From Gammaproteobacteria bacterium (lineage in GTDB: Bacteria; Pseudomonadota; Gammaproteobacteria; Burkholderiales; Gallionellaceae), in assembly GCA_018813765.1 (NCBI GenBank), contig JAHJBC010000007.1, forward strand, positions 186,001 through 250,000: DNA of 64,000 nucleotides, written 5' to 3'. Shown one piece after another: positions 1-64,000 of the stretch. Each line of letters begins with the position of its first letter. The stretch's first letter is position 1. The notes beneath the pieces are model-generated. The model was given only the letters and a program-made list of their open reading frames with translations. It was not told the DNA's origin and ran no database searches. The position numbers were made by a program, and so were the translations under genes.

Positions 1-2
1 CC

Positions 3-560
3 GGGCGCATGCGCCGTGACAATTCCGCCCTCATCTCCTCGCACAGCAAACGCGCGCAATACGAACATCAGGCCACGGTCGACACGCTGACCGGCGTGCA
101 TAACCGCCGCTGGATGAACGAGGCCTTTCCCAGGGTGCTGCACCGCTGCGCGCTGGATCACACGGCCAGCACGCTCATGGTGCTGGACATCGACCATTTC
201 AAGCGCGTCAACGACAGCTACGGCCATCTTGTCGGCGATGTGGCACTGAAAGCGCTGGCAAACATCATGCAGCTCAACCTGCGGCCGCATGACCTGCTGG
301 TGCGTTACGGCGGCGAGGAATTCGCCATCCTGCTGCCCGGCACCGGGGCCGAGGAAGCGCACTCCATCGCCGAACGCCTGCGCACCATGGTCGCCGCCAA
401 CGAGATAAACAGCGGCGATGCGACGTTCAAGATTACCGTTTCCATCGGCATCGCGGCGGTCCACCATGAGGGCAAGCTGGAGGACTTCTTCGGCGCGGCA
501 GATCAGGCGCTGTACCGCGCCAAAGAGAACGGGCGCAACCGCGTCGAGGTCGCGAGCTGA
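3..560 (+). CDS. GGDEF-domain diguanylate cyclase, 3' part (5' end outside window)
   Basis: This is the C-terminal part of a diguanylate cyclase, which makes the second messenger c-di-GMP from two GTP. The frame is open to the left window edge, and the first visible residues look like a coiled linker rather than a natural N-terminus, so a sensor or membrane domain probably lies upstream. The domain opens with DTLTGVHNRRW and carries an intact GGEEF active site. An RPHD motif sits five residues before it, matching the RxxD inhibitory I-site, so the enzyme is probably active and product-inhibited. A strong hairpin follows the stop. The signal sensed cannot be inferred from what is visible. Confidence 0.9.
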   Translation, partial: GRMRRDNSALISSHSKRAQYEHQATVDTLTGVHNRRWMNEAFPRVLHRCALDHTASTLMVLDIDHFKRVNDSYGHLVGDVALKALANIMQLNLRPHDLLVRYGGEEFAILLPGTGAEEAHSIAERLRTMVAANEINSGDATFKITVSIGIAAVHHEGKLEDFFGAADQALYRAKENGRNRVEVAS

Positions 561-580
561 GTCTGCAACAGCTTCCCCGC

Positions 581-616
581 AAGGACACAGGGCGCCAAAT
601 GGCGCCCTGTGTCCTT
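581..616. terminator. Long perfect hairpin between convergent genes (bidirectional terminator)
   Basis: A 16-bp perfect inverted repeat, AAGGACACAGGGCGCC and its complement, encloses a 4-nt AAAT loop. It lies between the rightward GGDEF gene and the leftward gene at 638-913. No long T-run follows on either strand, so the call rests on stem strength and convergent position. Confidence 0.7.
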
Positions 617-637
617 CATGCCGGAACGATCCGACTA

Positions 638-913
638 TCAGCGTAACGTCGTCATGTATTTCTGTTCCGCTGCCGGGCGCAACGGCGCGGCAGGGTACTC
701 GACATGAGGCAGCAGCGGATGCACTTCCTCCACCCGCTCCGCCAGCCGGTGCAACTCGTCGGAGCTGGCACTGTATGCCAGCTTGACAACTTCCCGCGCA
801 TAGGCCGCGTCGGCGCACATCCACTCGACATCGATGATGCGATTGAATTCGCGCCGCAGCAGGACGTGCATGCGCCCGGCCAGTGAAAACATGATCTCCA
901 TCTCTCCAGACAT
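638..913 (-). CDS. Small hypothetical protein (91 aa)
   Basis: A 91-residue ORF that I do not recognise as a family. It is probably real: TGGAG lies about seven bases before the ATG, and it fills the space between two strong hairpins with no competing gene. The protein is soluble-looking, without signal peptide or membrane segment, and rich in Arg, Glu and Ala. The first half includes LLRREFNRIID and a WMCAD stretch; the second half is probably helical. It lies downstream of the amtB terminator, so it is likely transcribed on its own. Chance overlap in high-GC DNA cannot be excluded. Confidence 0.55.
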   Translation of the reverse strand: MSGEMEIMFSLAGRMHVLLRREFNRIIDVEWMCADAAYAREVVKLAYSASSDELHRLAERVEEVHPLLPHVEYPAAPLRPAAEQKYMTTLR

Positions 914-948
914 CGTTTGCTCCAGACTTGCTTGTTAGGTCTCTAATG

Positions 949-973
949 AAAAGGGCATCCGAAGATGCCCTTT
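949..973 (-). terminator. Terminator of the TorF-glnK-amtB operon
   Basis: Read on the minus strand, a 10-bp stem AAAGGGCATC / GATGCCCTTT closes a TTCG tetraloop and runs into TTTTC. It lies 21 bp after the amtB stop, so it is a good intrinsic terminator for the leftward operon. Confidence 0.85.
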
Positions 974-994
974 CCTGTTGCTTGCAGCAAGAAC

Positions 995-2374
995 TTACTG
1001 GTTGTAAGCGCGCTCGCCGTGAGTCGCTGTGTCCAGACCTTCACGCTCGGCTTCTTCCGAAACGCGCAGACCCATGACCATATCGACGATCTTGAAGCAG
1101 ACATAGGCGACCACACCGGACCACACGATGGTGATCGCGACGCCGGTTGCCTGGGTGATGACCTGCCCCATCATGGAGTAGTCGTCCACACCCACGCCGC
1201 CCAGTGCCGGGGAGACGAAGATGCCGGTGCCGATGGCGCCGATGATGCCGCCGACGGCGTGGATACCGAACACGTCGAGCGAGTCGTCATAGCCCAGCGA
1301 CTTCTTCAGGCCGGACACCGCCCACAGGCAGATCGGACCGACGATCAGGCCGAGGATGATGGCGCCCATCGGGCCGACCAGACCGGCAGCCGGTGTGACG
1401 GCGACCAGACCGGCGACCGCGCCGGAAGCGATACCCAGCATCGAAGCCTTGCCGCGCATCATCTTTTCAGCAGCCATCCAGCTCAGTGCCGCAGCAGCGG
1501 TGGCGACGATGGTGTTGAGCAGCGCCAGTGCTGCACCGCCGGTGGCTTCCAGGTTGGAACCGGCGTTGAAGCCGAACCAGCCCACCCACAGCAGCGAGGC
1601 GCCGATCATGGTCATCGGCAGGTTGTGCGGAGCCATCGGCTCCTTGCCGTAACCGATGCGCTTGCCGATCACGATGGCACCGACCAGAGCGGCCACACCG
1701 GCGTTGATGTGCACCACGGTACCGCCGGCGAAGTCCAGCGCGCCCTTCTCGAACAGGTAACCGCCGGTTGCCCACACCATGTGTGCGATCGGCAGGTAGG
1801 AGAAGGTGAACCACAGTGCGGAGAACACCATCAGCGAACCGAACTTGATGCGCTCGGCGAAGCCGCCGATGATCAGCGCGGTGGTGATCGCCGCGAAGGT
1901 CAGCTGGAAGGCCACGAAGGTGAACTCGGGGATCACCACGCCGTCGGTGAAGGTGGCGGCTGTGCTGTCACCGGTCATGCCGGCCAGGAACAGCTTGGAG
2001 AGGTCGCCAATCATCCAGTTCATCGAACCGCCGTCGCCGAAAGCCAGCGTGTAGCCGTAGACCACCCACAGGATGGAGATCAGCGCGAAGATGCCGAACA
2101 CCTGCGACAGTACCGACAGCATGTTCTTGGCGCGCACCAGGCCGCCGTAGAACAGGGACAGGCCGGGAACGATCATCAGGATCACCAGCAGCGTGGACAG
2201 CATCATCCAGGTGGTGTCGCCCTTGTCGGGTACCGGGGCGGGAGCCGCTTCGGCAGCAGGCGCTTCCTCGGTGGCCATGACTGCTGCTGCGGGCGCCGCG
2301 TCTTCTGCAAACGCCGGAGCGGTTGCGCCGAACAACACGGCGAGCAGCGCGAATAGTGCTATAAATTTCTTCAT
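995..2374 (-). CDS. amtB: Ammonium transporter AmtB
   Basis: Ammonium channel of the Amt/MEP/Rh family, a trimeric inner-membrane protein. The 459-aa product starts with a cleavable-looking signal sequence (MKKFIALFALLAVLFG...APAFA), then an Ala/Pro-rich linker, then about eleven hydrophobic segments with typical Amt motifs such as FYGGLVRAKN and GGTVVHINAG. The start is set by AAGGAGC just before the ATG. It lies 11 bp after glnK, the classic arrangement in which the PII protein GlnK blocks the channel when nitrogen is plentiful. A UUCG terminator follows. Expression is probably driven by the sigma-54 promoter upstream of the TorF-like gene. Confidence 0.97.
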   Translation of the reverse strand: MKKFIALFALLAVLFGATAPAFAEDAAPAAAVMATEEAPAAEAAPAPVPDKGDTTWMMLSTLLVILMIVPGLSLFYGGLVRAKNMLSVLSQVFGIFALISILWVVYGYTLAFGDGGSMNWMIGDLSKLFLAGMTGDSTAATFTDGVVIPEFTFVAFQLTFAAITTALIIGGFAERIKFGSLMVFSALWFTFSYLPIAHMVWATGGYLFEKGALDFAGGTVVHINAGVAALVGAIVIGKRIGYGKEPMAPHNLPMTMIGASLLWVGWFGFNAGSNLEATGGAALALLNTIVATAAAALSWMAAEKMMRGKASMLGIASGAVAGLVAVTPAAGLVGPMGAIILGLIVGPICLWAVSGLKKSLGYDDSLDVFGIHAVGGIIGAIGTGIFVSPALGGVGVDDYSMMGQVITQATGVAITIVWSGVVAYVCFKIVDMVMGLRVSEEAEREGLDTATHGERAYNQ

Positions 2375-2385
2375 CTCATCGCTCC

Positions 2386-2769
<384 letters not shown>

Positions 2770-3492
2770 TTACATCGCGCGAGTCAGGGACAGCACGACG
2801 GTGCTCTTGCCCAGCTCGTTACCCAACACGGTGTAGAGAGCGCCTGCATTGGTATTGCTGTAGGCTGCGCCGACCACATATCCGCTGAAGTCCTTGGTGA
2901 CCGAGAGCTTGTAGTCGGAATATGTCAGACCTGTAGAGTTGGCACCTTTGTAAGACTGCTTGCCATAGTGCGCGCCGACGGTGACGCCAGTGTCAGCAAC
3001 CGGATAGCTGACGTTCACTTCAGCATAGGTAGAACCCTTGGCATCGGCCACACCGAACAGATCACCCAGCGAGTAGGACAGCTTGGCCGTCACGATGGAA
3101 TAGCTCACTGCGCCGTAGATCTCATTTGTGTCGGCCTTGACTGCGGTTCCGTATTCGCCAGGATAGTTGTAGCGCAGGAAACCGACGTCATAGCCGACAT
3201 CGCCGGCCGCGCCTTTGTAACCGACATAGGTGTCGATCTCGGTGCCGGCATTGTCAGCAATGCCTGCGTCGCTCAGCCAGCTGATGCTGGAGGCCCATAC
3301 CCCCGCATACACGCCGCTGGAGTCAGACAGATCGAAACCGCCCTGAATGGCGGGACCGGTACCGGTTTGCGAGATGCCGCGATACAGGTAGTCGCTCACC
3401 AGACCAACATTGGAGCTGAAAGTTGTTTCAGCCATGGCTGGCATTGCGAAAGCGGAGGCCAAAGCGACAACGAGCAGGTTCTTCTTAAGCAT
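2770..3492 (-). CDS. TorF family putative outer-membrane porin
   Basis: A 240-residue secreted protein with a clear signal peptide (MLKKNLLVVALASAFAMPAMAE). The mature part begins TTFSSNVGLVSDYLYRGISQT, the hallmark of the TorF-family putative porins (formerly TIGR02001). The rest shows alternating short beta strands with aromatic girdle residues, as in a small outer-membrane barrel. I chose the ATG at 3492 rather than the upstream start in the ORF track because AGGAAA precedes it and it directly begins the signal peptide. It heads the glnK-amtB operon behind a sigma-54 promoter, which suggests a role in uptake of nitrogenous compounds (inference). Substrate unknown. Confidence 0.85.
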   Translation of the reverse strand: MLKKNLLVVALASAFAMPAMAETTFSSNVGLVSDYLYRGISQTGTGPAIQGGFDLSDSSGVYAGVWASSISWLSDAGIADNAGTEIDTYVGYKGAAGDVGYDVGFLRYNYPGEYGTAVKADTNEIYGAVSYSIVTAKLSYSLGDLFGVADAKGSTYAEVNVSYPVADTGVTVGAHYGKQSYKGANSTGLTYSDYKLSVTKDFSGYVVGAAYSNTNAGALYTVLGNELGKSTVVLSLTRAM

Positions 3493-3549
3493 GGTGTTTC
3501 CTTTCTGTTGAGTAGTTAAGTGGGATAAAAGTATCCACGGCTGAGTAAC

Positions 3550-3565
3550 AGCAGAAACTGTGCCA
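3550..3565 (-). promoter_or_regulatory. Sigma-54 (-24/-12) promoter for TorF-glnK-amtB
   Basis: The minus strand reads TGGCACAGTTTCTGCT. It matches TGGCAC-N5-TTGCW at every position except one T, with GG and GC elements correctly spaced. The expected start of transcription is near 3538, about 45 bases before the TorF-like ATG. NtrC-like palindromes lie roughly 100-130 bases further upstream, the usual enhancer distance. Confidence 0.8.
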
Positions 3566-3628
3566 CCGCCAGAAAAGCCCGCCATTATTGGCTTTCATGA
3601 CATGCCGCAGGAAACGGGGGAAGTGCGG

Positions 3629-3677
3629 CGCACCAACTCCATGCACGAAAACGGTGCAGCGCACTCGGGCGGTGCGC
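3629..3677. promoter_or_regulatory. Cluster of NtrC-like palindromes (enhancer)
   Basis: There are two clear dyads of the GCAC-N7-GTGC type, TGCACGAAAACGGTGCA (3642-3658) and CGCACTCGGGCGGTGCG (3660-3676). A weaker overlapping site, CGCACCAACTCCATGCA, lies at 3629-3645. They resemble the NtrC consensus TGCACC-N5-GGTGCA and lie about -110 to -130 from the predicted sigma-54 start site. They are also within 100 bp of ubiK, so an effect on that gene is possible. Confidence 0.65.
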
Positions 3678-3723
3678 GGATGATTTGCTACACTACGGCA
3701 CTATTCAATACGGGGGTATACCT

Positions 3724-3936
3724 ATGCTTAATCCAAAATTCTTTGAAGAGATGTCCGCCAAGCTGAATGAAGCCGTTGCCAGCAGCCCCGCCAAGGATTT
3801 CGAGAAGAACGCGCGCGCCTTGCTGGCACAGGGATTCTCCAAACTCGATCTGGTCACGCGCGAGGAATATGAAGTACTCGCTGCGCGGCTGGACAAGATG
3901 GAAACGCGGCTGGCCGCCCTGGAAGCGCCAAAATAG
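3724..3936 (+). CDS. ubiK: Ubiquinone biosynthesis accessory factor UbiK (BMFP domain)
   Basis: A 70-aa helical protein of the BMFP/YqiC family. UbiK is known to work with UbiJ in the multi-enzyme complex for the aerobic hydroxylation steps of ubiquinone synthesis. The family pattern is clear: NPKFFEEMSAKLNEAV, then LLAQGFSKLDLVTREEYEVL and a C-terminal coiled coil ending LAALEAPK. I start at the internal ATG at 3724, preceded by a G-rich stretch, not the ORF-track start at 3685 whose extra residues do not fit the family. comM follows after 9 bp, a common neighbour in betaproteobacteria. Confidence 0.9.
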   Translation: MLNPKFFEEMSAKLNEAVASSPAKDFEKNARALLAQGFSKLDLVTREEYEVLAARLDKMETRLAALEAPK

Positions 3937-3945
3937 TAATCCGTC

Positions 3946-5442
3946 ATGGGGCTGGCAGTCCTCTATAGCCGCGGGCTTGCGGGCATGGATGCCGCGCTGG
4001 TCACCGTCGAGGTGCACCTCGCCGGCGGCCTGCCGCAGTTCACCATCGTCGGACTCCCGGAAGCGGAAGTGAAGGAGAGCAAGGACCGCGTGCGCGCCGC
4101 CTTGCAGAATTGCCAGTTCGAATTCCCCGCGCGCCGTATCACCGTCAACCTCGCCCCCGCCGACCTGCCCAAGGAGAGCGGACGCTTCGACCTGCCCATC
4201 GCGCTCGGCATCCTTGCCGCATCGGGACAGATACCCGCCGACAGGCTGGCCGAATACGAATATGCGGGCGAGCTCGCACTGACCGGCGAACTGCGCGCGA
4301 TACGCGGCGCGCTGGCAATGACCTATCGCGCATGCGACAGCGGCCGGGCATTCATATTGCCTGCCATGAATGCACCCGAGGCGGCATTGGTGGAGGATGC
4401 CGTGGTCTATCCCGCGCAATCGCTGTTGCAGGTCGCCGCACACCTTGCCGGGCGGGACGCGCTCACTCGCCATCTCCCCGTCACTGAAGCCGTTGCACCG
4501 CACTACCCCGACATGGGCGAGGTGAAGGGCCAGGCCGCATCCAAACGCGCGCTGGAAATCGCCGCCGCCGGCGGGCACAGCGTGCTGATGTCAGGTCCGC
4601 CGGGTACCGGCAAGAGCATGCTGGCCGCGCGCTTCCCCGGCATCCTGCCGCAGATGACGCAACAAGAGGCACTGGAGTCCGCCGCCATGCAGTCGCTGGG
4701 CGGCATGTTCGAGGTGGCGAACTGGAAGCGCCGCCCCTATCGCGCGCCGCACCACACTGCGAGCGCGGTGGCGCTGGTGGGCGGCGGCAGCAATCCGCGG
4801 CCCGGCGAGATCTCGGTGGCGATGCACGGCGTTTTATTTCTGGACGAGTTGCCGGAATTCGACAGGGGTGTGCTGGAAGTGTTGCGCGAGCCGCTGGAGA
4901 GCGGGCGCATCACCATCTCGCGTGCGGCGCGGCGCGCCGATTTCAAGGCGCAGTTCCAGTTGGTTGCGGCGATGAACCCCTGTCCCTGCGGCTACCTCGG
5001 CCACTACAACGGCAAGTGCCGTTGCTCGCCGGACCAGGTTTCGCGCTATCGCGGCAAGATCTCCGGCCCGCTGCTGGACCGCATCGACATTCAGGTGGAA
5101 GTGCCCGCTGTGCCGCAGGATGAGTTGCTCAAGCAGGGCGAAGGCGAGAGCAATGCAACGATACAGGGCAGGGTGGAAGCCGCCCGGCAGCGGCAACTTG
5201 CGCGGCAGGGTAAACCGAACGCGAAGCTTTCCGTCACCGAGATCGACACTTGGTGCAAACCCGATGCGCAGGGCGAGGCACTGCTGCGGCAGGCCATCAC
5301 ACGTTTGAATCTCTCCGCGCGCGCCTACCACCGAGTGCTCAAGGTGGCGCGCAGCATTGCCGACTTGGCCGACAGCGAAAATATTCTGACCGCGCACATT
5401 GCCGAAGCGGTACAGTATCGACGGATGGACTTGCAAGGCTGA
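3946..5442 (+). CDS. comM: YifB/ComM family AAA+ ATPase
   Basis: A 498-aa Mg-chelatase-like AAA+ helicase. ComM/YifB proteins form hexamers that promote branch migration of donor DNA during natural transformation. The N-terminal Lon-protease-like ChlI domain (roughly residues 1-170) starts with AVLYSRGLAGMDA. The ATPase core shows Walker A GPPGTGKSM, Walker B VLFLDELPEF and an arginine-rich region. A Cys-rich CPCGYLGH...CRCSPDQ segment and the C-terminal lid with LSARAYHRVLKVARSIADL follow. The length is normal. There is little Shine-Dalgarno signal, so translation is probably coupled to ubiK. Competence in this organism would still need other genes not present here. Confidence 0.93.
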   Translation: MGLAVLYSRGLAGMDAALVTVEVHLAGGLPQFTIVGLPEAEVKESKDRVRAALQNCQFEFPARRITVNLAPADLPKESGRFDLPIALGILAASGQIPADRLAEYEYAGELALTGELRAIRGALAMTYRACDSGRAFILPAMNAPEAALVEDAVVYPAQSLLQVAAHLAGRDALTRHLPVTEAVAPHYPDMGEVKGQAASKRALEIAAAGGHSVLMSGPPGTGKSMLAARFPGILPQMTQQEALESAAMQSLGGMFEVANWKRRPYRAPHHTASAVALVGGGSNPRPGEISVAMHGVLFLDELPEFDRGVLEVLREPLESGRITISRAARRADFKAQFQLVAAMNPCPCGYLGHYNGKCRCSPDQVSRYRGKISGPLLDRIDIQVEVPAVPQDELLKQGEGESNATIQGRVEAARQRQLARQGKPNAKLSVTEIDTWCKPDAQGEALLRQAITRLNLSARAYHRVLKVARSIADLADSENILTAHIAEAVQYRRMDLQG

Positions 5443-5485
5443 CAGGAACGATAAGGTATAGCACCGCCTGCGAGGAGGAGTGAGT

Positions 5486-6595
5486 ATGGAATCGTTTGTC
5501 TGGGACGAGCACTTCGTCACCGGTCTGGCTGAAGTCGACAAGCAGCATCACCGTCTGGTCGATGTTATCAACCAGTTCGGCGATCTGCTGACGCAACCCG
5601 AGAACATCCCTTTCGACAAGGTCGAAACGGTCTTCGGCGAACTGGCCGCCTACGCCCAGTATCATTTCGCCGAAGAAGAGATGCTGATGGATACGCAGAA
5701 AGTGGACCAGCGCCACGTGCACCATCACAAGCACGAGCACGTCAATTTCCTGCAGGAAGTGACGCAGTTGCACGCCGCCATTTCGCCGCAGAAACCCGAG
5801 AAGGCCAAATCCCTGCTGAATTTCCTCATCTACTGGCTGGCCTACCATATCCTCGGTTCCGACCAATCCATGGCCAAGCAGGTCAAGGCGATCCGGGACG
5901 GCCAGACTGCCGCCGAGGCCTACCGTGCGGAGGAGCGCATGAAGGAAGGTGCGGTCGAACCCTTGCTGCATGCGCTCAACGGCTTGTTCCGGCAGGTATC
6001 GGAGCGCAACCGCGAATTGCTGCAGTTGAACCAGACGCTGGAGACCCGGGTCACCGAGCGCACCGCCGAACTGGCCGTTGTCAATCGACAACTGGAGGAA
6101 ATGGCCTTGACCGACGTGCTCACCGGCCTGCCCAACCGGCGCCACGCCATGCGCCGCCTCGAACAGGTCTGGAAAGAATCAACAAGGAATGACCTGCCGC
6201 TGGCCTGCATGATGATCGATGCCGACGGCTTCAAGCAGGTCAACGATAACTTCGGGCACGATGCGGGTGACGAGGTGTTGCGGCAACTGTCGAGGAACCT
6301 AAGTTATACGGTGCGCAACGACGATATCGTATGCAGACTGGGCGGCGACGAGTTCCTGGTCATCTGCCCGCGCACCCCGCTGGAAGGCGCAAGACAACTT
6401 GCCGACAAATTGTGCCGCGAGGTCGCGAGCATGCGCGTTCGCGCGGGTTCAGGCGAATGGCGCGGCAGCGTCAGCATCGGCGTGGCGGCGCGCAATGCGG
6501 GCATGGACAATTTCGAGGCCTTGATCAAGGCTGCCGACGAAGGCGTGTATTGCGCCAAGAAGAACGGGCGCGGCTGCGTGGCTGTTGCTCCCTGA
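5486..6595 (+). CDS. Hemerythrin-GGDEF fusion: oxygen-responsive diguanylate cyclase
   Basis: A 369-aa two-domain protein. Residues 1-135 form a bacteriohemerythrin fold with the diiron ligands in order: QHHRLVD, YHFAEEEML, HHHKHEH and YHILGSDQ. A helical linker leads to a GGDEF domain (about 205-369) with DVLTGLPNRRH, an intact GGDEF and an RNDD inhibitory I-site five residues before it. The probable job is oxygen- or redox-dependent c-di-GMP synthesis, as shown for the Vibrio Bhr-DGC (family knowledge; not shown here). I choose ATG 5486, spaced six bases from GAGGAGGAG, over the GTG at 5480. It is likely monocistronic or cotranscribed with comM. Confidence 0.92.
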   Translation: MESFVWDEHFVTGLAEVDKQHHRLVDVINQFGDLLTQPENIPFDKVETVFGELAAYAQYHFAEEEMLMDTQKVDQRHVHHHKHEHVNFLQEVTQLHAAISPQKPEKAKSLLNFLIYWLAYHILGSDQSMAKQVKAIRDGQTAAEAYRAEERMKEGAVEPLLHALNGLFRQVSERNRELLQLNQTLETRVTERTAELAVVNRQLEEMALTDVLTGLPNRRHAMRRLEQVWKESTRNDLPLACMMIDADGFKQVNDNFGHDAGDEVLRQLSRNLSYTVRNDDIVCRLGGDEFLVICPRTPLEGARQLADKLCREVASMRVRAGSGEWRGSVSIGVAARNAGMDNFEALIKAADEGVYCAKKNGRGCVAVAP

Positions 6596-6660
6596 CCAGC
6601 ATGCAAAAACAGAGGCCGTCCACGCGCAAGTGTTCAAGCGCGCCATGGCCCTGACGACGA

Positions 6661-7056
6661 CTATTTCTCCAGCACGGACTTAACGTAGCGCGCATCCTCG
6701 TTCAGGATGTGGTTGAACAGCCAGGTTACCATCAGGTTGTTCAATTCGACTGCCGTGTCTTCGTGTTTCTCGAAGCGGAGGCGCAGCTCGTTCACCTGGC
6801 TGGCGAACTCCTTGTGCATTTCCTTGTGCGCATTCAGCGCCGGGTAGTCGGCGTCCTCCATCAACGTCTCCTCAAAGGCGAAGTGGGTGAGCGTGTAATC
6901 CACCAGTTCGTCGATGATCATGCGCATTTCGTCCTTTGAAGCTCCGTCGGCTTGCGCGTCGTACAGACGGTTGATGTATTCGACGATGCGGCCATGCTGC
7001 CGGTCGATCACCTGTATCCCGGTATTGAGATTGTCCGTCCAGATCAGTCTTTTCAT
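6661..7056 (-). CDS. Bacteriohemerythrin (free-standing)
   Basis: A 131-aa single-domain hemerythrin. The ligand pattern is complete: DRQHGRIVEYIN, LTHFAFEETLM, HKEMHKEF and FNHILNEDARYV. Such proteins bind O2 reversibly at a diiron site and are thought to deliver or buffer oxygen, or to feed sensors, in microaerophiles. It starts MKRLIWTDNLNTGI, with GGAGGT upstream of the ATG. It lies just downstream of the TrpB2-type gene on the same strand (48 bp gap), so the two may be cotranscribed. The neighbouring hemerythrins at 5486 and 8593 are distinct paralogs rather than recent duplicates. Confidence 0.93.
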   Translation of the reverse strand: MKRLIWTDNLNTGIQVIDRQHGRIVEYINRLYDAQADGASKDEMRMIIDELVDYTLTHFAFEETLMEDADYPALNAHKEMHKEFASQVNELRLRFEKHEDTAVELNNLMVTWLFNHILNEDARYVKSVLEK

Positions 7057-7104
7057 ACCACCTCCATTGGCGCCCGGTCGCTGTTCTGCCGGGCGCCTGT
7101 TGTG

Positions 7105-8457
7105 TCAGCCCACCTTGGGCAGGTTGGCCAACGATGCGCTCAGCAGTTCTTCCGGATAACTGTGGTCGTCCAGTTCGCCGGCGAAATACTTGTCGTACGC
7201 CGCCATGTCGAAGTGGCCGTGGCCGGACAGGTTGAAGAACAGCGTCTTCTTCTCGCCCGATTGCTTGCAGCGCAGCGCTTCGTCGATGCAGGCACGGATG
7301 GCGTGGTTGGATTCCGGCGCCGGAATGATGCCCTCGGCGCGCGCGAACTGCACGCCCGCCTCGAACGTCGCCAGTTGCGGCACCGCCACCGCCTCGATCA
7401 GTTTCTCGTGATAGAGCTGCGACACCAGCGGCGAATCGCCGTGGTAGCGCAGGCCGCCAGCATGGATGCTGGGCGGCATGAAATTACTGCCCAGCGTGTA
7501 CATCTTCATCAGCGGGGTGAAGCCGGCGGTGTCACCGAAGTCGTAGGCATAAGTGCCCTTGGTCAGCGTCGGGCACGAGGCCGGTTCCACCGCGACCAGG
7601 CGCACGTTCTTGCCTGCGGCCTTGTCGGCAAAGAACGGGAAAGCCACGCCGCCAAAGTTGGACCCGCCGCCGCAGGGTGCGAACACCATGTCGGGGTAAT
7701 CGCCGGCCTTCTCGAATTGCTTCTTCGCTTCCAGGCCGATGATGGTCTGGTGCAGCAGCACATGGTTGAGCACCGAGCCCAACGCATAGTTGGTGTCGGC
7801 GCGCGAGGCGGCTTCTTCCACGGCTTCGGAAATTGCCATGCCCAGCGAACCTGGATTGTTCGGGTCCTTAGCCAGCACATCGCGTCCGGTTTGCGTTTGC
7901 ATGCTCGGACTGGCGAACACCTCGCCGCCCCAGGTTTGAATCATGGAACGGCGGAACGGCTTCTGGTCGTAGCTCACGCGCACCATATAAACGCGCACTT
8001 CCAGACCGAACATCTGTCCGGCAAGCGCGATGGACGAACCCCACTGGCCCGCGCCTGTTTCGGTGGACAAGCGTTTGATGCCAGCCTGCTGGTTGAAATA
8101 CGCCTGCGGGATGGCGGTGTTGACCTTGTGCGAACCGGCCGGCGAGACGCCTTCATATTTGTAGTAGATCTTCGCCGGGGTACCCAGCATGGCTTCCAGA
8201 CGGTGCGCGCGGAACAAAGGCGAGGGACGGTACATGCGCAAGGCTTCGCGCACCGGCTCGGGGATGGGGATCCAGCGTTCTGCCGAAACTTCCTGTTCGA
8301 TCAGGGCCATCGGGAAGATCGGGGTCAGCGCCTCCGGACCGATGGGCTTGCCGTCCGGACCCAGCGGCGGAGTCGGCGGATTGGGCATGTCGGCGACGAC
8401 GTTGTACCAATGCTTCGGAATATCGGATTCGTCCAGCAGGATCTTGGTTTGCGGCAT
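7105..8457 (-). CDS. trpB2: TrpB2-type tryptophan synthase beta-like PLP enzyme
   Basis: A 450-aa fold-type II PLP enzyme of the TrpB2 group. The PLP lysine lies in [12 protein letters not shown], and the phosphate-binding glycine loop is [10 protein letters not shown]. The N-terminus ([17 protein letters not shown]) and length distinguish it from the canonical TrpB of about 400 aa that pairs with TrpA. TrpB2 enzymes condense indole and serine without needing TrpA and may salvage indole. No trpA lies nearby, and the anthranilate genes are 31 kb away. The position between two hemerythrin genes is unusual; a functional link is speculative. MPQTKILL starts with GGAGAGACAG upstream. Confidence 0.9.
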
Positions 8458-8592
8458 GACTGTCTCTCCTCACTCTTATATTTAAGTCGTTATGAAGACT
8501 TCCCTGATGCGGGAGACAGTTTACTGCATGCGGCGAAGTTGTTCAGCAGGGAGTGGCTGGCGGATACGAACCGGAATCAAATGCGGACAGGA

Positions 8593-9060
8593 TCAGGCAA
8601 ACAGCCTGCCCAGAAGGCCTTTCTTTTCGCCCATGTTCTTGGCGATGAAACCGGGGTTGCGCGCCAGGAATTCCTTCACCGTTTCGACATAATCGGAATC
8701 GTCGTGCTTGAAGTGATCGGTCAGCCATTCGACCAGCAGGCCGTCGATGTATTTGACGATGTCTTCGCCCGCATTGAAACGGGACTGGAATTCGGCGATG
8801 CGCTTGGCGAACTGCACATGCGATTTCTGGTGAGCCTTGAGGAAGGGATAGCCCGCGTGCTCCTGCAGCCGTTCTTCAAAGCCGAAATGGAAGATGGCAT
8901 GGTTGACCATCGCGTCGATCATTTCGGCCAGCTTCGGGCGTGAAACGCCGCTATTGTGGGAATCGATCACCTTGTTGATCAACTCCACGAGTTGGAGATG
9001 CTGCTTGTCGATCTCGGGGATGCCGATAACGAACTTGTCTGTCCACACAAATTTACTCAT
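8593..9060 (-). CDS. Bacteriohemerythrin with C-terminal extension
   Basis: A 155-aa hemerythrin. Ligand motifs are KQHLQLVELIN, FHFGFEERL, HQKSHVQF and DHFKHDDSDYV. The last 25 or so residues (NPGFIAKNMGEKKGLLGRLFA) form a basic, hydrophobic tail absent from the 131-aa paralog, which could dock it to a membrane or partner. The ORF track fuses this frame to a 1027-aa reading frame antisense to metH. The real start is the ATG at 9060, preceded by TTGGAGAATCA and matching the family N-terminus MSKFVWTDKFVIGI. It is divergent from metH. Confidence 0.93.
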   Translation of the reverse strand: MSKFVWTDKFVIGIPEIDKQHLQLVELINKVIDSHNSGVSRPKLAEMIDAMVNHAIFHFGFEERLQEHAGYPFLKAHQKSHVQFAKRIAEFQSRFNAGEDIVKYIDGLLVEWLTDHFKHDDSDYVETVKEFLARNPGFIAKNMGEKKGLLGRLFA

Positions 9061-9192
9061 TGATTCTCCAATGAATTCGTATATTGCGTACGCCTTCAAG
9101 CGATGCGAAGCACCAAAACCGTGCGCATAGTATTGGCATTTCCTTTTTATGACAAGGTTATCTCCGGAGGATTCGGGACATTCGGGGCCGCA

Positions 9193-9201
9193 TGCTAGAA
9201 T
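9193..9201 (+). promoter_or_regulatory. Candidate extended -10 promoter of metH
   Basis: TGCTAGAAT is an extended -10 element about 28 bases before the metH ATG. A weak -35 (TTCGGG) lies 18 bases upstream. No cobalamin or SAM riboswitch pattern is seen in the 168-bp leader. Confidence 0.45.
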
Positions 9202-9228
9202 CCGCGCCTGCTTTTTTACTTTCAAATC

Positions 9229-13299
<4,071 letters not shown>

Positions 13300-13325
13300 C
13301 AATTAACTACCAAGGAATTTGAACC

Positions 13326-14012
13326 ATGACTACCCTCATCAAAACCGACACCATCCTGGGCGAAGGCGCGGAAGCGCAAGCCGGACAAACCGTTATCGTC
13401 CATTACACCGGCTGGCTCTTCGACGAGAGCGCGCCCGAGAGCAAGGGCAAGAAGTTCGACAGCTCGCTCGACCGCAACGAGCCTTTCGATTTTCCGCTCG
13501 GCGGCGGGCGCGTCATCAAGGGCTGGGATCAAGGCGTACAGGGCATGAAGGAAGGCGGCCAGCGCACGCTGGTCATTCCGCCGGAGATGGGCTATGGCCC
13601 GCGCGGCGCGGGTGGCGTGATCCCGCCGAATGCGACGCTGGTGTTCGACGTGAAGCTGCTCAAGGTGATCAAGACCGACATGGTCGACACCAAGGTGGGC
13701 GAGGGCGAGGAAGCGCATGAAGGACAGACTGTGACCGTGCATTACACCGGCTGGCTGTTCGACAAGAACGCGCTGGAGAACAAGGGCACCAAGTTCGACA
13801 GCTCGCGCGACCGCGACGAGCCGTTCGATTTCCCGCTCGGCATGGGCCAGGTCATCAGCGGCTGGGACATCGGCGTGCAGGGCATGAAGGTGGGCGGACA
13901 GCGCACCCTCGTCATCCCGCCCGAGATGGGCTATGGCCGCCGCGGTGCGGGGGGAGTGATCCCGCCGAATGCGACGCTGGTGTTTGAAGTTGAATTGCTG
14001 GAAATTAACTAG
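13326..14012 (+). CDS. Tandem FKBP-type peptidyl-prolyl cis-trans isomerase
   Basis: A 228-aa cytoplasmic protein made of two nearly identical FKBP domains (about residues 5-115 and 116-228). Each has the core [44 protein letters not shown] and [12 protein letters not shown], with the aromatic and Asp residues that line the prolyl-isomerase pocket. Both sites therefore look active. No signal peptide is present. The high similarity of the two halves, also at DNA level, indicates an internal duplication. Single-domain FKBPs of about 110 aa are the norm. AAGGAA precedes the ATG. The role is presumably protein folding. Confidence 0.92.
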
Positions 14013-14021
14013 CAAAGTTAC

Positions 14022-14192
14022 ATGAGTAAGCCCTTTGACCGCGGTGATCGAACGTACTATGTCAGCGACGAACGATTGCGCGCGTTCAAGGCGCTCACGC
14101 CGGAGCAGCGCCTGCGCTGGGTGGAAGAATTGGCTAGCTTTCTGAGACTGGCCAAGGTCAGCAAGAAAAGACCAATCACGAAACGCACATGA
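14022..14192 (+). CDS. Small hypothetical protein (56 aa), translationally coupled
   Basis: Too short for the ORF track. The frame starts ATG AGT AAG CCC and encodes MSKPFDRGDRTYYVSDERLR, followed by FKALTPEQRLRWVEELASFLRLAK and a basic tail. It ends in ATGA, the stop overlapping the ATG of the next gene by four bases, which strongly suggests real coupled translation. It begins nine bases after the FKBP stop. The central TPEQRLRWVEELASFL is an amphipathic helix of a type seen in short conserved proteobacterial proteins. Function unknown. Confidence 0.7.
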   Translation: MSKPFDRGDRTYYVSDERLRAFKALTPEQRLRWVEELASFLRLAKVSKKRPITKRT

Positions 14193-14542
14193 ACCTGATC
14201 TCCAATCCGCTCTTGGTCACCGCGCTGATGCTGGCGGTGTCCAACCTGTTCATGACCTTCGCGTGGTACGGGCATTTGAAGAACTTCTCCTCGTCGCCCT
14301 GGTATATCGCGGCGCTGGTGAGTTGGGGCATCGCGTTGTTCGAGTACCTGATCCAGGTGCCCGCCAACCGCATCGGTTACACGCAGTTGAGCCTCGGGCA
14401 GTTGAAGATCTTGCAGGAGGTCATCACGCTGACGGTCTTCGTGCCGTTCGCGGTGATGTATATGAACCAGCCGCTGAAGCTGGATTATCTGTGGGCGGGG
14501 CTGTGCCTGATGGGTGCGGTGTATTTTATTTTCAGGACGTAA
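14189..14542 (+). CDS. DMT-family (DUF486) small membrane protein
   Basis: A 117-aa inner-membrane protein with four hydrophobic segments, matching the DUF486 family related to the drug/metabolite transporter fold. Recognisable stretches are NLFMTFAWYGHLKN, YIAALVSWGIALFEYLIQVPANRIGY and LWAGLCLMGAVYF. The start overlaps the 56-aa gene by ATGA. The substrate is unknown; members are annotated from sequence only. A REP-like hairpin directly follows the stop. Confidence 0.85.
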   Translation: MNLISNPLLVTALMLAVSNLFMTFAWYGHLKNFSSSPWYIAALVSWGIALFEYLIQVPANRIGYTQLSLGQLKILQEVITLTVFVPFAVMYMNQPLKLDYLWAGLCLMGAVYFIFRT

Positions 14543-14549
14543 TGCCTTC

Positions 14550-14610
14550 CCTCACCCGCCCTGTCGGGCACCCTCTCCCGCTTGCGGGAGAGGGGAAGGG
14601 GAGAGGGTGA
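14550..14610. repeat. REP-like palindrome, copy A
   Basis: An 11-bp perfect stem CCCTCTCCCGC / GCGGGAGAGGG with a TT loop (14571-14594) is flanked by CCCTCACCC on the left and GGAGAGGGTGA on the right. It lies between the DUF486 gene and mpl. Copies B (20681) and C (28225) share the CTCTCCCGC/GCGGGAGAG core and a GTGAGGGG-type flank. Confidence 0.85.
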
Positions 14611-14623
14611 AATTGGAACAACA

Positions 14624-15964
14624 ATGAGCAAACCAAAACACATCCACATCCTCGGCATCTGCGGCACTTTCATGGGCGGCATTGCGGCCATTGCCAAGCA
14701 GTCCGGTTACCGCGTCACCGGCTGCGATGCCAACGTCTATCCGCCGATGAGCACGCAACTCGAAGCGCAGGGCATCGAGCTCATCGAAGGATTTGGTGTG
14801 GAGCAGCTCGACCTGAAGCCGGATGTGTTCGTCATCGGCAACGTGGTGTCGCGCGGCAATCCGCTGATGGAAGAGATCCTCAACCGCAACCTGCCCTATG
14901 CTTCCGGCCCGCAGTGGCTGGCGGATACGCTGTTGCGCGACAAGTGGGTGCTGGGCGTGGCGGGTACGCACGGCAAGACGACGACCTCGGGCATGCTGGC
15001 GTGGATACTGGAACATGCGGGGCTGAACCCCGGATTTCTGATCGGCGGCGTGCCGCAGAACTTTGGCATCTCGGCGCGCATCACCGACTCTGCGTTCTTT
15101 GTCATCGAGGCAGATGAATACGACACGGCCTTCTTCGACAAGCGCTCGAAGTTCGTGCATTACCATCCTCGCACCGCGGTGCTGAACAATCTGGAGTTCG
15201 ACCACGCCGATATCTTCCCCGATCTCGGTGCCATCGAGACGCAGTTCCACCATCTGGTGCGTACCGTGCCGGGCACCGGTCTGGTGGTGTGCAACGGCCG
15301 CGAAGAGTCGCTGGCACGCGTGATCCAGCGCGGTTGCTGGACGCCGGTGGAAAAGTTCGGGTCGGACGATGGCTGGAATATCGATGCCAACGAGCAGGTG
15401 TCGCTCAACGGCAAGGTGCAGGGCAAGCTGCAATGGGACCTGATGGGCGAGCACAACCGCATGAACGCGCTGGCCGCACTGGCAGCGGCGCGCCATGCCG
15501 GCGTGCCGGTCGCGCAAGGCCTGGCAGCGCTATCCGAATTCAAGAACGTGAAACGCCGCATGGAAGTGCGCGGCACGGTCAACGGCATCACGGTATACGA
15601 CGATTTCGCGCACCATCCCACCGCCATCGACACCACTGTTGCGGGTTTGCGCCGCAAGGTCGGCAAGGCGCGGATATTGGCCGTGCTGGAACCGCGTTCG
15701 AACACCATGAAGCTGGGGGTGATGAAAGATGCCTTGCCCGGCAGCCTGAAGGATGCCGACCTGACATTCTGCTATGCGGGGAACCTGGGCTGGGATGCGC
15801 GTGGGGCGCTGGCGCCGCTGGGCGACAAGGCGGTGGTGAAGGACGACCTGAACGAACTCATCGAAGCCATCGCCGTCAAGGCGAAGTCAGGCGATCACAT
15901 CCTGGTGATGAGTAACGGCGGGTTCGGCGGGATACACGAGAAGCTGCTGAAGCGGCTCAGCTAG
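14624..15964 (+). CDS. mpl: UDP-MurNAc:L-Ala-gamma-D-Glu-meso-DAP ligase Mpl
   Basis: Murein-peptide ligase of the Mur ligase superfamily, 446 aa. It attaches recycled tripeptide from old peptidoglycan directly to UDP-MurNAc. The N-terminal domain begins HIHILGICGTFMGGIA. The ATP P-loop is GVAGTHGKTTTSGM. Conserved downstream motifs are ADEYDTAFFDKRSKFVHY, HNRMNALAALAAARH and YDDFAHHPTAI. The start at 14624 is chosen over the ORF-track start because the extra upstream residues are translated from the REP element. It fits with amgK, murU and mltA nearby as a murein-recycling theme. Confidence 0.96.
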   Translation: MSKPKHIHILGICGTFMGGIAAIAKQSGYRVTGCDANVYPPMSTQLEAQGIELIEGFGVEQLDLKPDVFVIGNVVSRGNPLMEEILNRNLPYASGPQWLADTLLRDKWVLGVAGTHGKTTTSGMLAWILEHAGLNPGFLIGGVPQNFGISARITDSAFFVIEADEYDTAFFDKRSKFVHYHPRTAVLNNLEFDHADIFPDLGAIETQFHHLVRTVPGTGLVVCNGREESLARVIQRGCWTPVEKFGSDDGWNIDANEQVSLNGKVQGKLQWDLMGEHNRMNALAALAAARHAGVPVAQGLAALSEFKNVKRRMEVRGTVNGITVYDDFAHHPTAIDTTVAGLRRKVGKARILAVLEPRSNTMKLGVMKDALPGSLKDADLTFCYAGNLGWDARGALAPLGDKAVVKDDLNELIEAIAVKAKSGDHILVMSNGGFGGIHEKLLKRLS

Positions 15965-15973
15965 TTCGCCGAA

Positions 15974-16399
15974 TTATTTCTTCGCCGCCTCGACCACGGC
16001 ATTCAGTTTGGTCAGGCAACGCACGGTCTTCCTGGACTGCTCGTCGAAACTGCCGGTGAGGATATCCATCGCGCGGTTGGTATTGCCGGCCAGATGCGCC
16101 TCGACGACGCTGGCGGCATGCACGTGGAATTTCGCATGTTCTTCCACCAGCTTGATGAAATCCGGCTCGTGCCCGAAATGGGCCTTGCCGTCGCTGTGTA
16201 TCCACTTGCCCAGTACGCACAAGTAGTCCACTGCTATCTTGGCGGGTTGCAGGTCTTCCTTGGATTGCCCCTCCAGAAACAGGAACAGCCGCTTCTTCCA
16301 TGCGGAGTGCGCCAGCACGGCGTCATACAGGTTGATCACCTGGGTGATCTCGGGCTGCTGCTGTTTCAAACCCAAGGCTGCGATGAATTTCTCGAACAT
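15974..16399 (-). CDS. Free-standing CZB (zinc-binding chemoreceptor-type) domain protein
   Basis: A 141-aa protein consisting of a CZB domain. The family pattern is visible: an N-terminal His in LYDAVLAHSAWKKRL, the conserved Cys of DYLCVLGKWI, and the two C-terminal His in EEHAKFHVHAASVVEAHL. CZB domains bind zinc with a 3His/1Cys site and sense zinc or hypochlorous acid, usually as parts of chemoreceptors or diguanylate cyclases (e.g. DgcZ). Here there is no output domain, so it would act through a partner. It is convergent with mpl (9 bp gap). The downstream cyclase/FHA gene is separated by 212 bp. Confidence 0.8.
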   Translation of the reverse strand: MFEKFIAALGLKQQQPEITQVINLYDAVLAHSAWKKRLFLFLEGQSKEDLQPAKIAVDYLCVLGKWIHSDGKAHFGHEPDFIKLVEEHAKFHVHAASVVEAHLAGNTNRAMDILTGSFDEQSRKTVRCLTKLNAVVEAAKK

Positions 16400-16611
16400 G
16401 TCCGAACGTCCCAGATAAATGGAATGCTACTGATAAACGATGCAGGGTTAGTCCGTCTATAACCCATTCGGTTCAGAGGTTATGCTATCGAACCACCCAT
16501 TCGGGGGGGATGCCGGTTTTTGATCCCGCAGTTGCAGCGGGATATTCCACAAAAACAAGCGGTTGAAATTGCAGACCACTCCGGAGAGGAGGATTCTTCT
16601 CCCCGGCAAGT

Positions 16612-17508
16612 TCATTGCATCAGGAATTCGATCATATCGCCGGGTTCGGTTGTGAACGGTTGACCCAGGCTGATGGCACCCGAGCCGTGCAGCACGACCT
16701 GCTGCTGGATGAGATGGACCACCTGACCGTCTGAGAAGCGCACAAAAGTACCGTTCTTGCTGAAGTCGGTGAGCAGCACCTTGCCATAGCTGTATTCGAG
16801 CCGCGCATGCTGGCGCGAGGCCAGCCCGGTCAGTATGACCATGTCGCAGCTCTCGTCGCGCCCCAGCACCACACAATGGTTCTTCTCGTTCACCATCACG
16901 ACCTTCTGGCGATAGCGCACCATCAGTTCCTGTTTGGATTCCAGCGGCTTGCGGTACACCGCCCTGCCGATGCGTGTGCTCGTCGTTCTTTCCTGTTCCC
17001 AGTGGACGTGGAACACCTCGAAAGGTTTGCCCTTGCCGCGGAATATGGAACGCCTGACCGGCCGCGTTTTCTTGCGCAAATCCTCCGGAAGCATATCCAC
17101 CACCGTCTGCGTCGTCATGATCTGGCTGGCGCGTGTGATGGCAGTCACCCTGGCCGCAACGTTGACGGTGTCGCCGAATACGTCGCCACTCTCGTGCAAC
17201 ACCTCGCCATAGTGCAGGCCGATACGCACGTGGACAGGCTGATCGCCGCCCGGGCGCTTCTTTTCCACCGCCAGTTGCATCGCCTCCGCCGCCTTGAACG
17301 CCATCACGGCATCGGGGAAGACGCACATGATCTCGTCGCCTATGGTCTTGACCAGCACCCCATCGTGGGCAGTCATCACTTCGATGAGAATGGCGAGTGT
17401 GCGCGTCACCAGATCCAGTGCGCGCTCGTTGCCCAAGGTTTCGTAAAGTACCGTGCTGCCGCTGATATCGGCAAACAGGACGGCTGCCTGCTCGGTCGTG
17501 GCGGTCAT
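16612..17508 (-). CDS. Class III nucleotidyl cyclase with C-terminal FHA domain
   Basis: A 298-aa cytoplasmic protein. Residues 1-165 form a class III adenylate/guanylate cyclase domain with the metal Asp in LFADISGSTVLYE and KTIGDEIMCVFPD, and HVRIGLHYGEVL plus VFGDTVNVAARV in the catalytic half. After a linker, an FHA domain (about 205-298) has VVLGRDESCDMVI, SRQHARLEY and SKNGTFV, the residues that read phosphothreonine. The start is the ATG sharing one base with the ubiH stop (TGATG), so translation is coupled. Active-site residues look mostly intact; whether it makes cAMP or cGMP is unknown. It could respond to a Ser/Thr kinase such as the one at 33812 (inference). Confidence 0.88.
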   Translation of the reverse strand: MTATTEQAAVLFADISGSTVLYETLGNERALDLVTRTLAILIEVMTAHDGVLVKTIGDEIMCVFPDAVMAFKAAEAMQLAVEKKRPGGDQPVHVRIGLHYGEVLHESGDVFGDTVNVAARVTAITRASQIMTTQTVVDMLPEDLRKKTRPVRRSIFRGKGKPFEVFHVHWEQERTTSTRIGRAVYRKPLESKQELMVRYRQKVVMVNEKNHCVVLGRDESCDMVILTGLASRQHARLEYSYGKVLLTDFSKNGTFVRFSDGQVVHLIQQQVVLHGSGAISLGQPFTTEPGDMIEFLMQ

Positions 17509-18668
17509 CAGCCGTTCGCCCCGAACATCATGCGTTTCGCCACGAACTTTTTGGCGGGCGGGATGCGATCCAGCAGGGTGAGTGCCGCAGATCGGATGTG
17601 TCCAAGCAGCGGCAGGTCGTTGGAGAAGATGCGCACCAGCCCATCGGTGAAACGGATACCGGCATTGCGGTCGATGCGGCGCGACTTGCGGTAGGCCGCG
17701 CACATTGCGGCCGAGCCGATGCCGTCGGGTGCACTGTCGAGAATGGCTTGTGCCAGTTCCCACGCATCGCGGATACCCATGTTGAATCCCTGTCCGGCTA
17801 CCGGATGCAAGGTTTGCGCGGCATTGCCGATGAGCACGGTGTGCGGGAAGGTTAGGTCGGGTGCGCGTTTCAGCCGCAAGGGATAACAGTCGCGCCTGCC
17901 GATGCCGGTGAAAGTGCCGACGCGGTCGCCGAAATGGCCTTGCAGATATTGCAGGAAGGTCGCGTCGTCCCAAGCCAGCATCTGCTGCATCGTTTCATGC
18001 GGACCGGTCAGCACCAGCTCGTAGCCGTCGGTGTAGGGCAGCAGCGCCATCGGTCCCTGCGGGGTAAAGCGCTCGAACGCCACGCCGTCGTCCGGTTGCG
18101 TGCAGGTGACATGGGCGATGATGCCGCTCTGGCCGTAGTCGGTGATCTGTGGCGGGTGCGAGGCTTCCAGCAGTTTGCCGCCTTCGGCGACGACCGCGAG
18201 GCGTGCCGTAAGCTTGTGCTCATTGCCCTGATGGGTATAGCTGACTGTGGTGTGTTCTGCCGAACTGTTCAGTTCGCCGACCGCCGCGCCGTACAGGCAA
18301 TGCACATCGGAGCGTTGCAGGCTCTGCTGCAGGGCGGCATGCAGCGCGGTATAGGGCAGCACGTAGCCCATCTCCGACACACTCATCTCGTTGGCGCGCA
18401 AAATGGTGTGGCCGGGCGAATCCTTCTGCGTAACTTCGATGGTCTTGATGCCGCTGACGTTGGGGATGGAATCCCAGGCATGCAGGCGTTGCAGTAACAG
18501 GCGCGAACCATAAGATAGTGCCAGCGAGCGCGGGTCGCTGGTGTTGATCGCCGCGTCGCGCGCTTCCAGCAGCACCACGTTCAGGTCGTTGCCCTGCAGC
18601 GCAATGGCCAGCGCGGAGCCGACCGGGCCACCGCCGATGATCGCGACATCGCAACTGGATTCATTCAT
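17508..18668 (-). CDS. ubiH: UbiH-type FAD-dependent hydroxylase of ubiquinone synthesis
   Basis: A 386-aa flavoprotein monooxygenase of the UbiH/UbiF/COQ6 family, acting in O2-dependent ring hydroxylation of the ubiquinone precursor. The FAD fingerprint DVAIIGGGPVGSALAIAL is N-terminal. A DG-type motif region and the second FAD motif LIGNAAQTLHPVAGQGFNMGIRDAWEL follow. Its ATG overlaps the pepP stop by eight bases, and its stop overlaps the cyclase start, so the set pepP-ubiH-cyclase is one operon. pepP-ubiH is a common proteobacterial order. UbiH is the best assignment, but paralog identity (UbiF, UbiI) is not decided by motifs alone. Confidence 0.9.
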   Translation of the reverse strand: MNESSCDVAIIGGGPVGSALAIALQGNDLNVVLLEARDAAINTSDPRSLALSYGSRLLLQRLHAWDSIPNVSGIKTIEVTQKDSPGHTILRANEMSVSEMGYVLPYTALHAALQQSLQRSDVHCLYGAAVGELNSSAEHTTVSYTHQGNEHKLTARLAVVAEGGKLLEASHPPQITDYGQSGIIAHVTCTQPDDGVAFERFTPQGPMALLPYTDGYELVLTGPHETMQQMLAWDDATFLQYLQGHFGDRVGTFTGIGRRDCYPLRLKRAPDLTFPHTVLIGNAAQTLHPVAGQGFNMGIRDAWELAQAILDSAPDGIGSAAMCAAYRKSRRIDRNAGIRFTDGLVRIFSNDLPLLGHIRSAALTLLDRIPPAKKFVAKRMMFGANG

Positions 18669-19965
18669 GACGCATGGCCTCCTCGATCTCTTTTACTGTC
18701 TTCGGCGCATCCTGCGTGAGCACTTCATTGCCCTGTGCGGTGATGAGCACGTCGTCCTCGATGCGAATGCCGATGTTCCATAGTGCCTTGGGCACGCTGT
18801 CGCTCGGACGGATATAGCAACCGGGTTCAACGGTGAGCGTCATGCCGGCCTGCAACGGGCACCATTGCTCGCCGATCTTGTATTCGCCGACATCATGCAC
18901 GTCCATGCCCAGCCAGTGGCCGGTGCGGTGCATGTAAAACTGTTTGTAGCTTTCGGTCTCCAGCACGGATTCTACCGAACCCTGGCATAGTTTAAGGTCG
19001 ATGAAGCCCTGCGACAATACGCGCAACGCGGCATCGTGCGGCGCGACCCACAGATTGCCCGGCTTCGCTGCCAGGATCGCCGCCGCCTGCGCGGCCAGCA
19101 CGATCTCGTATACATCCTTCTGCGCCGGGCTGAACTTGCCGTTCACCGGATAGGTGCGCGTGATGTCGGAAGCATAACTCTCAAGCTCACAGCCCGCATC
19201 GATGAGCAGCAGGTCGCCATCGTTGAGACGCGCATCGTTGCCGACATAGTGCAGCGTGCAGGCGTTGGCGCCGCCCGCGACGATGCTGGTGTAGGCCGGC
19301 TGGCGCGCGCCGTGGCGGCAGAACTCGTGCAGCAGCTCGGCCTCGACTTCATATTCGAATTGGCCGGGGCGGGTGAAGCGCATGGCGCGGCGGTGCGCCC
19401 CGCAGGAGATCGCGGCGGCGCGGCGCATGATGTCCTGCTCGTAAGCGTCCTTGATCAGGCGCATCTCGTTGAGCAGGTCGCGCGCGTCGCGCAGTTCGGC
19501 CGGTGCATGGATTCCCTGGCGGGCTTTGGCCTTCACTGCCTCGCGCAGTCTGAGCAGGCGCGCATCCCAGCTCGCATCCGCACCCAGCGGATAGAACAGG
19601 GTCGGCTGGTTGCCCATCAGTTCGGCGAGCTTCTCGTCCAGTTGCGCGATAGGGTAAGCGGCATCGAAGCCGAACTCCTGCGCCGCCGCATCCGGGCCGT
19701 AGCGGAAACCGTCCCACACTTCGCGTTCGGCGTTCTTCTCGCGGCAGAACAGGATGGATTCCATCCTGTCGCCCGCGACCAGCACCAGCACCGCCTCGGG
19801 CTCGGCGAAGCCGCTGAGGTAATGGAAATGGCTGTCGTGGCGGTAGTCGTAATGGGTGTCGGCGTTGCGCAGCATCTCCGGCGCGGTGGGGATCACGGCG
19901 ATGCCGTGCTGCATCTGCGCTTGCAGGCGTTTGCGGCGTTCGGCGTAAAGGGCGTGATCAGTCAT
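18661..19965 (-). CDS. pepP: Xaa-Pro aminopeptidase PepP
   Basis: A 434-aa dinuclear-metal M24 peptidase that removes N-terminal residues before proline. The creatinase-like N-terminal domain is followed by the pita-bread catalytic domain with metal ligands in LLIDAGCELESYASDITRTY, HRTGHWLGMDVHDVG, LTVEPGCYI and GIRIEDDVLIT. The ATG at 19965 is used because it overlaps the murU end by eight bases and begins MTDHALYAERRKRL like homologs; the longer ORF-track start would read antisense into murU. It is coupled to ubiH downstream. Confidence 0.95.
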   Translation of the reverse strand: MTDHALYAERRKRLQAQMQHGIAVIPTAPEMLRNADTHYDYRHDSHFHYLSGFAEPEAVLVLVAGDRMESILFCREKNAEREVWDGFRYGPDAAAQEFGFDAAYPIAQLDEKLAELMGNQPTLFYPLGADASWDARLLRLREAVKAKARQGIHAPAELRDARDLLNEMRLIKDAYEQDIMRRAAAISCGAHRRAMRFTRPGQFEYEVEAELLHEFCRHGARQPAYTSIVAGGANACTLHYVGNDARLNDGDLLLIDAGCELESYASDITRTYPVNGKFSPAQKDVYEIVLAAQAAAILAAKPGNLWVAPHDAALRVLSQGFIDLKLCQGSVESVLETESYKQFYMHRTGHWLGMDVHDVGEYKIGEQWCPLQAGMTLTVEPGCYIRPSDSVPKALWNIGIRIEDDVLITAQGNEVLTQDAPKTVKEIEEAMRHE

Positions 19966-20656
19966 GCCTTGCATTCTGCGTCTCGCGCAACTGCTTGTCG
20001 AGTTCGTCCAGCCGCTGTGGCGTGCCGATGTCCATCCAACGGCCATGGTAATGCTCGCCGCTGACGTGGCCTGCAGCGATCTGCTCGCGCAGCAGCGGGG
20101 CGAGCGGAGCTTTGCTGCCGCGAGCGATGTTGGCGAAGAGCGAGGGTTTGTAGAGGCCGATACCGCTGAACGTGAACTTGGGACCCATGTCGGTCACGCG
20201 TGCTGCCTGCAGGCCGAAATCGCCCTTGGGGTTGTGTTCGGGGTTGTCCACCAGCACCAGATGGGCCATGTCAGCGCTGTTGGCAAGCGCGGCAGCGCGG
20301 GGTGGCAGGTGCGAGAAGTCGAAGTCGCACCAGATGTCGCCGTTGACCACGGCGAACGGCTGCTCGCCGAGCAGATGCAGCGCAAAGGCGATACCGCCCG
20401 CCGTTTCCAGTGCCGTGCCCTCGTCCGAGTAGCGGATGTGCGCGCCGAAACGGCTACCGTCGCCTAAAGTCTGTTCGATCTGTTTGCCGAGGTGGGCATG
20501 GTTGATGACAAGATCGGTGATGCCTGCCCGCACCAAGCGCTCGATATGCCACACGATGAGCGGCTTGCCGCCCGCCTGCAACAGCGGCTTGGGTGTGTGG
20601 TCGGTGAGCGGACGCATGCGTTCGCCGCGGCCGGCGGCGAGGATCATGGCAAGCAT
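19958..20656 (-). CDS. murU: N-acetylmuramate-1-phosphate uridylyltransferase MurU
   Basis: A 232-aa sugar-nucleotide transferase. The signature LAMILAAGRGERMRPLTDHTPKPLL is N-terminal, with GGKPLI and the metal-binding VVNGDIWCDFDF. MurU converts MurNAc-1-P to UDP-MurNAc in the cell-wall recycling shortcut that bypasses MurA and confers some intrinsic fosfomycin tolerance in Pseudomonas (family knowledge). The upstream neighbour amgK on the same strand supplies its substrate. Without that context it could be read as a generic glucose- or mannose-1-P nucleotidyltransferase. Confidence 0.9.
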   Translation of the reverse strand: MLAMILAAGRGERMRPLTDHTPKPLLQAGGKPLIVWHIERLVRAGITDLVINHAHLGKQIEQTLGDGSRFGAHIRYSDEGTALETAGGIAFALHLLGEQPFAVVNGDIWCDFDFSHLPPRAAALANSADMAHLVLVDNPEHNPKGDFGLQAARVTDMGPKFTFSGIGLYKPSLFANIARGSKAPLAPLLREQIAAGHVSGEHYHGRWMDIGTPQRLDELDKQLRETQNARHD

Positions 20657-20680
20657 CTAAGAATGCCTTTCTCGATTGCC

Positions 20681-20719
20681 CCCTCGCCCGCTGGCGGGAG
20701 AGGGTTGGGGTGAGGGGCT
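20681..20719. repeat. REP-like palindrome, copy B
   Basis: CCCTCGCCCGC / GCGGGAGAGGG with a TG loop (one mismatch in the stem), followed by TTGGGGTGAGGGG. It fills most of the gap between amgK and murU. Same family as copies A and C. Confidence 0.8.
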
Positions 20720-20736
20720 GAGGCGCAAGCTCAGCA

Positions 20737-21735
20737 TCAAGAAGTGGCTCCGGCCTTGGCTGCGTGCTGATCCAGTTCGATCAGCAGGTTATGCAGGGGC
20801 TTCAGGTCGATATACCGTTCGCAGGCGCGGACCAGGTATTCCATCACCAGCGGCATGTCTTTCAGGTAACCGTCCTTGCCGTCGCGGTGATACAGCCGCG
20901 CGAAGATGCCCAGCACCTTGATGTGGCGCTGCACGCCCATCATCTCGTAGTCGCGGTAGAACTCGCCGAAGTCCGCGCGCACTGGCAGCCCGGCCTTGCG
21001 CGCTTTTTCCCAATGGCGGATGAGCCAGTCCATGATCTCTTCTTCTTCCCAGCGGATGTAGGCGTCCTTGAACAGCGAGGCGAGGTCGTAGGTGATGGGG
21101 CCGTAGACAGCATCCTGGAAATCGATGATGCCCGGGTTGTTTTCTTCGGTGACCATCAGATTGCGCGAGTGGTAGTCGCGATGCACGTACACGCAGGGTT
21201 GGGCGAGGTTGTTGGTGAGGATGCGCTTGAACACCTCTTCCAGTTTGGCCTGCTGCTTGTCGCTGAGCGTCACGCCCAGGTGTTTGGCGATGTACCACTC
21301 GGGGAACAGATTGAGTTCGCGGCGCAGCAATGCTTCATCGTAGGGCGGCAGTTCGTCCTCTTTCGAGGCAAGCTGGATCCTGATGAGGGCGTCGGTGGCT
21401 GCGCCGTAGAGCTGCTTTGCATTGTCCTTGGTCAAGGCGTGCAGATAAGTGGTGTTGCCGAGATCGGACAGCAGCAGGAATCCTTGCGACAGATCTTGTG
21501 CATACACATGCGGCACATGGGTTCCGGCGTCCTCGAACAGCTTGCCGACATGCAGGAAGGGTTTGCAATCCTCGTGTTGCGGCGGCGCATCCATCACTAC
21601 TCTGGTGGTTCCATCGGCAAAGGTGGCGCGGAAGTAGCGGCGGAAGCTGGCATCGGCGGATGCGGGTTCGATGGTGAACTTTTCATTCGGAAAAAGGCTG
21701 GAAAGCCAGTCGGTAAGCTGCTTTTGGCGCTGCAT
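20737..21735 (-). CDS. amgK: N-acetylmuramate/N-acetylglucosamine kinase AmgK
   Basis: A 332-aa kinase of the aminoglycoside phosphotransferase (APH) fold. The catalytic loop HRDYHSRNLMV and the metal motif GIIDFQDAVYGPITYDLASLFKDAY are intact. Phosphorylation of the anomeric carbon of MurNAc gives the MurU substrate. It is separated from murU by a REP hairpin, which may lower expression of the downstream genes or stabilise the amgK message. It is divergent from lptD with 60 bp between start codons, an arrangement seen in many proteobacteria. Confidence 0.92.
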   Translation of the reverse strand: MQRQKQLTDWLSSLFPNEKFTIEPASADASFRRYFRATFADGTTRVVMDAPPQHEDCKPFLHVGKLFEDAGTHVPHVYAQDLSQGFLLLSDLGNTTYLHALTKDNAKQLYGAATDALIRIQLASKEDELPPYDEALLRRELNLFPEWYIAKHLGVTLSDKQQAKLEEVFKRILTNNLAQPCVYVHRDYHSRNLMVTEENNPGIIDFQDAVYGPITYDLASLFKDAYIRWEEEEIMDWLIRHWEKARKAGLPVRADFGEFYRDYEMMGVQRHIKVLGIFARLYHRDGKDGYLKDMPLVMEYLVRACERYIDLKPLHNLLIELDQHAAKAGATS

Positions 21736-21795
21736 TTGATTGCCTTAATGGTGGTTTTGTGCGATTTTAGCACCTTAGCTTATCAGCCCCGCACC

Positions 21796-23997
21796 ATGCA
21801 TTTTCGCTTTATCCCAGTTGCGTTCATCCTTGCTGCGACCCTGCCGCTGCCCGGTCATTCCGAGGAAGCGGCATTACCGTTGAAGCTCGACCGCTCGTTC
21901 AAAAAATTGCCTGCCGCACCCGAAGGTTCGACCGCCTTCATCACAGCACGCAGCGTGCTGGCAAAGAAGGACAAGCAGCTTGAGGCGACCGGCGATGTCG
22001 AGTTGCGTCAGGGTGGGCAAGTGATTGCGGCCGATTACATGCTGTATGAGCAGGAAAGCAAGGATGTGCTTGCGCGCGGATCGGTGCGCATGGAGCAGAG
22101 CGGCGGAACAGTCACCGGCCCGGTGCTGAAAATGAATCTGGACAGCAGTCTGGGCAGCATGGAACACCCCAGATTCAAGTTCAACGAGAACAACTCGCGC
22201 GGTGCGGCCGAGATGCTGCATTTCGAAGGCAAGATGAACTATATCTTCGACGATGCCACATATACCACCTGTCCGGCGGGCAGCGACGACTGGTTGCTGC
22301 GCGTGAGCCGCCTTGATATCGACCGCAACTCACAAGTCGGCGTGGCGCACCATGCGCGTGTCGAGTTCAAGGGCGTGCCGATACTCTATACGCCGTGGAT
22401 GGACTTCGGATTGAATGACAACCGCCGTTCCGGTTTTCTGGGCCCTGTGTTCGGGAGCACCAATAGTGGCGGTACCGAGATATATCTGCCCTACTACTGG
22501 AACATCGCCGACAATTACGACGCCACCATTGCCCCGCGCGCGATCGCCAAGCGCGGCATGCAATTGAACAACGAGTTCCGGTATATGGGCACCTCCTATT
22601 CCGGTGAGGTGCACTACGACGCTCTTCCCTATGATCGGCTGAATAATCAGCAGCGTAATCGCATCGCACTGGCTCATTCCCATTCGCTGGGCCATGGAGT
22701 GGGGGCTTCACTCGATATCAACCGCGTGTCGGACGATGACTATTTCCGCGACCTGTCCAGTTCGGTAAGCGGCACCTCGCAAACCAACCTGCTGCGCGAA
22801 GGCGTGCTGGCATACAACGCCGAATGGTGGAACGCTTCGGTACGAGTTCAGCGCTACCAGACCTTGCAAGATCCGCTGGCGCCGCTGGCCGTTCCTTACC
22901 GACGACAGCCGCAGTTCATGGTGAATGCGCAACAGACAGCGGCCGATGCCAATATCATGTTTACCGGGGAATATGTCGATTTCCGCCACGAGTCGTCAGT
23001 GAATGCACAACGCATGGTGATCTACCCGTCGGTGAGCTATCCCCTGCTGAGCGATCCCGGTTACTACCTTACCCCCAAGCTGGGCATGCACCACACGCAA
23101 TACCGCATGGGCGATAACAACACCGCCGCGCTGCCAGATGCCTCACGCACCTTGCCTGTCTTCAGCATGGACAGCGGCATGGTGTTCGAGCGCAACGATT
23201 CGTTCATGGGAAGTGAATACATTCAGACGATGGAGCCACGCCTTTTTTATGTCTATGTGCCTTACCGGGATCAAAGCATGCTTCCCAACTTCGATTCGGC
23301 CCAAGCGACATTCAATTTCGGACAGATTTTTACTGAAAACCGATTTTTTGGCAGTGACCGGGTAGGTGATGCAGATATGGCTACTCTAGCTCTGACCTCT
23401 CGCATCATCAGCGGCCAAGATGGGACAGAGCGTTTGCGAGTAATGCTGGGCGAACGCTTCAGCTTCAAGGAGCCGCGCGTAAACCTGGCCACCCCGACTG
23501 GCAACACCAGTCGCTCGGATGTCTTGCTTGGAATCGGCGGCAAACTGAGCAGAGTCTGGACGCTGGACAGCCTGTTCCAGTACAACCCCAACCAGGGACA
23601 TTCCGAAGCGTATAACGTGATGGCACACTACAGCCCGGAAGCAGGCAAACTCGTCAACCTCGGTTACCGCTTCACCCGCAACACACTGCGCCAAACCGAT
23701 GTTTCGGCGCAATGGCCCTTGTTCGGACGCTGGCAAGGGGTGGGCCGCTTCAACTATTCGCTGCAGGATGATCGGACTTTGGAGGCGTTGGCAGGGCTTG
23801 AGTATAATCAGGCCTGCTGGGCGGTACGATTTGTGGCGCAGAGCTTCACCACCGCCACGCGCGAGCGTTCCACCGGCATCTTCCTGCAACTGGAGTTGAG
23901 CGATCTGGTGCGCATCGGCTCCGATCCGCTGGATGCATTGCGCAACAGCGTATTCGGCTACACCAAAATGAACAGCCTGCCCAGCACCAAGCCGTAA
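21796..23997 (+). CDS. lptD: LPS-assembly protein LptD
   Basis: A 733-aa outer-membrane beta-barrel that, with LptE, inserts lipopolysaccharide into the outer leaflet. A signal peptide (MHFRFIPVAFILAATLPLPGHSEE) is followed by an OstA-like periplasmic jellyroll (ITARSVLAKKDKQLEATGDVELRQG) and a large barrel ending NSVFGYTKMNSLPSTKP. Cysteines in TTCPAGSDDW and YNQACWAV match the conserved pairs used for disulfide assembly. The ORF track extends it 1 kb upstream antisense to amgK; I start at the signal peptide ATG. It is first of the lptD-surA-pdxA-rsmA cluster, and its periplasmic chaperone SurA is next. Confidence 0.95.
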   Translation: MHFRFIPVAFILAATLPLPGHSEEAALPLKLDRSFKKLPAAPEGSTAFITARSVLAKKDKQLEATGDVELRQGGQVIAADYMLYEQESKDVLARGSVRMEQSGGTVTGPVLKMNLDSSLGSMEHPRFKFNENNSRGAAEMLHFEGKMNYIFDDATYTTCPAGSDDWLLRVSRLDIDRNSQVGVAHHARVEFKGVPILYTPWMDFGLNDNRRSGFLGPVFGSTNSGGTEIYLPYYWNIADNYDATIAPRAIAKRGMQLNNEFRYMGTSYSGEVHYDALPYDRLNNQQRNRIALAHSHSLGHGVGASLDINRVSDDDYFRDLSSSVSGTSQTNLLREGVLAYNAEWWNASVRVQRYQTLQDPLAPLAVPYRRQPQFMVNAQQTAADANIMFTGEYVDFRHESSVNAQRMVIYPSVSYPLLSDPGYYLTPKLGMHHTQYRMGDNNTAALPDASRTLPVFSMDSGMVFERNDSFMGSEYIQTMEPRLFYVYVPYRDQSMLPNFDSAQATFNFGQIFTENRFFGSDRVGDADMATLALTSRIISGQDGTERLRVMLGERFSFKEPRVNLATPTGNTSRSDVLLGIGGKLSRVWTLDSLFQYNPNQGHSEAYNVMAHYSPEAGKLVNLGYRFTRNTLRQTDVSAQWPLFGRWQGVGRFNYSLQDDRTLEALAGLEYNQACWAVRFVAQSFTTATRERSTGIFLQLELSDLVRIGSDPLDALRNSVFGYTKMNSLPSTKP

Positions 23998-24023
23998 CCA
24001 GGCCCGCAATACCGAACGATAAA

Positions 24024-25337
24024 ATGAAAGAGCACATGTCCCGCATAAAGATAGCAGCACTGTTCCTGATCGCATTCGCTTCCGCCGCGACTGCGGCCGA
24101 ATCGCCCAAGCAGACTTCCATCGACCGCATCGAAGTGGTGGTAAACGACGACGTGATCACCCGGCGCGAGCTGAATGATCGCGTTGCAAGCGTGACCAGG
24201 ATGTTGACGAAGCAGAAAACTGCATTGCCGGACAGGAGCGCCCTGGAGCGTCAGGTGCTGGAGCGCATGATCATCGAGGTGTTGCAAGCCCAATTCGCCA
24301 AGGAAAGCGGGGTGCGCGTCGACGATGTACAACTGGACAAGACCATTCAACGCATCGCGCAGCAGAATAAATTCGCCGATGTTGCCGCGTTCCGCGCCAG
24401 ACTGGAACAGGAAGGCACGAACTTCAAGGAGTTCCGCGAAGAGATCCGCAACGAGATGATCACCGTTCGCCTGCGTGAACGCGAGGTGGACAGCAGGCTG
24501 GTCATCAGCGAAAACGATGTGGACAACTATCTGAGCAATCAGGAGGCCCAGGGCGGCAAGGGCGAAGAGATATTGATCTCGCATATCCTGGTGGTGGTGC
24601 CCGAGCAGGCGAGTGCGGACAAGATCCAGTCCTATCGCAACCGTGCCGAACAGGCCTTGGCCAAATTGCAGGGCGGCGCCTCGTTCGCCCAGGTTGCTGC
24701 TGGCTACTCGGACGCCCAGGATGCCCTCAAAGGCGGCGAGATCGGCTGGCGTCCGGCCGACCGGCTGCCGCCGCTGTTCGCCGAGCCGCTGCAAAAGATG
24801 AAGCCGGGTGAAGTAAGCGGCATCCTGCGCAGCCCTTCCGGTTTCCATATCGTCAAACTGCTGGACCGGCGCAGCAAGGATACGCCGGTCATGGTCACCC
24901 AGACCCGTGCGCGCCACATCCTGATCAAGACCAGCGAACTGGTTTCGGAGAGTGAAGCGAAGCGTCGCTTGCAGGAGATCAAACAACGTATCGACAAGGG
25001 TGCGAACTTCGCCGAGCAGGCACGGCTGCATTCCGAGGACGGCAGCGCTCCGCAGGGCGGCGACCTGGGTTGGCTGTCGCCGGGCGAGACGGTGCCCGAG
25101 TTCGAGGGACCGATGGACAGTCTGAAAGTCGGTCAAGTGAGCGGGCTGGTGCAATCCGGCTTCGGCTGGCACCTGATCCAGGTGCTGGAACGCCGCGACA
25201 CCGACGTGAGCGAGGCGCAGAAACGCCAGCGTGCGCGCAACGCCATCCGTACGTTCAAGTCGGAGGAGGCCTTCCAGGACTGGTTGCGCCAGTTGCGCGA
25301 CAGCGCATTTATCGAATATCGAACCGCCGACAAGTAA
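24024..25337 (+). CDS. surA: Periplasmic chaperone / PPIase SurA
   Basis: A 437-aa periplasmic chaperone for outer-membrane proteins. The signal peptide ends in SAATAAE. The N-terminal chaperone module starts [22 protein letters not shown]. Two parvulin domains follow: the first around [15 protein letters not shown], the second around [20 protein letters not shown] with [12 protein letters not shown]-terminal helix closes the chaperone. MKEH at 24024 and MSRIKI at 24036 are both possible starts; AAAGAG precedes the second. The stop overlaps the pdxA start (TAATG). Confidence 0.95.
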
Positions 25338-26317
25338 TGTTGCAACCACTCGCCATCACTGCAGGCGAGCCAGCAGGCATTGGCCCGGATCTGTGCCTGC
25401 AACTTGCGCGGCAGGCGGTGCCATTGGTTGTGATCGCCGACAAGGCGCTGTTACAGCAGCGCGCAGCGCAACTCGGCATTGCGGTCCCCCTGCACGACTA
25501 CACGCCAGCTGCACCCGGTGCGGCGGGCAAGCTGAGCGTGTTGCACGTTCCGCTGGTCCGGCCAGCTCAAGCGGGGAAACTGGACAGTGCCAATGCACCA
25601 TACGTACTCGAGACACTGCGCCGCGCAATGCAGGGCTGTCTTTCCGGAGAATTTGCCGGCATCGTCACCGCGCCCGTGCATAAGGGCGTCATCAACGATG
25701 CCGGCATCCCCTTCACCGGCCACACCGAGTACCTCGCCGAGCAGACGAATACACCGCTGGTGGTGATGATGCTCGCCGGAGGCGGCATGCGCGTCGCGCT
25801 GGCGACCACACACCTGCCGCTGCGCGAAGTGGCCGATGCCATCACGCAACCGCTGCTGGAATCCATCCTGCGCATCCTGCAACACGACCTGCAACGCCGC
25901 TTCGGCATTGCGAAGCCGCGCATCTTCGTGGCCGGCCTGAATCCTCATGCGGGCGAAGGCGGCCATCTCGGACGCGAGGAGATCGAAGTGATGATCCCGG
26001 TGCTGGACAAGCTGCGCGCAGAAGGCTTCAACGTGAGTGCGCCCATCCCCGCCGACACCCTGTTCGCCGCGCACCGTCTGAAGGAATGCGATGCCGTGCT
26101 GACCATGTACCACGACCAGGGCTTGCCGGTACTCAAGCACGCCAGCTTCGGCGAGGGCGTCAACATCACCCTCGGCCTGCCTTTCATCCGCACCTCGGTC
26201 GATCACGGCACCGCGCTTGAACTGGCGGGCACGGGCAAGGCCAATGTTGGCAGTCTGCTGGAGGCGATCAAGGTCGCGATTGAAATGGCGGAACATGAAC
26301 ATCAACACCAAAATTGA
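25337..26317 (+). CDS. pdxA: 4-hydroxythreonine-4-phosphate dehydrogenase PdxA
   Basis: A 326-aa NAD-dependent enzyme of the DXP-dependent vitamin B6 pathway. It starts [19 protein letters not shown]. Metal-binding His are in [35 protein letters not shown] and [12 protein letters not shown] take the ATG overlapping the surA stop; the ORF-track start at 25070 reads surA in another frame. The C-terminus ends in HEHQHQN, just where a repeat element begins: the TGA stop lies at the element edge, so the last residues may have been altered by insertion. Confidence 0.95.
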
Positions 26318-26508
26318 GCCACGGATGGACACGGATGAAACACGGATAAACCACCGTGTATCGGGCAATTCTGTCCACACCCTTCAGACGAGGATCGGTT
26401 CTCATGTAACGCATGGTTTTATCCGTGAAAATCCGCACCCGCAAGGGGTAGGCCGTAGCTGTAAGTCGCTTTCGCTCCAACAGCACACGCACTGTTCATC
26501 CGTGGCTA
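26317..26508. mobile_element. MITE-like element with terminal inverted repeats
   Basis: A 192-bp non-coding block between pdxA and rsmA is bounded by AGCCACGGATGGAC on the left and GTTCATCCGTGGCT on the right, inverted repeats with one mismatch in 14. Inside each end the ACGGAT/ATCCGT unit recurs (ACACGGATGAAACACGGATAAA; TTTTATCCGTGAAAATCCG). ATCCGTGTnCATCCGTGGC repeats are common in many proteobacterial genomes. No transposase is encoded, so it would depend on one elsewhere. Confidence 0.75.
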
Positions 26509-26523
26509 GCAAAGGTTTTTTTG

Positions 26524-27300
26524 ATGAACAGCCATAAAGCCAAGAAGAGCTTTGGCCAGAACTTCCTCGTTGACCAGAACATCATTGCCGACATCGTGCG
26601 CGCCATCCGTCCCGAGGCGAACGACAACATGGTGGAGATCGGCCCCGGCCTCGGCGCGCTGACCCGCCCGCTACTGAAGCAGCTCAACAAACTGCATGTG
26701 GTCGAGATTGACCGCGACATCATCGCGCGTCTGAAAACGGATTACCCGCAGGACAAGATCGTCATCCACGAAGGCGATGCGTTGAAGTTCGATTTCGCCA
26801 CGCTGGGCACGCCGCTGCGCATCGTCGGCAACCTGCCCTACAACATTTCCTCGCCGCTGCTGTTCCATTTCGCCGACTATGCCGCGCGCATCACCGACAT
26901 GCATTTCATGCTGCAGAACGAAGTGGTCGAACGCATGGTGGCCGACCCTTCCACACCGGCTTACGGGCGCTTGTCGGTGATGCTGCAATACCGCTTCTAC
27001 ATGGAAAAACTTCTCGACGTGCCGCCCGAGTCGTTCCGCCCCGCGCCCAAGGTGGATTCCGCCATCGTGCGCATAATCCCCATTCCCGCCGACAAGATCG
27101 AGGTGAAGGATGAGACGCTGTACGCGCAGGTGGTTGCAGCCGCCTTTGGGCAGCGGCGCAAAACCCTGCGCAACACGCTCAAGGCCTGGCTGACCGAAGA
27201 AGATCTGGCCGGGCTGGGCATAGATGCGCAGTTGCGTGCCGAAAATCTGGGCGTAGCTGAATTCACCCGCATCGCCAACCACTTGAGCGGCCGCGCATAA
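26524..27300 (+). CDS. rsmA: 16S rRNA dimethyladenosine transferase RsmA/KsgA
   Basis: A 258-aa SAM-dependent enzyme that dimethylates two adjacent adenosines near the 3' end of 16S rRNA. It begins [17 protein letters not shown]. The SAM loop is [15 protein letters not shown], followed by VVEIDRD and the catalytic [12 protein letters not shown]. The ATG at 26524 is used, with AAAGG eight bases upstream; the ORF track counts an extra TTG codon. It is last gene of the lptD cluster, separated from pdxA by the MITE-like element. Confidence 0.96.
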
Positions 27301-27313
27301 GACCGGATTCGGG

Positions 27314-27319
27314 TAAAAT
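27314..27319 (+). promoter_or_regulatory. Candidate -10 box upstream of thiD
   Basis: GGGTAAAATCGG, with -10 TAAAAT, lies 36 bases before the thiD ATG. The same GGTAAAATCG core precedes the reductase gene at 46428, and a similar GGTTAAAATG precedes rpe. The -35 is poor. Confidence 0.4.
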
Positions 27320-27354
27320 CGGCTCCCATTCATCAAAGCTGCCGCTCATCCATC

Positions 27355-28191
27355 ATGTCCGACGTTCCACCGATAGTTCTCACTTTTGCGGCCACCGATC
27401 CCAGTTGCGGCGCGGGCTTGCAGGCCGACATCCTGACCATCGCCAGCATGGGCTGCCATCCGCTGGCCGTGGTCACCGGCATCACCGTGCAAGACACCAG
27501 CGGTGTCGATGACGTACAGCCGGTGGATGCAGACTGGGTGGGAGATCAAGCGCGCGCGGTGCTGGAAGACATGCCGGTCGCAGCGTTCAAGATCGGGCTG
27601 CTTGGCAGCGTGGAGAACATCGCCGTCATCGCCGAGATCATCTCCGACTATCCCGACATTCCGCTGGTGTTCGACCCGGTGCTGTCTTCCGGCCGTGGCG
27701 ACGAGCTGGCGAACGAAGATATGCTGGATGCGCTGCGCGAGTTGCTGCTGCCGCAAACCACCATCCTCACCCCGAACAGCATGGAAGCACGCCGCCTGGT
27801 GCAGGATGAAGATGACGAGCATGATGACCCCGATCTGTCCGAGTGCGCCAAACGTATCCTGCGCATGGGTTGCGAATACGTGCTGGTCACCGGCACACAT
27901 GAACACACGCCCAAGGTCATCAACAACCTGTATGGCGAGCGCGGGCTGGTGCGCAGCGACAGCTGGCCGCGCCTGCCCGGCATCTATCACGGTTCCGGCT
28001 GCACACTGGCCTCGGCCATCGCCGCTTTGCTTGCGAACGGTTTGCCGATGGACGAGGCGGTGCACGAAGCGCAGGAATACACCTGGGAAGCGCTCAAATA
28101 CGGCTTCCGTCCCGGCATGGGGCAGCACATCCCGGACCGTTTGTTCTGGGCGCGCGATGAAGACGATGTCGGCGAAGAGACCCGTCATTAA
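27355..28191 (+). CDS. thiD: Hydroxymethylpyrimidine/phosphomethylpyrimidine kinase ThiD
   Basis: A 278-aa ribokinase-like enzyme that phosphorylates HMP twice to HMP-PP for thiamine synthesis. It starts MSDVPPIVLTFAATDPSCGAGLQADI. The ATP/anion-hole motif is HGSGCTLASAIAA, with TPNSMEARRL before it. Length is normal. thiE follows after 88 bp that contain REP copy C; no TPP riboswitch is visible upstream. Confidence 0.95.
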   Translation: MSDVPPIVLTFAATDPSCGAGLQADILTIASMGCHPLAVVTGITVQDTSGVDDVQPVDADWVGDQARAVLEDMPVAAFKIGLLGSVENIAVIAEIISDYPDIPLVFDPVLSSGRGDELANEDMLDALRELLLPQTTILTPNSMEARRLVQDEDDEHDDPDLSECAKRILRMGCEYVLVTGTHEHTPKVINNLYGERGLVRSDSWPRLPGIYHGSGCTLASAIAALLANGLPMDEAVHEAQEYTWEALKYGFRPGMGQHIPDRLFWARDEDDVGEETRH

Positions 28192-28224
28192 GGGCAGGAT
28201 TCAATAACGTTCTTCACGCTTGCT

Positions 28225-28262
28225 TCCTCTCCCGCAGGCGGGAGAGGATTGAGGTGAGGGGC
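28225..28262. repeat. REP-like palindrome, copy C
   Basis: TCCTCTCCCGC / GCGGGAGAGGA, 11-bp perfect stem with an AG loop, followed by TTGAGGTGAGGGG. It lies between thiD and thiE. Same family as copies A and B. Confidence 0.85.
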
Positions 28263-28279
28263 AGGGTTCGGAGCACAGG

Positions 28280-28921
28280 TTGACGTTGCAGCAAACTATC
28301 AGCGGCCTCTATGCCATCACGCCGGATGAAACCGACACGGCGGAACTGTTACGCAAGGTCAGGCTAGCATTACAGGGTGGCGTGCAGGTGCTGCAATACC
28401 GCAACAAATCGGCCGATGCAGCATTGAGGCTGCAACAGGCGCAGGCCCTGCGCCGACTCACCCGCGAGTTTTCTTCCACCTTCATCGTGAACGACGACGC
28501 GCGACTGGCGGCAGAGGTCGAGGCCGACGGCGTGCATCTGGGCGGCGAAGACGGCAGCGTGGCGGCGGCCCGTGCATTGTTGGGCGGGGCCGGGATCATC
28601 GGCGTGTCTTGCTATAATCGCGCTCCGTTGGCGCTGGAAGCGGCAAGGCAAGGCGCGGATTATGTGGCGTTCGGCGCGTTCTTCCCGTCCAGCGTCAAAC
28701 CGGAAGCGGTGAAAGCGGACGTGCAGTTGCTCCGCTCGGTGCGTGCCGAGTTGAACGTCCCCATCGTCGCCATCGGCGGCATCACGGCGCAGAATGGCGC
28801 GGCGCTGATCGAGGCGGGCGCGGACGCGCTGGCCGTGATCACGGCATTGTGGGACGCGGCGGACATCGAACAGGCAGCAAGGGAATTTTCCAATCTATTC
28901 AGGCAAGGCAGAACAGCATGA
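28280..28921 (+). CDS. thiE: Thiamine-phosphate synthase ThiE (TTG start)
   Basis: A 213-aa TIM-barrel enzyme joining HMP-PP and HET-P to thiamine phosphate. Motifs are [79 protein letters not shown] and IVAIGGIT. The initiation codon is TTG, six bases after GGAG, with no in-frame ATG nearby. The stop overlaps the hemL ATG by four bases, coupling thiamine and heme synthesis genes translationally. Confidence 0.94.
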
Positions 28922-30201
28922 CATCGCATAATCAGGAACTCTTCGACCAATCCCAGAAACTCATCCCCGGCGGCGTGAACTCGCCGGTGCGCGCGTTCAA
29001 GTCGGTCGGCGGCACGCCGCTGTTCTTCAAGCGCGGCAAGGGTGCGTATGTGTGGGATGCGGACGACAAGCGCTATATCGACTACGTGAATTCCTGGGGT
29101 CCGATGATCGTCGGCCATTGCCATCCCGATGTGGTCAAGGCAGTGCAGGCTGCCGCTGCCGAAGGTCTGGGTTTCGGAGCGCCGACAGCCTCCGAACTGG
29201 AGATCGCCGAGACGCTGTGCAAGATATTGCCGTCGCTTGAGATGGTGCGCCTGGTCAGTTCCGGCACCGAAGCGACCATGACCGCGATCCGCCTGGCGCG
29301 CGGTTTCACCGGGCGTTCGCGCATCATCAAATTCGAAGGCTGCTACCACGGCCATTCCGACGGTCTGCTGGTCAAGGCCGGTTCGGGTGCGCTCACGTTC
29401 GGCCAGCCGAGTTCTTCCGGCGTACCCGCCGAGATCGCCGCGCTGACTACAGTGCTGGATTACAACGATGCGGCCGGTCTGGAAAAAGCCTTTGCAGAAT
29501 ACGGCAATGAGATCGCTGCCGTGATCGTCGAACCCGTTGCGGGCAACATGAACCTGATCCTGCCCAAGCGCGAGTTCCTCGATGCGATGCGCAAGCTGTG
29601 CACCAAGCACGGAGCGGTGCTGATCCTGGACGAAGTGATGTCCGGTTTCCGCGTCGGCCTTCAGGGCGCGCATGGCCATTACGGCATCAAGCCGGACCTG
29701 ATCACGCTGGGCAAGGTGATGGGCGGCGGCCTGCCTGCCGCTGCATTCGGCGGACGCCGCGACATCATGCAATGCCTCGCTCCGCTGGGCGCCGTGTACC
29801 AGGCCGGTACGCTGTCCGGCAATCCGGTAGCAGTAGCAGCGGGACTGACCACGCTGAAACTGGTGCAGGCCCCCGGCTTCTACGAACGCCTCACTCAACT
29901 CGCCAAACAGATGACCGAAGGCATCAGCGCGAGCGCAAAGAAACACGGCATCCCGTTCAGCGCGCAATCCATCGGCAGCATGTTCGGCCTGTATTTCAGC
30001 GCAAACGTGCCGACCACCTATGCCGAAGTGATGGCGAGCGACAAGGCCGCGTTCAACCGTTTCTTCCATGCCATGCTCGCCGAAGGCGTGTATCTCGCAC
30101 CGTCCGCGTTCGAGGCGGGTTTCGTCTCGGCAGCGCATACGGAAGCCGACATCGCGGCGACTATCGCCGCAGCCGACAAGATCTTCGCGGCCTGGAAATA
30201 A
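28918..30201 (+). CDS. hemL: Glutamate-1-semialdehyde 2,1-aminomutase HemL
   Basis: A 427-aa PLP enzyme that makes 5-aminolevulinate in the C5 pathway. It starts [25 protein letters not shown]. The PLP lysine is in [34 protein letters not shown] binds the cofactor. I start at the ATG overlapping the thiE stop; the longer ORF is not family-like. The stop overlaps the engB ATG by one base (TAATG). It acts just after HemA (encoded at 60.7 kb) and before HemB (31.2 kb). Confidence 0.97.
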
Positions 30202-30815
30202 TGGGACTTTTTTCTCAAGCCGAGTTCTACACCACCGTCAATCACATGAAAGACTTGCCGCTGCACGGCGGCAAGGAGGTCGCATTCGTCGGCCGCTCCA
30301 ATGCGGGCAAGTCGAGCGCGATCAACACGCTGGCCAACCACACGCGGCTGGCCTACACCAGCAAGACGCCGGGACGCACGCAGCATCTGAACTATTTCTC
30401 GCTGGGCAACAACAACTATCTGGTCGACCTGCCCGGCTACGGTTATGCCAAGGTCCCGCCGGATGTGCAGGCGCATTGGGAACATCTGCTGAGCGAGTAC
30501 CTGCAAACGCGCGAGGAGTTATGCGGCCTGGTGGTGATCATGGATGCGCGCCATCCGCTGACCGACCGCGACCAGGGCATGCTGGACTGGTTCGCGCCCA
30601 CGGGCAAACCCATCCATATCCTGCTGACCAAATCCGATAAACTGAGCCGCCAGGAATCGACCAGAACCTTGCGCGAAGTGAAGGAATTCCTCGCTGAACA
30701 TTTTCCGCAATGCACGGTGCAGTTGTTCTCCAGCCTGAAAAAACTGGGCATGGATGAGGCTGAAGCGGTGATAGCGGGCTGGTTCGCTGTTGATGCAGAA
30801 AATTCAAATGGCTGA
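30201..30815 (+). CDS. engB: Ribosome-biogenesis GTPase EngB/YihA
   Basis: A 204-aa TrmE-Era-EngA-EngB GTPase involved in large ribosomal subunit assembly. Motifs are G1 [14 protein letters not shown]2 region [11 protein letters not shown]3 [11 protein letters not shown] and G4 LLTKSDKLS. The start overlaps the hemL stop. The ORF track joins it to an upstream frame inside hemL; those residues are not EngB. It is followed by 335 bp of repeats and a candidate sRNA before hemB. Confidence 0.95.
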
Positions 30816-30874
30816 TGGAACTACTAGCCATTCCACTAGGCTTTCAAAAGACGAATGCCAAGTGGCTGGTTATA

Positions 30875-30960
30875 AGCCAGACAAGGCGCCCGCAGGAAAA
30901 TCGCCGCGCCGCATACATTGAGTATGCAAGCAAGGTTTTCCGAGGGCAACGCCGTATGGC
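30875..30960. repeat. Long imperfect palindrome / structured dispersed-repeat candidate
   Basis: GCATAC-ATTGA-GTATGC forms the centre (30911-30927). Outward, GGAAAAT pairs with a TTTTCC arm, and GCCAGACAAGGCG with CGCCGTATGGC imperfectly. Small side hairpins (GGCTGGTTATAAGCC) flank it. It carries no convincing ORF and looks like a non-autonomous repeat rather than a gene. Confidence 0.55.
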
Positions 30961-30983
30961 GACGCCATTTGGATTTTATGGGC

Positions 30984-31110
30984 AAAAAAATGCCCCTGAA
31001 CCAAAGGGGAAGGTCAGGGGCAAAGTCTTAACAGGGGTTAAGACACCCGCTCAGGGAGGAGAAACGGGAAGCGACTTGCGTCGCTCACTGACTCTGAGTC
31101 GGACTGTGCG
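30984..31110 (-). ncRNA. Candidate small RNA ending in an intrinsic terminator
   Basis: On the minus strand a canonical terminator, TGCCCCTGA...TCAGGGGCA followed by seven T (30984-31022), lies where no minus-strand gene is annotated. Upstream of it on the same strand are hairpins GTCTTAAC/GTTAAGAC and GCGAC/GTCGC, a GACTC/GAGTC dyad, and the unpaired CU-rich run TCTCCTCCCT, which resembles an anti-Shine-Dalgarno seed. A TATTTT -10-like box lies near 31115. The 5' end is estimated. Confidence 0.4.
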
Positions 31111-31117
31111 AAAATAG

Positions 31118-32161
<1,044 letters not shown>

Positions 32162-32170
32162 GCCGCGCCG

Positions 32171-33337
32171 TCAGTTCAGTGACGGTTCCCCGCCCTTGGG
32201 GAACAGCACCCACATCCTGCCACTCTGCTTCATGCTGCCGGCCTTGATTGCGGCCAGCTCACCGAATCCCCAGAAGAAATCCGCACGCACGGCGCCCCGG
32301 ATCGCTCCGCCCGTATCCTGCGCGAACATCAGACGGTTGAGCGGCTCTGAACTGTTTGGCTGCGTGGTGGCGAGGAACACGGGTACGCCGAGCGGGATGG
32401 TGCGCGGATCGACGGCGATGCTGTACTCCTCGGTGAGCGGTACGCCCAACGCGCCCAGCGGCGCGGAAAGCGTGTCCGGCAACTCGCGGAAGAACACATA
32501 GCTGGGGTTATGTCCCAACAAGACGAACAGCCGGTCCGGATTCTTCTCCGCCCAGTTTTTGATCCCCTGCATGGAAGCTTCTTCGAGCTTAAGTTCCCCC
32601 ATGTCCACCAGCTTCCTGCCGATGGAAGCATAGGAGTGGCCGTTCTGGTCGGCATAGCCGATCTTCACGCGGGTGCCGTCTTCCAACTCGATGCGCCCAG
32701 ATCCTTGTATCTGCAGGAAGAACAGTTCAATTTCGTTCTCTACCCAGAACAGTTCGCGCCCGCGCAACGATGCCGCAAGACCGGCATCGATCTCGGCGCG
32801 GTTGAAGTAGGGAACGACCTTCTTGCCCTGCAAACGGGCGCGCACGCGCTGGCCGCGGAACTGCGGATACATCTCGCCAAAATCCACTTCCAACATGTCT
32901 TCAGGAGGACCATAGACGGGATAGGCAAAACGCTCGCTGCGGGTGCGGCTGCCCTTGAGCAGGGGCTCGTAATAGCCGGTTACCATCCCGGTATCGCTGC
33001 CGTCCGGATTGAACACCTGGTATGGCGTGAACCATGTCTCATAGAAGGTACGTTGTGCCAGCAGGTCATCCCGGTCCACTTTGGCTGCGGCGGCACAGAT
33101 CGGCAGCCATACCGGCTTGAACCTGTGTGCACTGCAACTCTGCATCAGGGCGGGCCAGGATGCATTCAGATCCTGGGTCAACCAGTCCGGCAGGGCTTCC
33201 CACTTGCTCGGCATGAAATCCGGCGCTTTCTTGCCGACCGGCTTCTCGATGACGACAGGCGGGGGGAGCTGCGTGGGACAACCGGACAGCAACAGGCTCA
33301 GGGCCAGCAGCAGCCAGATCGGTCGGTTCATTTTCAT
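32171..33337 (-). CDS. mltA: Membrane-bound lytic murein transglycosylase A (MltA)
   Basis: A 388-aa lipoprotein. The signal sequence ends with lipobox LLSGC, so it is lipid-anchored, presumably to the outer membrane. The MltA domain covers the middle (GYYEPLLKGSRTRSERFAYPVYGPPEDM), and the 3D domain contains the catalytic Asp in FAQDTGGAIRGAVRADFFWG. It cleaves peptidoglycan to anhydro-muropeptides, feeding the recycling route completed by mpl, amgK and murU in this window. apaG lies upstream with a 19-bp gap on the same strand. Confidence 0.95.
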   Translation of the reverse strand: MKMNRPIWLLLALSLLLSGCPTQLPPPVVIEKPVGKKAPDFMPSKWEALPDWLTQDLNASWPALMQSCSAHRFKPVWLPICAAAAKVDRDDLLAQRTFYETWFTPYQVFNPDGSDTGMVTGYYEPLLKGSRTRSERFAYPVYGPPEDMLEVDFGEMYPQFRGQRVRARLQGKKVVPYFNRAEIDAGLAASLRGRELFWVENEIELFFLQIQGSGRIELEDGTRVKIGYADQNGHSYASIGRKLVDMGELKLEEASMQGIKNWAEKNPDRLFVLLGHNPSYVFFRELPDTLSAPLGALGVPLTEEYSIAVDPRTIPLGVPVFLATTQPNSSEPLNRLMFAQDTGGAIRGAVRADFFWGFGELAAIKAGSMKQSGRMWVLFPKGGEPSLN

Positions 33338-33356
33338 CTTCTCTATACCAATTCTT

Positions 33357-33740
33357 TCAATGCAACACGCGCGGCACGCTCAGCACGAATTGCGGGATGG
33401 GAACGGAGAATTCGCCGCCGTCCAGCACTTGCATCTGATAGCTGCCGGACATGGTTCCCACCTGGGTCGCCAGCACCGTGCCGCTGGTGTATTCGAAACT
33501 CTGCCCCGGCTTGATCACCGGCTGCTCGCCCACCACACCCTTGCCCTTCACTTCCTGCACATGGTTGTTGGCGTCGTTGATGATCCAGTGACGGCTCAGC
33601 AATTGCACGGCATGCTCGCCCTCGTTGGTGAGGGTGATGGTGTAGGCGAATACGTGACGGTTGTCGGCTTCGTCGGACTGGTCGGCGAGGTAGCGTACTT
33701 GCACGGCGACCTTGATGCGATAGAGGGAGTTGTCTTCCAT
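33357..33740 (-). CDS. apaG: ApaG / Co2+-Mg2+ efflux-associated protein
   Basis: A 127-aa single-domain beta-sandwich protein of the ApaG family. Typical stretches are YRIKVAVQVRYLADQSD, YTITLTNEGEHAVQLLSRHWIINDANNHVQEVKGKGVVGEQP and GTMSGSYQMQ. The biochemical role is not settled; older names link it to magnesium/cobalt efflux and to Ap4A metabolism genes. In betaproteobacteria it commonly lies beside mltA and rpe, as here. Confidence 0.92.
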   Translation of the reverse strand: MEDNSLYRIKVAVQVRYLADQSDEADNRHVFAYTITLTNEGEHAVQLLSRHWIINDANNHVQEVKGKGVVGEQPVIKPGQSFEYTSGTVLATQVGTMSGSYQMQVLDGGEFSVPIPQFVLSVPRVLH

Positions 33741-33811
33741 CAGCGCATTTCACCGTATTTCGTGCGGCATGACAAGCGCTGTTTCAAACGCGATGAGAAC
33801 AAGCTGATTGA

Positions 33812-35698
33812 TCAGGCCCTCGATCCACTCAGGAACCGCAGTCCCTTGAGGATGGCCATGGCAAAGCCGGAAGTGCGGGTACTCTCGGGCGCCTCGACCT
33901 TGTGCTCGCGCACCAGTTGCGGGGCCTGCTCGTAGGCGAGATAACGTTCCAGAGCCGCATGCACCTGCGCCTTCAGCGTGGTGACATTGATCGGCTTGTG
34001 CAGGATGCGGAATACCTGTGCCTGATTGATGAGTTCGATCACCATTTCGGCATCCTTGGCCCTGGTGGCGATGATGGAAAGGATCTGCGGGTGTTCCTGC
34101 TTCAGCAGTTTCAGCATCGAGGATACCTGTTCGTGACTGGTCTCCACATCCGCGATCACGACGGCGATCTCATGCTGTTTCATCATCTCCAGCGCCGCAT
34201 CGGTCCCGTTTACGCAGTACACCGGGCACAGCCCGCCGATCAGCTCCCTGACGACACGGAACACTTCCTCGTCCTCGTCTATCACCAGAACGCCAGCCTG
34301 CATCTTGGCGGGCAACGACACCGATGGCGCCTTGGTGTCTGCCAGTTCCAGTGCGATCGTGGACGCTTCGGCCACGATAGTTTGCAATGTCTTGTTGTCC
34401 CAAGGCTTGCTGATGAAGCGATACACCTCGCCGTCGTTGATGGAGCCGACGATGGATGCCAGGTCGGAATAGCCGGTGAGCAGGATACGCACACTGCGCG
34501 GCGATATCTCGCGCGAGCGACGCAGCAGTTCCGAGCCCAGCATGATGGGCATGCGCTGGTCGCTGATGATGACGTGCATCTGGTAGCGGGTAAGGAAATC
34601 GAGCGCCTTGTTGCCGTCCGTGGTGGTGAACACATGGTAGCGCTGGCGGAACAATGATTTCAGTGCGGTGAGGATGCGTTCTTCGTCGTCGACGATCAAC
34701 AGTCGCGCTTTCTTGACGCCGGTGTCGAGGAAGATCGGGCTATCGTCGGGCGATTCTTCGATCATGCCTCCCGCAGTAGCGGTGGCCGAACCACTGTTCA
34801 GCATGCGCGAAGCATCAAGCAGCTTCGCAGAATCGGCCACGACGGCAACCTGCGGTGACGAGCTTTGCCCGATCAGGGCGTCCATCGCAACGCGAAATTC
34901 GCCCGCGAATTCGGAAGCCGTCTGGTAGCGATCGGCGGGTGACTTCGCCATCGCCTTGCCCAGAACCCGGTCGATCTCGGGAGAGAGTATGGGATTGAGT
35001 TCGGTCGGTTTGACCGGCGTCGCATTCAGCACCTGCTGCATGATAGCCGCCACATTGCCGACAAAAGGCTTCTTCCCGGTCAACAACTCATAGGCGATCA
35101 CCCCGATCGAATACAAGTCGGTGGTGCCGCCGATCTCCTCTCCCCTGAATTGTTCGGGCGACATATAGGAGGGCGTACCAACCAGGTCGCCCACCCTGGT
35201 CAGGGTGGTCGAGTCGACACGCGCGATGCCGAAATCGTTGATCTTGATGCGGCCATCGCTGTTGATCATGATGTTCGCGGTCTTCATGTCGCGATGCACC
35301 ACGCCTTTTTCATGAGCGTAACCGATGCCGTCCAGTGTCTGCGTGATGATCTGCGTGATCTCGCGCAGGCCGAATTGTTCCTTTTTTTGCAGGTGCTGTG
35401 CCAGCGTCTGCCCAAACACCAGTTCCATGATGATGTAGGCCGCATCCTCATCTTCGATGAAATCGTAGATCTGGACGATGCGCGGATGCACCAGGCGGCC
35501 GACCGCCTGTGCTTCCTGGCGGAAACGGCTCAGGATGGTCTCGCGTTCGCTGTCCTGCAGGGACTTCTTGTTGACGCCTTTGATCGCCACCTGGCGCGAG
35601 ATGGCCGGGTCCCAGCCTTTGTAGACGATACCCATGCCGCCCGTGCCGAGCTCGCCCTGTATCTCGTACTTGCCGATCTTTTTCAGTGGTTCGACCAT
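33812..35698 (-). CDS. Ser/Thr protein kinase with two C-terminal receiver domains
   Basis: A 628-aa cytoplasmic hybrid. The Hanks-type kinase (about residues 8-270) has the glycine loop GELGTGGMGIVYKG, catalytic HRDMKTANIM, NDFGIARV and activation segment GTPSYMSPEQ, so it looks active. After a linker come two CheY-like receiver domains (about 330-445 and 465-585). The first has LLIVDDEE, phospho-Asp in VIISDQRMP, T in LLTGYSD and K in ISKPWDN. The second has VLVIDEDEE, Asp in VVIADVETS and HKPIN. No membrane segment is visible. ATG 35698 is chosen, leaving one base after the stop of the preceding histidine kinase gene. A kinase gated by phosphorylated receivers is the likely logic (inference). 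Confidence 0.9.
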   Translation of the reverse strand: MVEPLKKIGKYEIQGELGTGGMGIVYKGWDPAISRQVAIKGVNKKSLQDSERETILSRFRQEAQAVGRLVHPRIVQIYDFIEDEDAAYIIMELVFGQTLAQHLQKKEQFGLREITQIITQTLDGIGYAHEKGVVHRDMKTANIMINSDGRIKINDFGIARVDSTTLTRVGDLVGTPSYMSPEQFRGEEIGGTTDLYSIGVIAYELLTGKKPFVGNVAAIMQQVLNATPVKPTELNPILSPEIDRVLGKAMAKSPADRYQTASEFAGEFRVAMDALIGQSSSPQVAVVADSAKLLDASRMLNSGSATATAGGMIEESPDDSPIFLDTGVKKARLLIVDDEERILTALKSLFRQRYHVFTTTDGNKALDFLTRYQMHVIISDQRMPIMLGSELLRRSREISPRSVRILLTGYSDLASIVGSINDGEVYRFISKPWDNKTLQTIVAEASTIALELADTKAPSVSLPAKMQAGVLVIDEDEEVFRVVRELIGGLCPVYCVNGTDAALEMMKQHEIAVVIADVETSHEQVSSMLKLLKQEHPQILSIIATRAKDAEMVIELINQAQVFRILHKPINVTTLKAQVHAALERYLAYEQAPQLVREHKVEAPESTRTSGFAMAILKGLRFLSGSRA

Positions 35699-35699
35699 A

Positions 35700-37436
35700 T
35701 CAGGCACTTTCCAGTTGTGCTTCGGGCGGCGGCGTCAGCGGCAGCCACACGGTGAATTTCGTGCCCATGCCCGGCGGGGATTCGACGCTGATCTTGCCGC
35801 CGTGCTGCTGGACGATCTTGTACGAGATCGACAATCCGAGGCCGGTGCCTTTGCCAATCTCCTTGGTGGTGAAGAAGGGATCGAATATGCGCGACATCAC
35901 TTCGGGCGGAATGCCCGAACCGTCGTCCTGCACATCGATCGCCACGCCTTCCCCGTCTTTGCGCGAATTCAGTGTGAGCGTGCCTTTTTCTCCTGCCATT
36001 GCCTGTACCGCATTGGTGATCAGGTTGAGGAACACCTGGTTGATCTGCGAGGGGGCACAGGTGATCTCGGGGATATCGCCGAAATTCCGGATCACGTTGA
36101 CGGATTTGAGCTGGTGCTTGGCCAGCAGCAAAGTGCTGTTGAGGCTGTCGTTCAGGTTGGTATGGGCGACCTTGCTGCGGTCGAGCCGGCTGAAGTTTTT
36201 CAGGTTGCCGACGATCTCGGCAACCTGTCCGGTACCGAACATGCCATCGTTGACCAATCCTGTCAGCTCTTCGATGACACGCTGCTGCTTGATCGCGCCG
36301 AGCTGAGTGGACGTCTGCTGGAAGGCGCGCGAAAGACCGTCGGGGTCGTTCCCGGCAGCGAGCAGTTCGAGCAATTTGCCGGAATTCTCCAGCGCGCTGC
36401 CGATGGCAGGGAGTTTTTCCGACACCTGACCCAGACTGTTCTTCACATAGGCCAGCGGCGTATTGATCTCATGCGCGACCCCGGCCACCATCTGCCCCAG
36501 CGACGACATCTTCTCCGACTGGATCAGTTGCGCTTCTGATTCCTTGAGGTGCTTCAAGGCGTCCGACAGGTCGCGCGTGCGTTCTTCGACGCGATGTTCG
36601 AGCGTGAGGTTAGCCGCTTTCAGTCTGGCGCCAAAATACATCAGCAAAACCAGCAGCGCCGAAGCGTAATAGATGAGATAGATGCGGTAGCGCTCTTTTT
36701 CCTGCAGGCTCTCTTCCAGTTCGCTGTTGAGCGCCAGCGTAAGCTGGATCAGGCGCGGCCCGGTGTTGATCTTTTCCAGCTCGGCAAAACGTTCCAGCTC
36801 AACAGGAACTCGTGTCAGCAGGTCTTGTACTGCCTGCATCAGTCTTTGCATCTGTTCTCGGTCTGCCGGAGCCGCACCCAGTTGCGCGAGCGCGTCTTGC
36901 AAGATGACCCGCTGTTCGGCCAGCCCATGCAGGTAATATTGCGGCGCAACCTCACCCAGTTGGCGCAGCGTTTGCAATAGCTGCGCGGGGGGACGTTTCT
37001 GTGCGGAGGCGGCGGCATCGAGTCCCGCCGCTTCCTTCAGCAGGACATGCAGTGCTGCCTTGCTGCTCGAATTATCCTGCCGGAACCGGCTGAACAGGTC
37101 GGATTTGAGTTGCAGGGTGCTCCTGAGTTCGGTCAGACCGCCTCGGAGCGTCTTGCTGTCGGCAAGTTGAGCAAAACGCGTCACGTTGCGCAATGCCCTG
37201 TCGCCCGCATCGGCAGGTAGAGACTCGGGAGTTATGCCGAGATCGATCCGGGCGCGTTGCACCTCCATGTCCCAGCGGGTGTCGATCTCCTTGACCTCAT
37301 TGAGCAGATTGATCACCTCGTTCTGCTCGTGCAGATCGACGGCTTCGGTCATGTCGTACAGATAGACGAGCGTACCCATCATGCCCAGAACGGCAATTCC
37401 CCCCAGAATGTTCTGTGCGATGCCGGACTTGCTCAT
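35700..37436 (-). CDS. Membrane sensor histidine kinase (DAHL-type sensor)
   Basis: A 578-aa inner-membrane sensor kinase. TM1 is near residues 8-28 (ILGGIAVLGMMGTLVYLY). An all-helical periplasmic region of about 240 residues resembles the DAHL sensor, and TM2 is IYLIYYASALLVLLMYFG. A coiled coil then leads to the HisKA H-box VAGVAHEINTPLAYVKNSLGQ. The ATPase has N-box FLNLITNAVQAM and DDGSGIPPEVMSRIFDPFFTT with GKGTGLGLSISYKIV. There is no receiver of its own. I choose MSKSGIAQ at 37436 because the upstream 22 residues lack a membrane-protein start character. It precedes the Ser/Thr kinase-REC-REC gene by one base, so they form a pair. Confidence 0.9.
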   Translation of the reverse strand: MSKSGIAQNILGGIAVLGMMGTLVYLYDMTEAVDLHEQNEVINLLNEVKEIDTRWDMEVQRARIDLGITPESLPADAGDRALRNVTRFAQLADSKTLRGGLTELRSTLQLKSDLFSRFRQDNSSSKAALHVLLKEAAGLDAAASAQKRPPAQLLQTLRQLGEVAPQYYLHGLAEQRVILQDALAQLGAAPADREQMQRLMQAVQDLLTRVPVELERFAELEKINTGPRLIQLTLALNSELEESLQEKERYRIYLIYYASALLVLLMYFGARLKAANLTLEHRVEERTRDLSDALKHLKESEAQLIQSEKMSSLGQMVAGVAHEINTPLAYVKNSLGQVSEKLPAIGSALENSGKLLELLAAGNDPDGLSRAFQQTSTQLGAIKQQRVIEELTGLVNDGMFGTGQVAEIVGNLKNFSRLDRSKVAHTNLNDSLNSTLLLAKHQLKSVNVIRNFGDIPEITCAPSQINQVFLNLITNAVQAMAGEKGTLTLNSRKDGEGVAIDVQDDGSGIPPEVMSRIFDPFFTTKEIGKGTGLGLSISYKIVQQHGGKISVESPPGMGTKFTVWLPLTPPPEAQLESA

Positions 37437-37937
37437 ATCAAATACGTTTTCGTGGTGTCCGGAAATCTTTTTGCGGCATTGCTCTCTGGAGACCGGCAAC
37501 AATTTTCAGGCATGGTGGCATCTCGCTTTTTTATTGGTATTTTTCGACCACACTTCGAGAGCCTCCTTCCGCATCGGCAGAAAAGAAACCCCAGTAGTAT
37601 TTCGAGCAAAACAGATCAACCATCCCACCCCGGCCGACTACGCATTGACGACCTGCAACGCCCCCGCCGGAACCGAACGAACCGATCCTCCTTTTACAAT
37701 CATATACCGTTAACTTGATGATTTACATACGTCCGACGGACTATATATATATAGATAAGGGATTAGACCTGGGCCAGTAGACTGCTGCCATTTCGATGGC
37801 TGCGACGGGAATATGGCCATGCTTTTCAGCAGCCCATTTGGCTCGTATTGGATATCCGCGCCGAAGGTGCTGCTTTGTCGCGTTTGGTTTCGGTTAAAAT
37901 GCCGAGTCTACAAATTCAATCTACTAGGACCAACATC
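37437..37937. other. 501-bp intergenic region with palindromes (no gene seen)
   Basis: Divergent spacer between the histidine kinase and rpe. No coding frame is convincing. It contains GTCCG-A-CGGAC (37731-37741) directly adjoining the perfect palindrome CTATATATATATAG (37741-37754), and a GCCAT-TTCG-ATGGC hairpin (37787-37800). These could be regulator sites for the kinase gene or a leader structure for rpe. The segment is more AT-rich than its surroundings. Confidence 0.5.
37895..37900 (+). promoter_or_regulatory. Candidate -10 box of the rpe-gph-trp operon
   Basis: GGTTAAAATGCC with -10 TAAAAT lies 38 bases before the rpe ATG. Upstream TGCTTTGTCG offers only a weak -35. Confidence 0.4.
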
Positions 37938-38627
37938 ATGGATTACCAGATCGCCCCTTCGATTCTTTCCGCCAACTTCGCCACGCTGGGCGAAGAAGTC
38001 GACAATGTGCTTGCTTCGGGTGCCGACATCGTCCACTTCGATGTGATGGACAACCACTACGTGCCCAACCTGACCATCGGTCCGCTGGTATGCGAAGCCC
38101 TGCGCAAGCATGGCGTCACCGCGCCCATCGACTGCCATCTGATGGTCAAGCCGGTGGACCGTATCATCCCCGACTTCGCCAAGGCCGGCGCGACCTACAT
38201 CACCTTCCACCCCGAAGCTTCAGAGCATATCGACCGCACCATCGGCCTGATCAAGGAGAGCGGCTGCAAGGCTGGCCTGGTGTTCAACCCGGCTACGCCG
38301 CTGGATGTGCTGGAATACACCCTGCCCAAGCTGGACATGGTGCTGCTGATGAGCGTGAACCCCGGCTTCGGCGGACAGAAGTTCATCCCCTTCGTACTCG
38401 ACAAGGCGCGCAAGGTGCGCAAGATGATCAATGACGGCAATTACAACTGCCGCCTGGAGATCGACGGCGGCGTCGGCCCGGCCAACATCAGGGAAGTGGC
38501 GGAGGCAGGCATCGATACCTTCGTGGCCGGTTCCGCCGTGTTCGGCAAGAAGAACGACAAGGACAAGAACCACTACAACACCGTCATCGGCGAACTGCGC
38601 GCGGAACTGGCCAAAGTCGGCAAGTAA
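37938..38627 (+). CDS. rpe: Ribulose-phosphate 3-epimerase
   Basis: A 229-aa TIM-barrel enzyme interconverting ribulose-5-P and xylulose-5-P in the pentose phosphate and Calvin cycles. Motifs are [53 protein letters not shown] and [12 protein letters not shown]; the metal-binding His and Asp residues are present. The ATG at 37938 follows AGGACCAACATC; the ORF-track start adds 30 residues not in the family. The stop overlaps the gph ATG. Confidence 0.96.
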
Positions 38628-39313
38628 TGTCGTTCAAGCATTTCCCGCTCCCTATCTCCGCCATCGTCCTCGACCTCGACGGCACGCTATTGCATAGCGC
38701 GCCGCAACTGGCGGAGGCAGCGAACCGCATGTTGCGCGACCTGGGCCGTCCTGCTGCATCGCAAGACCTGCTGATGAGTTATATTGGCAACGGCATTTCC
38801 TGGCTGGTGAAACGCGCATTGACCGGCGACATGCATGCCGAGCCGGATGCCGCCCTGTTCAACCAGGCAATGCCCTTCTTCGACCAGCACTACAAAACGC
38901 TGTTGTTGCAAAGCAAACCATATCCAGGCGTCATGCAAGGCTTGCAGGCAATGCAGGACGCCGGTTTCAAGCTGGGCTGCATCACCAACAAATCGGCGCG
39001 CTACACCGCCCCGCTGGTGCGCGAAAGCGGTCTGGCTCAATTCTTCAGCATCGTTGTTTCCGGCGACACTCTGCCGGAAAAGAAACCTCACCCCTTGCCC
39101 TTGCTGCACAGTGCAGAATTCTTCGGTGTGGCCGCCGAAAGGATGCTGATGATAGGCGACTCGCGCAACGACGCCCTGGCCGCACGCGCTGCCGGTTGTC
39201 CGGTATTCGGAGTGCCTTATGGTTATAATCACGGCCGCCCGGTGGAAGAGCTGGATCTGGATGCCGTGATCCCCGACCTTGCCGGCGCATTACCACTAAT
39301 TCACCGCGTTTGA
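38627..39313 (+). CDS. gph: Phosphoglycolate phosphatase
   Basis: A 228-aa HAD hydrolase. The catalytic Asp pair is in IVLDLDGTLLHSAPQLAEAANR. Motif II/III residues lie in GCITNKSARYTAPLV and GDTLPEKKPHPLPLL, and the metal Asp in MIGDSRNDALAARAAGC. It removes phosphate from 2-phosphoglycolate, formed by RuBisCO oxygenation or DNA repair. The rpe-gph-trpEGD order is conserved in proteobacteria. It overlaps the rpe stop by one base. Confidence 0.94.
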   Translation: MSFKHFPLPISAIVLDLDGTLLHSAPQLAEAANRMLRDLGRPAASQDLLMSYIGNGISWLVKRALTGDMHAEPDAALFNQAMPFFDQHYKTLLLQSKPYPGVMQGLQAMQDAGFKLGCITNKSARYTAPLVRESGLAQFFSIVVSGDTLPEKKPHPLPLLHSAEFFGVAAERMLMIGDSRNDALAARAAGCPVFGVPYGYNHGRPVEELDLDAVIPDLAGALPLIHRV

Positions 39314-39315
39314 TA

Positions 39316-39354
39316 ATGAAACCGAACAACCTCCTTTGTTGGCGATGGTGCTAA
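39316..39354 (+). CDS. Candidate trp leader peptide (12 aa, Trp-x-Trp)
   Basis: A short ORF encoding MKPNNLLCWRWC starts two bases after the gph stop and lies 100 bases before trpE. It has two Trp codons separated by one codon, the signature of a transcription-attenuation leader. Possible alternative hairpins follow (GGTGC...GCACC; GCGCAATG...CACTGCGC). There is no own Shine-Dalgarno sequence and no obvious T-run terminator, so the call is tentative. Confidence 0.4.
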   Translation: MKPNNLLCWRWC

Positions 39355-39360
39355 TGCCTT

Positions 39361-39431
39361 TGTAGGGTGCGAAGCGTAACGCATTGCACCGAACATGCGG
39401 CGCAATGCCCGTTGGTCACTGCGCCCTGCAC
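39361..39431. repeat. Palindromic repeat in the trpE leader
   Basis: TGTAGGGTGCGAAGCGTAAC is followed by GCATTGCACC and ends GCGCCCTGCA. GGTGC/GCACC and outer AGGG/CCCT arms form a hairpin. Sequences of the type GTAGGGTGCGnnnCGnAACGCACC are frequent dispersed repeats in proteobacteria. It may have been recruited into the leader structure. Confidence 0.45.
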
Positions 39432-39454
39432 GACACAGACACAGGAGGTTTCAC

Positions 39455-40942
<1,488 letters not shown>

Positions 40943-40951
40943 GAGGACACC

Positions 40952-41521
40952 ATGTTATTGATGATAGACAACTACGACTCCTTTACCTACAACCTGGTGC
41001 AATACTTCGCCGAGCTCGGCGCGGACGTGGTGGTGAAGCGCAACGACGAGATCAGCGTGGAGGACATCGCGAAGATGAACCCGCAGCATCTGGTCGTCTC
41101 GCCCGGCCCCTGCACACCGAACGAGGCGGGCATCTCGGTTGCCGCGATCAAGACTTTCGCGGGCAAGATCCCGCTGCTCGGCGTGTGCCTCGGCCACCAG
41201 AGCATAGGCCAGGCCTTCGGCGGTAAGATCATTCACGCCAAAACGCTGATGCACGGCAAGACCTCGCTCATCCACCACCACAGCAACAGCGTGTTCACCG
41301 GCCTGCCCAGCCCGTTCACCGCCACGCGCTACCATTCGCTGGTAATCGAGCGCGAGACGATGCCTGACTGCCTGGAGGTCACCGCCTGGACCGACGATGG
41401 CGAGATCATGGGCGTGCGCCACAAGACGCTGGCGGTGCACGGCGTGCAGTTCCACCCCGAGTCCATCCTCACCGAGCACGGACACGACATACTGAGAAAC
41501 TTCCTGGAGGGCAAACCATGA
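40952..41521 (+). CDS. trpG: Anthranilate synthase component II (glutamine amidotransferase)
   Basis: A 189-aa class I glutaminase subunit. The nucleophile Cys is in [17 protein letters not shown] and the His/Glu in [34 protein letters not shown] is the family N-terminus. It may also serve PabB in folate synthesis as an amphibolic subunit. AGGAGG precedes the ATG. The stop overlaps trpD by four bases. Confidence 0.96.
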
Positions 41522-42534
41522 AACCGCAAGACGCACTCAAACGCATCATCGAACACCGCGAGATATTCCACGACGAGATGGTCTCGCTGATGCGCCAGAT
41601 CATGGGCGGCGAAGTCACCCCCGTGATGATCGCGGCCATCATCACCGGACTGCGCGTGAAGAAAGAGACCATCGGCGAGATCGCCGGTGCGGCCAGCGTG
41701 ATGCGCGAACTTTCTACCAAGGTGGACATCGCCGACGACAGCAGGCTGGTGGACACCTGCGGCACCGGCGGCGACGGTGCGCACACCTTCAACATCTCCA
41801 CCGCCTCGGCCTTCGTCGCGGCGGCGGCGGGCGCAAAGATCGCCAAGCACGGCGGCCGCTCGGTGTCGTCGCAGTCGGGAAGTGCCGACGTGCTGGAAGC
41901 ACTGGGCATCAACATCAACCTCACGCCCGAACAGGCAGCCAAATGCATCAACGAAGTCGGCTTCGGTTTCATGTTCGCGCCCAACTACCACAGCGCGATG
42001 AAACATGCCGCGCCGGTGCGCAAGGAACTGGGCGTGCGCACCCTGTTCAACATCCTCGGTCCGTTGACCAACCCCGCCGGCGCCAAGCAGCAATTGCTCG
42101 GCGTGTTCCACCCCGACCTCGTCGGCATCCAGGCGCGCGTGTTGCAGCGTCTCGGCAGCAAGCGCGTGATGGTGGTGCACGGCGCCGACGGGCTCGACGA
42201 GATCACGCTCACCGGCAACACCATGGTGGCAGAACTCAAGGATGGCGAGGTGCGCGAATACACCGTGCACCCGAAACAGTTCGGTTTGAACACCGCCGCG
42301 CTGGAAGACATCCAGGCGACCAACGTGCAGGCCTCGCGCGACATGATCCTCGATGTGCTGGAGAACAAGTCAGGTCCGGCGCTGGACATCGTGCTGATGA
42401 ACGCGGGCGCCTCCATCTACCTCGCCGGACTGGCCGACACGCTGGAGAACGGCGTAAAGAAGGCCGCCGAAGTCATCGCCAGCGGCGCGGCAAAGAACAA
42501 GCTCGCGCAGCTGGTTCAGGCAAGCAAGGCCTGA
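41518..42534 (+). CDS. trpD: Anthranilate phosphoribosyltransferase
   Basis: A 338-aa enzyme transferring phosphoribose from PRPP to anthranilate. Motifs are [22 protein letters not shown] (PRPP glycine loop), [46 protein letters not shown] and [17 protein letters not shown]. The start overlaps trpG (ATGA). trpC, the usual next gene, is missing: a relA-type gene follows after ten bases. Confidence 0.97.
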
Positions 42535-42544
42535 CCACACCTCC

Positions 42545-44524
42545 GTGGTCTCCATCCAGCACCAATTCCCCCCTCTCGCCGGAGAGGACAGCGCCGACAT
42601 CCAGAACTGGCTGGCGGCACTGTCGGATGTGTACGCGCCCGCCGAGATCGAGCTGATCCGCAAGGCGTGCGAGTTCGCAGCACCGCTCTATCACGGCAAG
42701 ACCGTGGTCACCGGCACGCCGCTGCTGCAGCATGCGCTCGGCTCCGCCTCCATCCTCATCGGTCTCAACATGGACCACGAGACCATTGCCGCCACCGCCC
42801 TGCATGCCGTGCCGGAACTGCTCGAAGGCTGGAACGAGGTGTTGACCGAACGCTTCGGCCGCAACGTGACCGCGATGGTCGACGGCATCTCGCGCATGGA
42901 ACAGATACGCCAGTTCAGCGAGGTGCGCTCTGCCGACAAAGACCAGGAAGCGCACGCGCAGCAGATCGAGAGTCTGCGCAAGATGCTGCTGGCGATGGTG
43001 GAAGACATCCGCGTGGTGCTTATCAAGCTCGCCGAACGCACGCAGACGCTGCGCACACTTTCCGGCGCGTCGCCCGAGCAACAGAAACAGGTGGCGCAGG
43101 AGACGCACAACATCTTCGGCCCCTTGGCCAACCGCCTCGGCGTGTGGCAGATCAAGTGGGAGCTGGAAGACCTCTCCATGCGCTATCTGGAGCCGGAGCT
43201 GTACAAAAAGATCGCCAGGTTGCTGGATGAACGCCGCGTCGACCGCGAGCGCTACATCACCGACGTGCTGGAACGTCTGCAACAGGCGCTGGCACAGCAC
43301 GGCATCAAGGGAGAGGTGACCGGCCGCCCGAAACACATCTACAGCATCATCAACAAGATGAAGCGCAAGCAGCTGGACTTCGACCAGCTCTACGACGTGC
43401 GCGCGGTGCGCATCCTCGTCGACAACATCGAGCAATGCTATGCCGCGCTCTCCATCGTGCATGAACTGTGGACACCGATTCAGAAAGAGTTCGACGACTA
43501 CATCGCGCGCCCCAAACCCAACGGCTACCGCTCCCTGCACACCGCCGTGCTCGGCCCGCGCGAGCTTTCCGTGGAAGTGCAGATCCGCACGCAGCAGATG
43601 CACCACGATTCCGAACTCGGCGTGGCCGCGCACTGGCGCTACAAGGAGAACAGGAAATCCGAAGGCGGCGTGGACGAGAAGATCGCCTGGCTGCGCCAGA
43701 TCCTGGCGTGGAAAACCGAACTGGCCGACAGCGGCGAGATGCAGGAACAGTTCCGCAACGAGTTGCTGCAGGATCGCGTGTATGTGCTGACCCCGCAGGG
43801 CAAAGTGATCGACCTGCCGAAAGGCGCGACGCCGGTGGACTTCGCCTACGTGCTGCACACCGACCTCGGCCACCGCACGCGCGGCGCCAAGGTGGACGGC
43901 AGCATCGTGCCGCTCAATTACAAACTGCAGACCGGCCAGCGTGTGGAGATACTCACCATCAAAGTGGGCGCACCCAGCCGCGACTGGCTGTCGCCGCAAC
44001 TCGGCTTCCTGAAGAGCTCGCGCGCGCGCGCCAAGGTGCGCCACTGGTTCTCCACCCAGAACCTCGACGCGAGCATCGCCGAAGGCCGCATCATCCTCGA
44101 CCGCGAACTGCACCGCCTCGGCGTGACGGACATCAACCAGGAAAAGCTCGCCCAGCGTCTGCGCTTCAACAAACTCGACGAACTGCTCGCTGCCATCGGC
44201 CGCGACGAAGTCAAACAGAACCGTATCGCCACCGCCGTGCAGCAGGAAGCCCCGACCAAGGTCGTCATCCCCGCCAAGGTCGTCGCACCAAGAACCGCCG
44301 CACCGCGCACCTCATCCAGCGGCGTACTCATCGAAGGCGTCGGCGGACTCACCGTGCGTATGGCCAAATGCTGCAAACCCGAACCACCCGACCGCATCGT
44401 CGGCTACACCACCCGTCTCGGCATCACCCTGCATCGAGAGGATTGCAGTTGTGTGCAGCGTATGCCGCAGGACAGGCGGGATCGGTTGCTGGAGGCGGCG
44501 TGGGCGGAAAAAAAGGACAGTTGA
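42545..44524 (+). CDS. relA: RelA-type (p)ppGpp synthetase, short C-terminus
   Basis: A 659-aa RelA/SpoT homolog. In the N-terminal pseudo-hydrolase the HD motif is degraded to TALHAVPELL, so hydrolysis is unlikely. The synthetase has RPKHIYSIINKMKRK, LYDVRAVRILVD, EFDDYIARPKPNGYRSLHTAV and VEVQIRTQQMHHDSELGVAAHWRYKE. The TGS domain has RVYVLTPQGKVIDLPKGATPVDFAYVLHTDLGHR. A helical region and a CC/zinc-finger segment (RMAKCCKPEPPDRIVGYT...HREDC) follow. The protein stops right after it, where the roughly 744-aa E. coli RelA continues into an ACT/RRM domain. It has a GTG start with weak Shine-Dalgarno, presumably coupled to trpD. A terminator follows 16 bp after the stop. Confidence 0.92.
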   Translation: MVSIQHQFPPLAGEDSADIQNWLAALSDVYAPAEIELIRKACEFAAPLYHGKTVVTGTPLLQHALGSASILIGLNMDHETIAATALHAVPELLEGWNEVLTERFGRNVTAMVDGISRMEQIRQFSEVRSADKDQEAHAQQIESLRKMLLAMVEDIRVVLIKLAERTQTLRTLSGASPEQQKQVAQETHNIFGPLANRLGVWQIKWELEDLSMRYLEPELYKKIARLLDERRVDRERYITDVLERLQQALAQHGIKGEVTGRPKHIYSIINKMKRKQLDFDQLYDVRAVRILVDNIEQCYAALSIVHELWTPIQKEFDDYIARPKPNGYRSLHTAVLGPRELSVEVQIRTQQMHHDSELGVAAHWRYKENRKSEGGVDEKIAWLRQILAWKTELADSGEMQEQFRNELLQDRVYVLTPQGKVIDLPKGATPVDFAYVLHTDLGHRTRGAKVDGSIVPLNYKLQTGQRVEILTIKVGAPSRDWLSPQLGFLKSSRARAKVRHWFSTQNLDASIAEGRIILDRELHRLGVTDINQEKLAQRLRFNKLDELLAAIGRDEVKQNRIATAVQQEAPTKVVIPAKVVAPRTAAPRTSSSGVLIEGVGGLTVRMAKCCKPEPPDRIVGYTTRLGITLHREDCSCVQRMPQDRRDRLLEAAWAEKKDS

Positions 44525-44540
44525 ATCCCGGGACCAAATG

Positions 44541-44577
44541 CAGACAAGCCCCGCCAGAGTGTGGCGGGGCTTGTCTG
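44541..44577. terminator. Strong bidirectional hairpin between relA and the PEP-CTERM gene
   Basis: A 16-bp perfect stem CAGACAAGCCCCGCCA with its complement and a five-base loop GAGTG lies between convergent genes. It follows the relA stop by 16 bp and the PEP-CTERM stop on the other strand by 17 bp. Confidence 0.85.
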
Positions 44578-44594
44578 ATTTATTGCAAACCTGA

Positions 44595-45320
44595 TTAAAC
44601 GAGGTTCTGGTTCTTGCGGCGCACCGACAATCCCAGCAGGCCAAGCCCGACGAGCATCATCGCGTAGGTCTGGGGCTCGGGAACCGGCGCGAAGACCACC
44701 AAGTCCTGGGCATAACCATTCCCACTCAGCATCTTCTGCACAGTCCAGATGTTTGCAACATATTGGCTGGCTGAATCTGTGCTCAGCTCGTTCAGCCAAG
44801 ACTGCGCCAGCGAACCGCCAGTTCCGCTCGCCTTGAAGTTGCCCTGCAACAGGTTGTATTCTGATGGGCCTTCGTTCACAATCTCCCAGACAGCCAGCTG
44901 GAATGCGGACTGATTCGTTGCGGAGCTGGACGTCGATTCAACGGCAGCATGGTGATTTGTGTAAAGTCTGCCCAGATCCTCGGCAGCCTTGGCGCTGATT
45001 ATCGTGGCCGGTTGCAGAGTGTCCTCCGATTTTACAACGAAGCCGAAACTGTGAAAGATATCGACACAGAACGACAAAAACGCACTCCCTCCGGTTGTCC
45101 GGTTGTAGGTTTTGAAACCGCCGGAGCCGCCATATTCATTCAAGGTAACGGTGCTTCCGTCGTGCCAGTTTGTGCCGCTGAAATTTATTGTAGCTGTGCC
45201 GGCACCGGCCCAGAAGTTGTTTATTTCAATGACGTCAGCAGTTGCCGGCTGCGCTGCAAACAGCGCAGCTGCTGCGACTGCCGCTGCCGAGAAACTTCTT
45301 AACCCTTTGCTTTTCTTCAT
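44595..45320 (-). CDS. PEP-CTERM sorting-domain exported protein
   Basis: A 241-aa secreted protein. It has a signal peptide (MKKSKGLRSFSAAAVAAAALFAAQPATA) and a C-terminal sorting signal VPEPQTYAMMLVGLGLLGLS followed by basic VRRKN. Such proteins are processed by an exosortase and displayed or released in exopolysaccharide-producing biofilm bacteria. The central part has FLSFCVDIF and later NQSAFQLAVWEIVNE, reminiscent of Cys-Gln thioester-type surface domains (tentative). No exosortase gene is in the window. ATG 45320 has GAGGGTGGCG upstream; the ORF track counts a TTG five codons earlier. Confidence 0.9.
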   Translation of the reverse strand: MKKSKGLRSFSAAAVAAAALFAAQPATADVIEINNFWAGAGTATINFSGTNWHDGSTVTLNEYGGSGGFKTYNRTTGGSAFLSFCVDIFHSFGFVVKSEDTLQPATIISAKAAEDLGRLYTNHHAAVESTSSSATNQSAFQLAVWEIVNEGPSEYNLLQGNFKASGTGGSLAQSWLNELSTDSASQYVANIWTVQKMLSGNGYAQDLVVFAPVPEPQTYAMMLVGLGLLGLSVRRKNQNLV

Positions 45321-45362
45321 TATCGCCACCCTCAATAAGTTGATTTATTTAAATCGCCCAAT

Positions 45363-45368
45363 ATTCTA
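45363..45368 (-). promoter_or_regulatory. Candidate -10 box of the PEP-CTERM gene
   Basis: TAGAAT on the minus strand lies about 43 bases before the ATG. The -35 position (CCATAG) is poor, as expected for an activator-dependent promoter. Confidence 0.4.
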
Positions 45369-45405
45369 GGTGCGCATTTGAACAACTATGGGAAGGGCAA
45401 ACAAT

Positions 45406-45419
45406 TGTACCAAGGTACA
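45406..45419. promoter_or_regulatory. 14-bp palindrome upstream of the PEP-CTERM gene (operator candidate)
   Basis: TGTACC-AA-GGTACA is a perfect inverted repeat centred about 57 bases upstream of the predicted start of transcription. The position fits a regulator-binding site for the PEP-CTERM promoter. Confidence 0.5.
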
Positions 45420-45514
45420 GGCTATATGCTTTTCAGGCCGGATGAAACCGAACGCCCACGCACAACCTGTTAATTTCCATGCAAATATCTATTTTGAGGA
45501 AAAAATATTCAGCA

Positions 45515-46378
45515 TCATCCGATGGGTCGCAATAAATCTGTCGCAGTCGGATAACGCAAGCTGACTTTCAGCTCCCGCTTCATCCTCAGGTTCACCAACC
45601 GCCGCGATTCGTTCATGAACGACAGCAGCGTGTCCGGCAAGACGCGTTGCGCTTCGGCGCGCGTGATGCGCGGCGGGCGACGCAGCCTGTGCGCATCCGC
45701 CACGGCATCCAGCCAGTCGCCCATCTTTTGCGCGCTGTCGTCGCTGGCGTTGTAGGTGCGGTTCGGTTTGCCATGACGCATGGCCGCAACGATGATGCGC
45801 GCGAGATCGTCGCCGTTGATATGGTTGGTGTAGCTGTCCTCTTCCGCCACGATGGTCGGCATGCTGACGCGCAAGCGGTTCAGCGGCATGCGATCCTGTG
45901 CATAAATGCCGGGCACGCGCAGGATGGATGCCTTGACCCCATTGCGCGCTGCCCACCGACGTATCTGTCGCTCAGCATCCACACGTCGTTCTGCGCGCGG
46001 CGATTGCGGCTTCAGCGGATGGGTCTCGCTGACGAACGCGTCGGCGCAATCGCCATAAACGCCGCTGGTACTGATGTAGATGAGACGCCGGGGCAAGGTG
46101 CCTTGCGACAGCGCGGCCAGCAGGTGCCGGGTGCAGGTATCCCTGCTGCCGACCTTGGGCGGCGGCGCGAGGTGCAGCACGGTGTCGGCCAGTCCGGCGA
46201 GGCGCGACAGGCTGGCACTATCGTCGAGGTCGCCATGGACAGCCACAACCTTATGCGCCTTCAACCAGGCGAGTTGCTTGTCGTTGCGGACCAGTGCGAA
46301 CAGGCGGTAACGCCTTGAGAGCTGGGGAATGGTGCGGCGGGCGACGTCGCCGCAGCCGATGATGAGCAGTCTTTCCAT
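45515..46378 (-). CDS. NAD(P)-dependent epimerase/dehydratase-like SDR protein
   Basis: A 287-aa extended/atypical short-chain dehydrogenase. The N-terminal ERLLIIGCGDVARRTIPQL is a glycine-rich nucleotide-binding loop. ISTSGVYGDCADAFV holds the Ser and Tyr region; the usual YxxxK Lys is not obvious, so catalysis may be altered. The YeeZ-like family is the closest I recognise. ATG 46378 is chosen because it starts the Rossmann fold directly. It is divergent from the reductase gene at 46428 (49 bp between starts). Substrate unknown. Confidence 0.8.
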   Translation of the reverse strand: MERLLIIGCGDVARRTIPQLSRRYRLFALVRNDKQLAWLKAHKVVAVHGDLDDSASLSRLAGLADTVLHLAPPPKVGSRDTCTRHLLAALSQGTLPRRLIYISTSGVYGDCADAFVSETHPLKPQSPRAERRVDAERQIRRWAARNGVKASILRVPGIYAQDRMPLNRLRVSMPTIVAEEDSYTNHINGDDLARIIVAAMRHGKPNRTYNASDDSAQKMGDWLDAVADAHRLRRPPRITRAEAQRVLPDTLLSFMNESRRLVNLRMKRELKVSLRYPTATDLLRPIG

Positions 46379-46393
46379 GCCGCCATTATGCGG

Positions 46394-46399
46394 TAAAAT
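46394..46399 (+). promoter_or_regulatory. Candidate -10 box of the 2Fe-2S reductase gene
   Basis: GCGGTAAAATCGCG with -10 TAAAAT, 29 bases before the ATG at 46428. It shares the GGTAAAATCG core with the thiD upstream region. The upstream TTTCCA is a weak -35. Confidence 0.4.
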
Positions 46400-46427
46400 C
46401 GCGCCCTTCATTCATCCGGACAACCTC

Positions 46428-47429
46428 ATGAGCTTCAAGACCACCATCCAGCCAAGCAACCATGCCTTTCCCATCGAAAAGGACGAGACCATCCTCGAAG
46501 CGGCGCTGGACCACGGCCTGACGCTGCCGTACAGCTGTCGCAACGGCGCGTGCGGGGTGTGCAAGGGCAAGGTGGTGAGCGGCTCGGTGGACCATGGCAA
46601 GGCGCAGGCATTTGCGCTGAGCGAGGAAGAAAAGGCCGCAGGGATGGCGTTGTTCTGCTGCGCCAAGCCGCTTTCCGATTTGGTGATCGAAAGCCATGAA
46701 GTGACGACCACGCAGGAGATCGTGGTAAAGACGCTGCCCTGCCGCGTGGAGAAGATGGTGAAGCTTGCCGACGAAGTGATGGCGCTGTACCTGAAGCTGC
46801 CCGCGAACGAGCGGCTGCAGTTCCTCTCCGGTCAATATATCGACATCCTGCAGAAGGACGGCAAGCCGCGCAGCTTCTCGCTGGCGAATGCCCCGCATGC
46901 CGACGAACTGCTGGAGCTGCATGTACGCAACATCCCCGGCGGCACTTTCACCCAGCATGTGTTCAACGAAATGAAGGAACGCGACATCCTGCGCATCAAG
47001 GGCCCGCTCGGCACGTTCTTCCTGCACGAAGACTCACCCAAACCCATCATCTTCGTGGCCAGCGGCACCGGCTTCGCACCGGTCAAGGCGATCATCGAAC
47101 ATGCGCTGCACATCGGCTTCAAGCGCGAGATGCATTTCTACTGGGGCGTGCGCATGCAGTCCGACCTTTACATGCTGGACAAGGTGAAGGAGTGGGAAGC
47201 GCAAGGCATCAGGTTCATGCCCGTGGTCTCGGATGAGCCCTGGTCGGGCCGTACCGGCTTCGTGCATCAGGCGGTAATGGACGATTTCAGAGATCTGTCA
47301 GGCTATGCGGTGTACGCCTGCGGCGCGCCGGTGGTGGTGCAGGCCGCACACCGCGATTTCACCAGTCAGCGTCGGCTGGCTGAGGACTCGTTCTATTCGG
47401 ATATGTTCACATTCGTCCCCAAGAGCTAG
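46428..47429 (+). CDS. 2Fe-2S ferredoxin / FAD-NAD(P)H reductase
   Basis: A 333-aa electron-transfer flavoprotein. The N-terminal plant-type ferredoxin domain (1-95) has the cluster motif CRNGACGVC with a fourth Cys in LFCCAKP. The FAD domain has PRSFSLANAPH and the NAD domain has IFVASGTGFAPVKAIIEHAL and YACGAPVVV. Homologs in betaproteobacteria are often named CDP-6-deoxy-delta-3,4-glucoseen reductase, but this name is weakly founded: no deoxysugar genes are near. It probably supplies electrons to an oxygenase or reductase elsewhere. I start at MSFKTTIQ because it begins the ferredoxin fold. Confidence 0.87.
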   Translation: MSFKTTIQPSNHAFPIEKDETILEAALDHGLTLPYSCRNGACGVCKGKVVSGSVDHGKAQAFALSEEEKAAGMALFCCAKPLSDLVIESHEVTTTQEIVVKTLPCRVEKMVKLADEVMALYLKLPANERLQFLSGQYIDILQKDGKPRSFSLANAPHADELLELHVRNIPGGTFTQHVFNEMKERDILRIKGPLGTFFLHEDSPKPIIFVASGTGFAPVKAIIEHALHIGFKREMHFYWGVRMQSDLYMLDKVKEWEAQGIRFMPVVSDEPWSGRTGFVHQAVMDDFRDLSGYAVYACGAPVVVQAAHRDFTSQRRLAEDSFYSDMFTFVPKS

Positions 47430-47441
47430 GGGATAGCGGGT

Positions 47442-47828
47442 TCAATCGGTCTTTCTGCCCGGACGGTTGACCCAGTAGATGATGTTGGGCTGCACCAACC
47501 TGAAACGAAAATCGTCGTCGATCAATCTGGTCATCTCGCGCGGTCCGGGGTCGTTGGCCAGGACCAGCAGGTAGGTCTCGTCACCCAGTGCATTGACCTC
47601 TTTGATACCTAGCTGGCTATAGCGATCAACAATGGCTTCCTCGCTCGTGTCGGTAGCCAGCGAGACCAGATATTCGCCCGGCACCCGAGCCCGCTCTTCG
47701 ACTTCCATGACGGGCAAACGACCGGCTGTATTCTTGGTTTCTACGGGAAGATTGCTCGTGCAAGCGGAGAGCGCGAACATCATGGCAGCGCACATACCCA
47801 ACGAAACGATATTCCTGCCTCGCCCCAT
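47442..47828 (-). CDS. Putative lipoprotein, inhibitor-I9-like
   Basis: A 128-aa lipoprotein. The signal sequence MGRGRNIVSLGMCAAMMFALSAC ends in lipobox ALSAC. The mature part, GEYLVSLATDTSEEAIVDRYSQLG and ETYLLVLANDPGPREMTRLI, has the alternating pattern of the subtilisin propeptide/inhibitor I9 fold, so a protease-inhibiting or chaperone-like role is possible (inference from fold only). AAGGAGAGG precedes the ATG. It is not obviously linked to its neighbours. Confidence 0.75.
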   Translation of the reverse strand: MGRGRNIVSLGMCAAMMFALSACTSNLPVETKNTAGRLPVMEVEERARVPGEYLVSLATDTSEEAIVDRYSQLGIKEVNALGDETYLLVLANDPGPREMTRLIDDDFRFRLVQPNIIYWVNRPGRKTD

Positions 47829-47959
47829 TCTGCCTCTCTCCTTGTGTTTGCTTGCCGGTTGCCGGGATTACAAAACGCGACGGAATGTTTACCGCCGACG
47901 GAATCACTCTAACAGCACCTCATCCGACGGGGTATATGCCAAAAGATATAGAACTTAGC

Positions 47960-49153
47960 CTAGACCTTTTTGCCGGAAGTGGCCATATCTGCCTGTATCG
48001 TCTTCCGAAAATAGGCGAGCGCCTGCTCATGATTGCCCAATTTTTCGGCAAGCTGGCTCAGCGCGATGTAAGCGGCGCTGGAGGGTTGCAGGCTGAGGCT
48101 GGCATCCAGATAGCTCCGCGCTTTACCCCACAGGCCTTGATGCAGACAGAGCTTGCCCAGGGTCAGTAGCAGCCCGGCGTCATCGGTGTGGTCTTTCAAC
48201 CAGCGCTCGGCCTGATCGATCTGCGCGGTGTTGTTGTCGCTACCGCACTCGCCGTAAAGTGCCACCAGTTCGCTATCCCATTGTTCGTTGAGGCTGTCGG
48301 TCAGCAATTGTTGCGCGCTGCGGCAGTCGCCAAGCCTGCCGAACCCTTGCGCGGCGATAGCCGCGAGTTTGGCGCGTCGCCTGAATTCAGTGGGAATGGT
48401 TTTCCATAATCTGCGCAGTCCGTCCAGATCGAGCGCCGCGTCGCGCAACTTCTCCTGCCATGCCAGTTGCTGCATTTGTCTGGCTACGAGGCTGTCGAGG
48501 GCTTTGCGTTTCTCCAATCGTGCGGTGACTTCGAGCACGGCGTCCCAGTTCTGCGCCTGCTGCTGTGCCTTCAGCTCCAAACCGAGCGCGCCGATGTGCT
48601 TGTGCACCCCCGTATCGTCCAGTTCGCGCAGGGCGTGCAGGGCGGATTGCGGGTTTCTCTGATCAAGCATGAATTCTGCCTTTGCCATCAGGCGCATGGT
48701 GGACTCTCCGACGGAGTTGCGCTCTGCATCCGCAAGGTAGGCATCGCGCTTGTCGAAGTCGCGCAGTTCATGGGCCGAGCGTGCCGCTATGATGGCCCCC
48801 AGGCCGGATTTTTCGCCCGCTGCCATGGCGCGCTCTGCAGCCTTTTCCGCTGCGGCGTAGCGACCCTCGAAGTAGGCCGTAAGCGCCTCCATCATCGCGG
48901 CGCGCTCCTTTTCTTCCGCGCGCGTCTTGCGAAAGTTGCGCACAAACTCAGGCAGGCGCACTGCGGCAACGACCATGCTCAGCGACATGTAAGACAAAAC
49001 GACGAGCGCAAGCATCAATACAACGAACAGGGTCAACGACATCTCCGCCTTGTAAGGCGGATAAGCGAACTGCACATAGCCGGGGTTGTGCGCGGCCACC
49101 GTCACTGCCACCGCAGCGGCGAACAGTCCGAGCAGCCATAGCAGCCATTTCAT
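47960..49153 (-). CDS. hemY: HemY-like TPR protein of the heme operon
   Basis: A 397-aa inner-membrane protein of the proteobacterial HemY (PF07219) type, not the protoporphyrinogen oxidase of the same name. Two N-terminal membrane segments (MKWLLWLLGLFAAAVAVTVAA; LTLFVVLMLALVVLSYMSLSM) are followed by a long TPR-like helical region. The role in tetrapyrrole flow is inferred from constant linkage with hemCDX. Its ATG overlaps the hemX stop by four bases. The ORF-track version is extended antisense and in another frame over hemX and is not used. Confidence 0.92.
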   Translation of the reverse strand: MKWLLWLLGLFAAAVAVTVAAHNPGYVQFAYPPYKAEMSLTLFVVLMLALVVLSYMSLSMVVAAVRLPEFVRNFRKTRAEEKERAAMMEALTAYFEGRYAAAEKAAERAMAAGEKSGLGAIIAARSAHELRDFDKRDAYLADAERNSVGESTMRLMAKAEFMLDQRNPQSALHALRELDDTGVHKHIGALGLELKAQQQAQNWDAVLEVTARLEKRKALDSLVARQMQQLAWQEKLRDAALDLDGLRRLWKTIPTEFRRRAKLAAIAAQGFGRLGDCRSAQQLLTDSLNEQWDSELVALYGECGSDNNTAQIDQAERWLKDHTDDAGLLLTLGKLCLHQGLWGKARSYLDASLSLQPSSAAYIALSQLAEKLGNHEQALAYFRKTIQADMATSGKKV

Positions 49154-50235
49154 TGCATGCCCCGCTCGCGGGTCTGTCGATAGTTGCGCACCATATCCAG
49201 ACTGCCGCGGATATCCGGCAATTCGGCAACGATGCTGGTCTTTTCGAGCTTCTGCATCGCTGCCAGCGCCTGCGCGACATCTTCCGATCCGGCATCGAAA
49301 TAACGCTTGAGCCAATCCTGCGACATTTTCAACTCGCGCCGGAATCCCGGTTCGTCGCGCGCCAGCAGGGCCATGCGCGCGGAGAGCAACCTCAATTTCA
49401 GGTTCTCGCGCAGGAAGAAGGACTGTGTCGGCGACAATAACGGCAATTCCTTGCTTTCGGTATTCTCTATGCGCACCAACCCGCCGGCGTCTTGCCACAG
49501 TTCGCGCAAGAAACGCTTCCACGCTCCCTCATGAGGACCCACCATCGGCGCAGGCGGCTGCACCGGCTGCAAGCGCGCATCCTGCGCCAGCAGCATGCTG
49601 TCCACCTTGGTAATCATGCCCTCCAGTCGCGCGTTGATGGCGGGCGTATCAATGTCGGGCAGGGCGCGCAATCTGTCGATGTCCTGCGCGATACGCTTAC
49701 GCAGGCCGGCGAAAGCGGGGCGATCCAGCCTTTGCAGCCGGGTCTCCGCTTGCTGCACGGCGATCAGCGCCGCCTTGACGTTGGCGGAAAGCTGCAATTG
49801 CTGCACAGCGACCAGCAGCATCTGTTCGACTTCGGCAAGCGCGGTCTGGTCGCGATTGCTGGACATGTCCCGGTACAGCTCTTCCAACGCAGCGCGCTGG
49901 TTCTTGGTTTCGGCATAGCGGGTCTCGAGCAGGCCGAGCTTGCCGCCCAGTTCGCGCACCAGTTCCTGGTTCTGCGCCACCAGTATCTGGCTGGCCTTGT
50001 TCGATGCCTCCACTTCGGACAGGCGGCGCGCCACTTCGAGTTGCGTGCGGTCGAGTTCGGATTTTGCATCCAGCCATTGCCACACGAAAACTGCCGCCAA
50101 CACTACCAGCGAGAGTTGCGTCAGGGTCACGCGCGAAAACAGCTTCATCAGCCCGCCTTGTGACGGACGGATATCTGGCGTGTTGTCTGCGCGCTCTTCC
50201 GGTGGAGTTTGTTGCGTTTGCATCTGGTCGCTCAT
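49150..50235 (-). CDS. hemX: HemX-like membrane protein
   Basis: A 361-aa protein with a short cytoplasmic N-terminus, one membrane helix (LTQLSLVVLAAVFVWQWLD) and a long coiled-coil/helical periplasmic part (VARRLSEVEASNKASQILVAQNQELV). It is often labelled uroporphyrinogen-III methyltransferase, but no SAM-binding motif is present; the HemX family's biochemical role is unknown. It follows hemD by four bases and overlaps hemY. Confidence 0.9.
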   Translation of the reverse strand: MSDQMQTQQTPPEERADNTPDIRPSQGGLMKLFSRVTLTQLSLVVLAAVFVWQWLDAKSELDRTQLEVARRLSEVEASNKASQILVAQNQELVRELGGKLGLLETRYAETKNQRAALEELYRDMSSNRDQTALAEVEQMLLVAVQQLQLSANVKAALIAVQQAETRLQRLDRPAFAGLRKRIAQDIDRLRALPDIDTPAINARLEGMITKVDSMLLAQDARLQPVQPPAPMVGPHEGAWKRFLRELWQDAGGLVRIENTESKELPLLSPTQSFFLRENLKLRLLSARMALLARDEPGFRRELKMSQDWLKRYFDAGSEDVAQALAAMQKLEKTSIVAELPDIRGSLDMVRNYRQTRERGMQ

Positions 50236-50239
50236 TGCA

Positions 50240-50998
50240 TCAATTCCTTTTGGCCTGCGCCCATGCTATCAAACCCGTCATCAGTCCGTCATCTCCGGAA
50301 CCGGTGATGATGACCTGTCGCCAGCCTTGCCGCTGCGCAGCCTCGGCGATGCGCGGGTGCGGCACGAACAGCGGGATGGAAGTAAGTCTGGATTTGCGGG
50401 CTTCATCGTACGACTCGCAAAGATGGGCCAGCGCCTCACTGCTGGTGATGCTGATCGCATCCGGAACGACATCCAGCAGTCCTGCGCTGTCAAATGGTGC
50501 CTTGCTACGCTGGTAGCAGGCGACATATTCCACATTTGCACCACGCTGCTTCAAAGTGTCGCCCAACAGTTCGCGGCCGGCATCGCCGCGCAAAATCGCG
50601 ATGCGCCAGCCCGACACGTTCTGCATCTCCGGCATGGCCAGCAAAGCCTCGCTGTCGAAGCTGCCGCCCGGCACGATGATGTCGGCGACTCCCGCATCGC
50701 GTAATGCACGGGCGCTGCCTTGTCCGACGGTCGCAGCCCTTACCGTGCGCGGCAACGTACCCAGCGAAGCCATGCCATGTTTCACGGCATTCGGACTGAT
50801 GAAAATCAGCAGATCGTAGGAGGTCAGTGACTTTGCCAGCCCGTGCAGCGCACGGACATCTTCAACCGGCTTGATCTCCAGCAGCGGAAACAGCAGCGGC
50901 TTGCCGCCAACTTGCTTGATACGCTTCGCCAGGTCGGCCGCTTGTTCACGCGGCCGCGTGACGACGATGTGACGTCCGGCAAGCGGCTTCTCAGCCAT
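50240..50998 (-). CDS. hemD: Uroporphyrinogen-III synthase HemD
   Basis: A 252-aa bilobed enzyme that cyclises hydroxymethylbilane with inversion of ring D. This family is poorly conserved; the identifying parts are [43 protein letters not shown] and the Tyr-containing VEYVACYQR. Its start overlaps the hemC stop by eight bases. The position between hemC and hemX confirms it. Confidence 0.94.
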
Positions 50999-51935
50999 TC
51001 AGCGCTGCGAGGATTTCGCCCGCGCCCTGCTTGAGCAGATCCTGCGCGACGATGTCGCCCAACGCTTCGGGGTGTGCGATGTCGCCCATGTGCTCGGCGC
51101 GCAACAACCGCGAACCGTCCGGCGTGGCGACGAAACCGCGCATGCGCAGCTTGCCGTTCTGCACTTCGGCGAAACCGCCCAGCGGTACCTGGCAACTGCC
51201 GGCCAGTGCGCGGCTCATGGCGCGTTCGGCCAGCACACATGCTGCAGTATCGGCATGGTGCAACGGTGCCAGCACTGCGACCAAATCGGTGCGGTCGGCG
51301 CGAATCTCGATGCCGAGCGCGCCTTGTCCCACGGCGGGCAGGCTGTCGTCGCTGGAGATGACGGCGCGGATGCGCTCGCCCAGCCCGAGTCGTTTCAGAC
51401 CTGCGGCGGCGAGGATGATGGCGGCGTATTGGCCTTCGTCCAGCTTGCGCAAACGAGTCTGCACGTTGCCGCGCAACGGCTCGATCTTCAGGTGCGGGAA
51501 GCGCGCGCGCAACTGGCTCTCGCGACGCAGGCTGGACGTGCCGACCACGCTGCCTGCTGGCAGGGATTGCAGGTTGTCGAACTTGTTGGAGACGAAGGCG
51601 TCGCGCGGGTCCTCGCGTTCGCCGATGCAGGCCAGCGCAAAACCGTCCGGCAGGTTCATCGGCACATCCTTGAGCGAATGCACGGCGATGTCGGCGCTGC
51701 CGTTCTCCAGCGCAGTCTCGAGTTCCTTGACGAACAAGCCCTTGCCGCCGATCTTGGACAGCGTGACATCGAGTATCTGGTCGCCCTGTGTGGTCATGCC
51801 GAGAATGCTGACCGGGGTTTGCGGGTATAATGCGCGCAGTCTGTCTCTGATGTGTTCCGCCTGCCACATGGCCAATGCGCTTTCACGCGAAGCGATAACC
51901 AGCCGGGCTGGGGGAGTAAGTGGGGCCTGACTCAT
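50991..51935 (-). CDS. hemC: Porphobilinogen deaminase (hydroxymethylbilane synthase) HemC
   Basis: A 314-aa enzyme polymerising four porphobilinogens. The dipyrromethane-cofactor Cys is in [14 protein letters not shown]. The active Asp region is [11 protein letters not shown], and the Arg-rich loops are [20 protein letters not shown] and [17 protein letters not shown] 51935 follows AGGAAAAC; the longer ORF is antisense to ppc. It is first gene of hemCDXY, divergent from ppc. Confidence 0.97.
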
Positions 51936-51979
51936 CGGGTTTTCCTGGTTCCAATAATTTTGCGGTTGCCGAGCGGCGC

Positions 51980-51988
51980 ATTCTAGCA
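51980..51988 (-). promoter_or_regulatory. Candidate extended -10 promoter of hemCDXY
   Basis: The minus strand reads TGCTAGAAT, an extended -10 identical to that proposed for metH, about 45 bases before the hemC ATG in the 93-bp hemC/ppc spacer. Confidence 0.45.
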
Positions 51989-52028
51989 GGTGCGACGCGC
52001 TTTTGCGCCGCCTGCCCCTGTCGAAAAT

Positions 52029-54797
52029 ATGAATCTGATCTCTGTTCCAGCCGATATCTCCAGCAAGGACCAGCCATTGCGCGAGGACGTGCGCTTGCTC
52101 GGGCGCATCTTCGGCGCCACCTTGCGTGAGCAGGAGGGCGAGGAGACCTTTTCGCTCATCGAGAACGTGCGCCGGGCAGCCGTGCTTTTCCGCAAGACGC
52201 AGGATGAGCGCGACGGTGCCGCGCTGGAGCAGGTGCTGGATGCGCTCACCCCCGCCGAGACGCTGGCTGTGGTGCGCGGCTTCAGCTACTTCTCGCAGCT
52301 CTCCAACATCGCCGAAGATCTGCACCATAACCGCCGTCATCGCGCCCACCTCAAGTCGGGCAGCCTTCCCAGGGAAGGCACCTTGCAACTGGCGCTAGAT
52401 CGGTTGGAACACAAGAAACTCGACTGGAAGACCCTGCAGGCTTTCCTGGATAACGCGCTGATCTCGCCCGTGTTGACCGCACACCCGACCGAGGTGCAGC
52501 GCAAAAGCATCCTCGACTGCCAGCTCATCATTTCCAGCCTGCTCTTCGACCGCGACCGCATGGATATGACTCCGGAGGAGCTGGCCGAAAACGAGGAGGA
52601 GTTGCGCCGTTTCGTGCTGGTGTTGTGGCAGACGCGCATGCTGCGTCCGGCCAGACTGACCGTGCGCGACGAGATCAACAACGGTCTGGAGTTCTATCGC
52701 TACACCTTCCTGACAGAGCTGCCGCTCATCTACGCCGCGCTCGAAAAACAACTCCGGACACGCTTTGACAAGTCCATCCAGGTGCCGCCGCTGTTGCGTG
52801 TCGGCAGCTGGATAGGCGGTGACCGCGATGGCAATCCGTTCGTCACACACAATGTGATGGCGGACGCGGTGCAGCGCCATTCCGCGCTGGCATTCGAGCA
52901 TTACCTGCAGGAGGCGTTTTTGCTGGGCCGCCGCCTGAGCCTGACCGATCGACTGGTGGAAGTCACGCCGGCATTGCGCAATCTCTCCGATGCGTCGCCG
53001 GACAAGGAGGCCGCGCGCGAGGACGAGCCCTATCGTCGCGTGCTGAACCTGATCTATTCGCGACTGTCTGCCACGGCGAGGATGCTCGGTCATGTGCTGA
53101 CTCACCAGCCTCCGCTCGATCCCGTTTCCGCACCCTATGCCTCGCCACAGGAATTCATCGCCGACCTGGATGTGGTGATCGATTCCCTGACCAGCCACGG
53201 CGCGTTGCATCTGGCCCAGGGCGGTCTGGCCAATCTGCGCCGCGCCGCCGAGGTGTTCGGCTTCTATCTCGCGCCGCTGGACATGCGCCAGCACAGCGCG
53301 GTCATCGAGCAGACGGTGAGCGAGTTGTTTGCCCACAGTTCGGGCAAAGCAAACTATTCCGATCTGAATGAGGCGGAGAAACGCGAGGTGCTGTTGCAGG
53401 CGCTGCAGGCAGGCCGGATATTGATGACCGATATCGAGCGTTATTCCGCCGTGCCGCAAAGCGAATTGCGCATCATGCAGGCGGCCGCGGAGATCCATCG
53501 CCGCTTCGGCGCGGGTGCGCTGCCCAACCACATCATCTCCAAGACCGATGCGGCGAGCGACCTGCTGGAACTCGCACTGATGTTGCAGCAGGTTGGCCTG
53601 CTGCAAAACAGCGACACCTTGCATGTCAACATCATCCCGCTGTTCGAGACCATCGAAGACCTGCGCGGCTGCGCCGCGATCATGGATGAATTGTTCTCCA
53701 TCCCCTGGTATCGCAAGTTGCTGGCCGGACGCGGCAACACGCAGGAAGTGATGCTGGGCTATTCCGACAGCAACAAGGACGGCGGCTATCTCACTGCGAA
53801 CTGGGAGTTGTACAAGGGCGAGGTCGAGCTGGTAAAGGTGTTCGAGAAGCACGGCATCGAGCTGCGCCTGTTCCACGGACGTGGCGGCACCGTGGGACGT
53901 GGTGGCGGACCCAGTTACAACGCAATCCTGGCTCAGCCGCCGGGCAGCGTGAACGGGCAGATCCGCATCACCGAACAGGGCGAGGTGATCTCGAGCAAGT
54001 ATTCCAACCCGGAGATCGGTCGCCGCAATCTGGAGACGCTCATCGCCGCGACCATGGAGGCCACGCTGCTGCACCACCACGGCGCCGACAGCACCATGCC
54101 GGAATATCACCGCATCATGGAAGAATTGAGTACGGATGCTTTTGCCGCTTATCGCGAACTGGTGTATGAGACGCCCGGCTTCACCGATTATTTCTTCACC
54201 GCCACGCCGATCCGCGAGATCGCCGAACTCAACATCGGTAGCCGCCCCTCGTCGCGCAAGGCATCCGACAAGATCGAGGACCTGCGCGCAATTCCCTGGG
54301 TGTTCAGCTGGGCGCTGAACCGGGTGATGCTGCCGGGATGGTTCGGTTTCGGCAGCGCGGTGAAGGGATTCCTCCAACGCGAGGGCGACGCCGGGCTCGG
54401 CCAGTTGCAGAGCATGTACCGGAACTGGGCATTTTTCCGCGGCCTGATGTCCAACATGGACATGGTGCTGTCCAAGACCGACATGGGCATCGCTTCGCGC
54501 TATGCCGAACTGGTTGAGAATATCGAATTGCGCGAAAGCATTTTCGGCGCGATCGAGCGCGAATGGGAGACCAGCGTCGAGATGCTGTTCAAGGTTACCG
54601 GTAGTACCACCCTGCTACAGGATAACCCGGCCTTCGCGCGCAGCCTGCTCACACGCCTGCCCTACATCGACCCGCTCAATCACCTTCAGGTCGCGCTATT
54701 GCAGCGTCACCGCGCGGGGGACAAGGACGAAAAGGTAAAGCGCGCCATCCACCTCACCATCAACGGGATCGCGACGGGCCTGCGGAACAGCGGATAG
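52029..54797 (+). CDS. ppc: Phosphoenolpyruvate carboxylase
   Basis: A 922-aa anaplerotic enzyme making oxaloacetate from PEP and bicarbonate. Conserved motifs are [13 protein letters not shown] (catalytic His), [27 protein letters not shown] and [10 protein letters not shown]. The C-terminus ends in [11 protein letters not shown], the essential terminal-Gly signature. ATG 52029 is preferred to the GTG start in the ORF track. It is important in autotrophs for filling the TCA cycle. It is divergent from hemC and followed by a 498-bp spacer. Confidence 0.97.
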
Positions 54798-55295
54798 AAA
54801 GATTGGCGGTTGAGACGGTTCTGGAAAAAACAGGGGAAGGCCCTTGTCCGCAATCTGTCACGCTTATTGGCTGCGTGTGAGATGCTGACAGTTGCCTTCC
54901 CGATTCTCCCTGAGCTACTCGCCCCTGTTGGCGTGATGGGTCATTCCCGGATTTTTGTGTGATCTTCGCGGCTTGTTGTTTCCCGTTGAAGAGCACTACC
55001 CTTGTACTGATCCTTCTCGAAGCTTGGCAGCTGTTGCAAGATCGTGGACGTCAGCTTTGTTTGCTGTCTGTCGCGGCGATCGACTTTTCTTCTCCCCTGT
55101 GAGTTGTTACTCCACCCTGTACCTGCTACGCAAGCAACTCAGGTACAAGATGGCCGGGATACTAACAAGGTCTTTGTGAAGGGACCGTCAACAGATCGTG
55201 AGCGATCCGTGAATTATTGATTGATTGAGGTCAAATCGCCGAAAACACATGGTGCGGGCGGAAATTGCATATCCACTTGCATCACTTGGAGAGGA
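54798..55295. other. 498-bp intergenic region, no recognised gene
   Basis: Convergent spacer between ppc and the leftward LytTR regulator. Reading all frames gives only short, family-less ORFs. It has GGGAAGGC...GCCTTCCC (54834-54901), GTACCTG...CAGGTAC near 55117-55144 and GATCG-TGAG-CGATC near 55196. It is more AT-rich than the flanks. It could hide a structured RNA or a decayed insertion; I see no proof of either. Confidence 0.5.
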
Positions 55296-56057
55296 CTAGC
55301 GCTTGCCTTTTACGCTTGCCAACTGGCGCCTGCTGATCGGCAGCCGCTCCTCCAGTCCTTTCAACTTCATCTGCCAGCCGCTCTCGTCAACGTCGCCGCC
55401 CTTCTCAAAGCCGTCGATGGCGGCACGAGCGACGAGGCAGTTGCGGTGAATACGGACGAAACGCGCGGCAAATTCCTTTTCCAGCGCGGTGAGCGATTCC
55501 TCGATGAGGTACTCGCGCTCGGCGGTGCGCACCGTGACATATTTCATCTCGGCGCGCAGATAAAGTACGTCGGCGACCGGGACGAGAATGACCTTGCCGC
55601 GTTCATGCACCGAAAAGAAATTGCGCGGCTCGGGCATGAGTTCCTGCAGCACTTCGGTGCGAATCGGCACCGCATCGCGCGCGCGGGATAGCGCCTCGAA
55701 CAGGCGCCCGAGCTTGATCGGCTTGAGCAGGTAATCGATGGCGCGCTGCTCGAAGGCCTGGATAGCGTAGGCGTCGTAGGCGGTGGTGAAGATGATGACG
55801 GGCGGATGTTCGAGTTTGTTGAGGTGCCGCGCGAGTTCAATGCCGTCCATCCTGGGCATGCGGATATCCATCAACACGACCTCGGCGGGATTCTCCGTCA
55901 GTTTGTCCAGCGCCTCCTGCCCGTTGCCAGCTTCGCCCACCAATTGCAGCGGAAACTGCCCCTCGCAGTCCGCCAGCAGGTCCTTCAGGCGGTTGCGCGC
56001 CGGCATTTCGTCGTCGACGATGAATACGGTGAGCGGCAAAGTGACAATATCGTTCAT
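55296..56057 (-). CDS. LytTR-family response regulator (AlgR-like)
   Basis: A 253-aa two-domain regulator. The receiver (1-125) has VFIVDDEMPARNRL, phospho-Asp in VVLMDIRMPRMDG, and LLKPIKLGRL. The LytTR DNA-binding domain (145-250) has FFSVHERGKVILV, YLRAEMKYVTVRTAEREYLIEESL and RFVRIHRNCLVAR. It is closest in type to AlgR of Pseudomonas, where algZ-algR also sits beside hemC and argH. The start overlaps the kinase gene by four bases. Targets unknown. Confidence 0.92.
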   Translation of the reverse strand: MNDIVTLPLTVFIVDDEMPARNRLKDLLADCEGQFPLQLVGEAGNGQEALDKLTENPAEVVLMDIRMPRMDGIELARHLNKLEHPPVIIFTTAYDAYAIQAFEQRAIDYLLKPIKLGRLFEALSRARDAVPIRTEVLQELMPEPRNFFSVHERGKVILVPVADVLYLRAEMKYVTVRTAEREYLIEESLTALEKEFAARFVRIHRNCLVARAAIDGFEKGGDVDESGWQMKLKGLEERLPISRRQLASVKGKR

Positions 56058-57094
56058 GCGGCAGACCCTTTCACATAGGGGATGGTGATATGAACACGGT
56101 AGTGGTGCGCATCAATTTCGACCAGATACTGCGCTTCCACATCGAACAGCAGCGCGAGTCGCTCGCGAATGTTGCTTAACGCAATCTTGTGACCGTTGGT
56201 GTGTGGGGGTGTTTCACTCCGTGCAGGGTTGCGTACTTCCAGATGCAGTTGATCGCCATCCAGATAGAGTTTCACGTCGATGGTGCCACCCTCGTGCAAC
56301 GGTTCGATACCGTGGTAAACGGCATTTTCCAGCAGCGGCTGCAGCACGAGCGGAGGAATGAGGGCGTCCGGCGGCATGGCCTGCGTATCCCATTCCACCT
56401 TGAGCCGATCGCCCAGACGCAGCGATTCGATGGACAGGTATTGCCGCGCCAGTTCGACTTCCTTGTCCAGTGCGACCAACTCATGCGGCTCGACCATCGC
56501 CATGCGGAACAGATCGGACATGTCCTCCAGCGCCGTTTCGGCCCGCTTTGGATCGACGCGCAGGATGCTCAGTACGGCATTGATGGTATTGAACAGAAAA
56601 TGCGGGCGGATGCGCGCCTGCAGCGCCTGCAAGCGCGCTTCATGCCTCGCCGGAGCAAGCGCCAGCGCGCGCAGACGGAAATACGCCAGCAGCAGCAATG
56701 CGACGATGCTGCCTACCAGCGCATGGCGTGTATAGCGATACAGGTTGAATCCTTCGGGACCATAGAATAATTCGCCGCCCAGCATATCTATCGTCAAAGT
56801 GATCGCGGCCACCACGGCAGTCACGATCAGCGCACCCTGCCACGGCTTGGCCTTGGCCAGCTCGCCGTTAAGAACGTACAGTGCCAGCAGGCTGCACAGC
56901 ATTACGGGTTGCAGCAGCGCCGAGGCGTGCAGCACACTATTTTGCAATTCGGTGAACGAATCCGCCTGCAAGGAAAGTTCCAGCAGCGCGATGCCGTTGG
57001 TCAAAAGCACGATACGCAATACCGTACCCAGATTGCGGAAGTCGGGCAGCAGCTTGAGCGGAATGTTTTGATTTATACTGCGCATCTCCGGCAT
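56054..57094 (-). CDS. LytS/AlgZ-type sensor histidine kinase
   Basis: A 346-aa membrane kinase of the His_kinase/PF06580 type. Four hydrophobic helices occupy residues 20-150 ([57 protein letters not shown]). The phosphoacceptor is in [23 protein letters not shown], and the ATPase has [21 protein letters not shown] and [18 protein letters not shown]. Cognate of the LytTR regulator, it is divergent from argH with only 36 bp between ATGs, so the promoters overlap. Confidence 0.9.
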
Positions 57095-57130
57095 ATTGAC
57101 CTTTCAAGTGCCGCTCATTCTGGACAAGAC

Positions 57131-58522
57131 ATGGCTACGATGCAAGACAATCAGACCTGGTCGGGACGTTTCAACGAGCCCGTGGCGGAACTGGTGAAGC
57201 GCTATACCGCTTCTGTGGATTTCGACAACCGCCTGGCGCTGTTCGACATTCAGGGTTCTTTGGCCCACGCGCAGATGCTGGCAAGTTGCGGCATCATCAG
57301 CGCACAGGACCTGAAAGATATCCAGCGTGGTCTGGCACAGATCGAGAACGAGATCATCGCGGGCGACTTCGTCTGGCAGCTCGACCTTGAGGACGTACAC
57401 CTGAACATCGAAAAACGCCTCACCACGCTGGTGGGCGACGCAGGCAAACGATTGCATACGGGACGTTCGCGCAACGACCAGGTCGCGACCGATATCCGCC
57501 TGTACCTGCGCAGTTCGATCGACGATATCGTCGGCCTGCTGAAAGCGTTGCAGACTTCACTGCTCGACCTGGCACACCACCACACGCACACCATCATGCC
57601 CGGCTTCACCCATCTGCAAGTGGCGCAACCGGTGAGCTTTGCGCATCACATGATGGCCTATTTCGAGATGTGCCAGCGTGACGTGGAGCGTTTCGGCGAT
57701 GCCCGCAAACGCGTGAATCGTCTGCCGCTGGGCGCCGCCGCGCTGGCCGGCACCAGTTATCCGATCAAGCGCGAGATGGTGGCCGAGCTGCTGGGCTTCG
57801 AGTCGGTGTGCCAGAACTCTCTGGATGCCGTGTCCGACCGCGACTTCGCCATCGAATTTACCGCCGCCGCCGCGCTGGTCATGACGCATCTTTCGCGTTT
57901 GTCGGAAGAATTGATTCTGTGGATGAGTCCGCGCTTCGGCTTCATCGACATTGCCGACCGTTTCTGCACCGGCTCTTCCATCATGCCGCAAAAAAAGAAC
58001 CCCGACGTGCCGGAACTGGTACGCGGCAAGACCGGGCGCGTGAACGGCCATCTGGTCGCATTGCTCACCTTGATGAAGGGCCAGCCGCTGGCCTACAACA
58101 AGGACAACCAGGAGGACAAAGAGCCGCTGTTCGATACCGTGGATACGCTCACGCAAACTTTGCGCATCTACGCCGACATGATGCGCGGCATCACCGTCAA
58201 ACCGGAAGCCATGCGCAGAGCCGCGTTGCAAGGTTACGCCACTGCAACCGATCTGGCCGACTATCTGGTAAAGAAAGGATTGCCGTTCCGCGATGCACAC
58301 GAGGCGGTCGCCCTTGCGGTGCGTCACGCCGAGCAAAAAGGCTGCGACCTCGCCGATCTCAAACTGGACGAACTGCAACTGTTCTCCAGCCTTATTGCCG
58401 ACGATGTCTATGCCGTGCTCACACTGGAAGGCTCTCTCGCTGCGCGCAACCACACTGGCGGCACCGCGCCGCAACAAGTGGAAGCGGCCATCGCACGGGC
58501 CCGCAAACTACTATCCGCCTAG
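57131..58522 (+). CDS. argH: Argininosuccinate lyase
   Basis: A 463-aa fumarase/aspartase-superfamily enzyme, the last step of arginine synthesis. It starts [18 protein letters not shown]. The signature loop is [41 protein letters not shown] and [16 protein letters not shown] are also conserved. ATG 57131 is used; MQDNQ nine bases later is also possible. The ORF-track start adds residues antisense to the kinase gene. Confidence 0.96.
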
Positions 58523-58542
58523 CCTGCGCAGGAATCGCAGGC

Positions 58543-58570
58543 AAAAAAACGGGCCACCTTGCGATGGCCC
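58543..58570 (-). terminator. Intrinsic terminator of the hemA-prfA-prmC operon
   Basis: On the minus strand GGGCCA-N8-TGGCCC, then G and seven T. It lies 133 bases beyond the prmC stop, so it ends that leftward transcript; on the plus strand it has no T-run and is not a proper argH terminator. Confidence 0.75.
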
Positions 58571-58581
58571 AGAATAGGAGG

Positions 58582-58614
58582 AGAGTATGAAAGATTGAGT
58601 TGGTTACAACTCAA
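58582..58614 (+). other. Ribosome-binding site with three-codon ORF and hairpin
   Basis: AGGAGGAGAGT is followed by ATG AAA GAT TGA, a three-codon frame, then the stem TTGAGTTG-GTTA-CAACTCAA. The Shine-Dalgarno sequence is one of the best in the window, yet no longer ORF uses it. It may be a start-stop regulatory element or chance. Confidence 0.35.
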
Positions 58615-58671
58615 GGCTCTAACAACTCAGGACGGATTGTAGGCGCGGGTTTCCGAGTTGCATATATGCCA

Positions 58672-58695
58672 AACGGCCTATATAACGGCCTATAT
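58672..58695. repeat. Two tandem 12-bp repeats after prmC
   Basis: AACGGCCTATAT occurs twice without spacer, seven bases downstream of the prmC stop. A nearby ATATATGCC may be a third degenerate unit. Confidence 0.6.
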
Positions 58696-58702
58696 CTTTC
58701 CT

Positions 58703-59596
58703 CTATACGCTATCCCTTTTTTCTCCAACAGATTGAAATACAAGATGATTTGCCATTCCCCCGCTGACTCGAGCTATACCTGCCAAATCCATTTCTGAAA
58801 ATATTTTCCAGAATCCGTTCTGGCTGAGCAAATCGCGCACTTTCTCAGCCTGATGGTAGCCATGTTCCAGCAACAGCCAGCCGCCTGTTTCGAGATATTG
58901 TCCTGCATCGCGGACGATACGACGGATATCGTCCAGACCATCCGCGCCTGCGGTTAGGGCTGAGACAGGTTCAAAGCGCACATCGCCTTGCTTGAGGTGT
59001 TTGTCACCGGCCGATATATAGGGTGGGTTGGAGACGACAAGATCGAAACGATGCGCACCCAATGCGGAGAACCAGTCGCTCTGCACAAAGCGGACGCTGT
59101 CTATTCCGAGGCGCTGTGCGTTCTCGCGCGCCACTTCCAGTGCTGCAGATGAGGCATCAACGGCTACCACCTCCGCATCCTGCCGCTCATGCGCAATCGA
59201 AATGGCGATCGCACCAGTACCCGTACCAAGATCGAGCACTCGGCATTTTCCGTGCGATGGAATTCTCTGTAGCGCCAGCTCGACCAGCAGTTCCGTTTCC
59301 GGGCGCGGGATCAGTGTGGCGGGTGTGACCTTGAAGCTCAAACCGTAGAACTCGCGTTCGCCGAGGATATGTGCGATGGGTTCGCCCTGCTGGCGCCTTT
59401 GCAACATGGCTTCATATTCAGCCTGCTTACTAACATCGAGTATCTGTTCGGGATGCGCCAGCAGATAGGCGCGGCCGACATTCAGGGCTCGCTGCAACAA
59501 CATCTGCACTTCGATGCGCGCCTCATCCCTTGCGAGCGCAATGGCTGTCGCCAGCGTGGCGCCATCCTGCGACAGGACATCACGGATACTGCGCAT
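58703..59596 (-). CDS. prmC: Release-factor glutamine methyltransferase PrmC
   Basis: A 297-aa SAM enzyme that methylates the GGQ glutamine of RF1 and RF2. The N-terminal helical domain (1-90) leads to the methyltransferase with VLDLGTGTGAIAISIA and the catalytic NPPYI in LVVSNPPYISAGD. GEREFYGLSFKVTPATLIPRPETE is typical. It follows prfA, its substrate gene, by five bases. The C-terminus (FQSVGEKRDSV) is slightly extended. Confidence 0.96.
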   Translation of the reverse strand: MRSIRDVLSQDGATLATAIALARDEARIEVQMLLQRALNVGRAYLLAHPEQILDVSKQAEYEAMLQRRQQGEPIAHILGEREFYGLSFKVTPATLIPRPETELLVELALQRIPSHGKCRVLDLGTGTGAIAISIAHERQDAEVVAVDASSAALEVARENAQRLGIDSVRFVQSDWFSALGAHRFDLVVSNPPYISAGDKHLKQGDVRFEPVSALTAGADGLDDIRRIVRDAGQYLETGGWLLLEHGYHQAEKVRDLLSQNGFWKIFSEMDLAGIARVSGGMANHLVFQSVGEKRDSV

Positions 59597-59601
59597 GCGA
59601 A

Positions 59602-60684
59602 TCAGCGTTCTTCCGCCAATGCCGCGAGCTGTTCGGCCTGATGTTCGGCCATCAGCGCGTTGGTGAGTTCACCGATGTCGCCGTCCATGATCTGGTCCAT
59701 CTTGTACAGCGTGAGGTTGATGCGGTGGTCGGTGACGCGACCTTGCGGGAAGTTGTAGGTGCGGATGCGTTCGGATCTGTCACCGCTGCCGACCAGCGAT
59801 TTGCGTTCGGCGGCGATCTTGCTGTGCGCCGCCTGCTCCTGCCTGTCTTTGATCCGCGCGGCGAGCACACGCATGGCCTGTGCCTTGTTCTGGTGTTGCG
59901 AGCGACCATCCTGGCATTCAACCACGGTGCCGGTGGGCAAGTGGGTGATGCGCACGGCGGAGTCGGTCTTGTTGATGTGCTGTCCGCCTGCCCCGCTGGC
60001 GCGGAAGGTGTCGATGCGCAGGTCGGCGGGATTGAGTTCGACTTCGCCCACTTCGTCGGCCTCGGGCAGGACGGCGACGGTGCAGGCGGAGGTGTGGATG
60101 CGGCCCTGCGTCTCGGTGGCGGGCACGCGCTGCACACGGTGTGCGCCGGATTCGAACTTCAAAACGGAATACGCGCCCTGTCCGACGATGCGCGCGATGA
60201 CTTCCTTGTAGCCGCCCATCTCGCCGGGACTTTCCGAGATGATCTCAATCTGCCAGCGGCGGCGTTCGGCGAAGCGCACATACATGCGGAAGATGTCGCC
60301 CGCGAAGATGGCGGCTTCGTCGCCGCCGGTACCGGCGCGCACTTCGAGAAAGACGTTGCGGTCGTCGTTGGGGTCTTTCGGCAGCAGTTGTTTTTGCAAC
60401 TCGATTTCGAGTTGCTCCTGCTTTTCGCGCCCGGTCTTGATCTCGGCCTCGGCGAATTCCTTCATATCGGGATCGTCCGCCATCTCCTGCGCGGTGGCGA
60501 TGTCGGCCTCACAGGCTTGATAAGCGTGGTACAGCTCGACCACGGGTTCGATCTCGGTGCGTTCACGGTTGAGTTTGCGAAACGCATCCATGTCGCGCGT
60601 GGCATCTTCGCTGCTCAACAGGGAGTTGACCTCGTCCAACCGTTCGCTGAGCTGGGCGAGCTTGGATGCGATGCTCGGTTTCAT
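59602..60684 (-). CDS. prfA: Peptide chain release factor 1
   Basis: A 360-aa translation terminator for UAA and UAG. The peptidyl-hydrolysis GGQ is in [17 protein letters not shown]. The codon-reading region contains the RF1 PAT-type motif ([14 protein letters not shown]). DYNFP-like [14 protein letters not shown] is also conserved. The start overlaps the hemA stop by four bases; hemA-prfA-prmC is a classic operon. Confidence 0.97.
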
Positions 60685-61934
60685 TCCGGGGTATGCAGGT
60701 GGTAGATGCGATGTATCGCATCCAGCAGCGCTTCGCGCTCGCTAGCCTGAGCCTGGTTGAGAGTCTGGGTGGGGGCGTGCAGGAATTTGTTGGTCAGCGC
60801 CGAACTCAATGCTTCCAGCACCTTTTCCGGGTTGTCGCCCTTGGATAACAGGCGCAACGCCTTTTCCACCTCGCCGCGGCGCTGGCGCTCCGCATGGTCG
60901 CGCAAGGCTCGTATGGTTGGAACTACCCCACGCGATTCCATCCAGTGGATGAATTCGTTGACGCCGGAATCGATGATGACCTCCGCTTCCTTCACCGCAC
61001 CTTGGCGCGCATCCAGACCGTCGCGCACCACTTCGGACAAGTCGTCCACGGTGTAAAGGAACACATCATCAAGTTCCGCCACTTCCTTTTCCACGTCGCG
61101 CGGCACAGCCAGATCAACGATAAACAGCGGACGGTGCTTGCGCTGTTTCAGCGCGCGTTCGACCATGCCTTTGCCGAGAATGGGCAACGGACTGGCAGTG
61201 CAGGTGACGATGATGTCGTGCTGTGCAAGTTGTTCCGGCAATTCGGCGAGTGTGATGGCATGGCCGTTGATGCGGCGCGCCAGCACTTGGGCGCGTTCGA
61301 GTGTGCGGTTGGCGACGGTGATGTGCTGGGGTTCCCGTGCTGCGAAATGCACGGCGTTAAGTTCGATCATTTCGCCGGCGCCGATGAACAGGATGCGCTG
61401 TTCGGCGATACTGGGGAAGATGCGTTCCGCCAGTTTGACGGCAGCGGCGGCCATGGAAACAAGGTTGGCGCCGATCTCGGTCTGGGTGCGCACGTCCTTC
61501 GCAACCGAGAAAGTGCGCTGGAACAGCTTGTGCAGCAGAAAACCCAATGTCCCCGCTTCTTCTGCCTGACGTACAGCCTGTTTCATCTGACCGAGGATCT
61601 GCGGTTCGCCCAGCACCATGGAATCAAGTCCGCTGGCCACGCGGAAAGCATGTTTCACCGCCTGTTCCTGCGGAAAGCGGTAGATATATGGCTCGATCTC
61701 GGCTGCTGGCAGGTGGTGATAGGATGCAAGCCAGTCCACCGCCTGAACAGGCTGCGTGGTGCTGCAATAGACCTCGGTACGGTTGCAGGTGGAAAGGATG
61801 GTGGCTTCCTTGGCGGCACCATTGTCGACCAGGTCGCGCAAAGCGCTATCCAGCGTCTCGGCATTGAACGCGATCTGTTCGCGCACAGCGAGCGGTGCGG
61901 TCTGATGGTTGATGCCAAAGGTGAATAACTGCAT
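60681..61934 (-). CDS. hemA: Glutamyl-tRNA reductase HemA
   Basis: A 417-aa NADPH enzyme that starts the C5 tetrapyrrole pathway. The nucleophilic Cys lies in [10 protein letters not shown]. Further marks are [49 protein letters not shown] and [13 protein letters not shown]. The ATG at 61934 begins the family N-terminus [10 protein letters not shown]; the ORF-track start is nine codons longer. Expression probably comes from a TATAAT promoter just upstream. Confidence 0.97.
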
Positions 61935-61969
61935 GGGAAAAGCGACTATCCGGTTGCGCAAAGGGGCGG

Positions 61970-61975
61970 ATTATA
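61970..61975 (-). promoter_or_regulatory. Consensus -10 box of hemA-prfA-prmC
   Basis: TATAAT on the minus strand, 36 bases before the hemA ATG. TGGTAT lies at 17-base spacing as a weak -35, inside the hairpin of the preceding gene. Confidence 0.55.
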
Positions 61976-61976
61976 G

Positions 61977-62011
61977 AGGCTGGGCAGGCTGAATACCAGC
62001 CGACCCAGCCT
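61977..62011. terminator. Hairpin between the 132-aa gene and hemA
   Basis: Stem AGGCTGGG / CCCAGCCT (8 bp) continues after a mismatch into GGCTG / CAGCC around an AATAC loop. It follows the stop of the leftward 132-aa gene by 17 bases. No T-run, so termination may be partial. Confidence 0.55.
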
Positions 62012-62028
62012 GTCATGCCCTGCCCGGA

Positions 62029-62427
62029 TTACTTCTTGGCGGGCTGCAACTGCGTCAGCGCCATCTCGGCATCGGCTTTCAGGCGACTGTCCGGGTGCTT
62101 TTTCACAAAGTCGCTGAATGCAGCCTGGGCTCCGGCCATATCGCCGGCGTCAACCAAGGAGATGGCTTTCTTGAAGGCAGCCAGTTCGACTTCATCGATG
62201 GGATTGGTGTTGGCCTCGCCCTTCCAGTAGACTTCCTCGGCATCCGCCTGCGACCCGCGCACGCCGCCAACTGCTGTCGTGGTGCTGATCTTCTTCTTGG
62301 GCGTAAGCCACTCGATCTTCTTGCGCAGACTTTCCCAAAGCGAACTGCCACCCTTGTCATCGGCGCCGTAGGCGGGACTTCCCAGAAGCAAGCCCATTGC
62401 CACAAACATCGCGATCAGTTTTTTCAT
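62029..62427 (-). CDS. Small exported protein with TPR-like repeat
   Basis: A 132-aa protein with a signal peptide (MKKLIAMFVAMGLLLGSPAYGA). The C-terminal half, FKKAISLVDAGDMAGAQAAFSDFVKKHPDSRLKADAEMALTQL, is one or two TPR-like helical hairpins as in YbgF/CpoB tails (quoted here only in outline: AGAQAAFSDFVKKHPDS). AAGGAGATTCAC precedes the ATG at 62427; the ORF-track start is too early. It follows the transglutaminase/TPR gene by 49 bp on the same strand and may act with it in the periplasm. Function unknown. Confidence 0.8.
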   Translation of the reverse strand: MKKLIAMFVAMGLLLGSPAYGADDKGGSSLWESLRKKIEWLTPKKKISTTTAVGGVRGSQADAEEVYWKGEANTNPIDEVELAAFKKAISLVDAGDMAGAQAAFSDFVKKHPDSRLKADAEMALTQLQPAKK

Positions 62428-62476
62428 GTGAATCTCCTTGGTTGAGGTTGCCGAACTGCGCAACGATACATCCGAC

Positions 62477-64000
62477 TCAAAGCGCATTCAATAGTTCCAG
62501 TCCCAGCGCACGGTGTTCTTTCTTGACTGCGGGATCCAGTTTTTGCGCCTTGATGAATGCCGCCTTTGCATTCTTGATGTCCTTGGTCGCCTTGTAGGCG
62601 CGCGCCAGATTCACCCACACGTGCGCATCCTTGGGGGTGATCTTGGTCGCGGCCAGATAGGCCTGCTGAGCTTCCTTGTACTTGTCTTCGATCATGAATA
62701 TGTTGCCACGATTGTTCATGGCGGCAGCATTCTTCGGCTGTATGACGAGTACCTTGTCGAAATACTTCATCGCCTCTTTGCGATCTCCGGCCTTGGCCAG
62801 AATGATGCCCATCTGAAGGTGCGAATCGACGTCGTTGGGGTTTTCCTTGATCGCATTGAGATAGCGCCGAGTCTTGGTCTGGGAACTGATCTTCAGCACC
62901 GACATATGGTCGCCGGGAAACTTCTTTTCGATCTCGGCGCGCGATATCTCGCTTTGCTTCAGCGTCGAAGCGGGCAGGCTGGCCGGTTTGAAGGTTTCCC
63001 ACGACTTGTGCACGTCGAGTACGGTCAAACCGTTATCTTTCCACTTGTAATATGTCGCGGCACCTTTTTCCCAGGCCTTGATGAAGGCGCTGCCGACCAG
63101 AGTGGTCTCCACCGGTATCCACAGCGTGTCTTCATGGATCACATACATGTTGTCCATGGTGTAGCCGTCGTCATCCGCGGCGATACCAGTGGAGAACATC
63201 ATCAACATATGACCCGGCACCTCCAGCACGCGGGTATCCATACCCATGCTCTCCAGAGCCGACGAATAGAACGCCACCAGATCGTCGCAGTCGCCCGACT
63301 TGCGCTCCAGCGTCTCGCGCGGGAACTGCAGATAGTCGACGGTATGATCCTTGCCAGAACTCACCTGATAGGGGTTGCTGGGATCCTGTATGTACGTCAT
63401 TCCCAGCGTGCCCATCATGTTGAACACTGCAGCGGCCAGTTGCGCTTCGTCTTTGGTCTCCTTGAACTGGGATACCACGGAACGGGAGACGTCAATGATT
63501 GGCGTGTCCTTGGGAGTGACAAAGACGGCGAAGCGCTCGCGTTCATCCCAGGTCAGGCGGTGTTTGTCATACACGTTGACCGTCGGGTTCTTGCTGAATG
63601 TCACACGCTTGCCACCCTCGAAATAACTGGCTTCGATCAGCGCCTGCACCGAGCTGTCCTCGGTCAGCGTCAATATGCCGTTGTTAAACACCGCCTTCAA
63701 CGCGACCTCTTCGCTCTGGCCGGGCAGCAACTTGTCCAGCTTGGCCTCCGTCGGGAAATCCATGAAGTCCTTGAGCTGGAAAGTGACCTGCAGCTTCTGC
63801 ATTGTCTTGTTGGTGTTGTTGGTCAGCTTGATGCGGCCAATGCCGTCGCGCTCATAGATTTTGTAGGAATTGGAGAAGATATCGCGCAGTTGTACCACCT
63901 CGATCTCCAGCGGCGGCCGATTGAAGACCTGCGTGGTCGACTCGACGGCCGCCTTCTCTGACTCGGTCCCGTCGCTGCTGAGTACGGAGACGAAATAGGT
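62477..64000 (-). CDS. Transglutaminase-like / TPR protein (5' end outside window)
   Basis: The reading frame stays open past the ORF-track start to the right window edge (residues TYFVSVLSSDGTES... precede it), so the N-terminus is missing. The visible 507 residues have a beta-rich N-terminal part (LTNNTNKTMQKLQVTFQLKDF), then a transglutaminase-like core with catalytic Cys in RKSGDCDDLVAFYSSAL and His in VPGHMLMMF. At least three TPR units follow (KENPNDVDSHLQMGIILAKAG, PKNAAAMNNRGNIFMIEDKY, PKDAHVWVNLARAYKATKDI). It is probably secreted. Transglutaminase-like domains may act as cysteine proteases or cross-linkers; which one applies is not known. Confidence 0.85.
   Translation of the reverse strand, partial: TYFVSVLSSDGTESEKAAVESTTQVFNRPPLEIEVVQLRDIFSNSYKIYERDGIGRIKLTNNTNKTMQKLQVTFQLKDFMDFPTEAKLDKLLPGQSEEVALKAVFNNGILTLTEDSSVQALIEASYFEGGKRVTFSKNPTVNVYDKHRLTWDERERFAVFVTPKDTPIIDVSRSVVSQFKETKDEAQLAAAVFNMMGTLGMTYIQDPSNPYQVSSGKDHTVDYLQFPRETLERKSGDCDDLVAFYSSALESMGMDTRVLEVPGHMLMMFSTGIAADDDGYTMDNMYVIHEDTLWIPVETTLVGSAFIKAWEKGAATYYKWKDNGLTVLDVHKSWETFKPASLPASTLKQSEISRAEIEKKFPGDHMSVLKISSQTKTRRYLNAIKENPNDVDSHLQMGIILAKAGDRKEAMKYFDKVLVIQPKNAAAMNNRGNIFMIEDKYKEAQQAYLAATKITPKDAHVWVNLARAYKATKDIKNAKAAFIKAQKLDPAVKKEHRALGLELLNAL

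Follow-up and report, generated by a model that had tools for sequence, protein, structure and literature searches.

In Salmonella, the sigma-E promoters of the sRNA genes micA and rybB carry GGAACTTTT as the –35 element and GTCAAA as the –10 element, and a promoter of this GGAACTT type is conserved with the gene (PMC1804206). MicA and RybB, like ErsA of P. aeruginosa, a sigma-22 sRNA (PMC6321483), are short Hfq-type RNAs that pair near ribosome-binding sites. CU-rich single-stranded sites are also found in betaproteobacterial double-hairpin RNAs, the ncS27/bdhR type (RF02278) and S17 of B. pertussis (PMC5688073, PMC11722255), for which occlusion of the ribosome-binding site has been proposed or shown. 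S17 uses the housekeeping sigma factor and RNase E processing.

Closest to the locus described here is the anti-hemB sRNA (RF02837, also Burkholderia RNA 7), which is already known as such and catalogued across Burkholderiales. In B. cenocepacia J2315 this RNA is ncS04 (292949..293053, 105 nt), which appears on Northern panels, has its 5' end from dRNA-seq and its 3' end confirmed by RACE, is reported to bind Hfq, and showed no significant change across seven conditions (Table 2 of PMC5688073). The homologue of B. pseudomallei is given as a trans-acting RNA (PMC3521395). A review lists Bc7, an RNA copurified with Hfq, for which it gives hemB as the predicted target and names RybB as a homologue (PMC6321483); Bc7 is probably the same RNA as ncS04. 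Discrete, Hfq-bound expression of a ∼105-nt RNA is established only for ncS04 of B. cenocepacia. Although long catalogued, the family has no function or regulator that we could find in the accessible literature.

We analyzed a contig stretch of 64,000 nt (the window). RF02837 matches the minus strand of the window at 30984–31070 with 60.2 bits, against a cut-off of 49.5 (E = 1.4e-11 when the full 64,000 nt are searched), and the match is full-length (model positions 1–81 of 81). No other Rfam family reaches its cut-off anywhere in the window. RF02278 gives no match; the ErsA model scores 16.3 bits (cut-off 50), and MicA, RybB and ErsA resemble this RNA without sharing sequence membership. Two RNAs with C-rich loops show weak similarity, Xanthomonas sX13 (RF02232; 25.5 bits versus a cut-off of 50) and Neisseria NmsRb (RF02877; 21 bits versus 52). 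The spot beside hemB that a first-pass annotation had flagged is a genuine gene for a small regulatory RNA, of the anti-hemB family. That annotation missed both the existing family, with its experimental evidence from Burkholderia, and the sigma-E-like promoter described below. Matches above cut-off occur in 52 of 61 relatives and in 190 genomes of a 300-genome draw from the order. To what is known of the family, our analysis adds a 5' hairpin, the sigma-E-like promoter, a promoter difference in Burkholderia, and two CU loops together with a second copy in the genus.

The predicted transcript is ∼104 nt long (30984..31087, minus strand), an estimate based on the RF02837 match, the 105 nt of ncS04 and a hairpin directly after the promoter; its 5' end is inferred to within ±4 nt. 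The originally proposed extent, 30984–31110, reaches into the promoter spacer at its 31110 end. The RNA lies head-to-head with hemB (31151..32161, plus strand), as had been noted, and engB/ysxC (30201..30815, plus strand) is the neighbor downstream of the sRNA. The label 'antisense' is apt for the orientation only, and the RNA and the coding sequence of hemB do not overlap. Among the strong loci checked in relatives, hemB and/or engB adjoin the RNA in almost all, and nearly all strong copies lie between these two genes. The locus resembles known anti-hemB RNAs in its full-length model match, hemB neighborhood, CU loop and terminator.

To describe the structure, we used an alignment of 41 diverse anti-hemB copies with 24 upstream bases. 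Hairpin 1 (GAGCGAC-GCAA-GTCGCTT; 31069..31086, minus strand) shows two-sided changes in 6/6 pairs, with 94.3% of cells paired, and RNAalifold recovers it unprompted. It lies just before the Rfam start and almost wholly outside the Rfam model, from which the RNA differs in this extra 5' element, in Burkholderia too. Counting back 105 nt from the final T of the tail in B. cenocepacia NCTC13227 (L164) puts the start of the RNA at base 2223. This is 7 nt downstream of TATGAT and immediately ahead of hairpin 1, so hairpin 1 belongs to the transcript. Hairpin 2 (31046..31068, minus strand) follows the Rfam consensus structure. Its stem, CCCG/CGGG (31068–31065/31049–31046), is retained in 98.5% of cells and presents a CU-rich loop containing seed 1, TCTCCTCCCT (31053..31062, minus strand), the complement of the strong Shine–Dalgarno sequence AGGGAGGAGA. 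Of 65 distinct copies linked to hemB, 62 carry CCTCCCTGAG, and CTCC is invariant across the 41 aligned sequences. Hairpin 3 (GTCTTAAC-CCCT-GTTAAGAC; 31025..31044, minus strand) has two-sided changes in 5/7 pairs.

The intrinsic terminator hairpin (30991..31022, minus strand; stem TGCCCCTGACC/GGTTCAGGGGCA) has two-sided changes in 8/9 pairs. Its loop carries seed 2, TCCCCTTT (31003..31010, minus strand), within which CCCCTT is conserved in 60 of the 65 distinct hemB-linked copies, nearly always in the terminator loop; shuffles would give 3.6/76. This second CU motif in the terminator loop is absent from B. cenocepacia. The U7 tail (T7 in DNA; 30984..30990, minus strand) is a likely Hfq contact, given the Hfq binding of ncS04. 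The predicted fold has an energy of –36.1 kcal/mol, versus –18.4 for dinucleotide shuffles (z = –6.3; 0/200 shuffles as stable). Over the whole structure, 126 cells show two-sided changes; shuffles give 32.6 such cells, and sliding the partners gives no more than 39. The minus-strand terminator, hairpins and CU-rich sequence of the first-pass annotation are all present where it placed them, and its anti-Shine–Dalgarno seed does sit in a stem-enclosed loop.

Upstream of the RNA lies a sigma-E (RpoE, ECF)-type promoter, GGAACTA-N17-TCAGA, with its –35 element at 31115..31121 and its –10 element at 31093..31097 (both minus strand). The 17-nt spacer compares with 16 nt in most relatives, and the elements agree with those of Salmonella micA and rybB (PMC1804206). 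A standard sigma-70 scan found no promoter on the minus strand at this locus. In the alignment, upstream regions share GGAACT(T/A) followed at constant spacing by TC[TA]. We therefore asked for [GT]GAAC[TC] at –54 to –42 from the Rfam start and TC[TA] 22–25 nt further, in 73 distinct hemB-linked upstreams other than those of Burkholderia. The box was found at the –35 place in 69 of the 73 (shuffles: mean 0.9, maximum 5). Box and TC[TA] at fixed spacing were found in 66 (500 shuffles: mean 0.11, maximum 2); the pattern was picked after viewing the alignment, which inflates these contrasts with shuffles somewhat, but not to this degree. By group, 29/29 upstreams within the genus and 37/44 outside it have both elements, and the offset of TC[TA], counted from where the –35 box begins, is 23 nt in 44 cases and 24 nt in 21. 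The window's own promoter is a weaker copy, with 8/100 shuffles scoring as well. We used the box-and-spacing test in place of a matrix trained on rpoE promoters; that matrix scored many sRNA promoters poorly, because the first –35 position is T in rpoE but G in the sRNA.

The rpoE gene itself is preceded by the same box-and-spacing layout in 24 of 30 genomes; in the genome analyzed here (G000), the rpoE promoter reads TGAACTA-N16-TCC. In this genome, a promoter-like TGAACT(T/A)-N16-TC motif, conserved in the genus, lies ∼125 nt before the rpoE profile match (L082, on contig C11), and such a motif ahead of the rpoE operon suggests autoregulation. The genome encodes one clear RpoE (312.5 bits, cut-off 236) and an Hfq (97.7 bits). 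RpoE is over cut-off in 258 genomes of the 300-genome draw. Among the listed genomes that lack RpoE and are ≥90% complete, 2/17 (G068 and G192) have an anti-hemB RNA above cut-off, and G267 and G317 are further exceptions, carrying the RNA yet absent from the RpoE list. This co-occurrence is supporting evidence only, being confounded by shared ancestry as well as having exceptions. It also counts against assigning the promoter to RpoE that GGAAC is common to several ECF groups and that the genome encodes four other, distant ECF factors. Regulation of anti-hemB by sigma-E is a well-supported proposal. Our literature search, which covered few subscription journals, found no report linking RpoE to the anti-hemB RNA, and a prior one is possible.

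Burkholderia and its allies differ. At 119 loci of the Burkholderia/Paraburkholderia/Caballeronia/Trinickia type, the sigma-E box is mostly replaced by TGGTATAT(C/G)ATA, an extended –10 promoter of the sigma-70 type. The first Burkholderia-specific pattern that we tried gave no matches. In genomes of this type, TGGTATAT(C/G)ATAnCGATCGAG before the RNA is strongly conserved, and a degenerate GGAAACTTTT is left in some. A sigma-70-type promoter in Burkholderia sensu lato fits the flat expression of ncS04, although loss of the stress promoter explains the missing stress induction in B. cenocepacia only after the fact.

The anti-hemB RNA also has paralogues. A second copy in the same genome (G000:C4:202910-202997, equivalent to L002:1501-1588; 55.1 bits) faces away from a cspA-like cold-shock gene; upstream of it stands TTGACA-N17-TATTCT in place of a sigma-E-type promoter. 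Loci of close relatives (L035, L038 and L040) have the same cspA-linked second anti-hemB-like sRNA with TTGACA-N17-TATTCT. Genus-wide, the paralogues divide into this group beside cspA, whose promoters are of the TTGACA kind, and further copies that mostly have GGAACT promoters. One set away from hemB (L033, L034, L036, L039 and L042), whose members have neighbor genes in common, keeps a GGAACTT-type promoter and carries its second CU motif in the loop of hairpin 3. Of 16 paralogues, 13 have CCCCTT in that loop and not in the terminator. In the 300-genome draw, two genomes (G267 and G284) have six anti-hemB model matches each, which suggests further local expansions.

What might such an RNA pair with? 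A perfect AGGGAGGA-N2-13-ATG occurs 12 times in the genome, versus 3 times for the reversed pattern, and inspection of these 12 matches by eye revealed no obvious porin as an outer-membrane protein target. One gene, acetyl/propionyl-CoA synthetase-like (G000:C12:701928-701944, L274), has CAGGGAGGA as its ribosome-binding site. GGGAGG is retained in 12/16 of its genus orthologues, which makes this gene a candidate target, though such conservation is merely suggestive because strong Shine–Dalgarno sequences may be kept for translation alone. For murE, the site is mostly not retained in genus orthologues.

The arrangement of the locus invites a different reading, in which the RNA regulates hemB in cis, through promoter interference or because it pairs with a long hemB leader that arises by readthrough from engB. 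The engB–sRNA–hemB order is conserved across the order; the sRNA start lies only ∼60 bp from the start codon of hemB, a distance at which the two promoters have to adjoin; within the genus, the sigma-E box has an unusually conserved spacer; and both the family name and the predicted target of Bc7 (PMC6321483) point toward hemB. Yet the hemB ribosome-binding site in most species of the genus is AGGAA(T)AACCATG, which lacks the AGGGAGG seed complement, and on this ground we rejected hemB as a seed target for the genus. Moreover, paralogues away from hemB retain the seed, the seeds are conserved in loops, as for action in trans, and no known hemB leader overlaps the RNA. We consider control in cis unlikely. 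Because the AGGAA of hemB pairs poorly with the seed, heme control is unlikely too, and the name anti-hemB should not be taken as a function; the earlier proposal that the RNA acts on hemB or heme mRNAs thus finds no footing here.

Two further readings concern what is transcribed, and from where. The RNA could be a housekeeping sRNA made from another promoter, with the GGAACT box serving another ECF factor or hemB regulation on the opposite strand. The sigma-70-type promoters of Burkholderia and of some paralogues (TTGACA-N17-TATTCT) would fit this, as would the weak match of the window promoter to the rpoE-derived matrix. But this reading leaves unexplained the fixed TC[TA] spacing and fixed distance to the RNA in the 37 of 44 upstreams outside the genus, the promoter architecture is identical to that of rpoE promoters, and the four further ECF factors of the genome are distant from the RpoE family. 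We regard it as improbable, about on a par with control of hemB in cis. Far less credible is a plus-strand element, such as a hemB leader attenuator or riboswitch, with no minus-strand sRNA at all: the stems do fold on the plus strand and the position upstream of hemB is conserved, but the terminator has its U-tract on the minus strand, and transcription of the homologue yields a discrete sRNA of 105 nt. The minus strand is also favored because, read on that strand, G-U pairs outnumber A-C mismatches by 54 to 16. With terminator, promoter, pairing bias and mapped homologue transcript in agreement, the independent minus-strand sRNA of the first-pass annotation stands.

These considerations lead us to favor, with a probability of roughly 0.7, an Hfq-assisted anti-hemB sRNA that is induced by envelope stress and blocks ribosome-binding sites in trans, with a switch to sigma-70 in Burkholderia. 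RpoE would most likely transcribe the gene from GGAACTA-N17-TCAGA under envelope stress, giving a ∼104-nt transcript with its 3' end at the intrinsic terminator. Hfq bound at the U tail may then expose two CU loops to mRNAs, the CU-rich one of hairpin 2 and the one in the terminator. The RNA would act in trans, blocking translation of those mRNAs that have an AGGGAGG-like ribosome-binding site. Its counterpart in Burkholderia sensu lato would have moved to a sigma-70 promoter and would be made constitutively. On our side, this reading is based on sequence, structure, covariation, promoter conservation, synteny and the presence of rpoE and hfq; expression, transcript ends and Hfq binding come from the work of others on a relative. 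From these we infer RpoE dependence, stress induction, action at ribosome-binding sites and the identity of targets.

A broader view, which we hold with somewhat less assurance though still as the probable one, is that anti-hemB is an order-wide, sigma-E-controlled sRNA with two anti-Shine–Dalgarno loops, an independently evolved counterpart of MicA, RybB and ErsA, whose stress promoter was lost in Burkholderia and which was duplicated and re-wired in the genus. It differs in family, location and promoter from the RF02278 RNAs and S17, which it resembles in its CU-rich sites. For the anti-hemB family, the conserved RpoE-type promoter provides a directly testable regulator. Its presence elsewhere explains why ncS04, the one well-studied homologue, seemed unregulated, and species outside Burkholderia are the place to find the role of the RNA. 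If this reading is true, anti-hemB would be, in betaproteobacteria, the arm of an envelope-stress response through sRNAs that is already known in enterobacteria and Pseudomonas.
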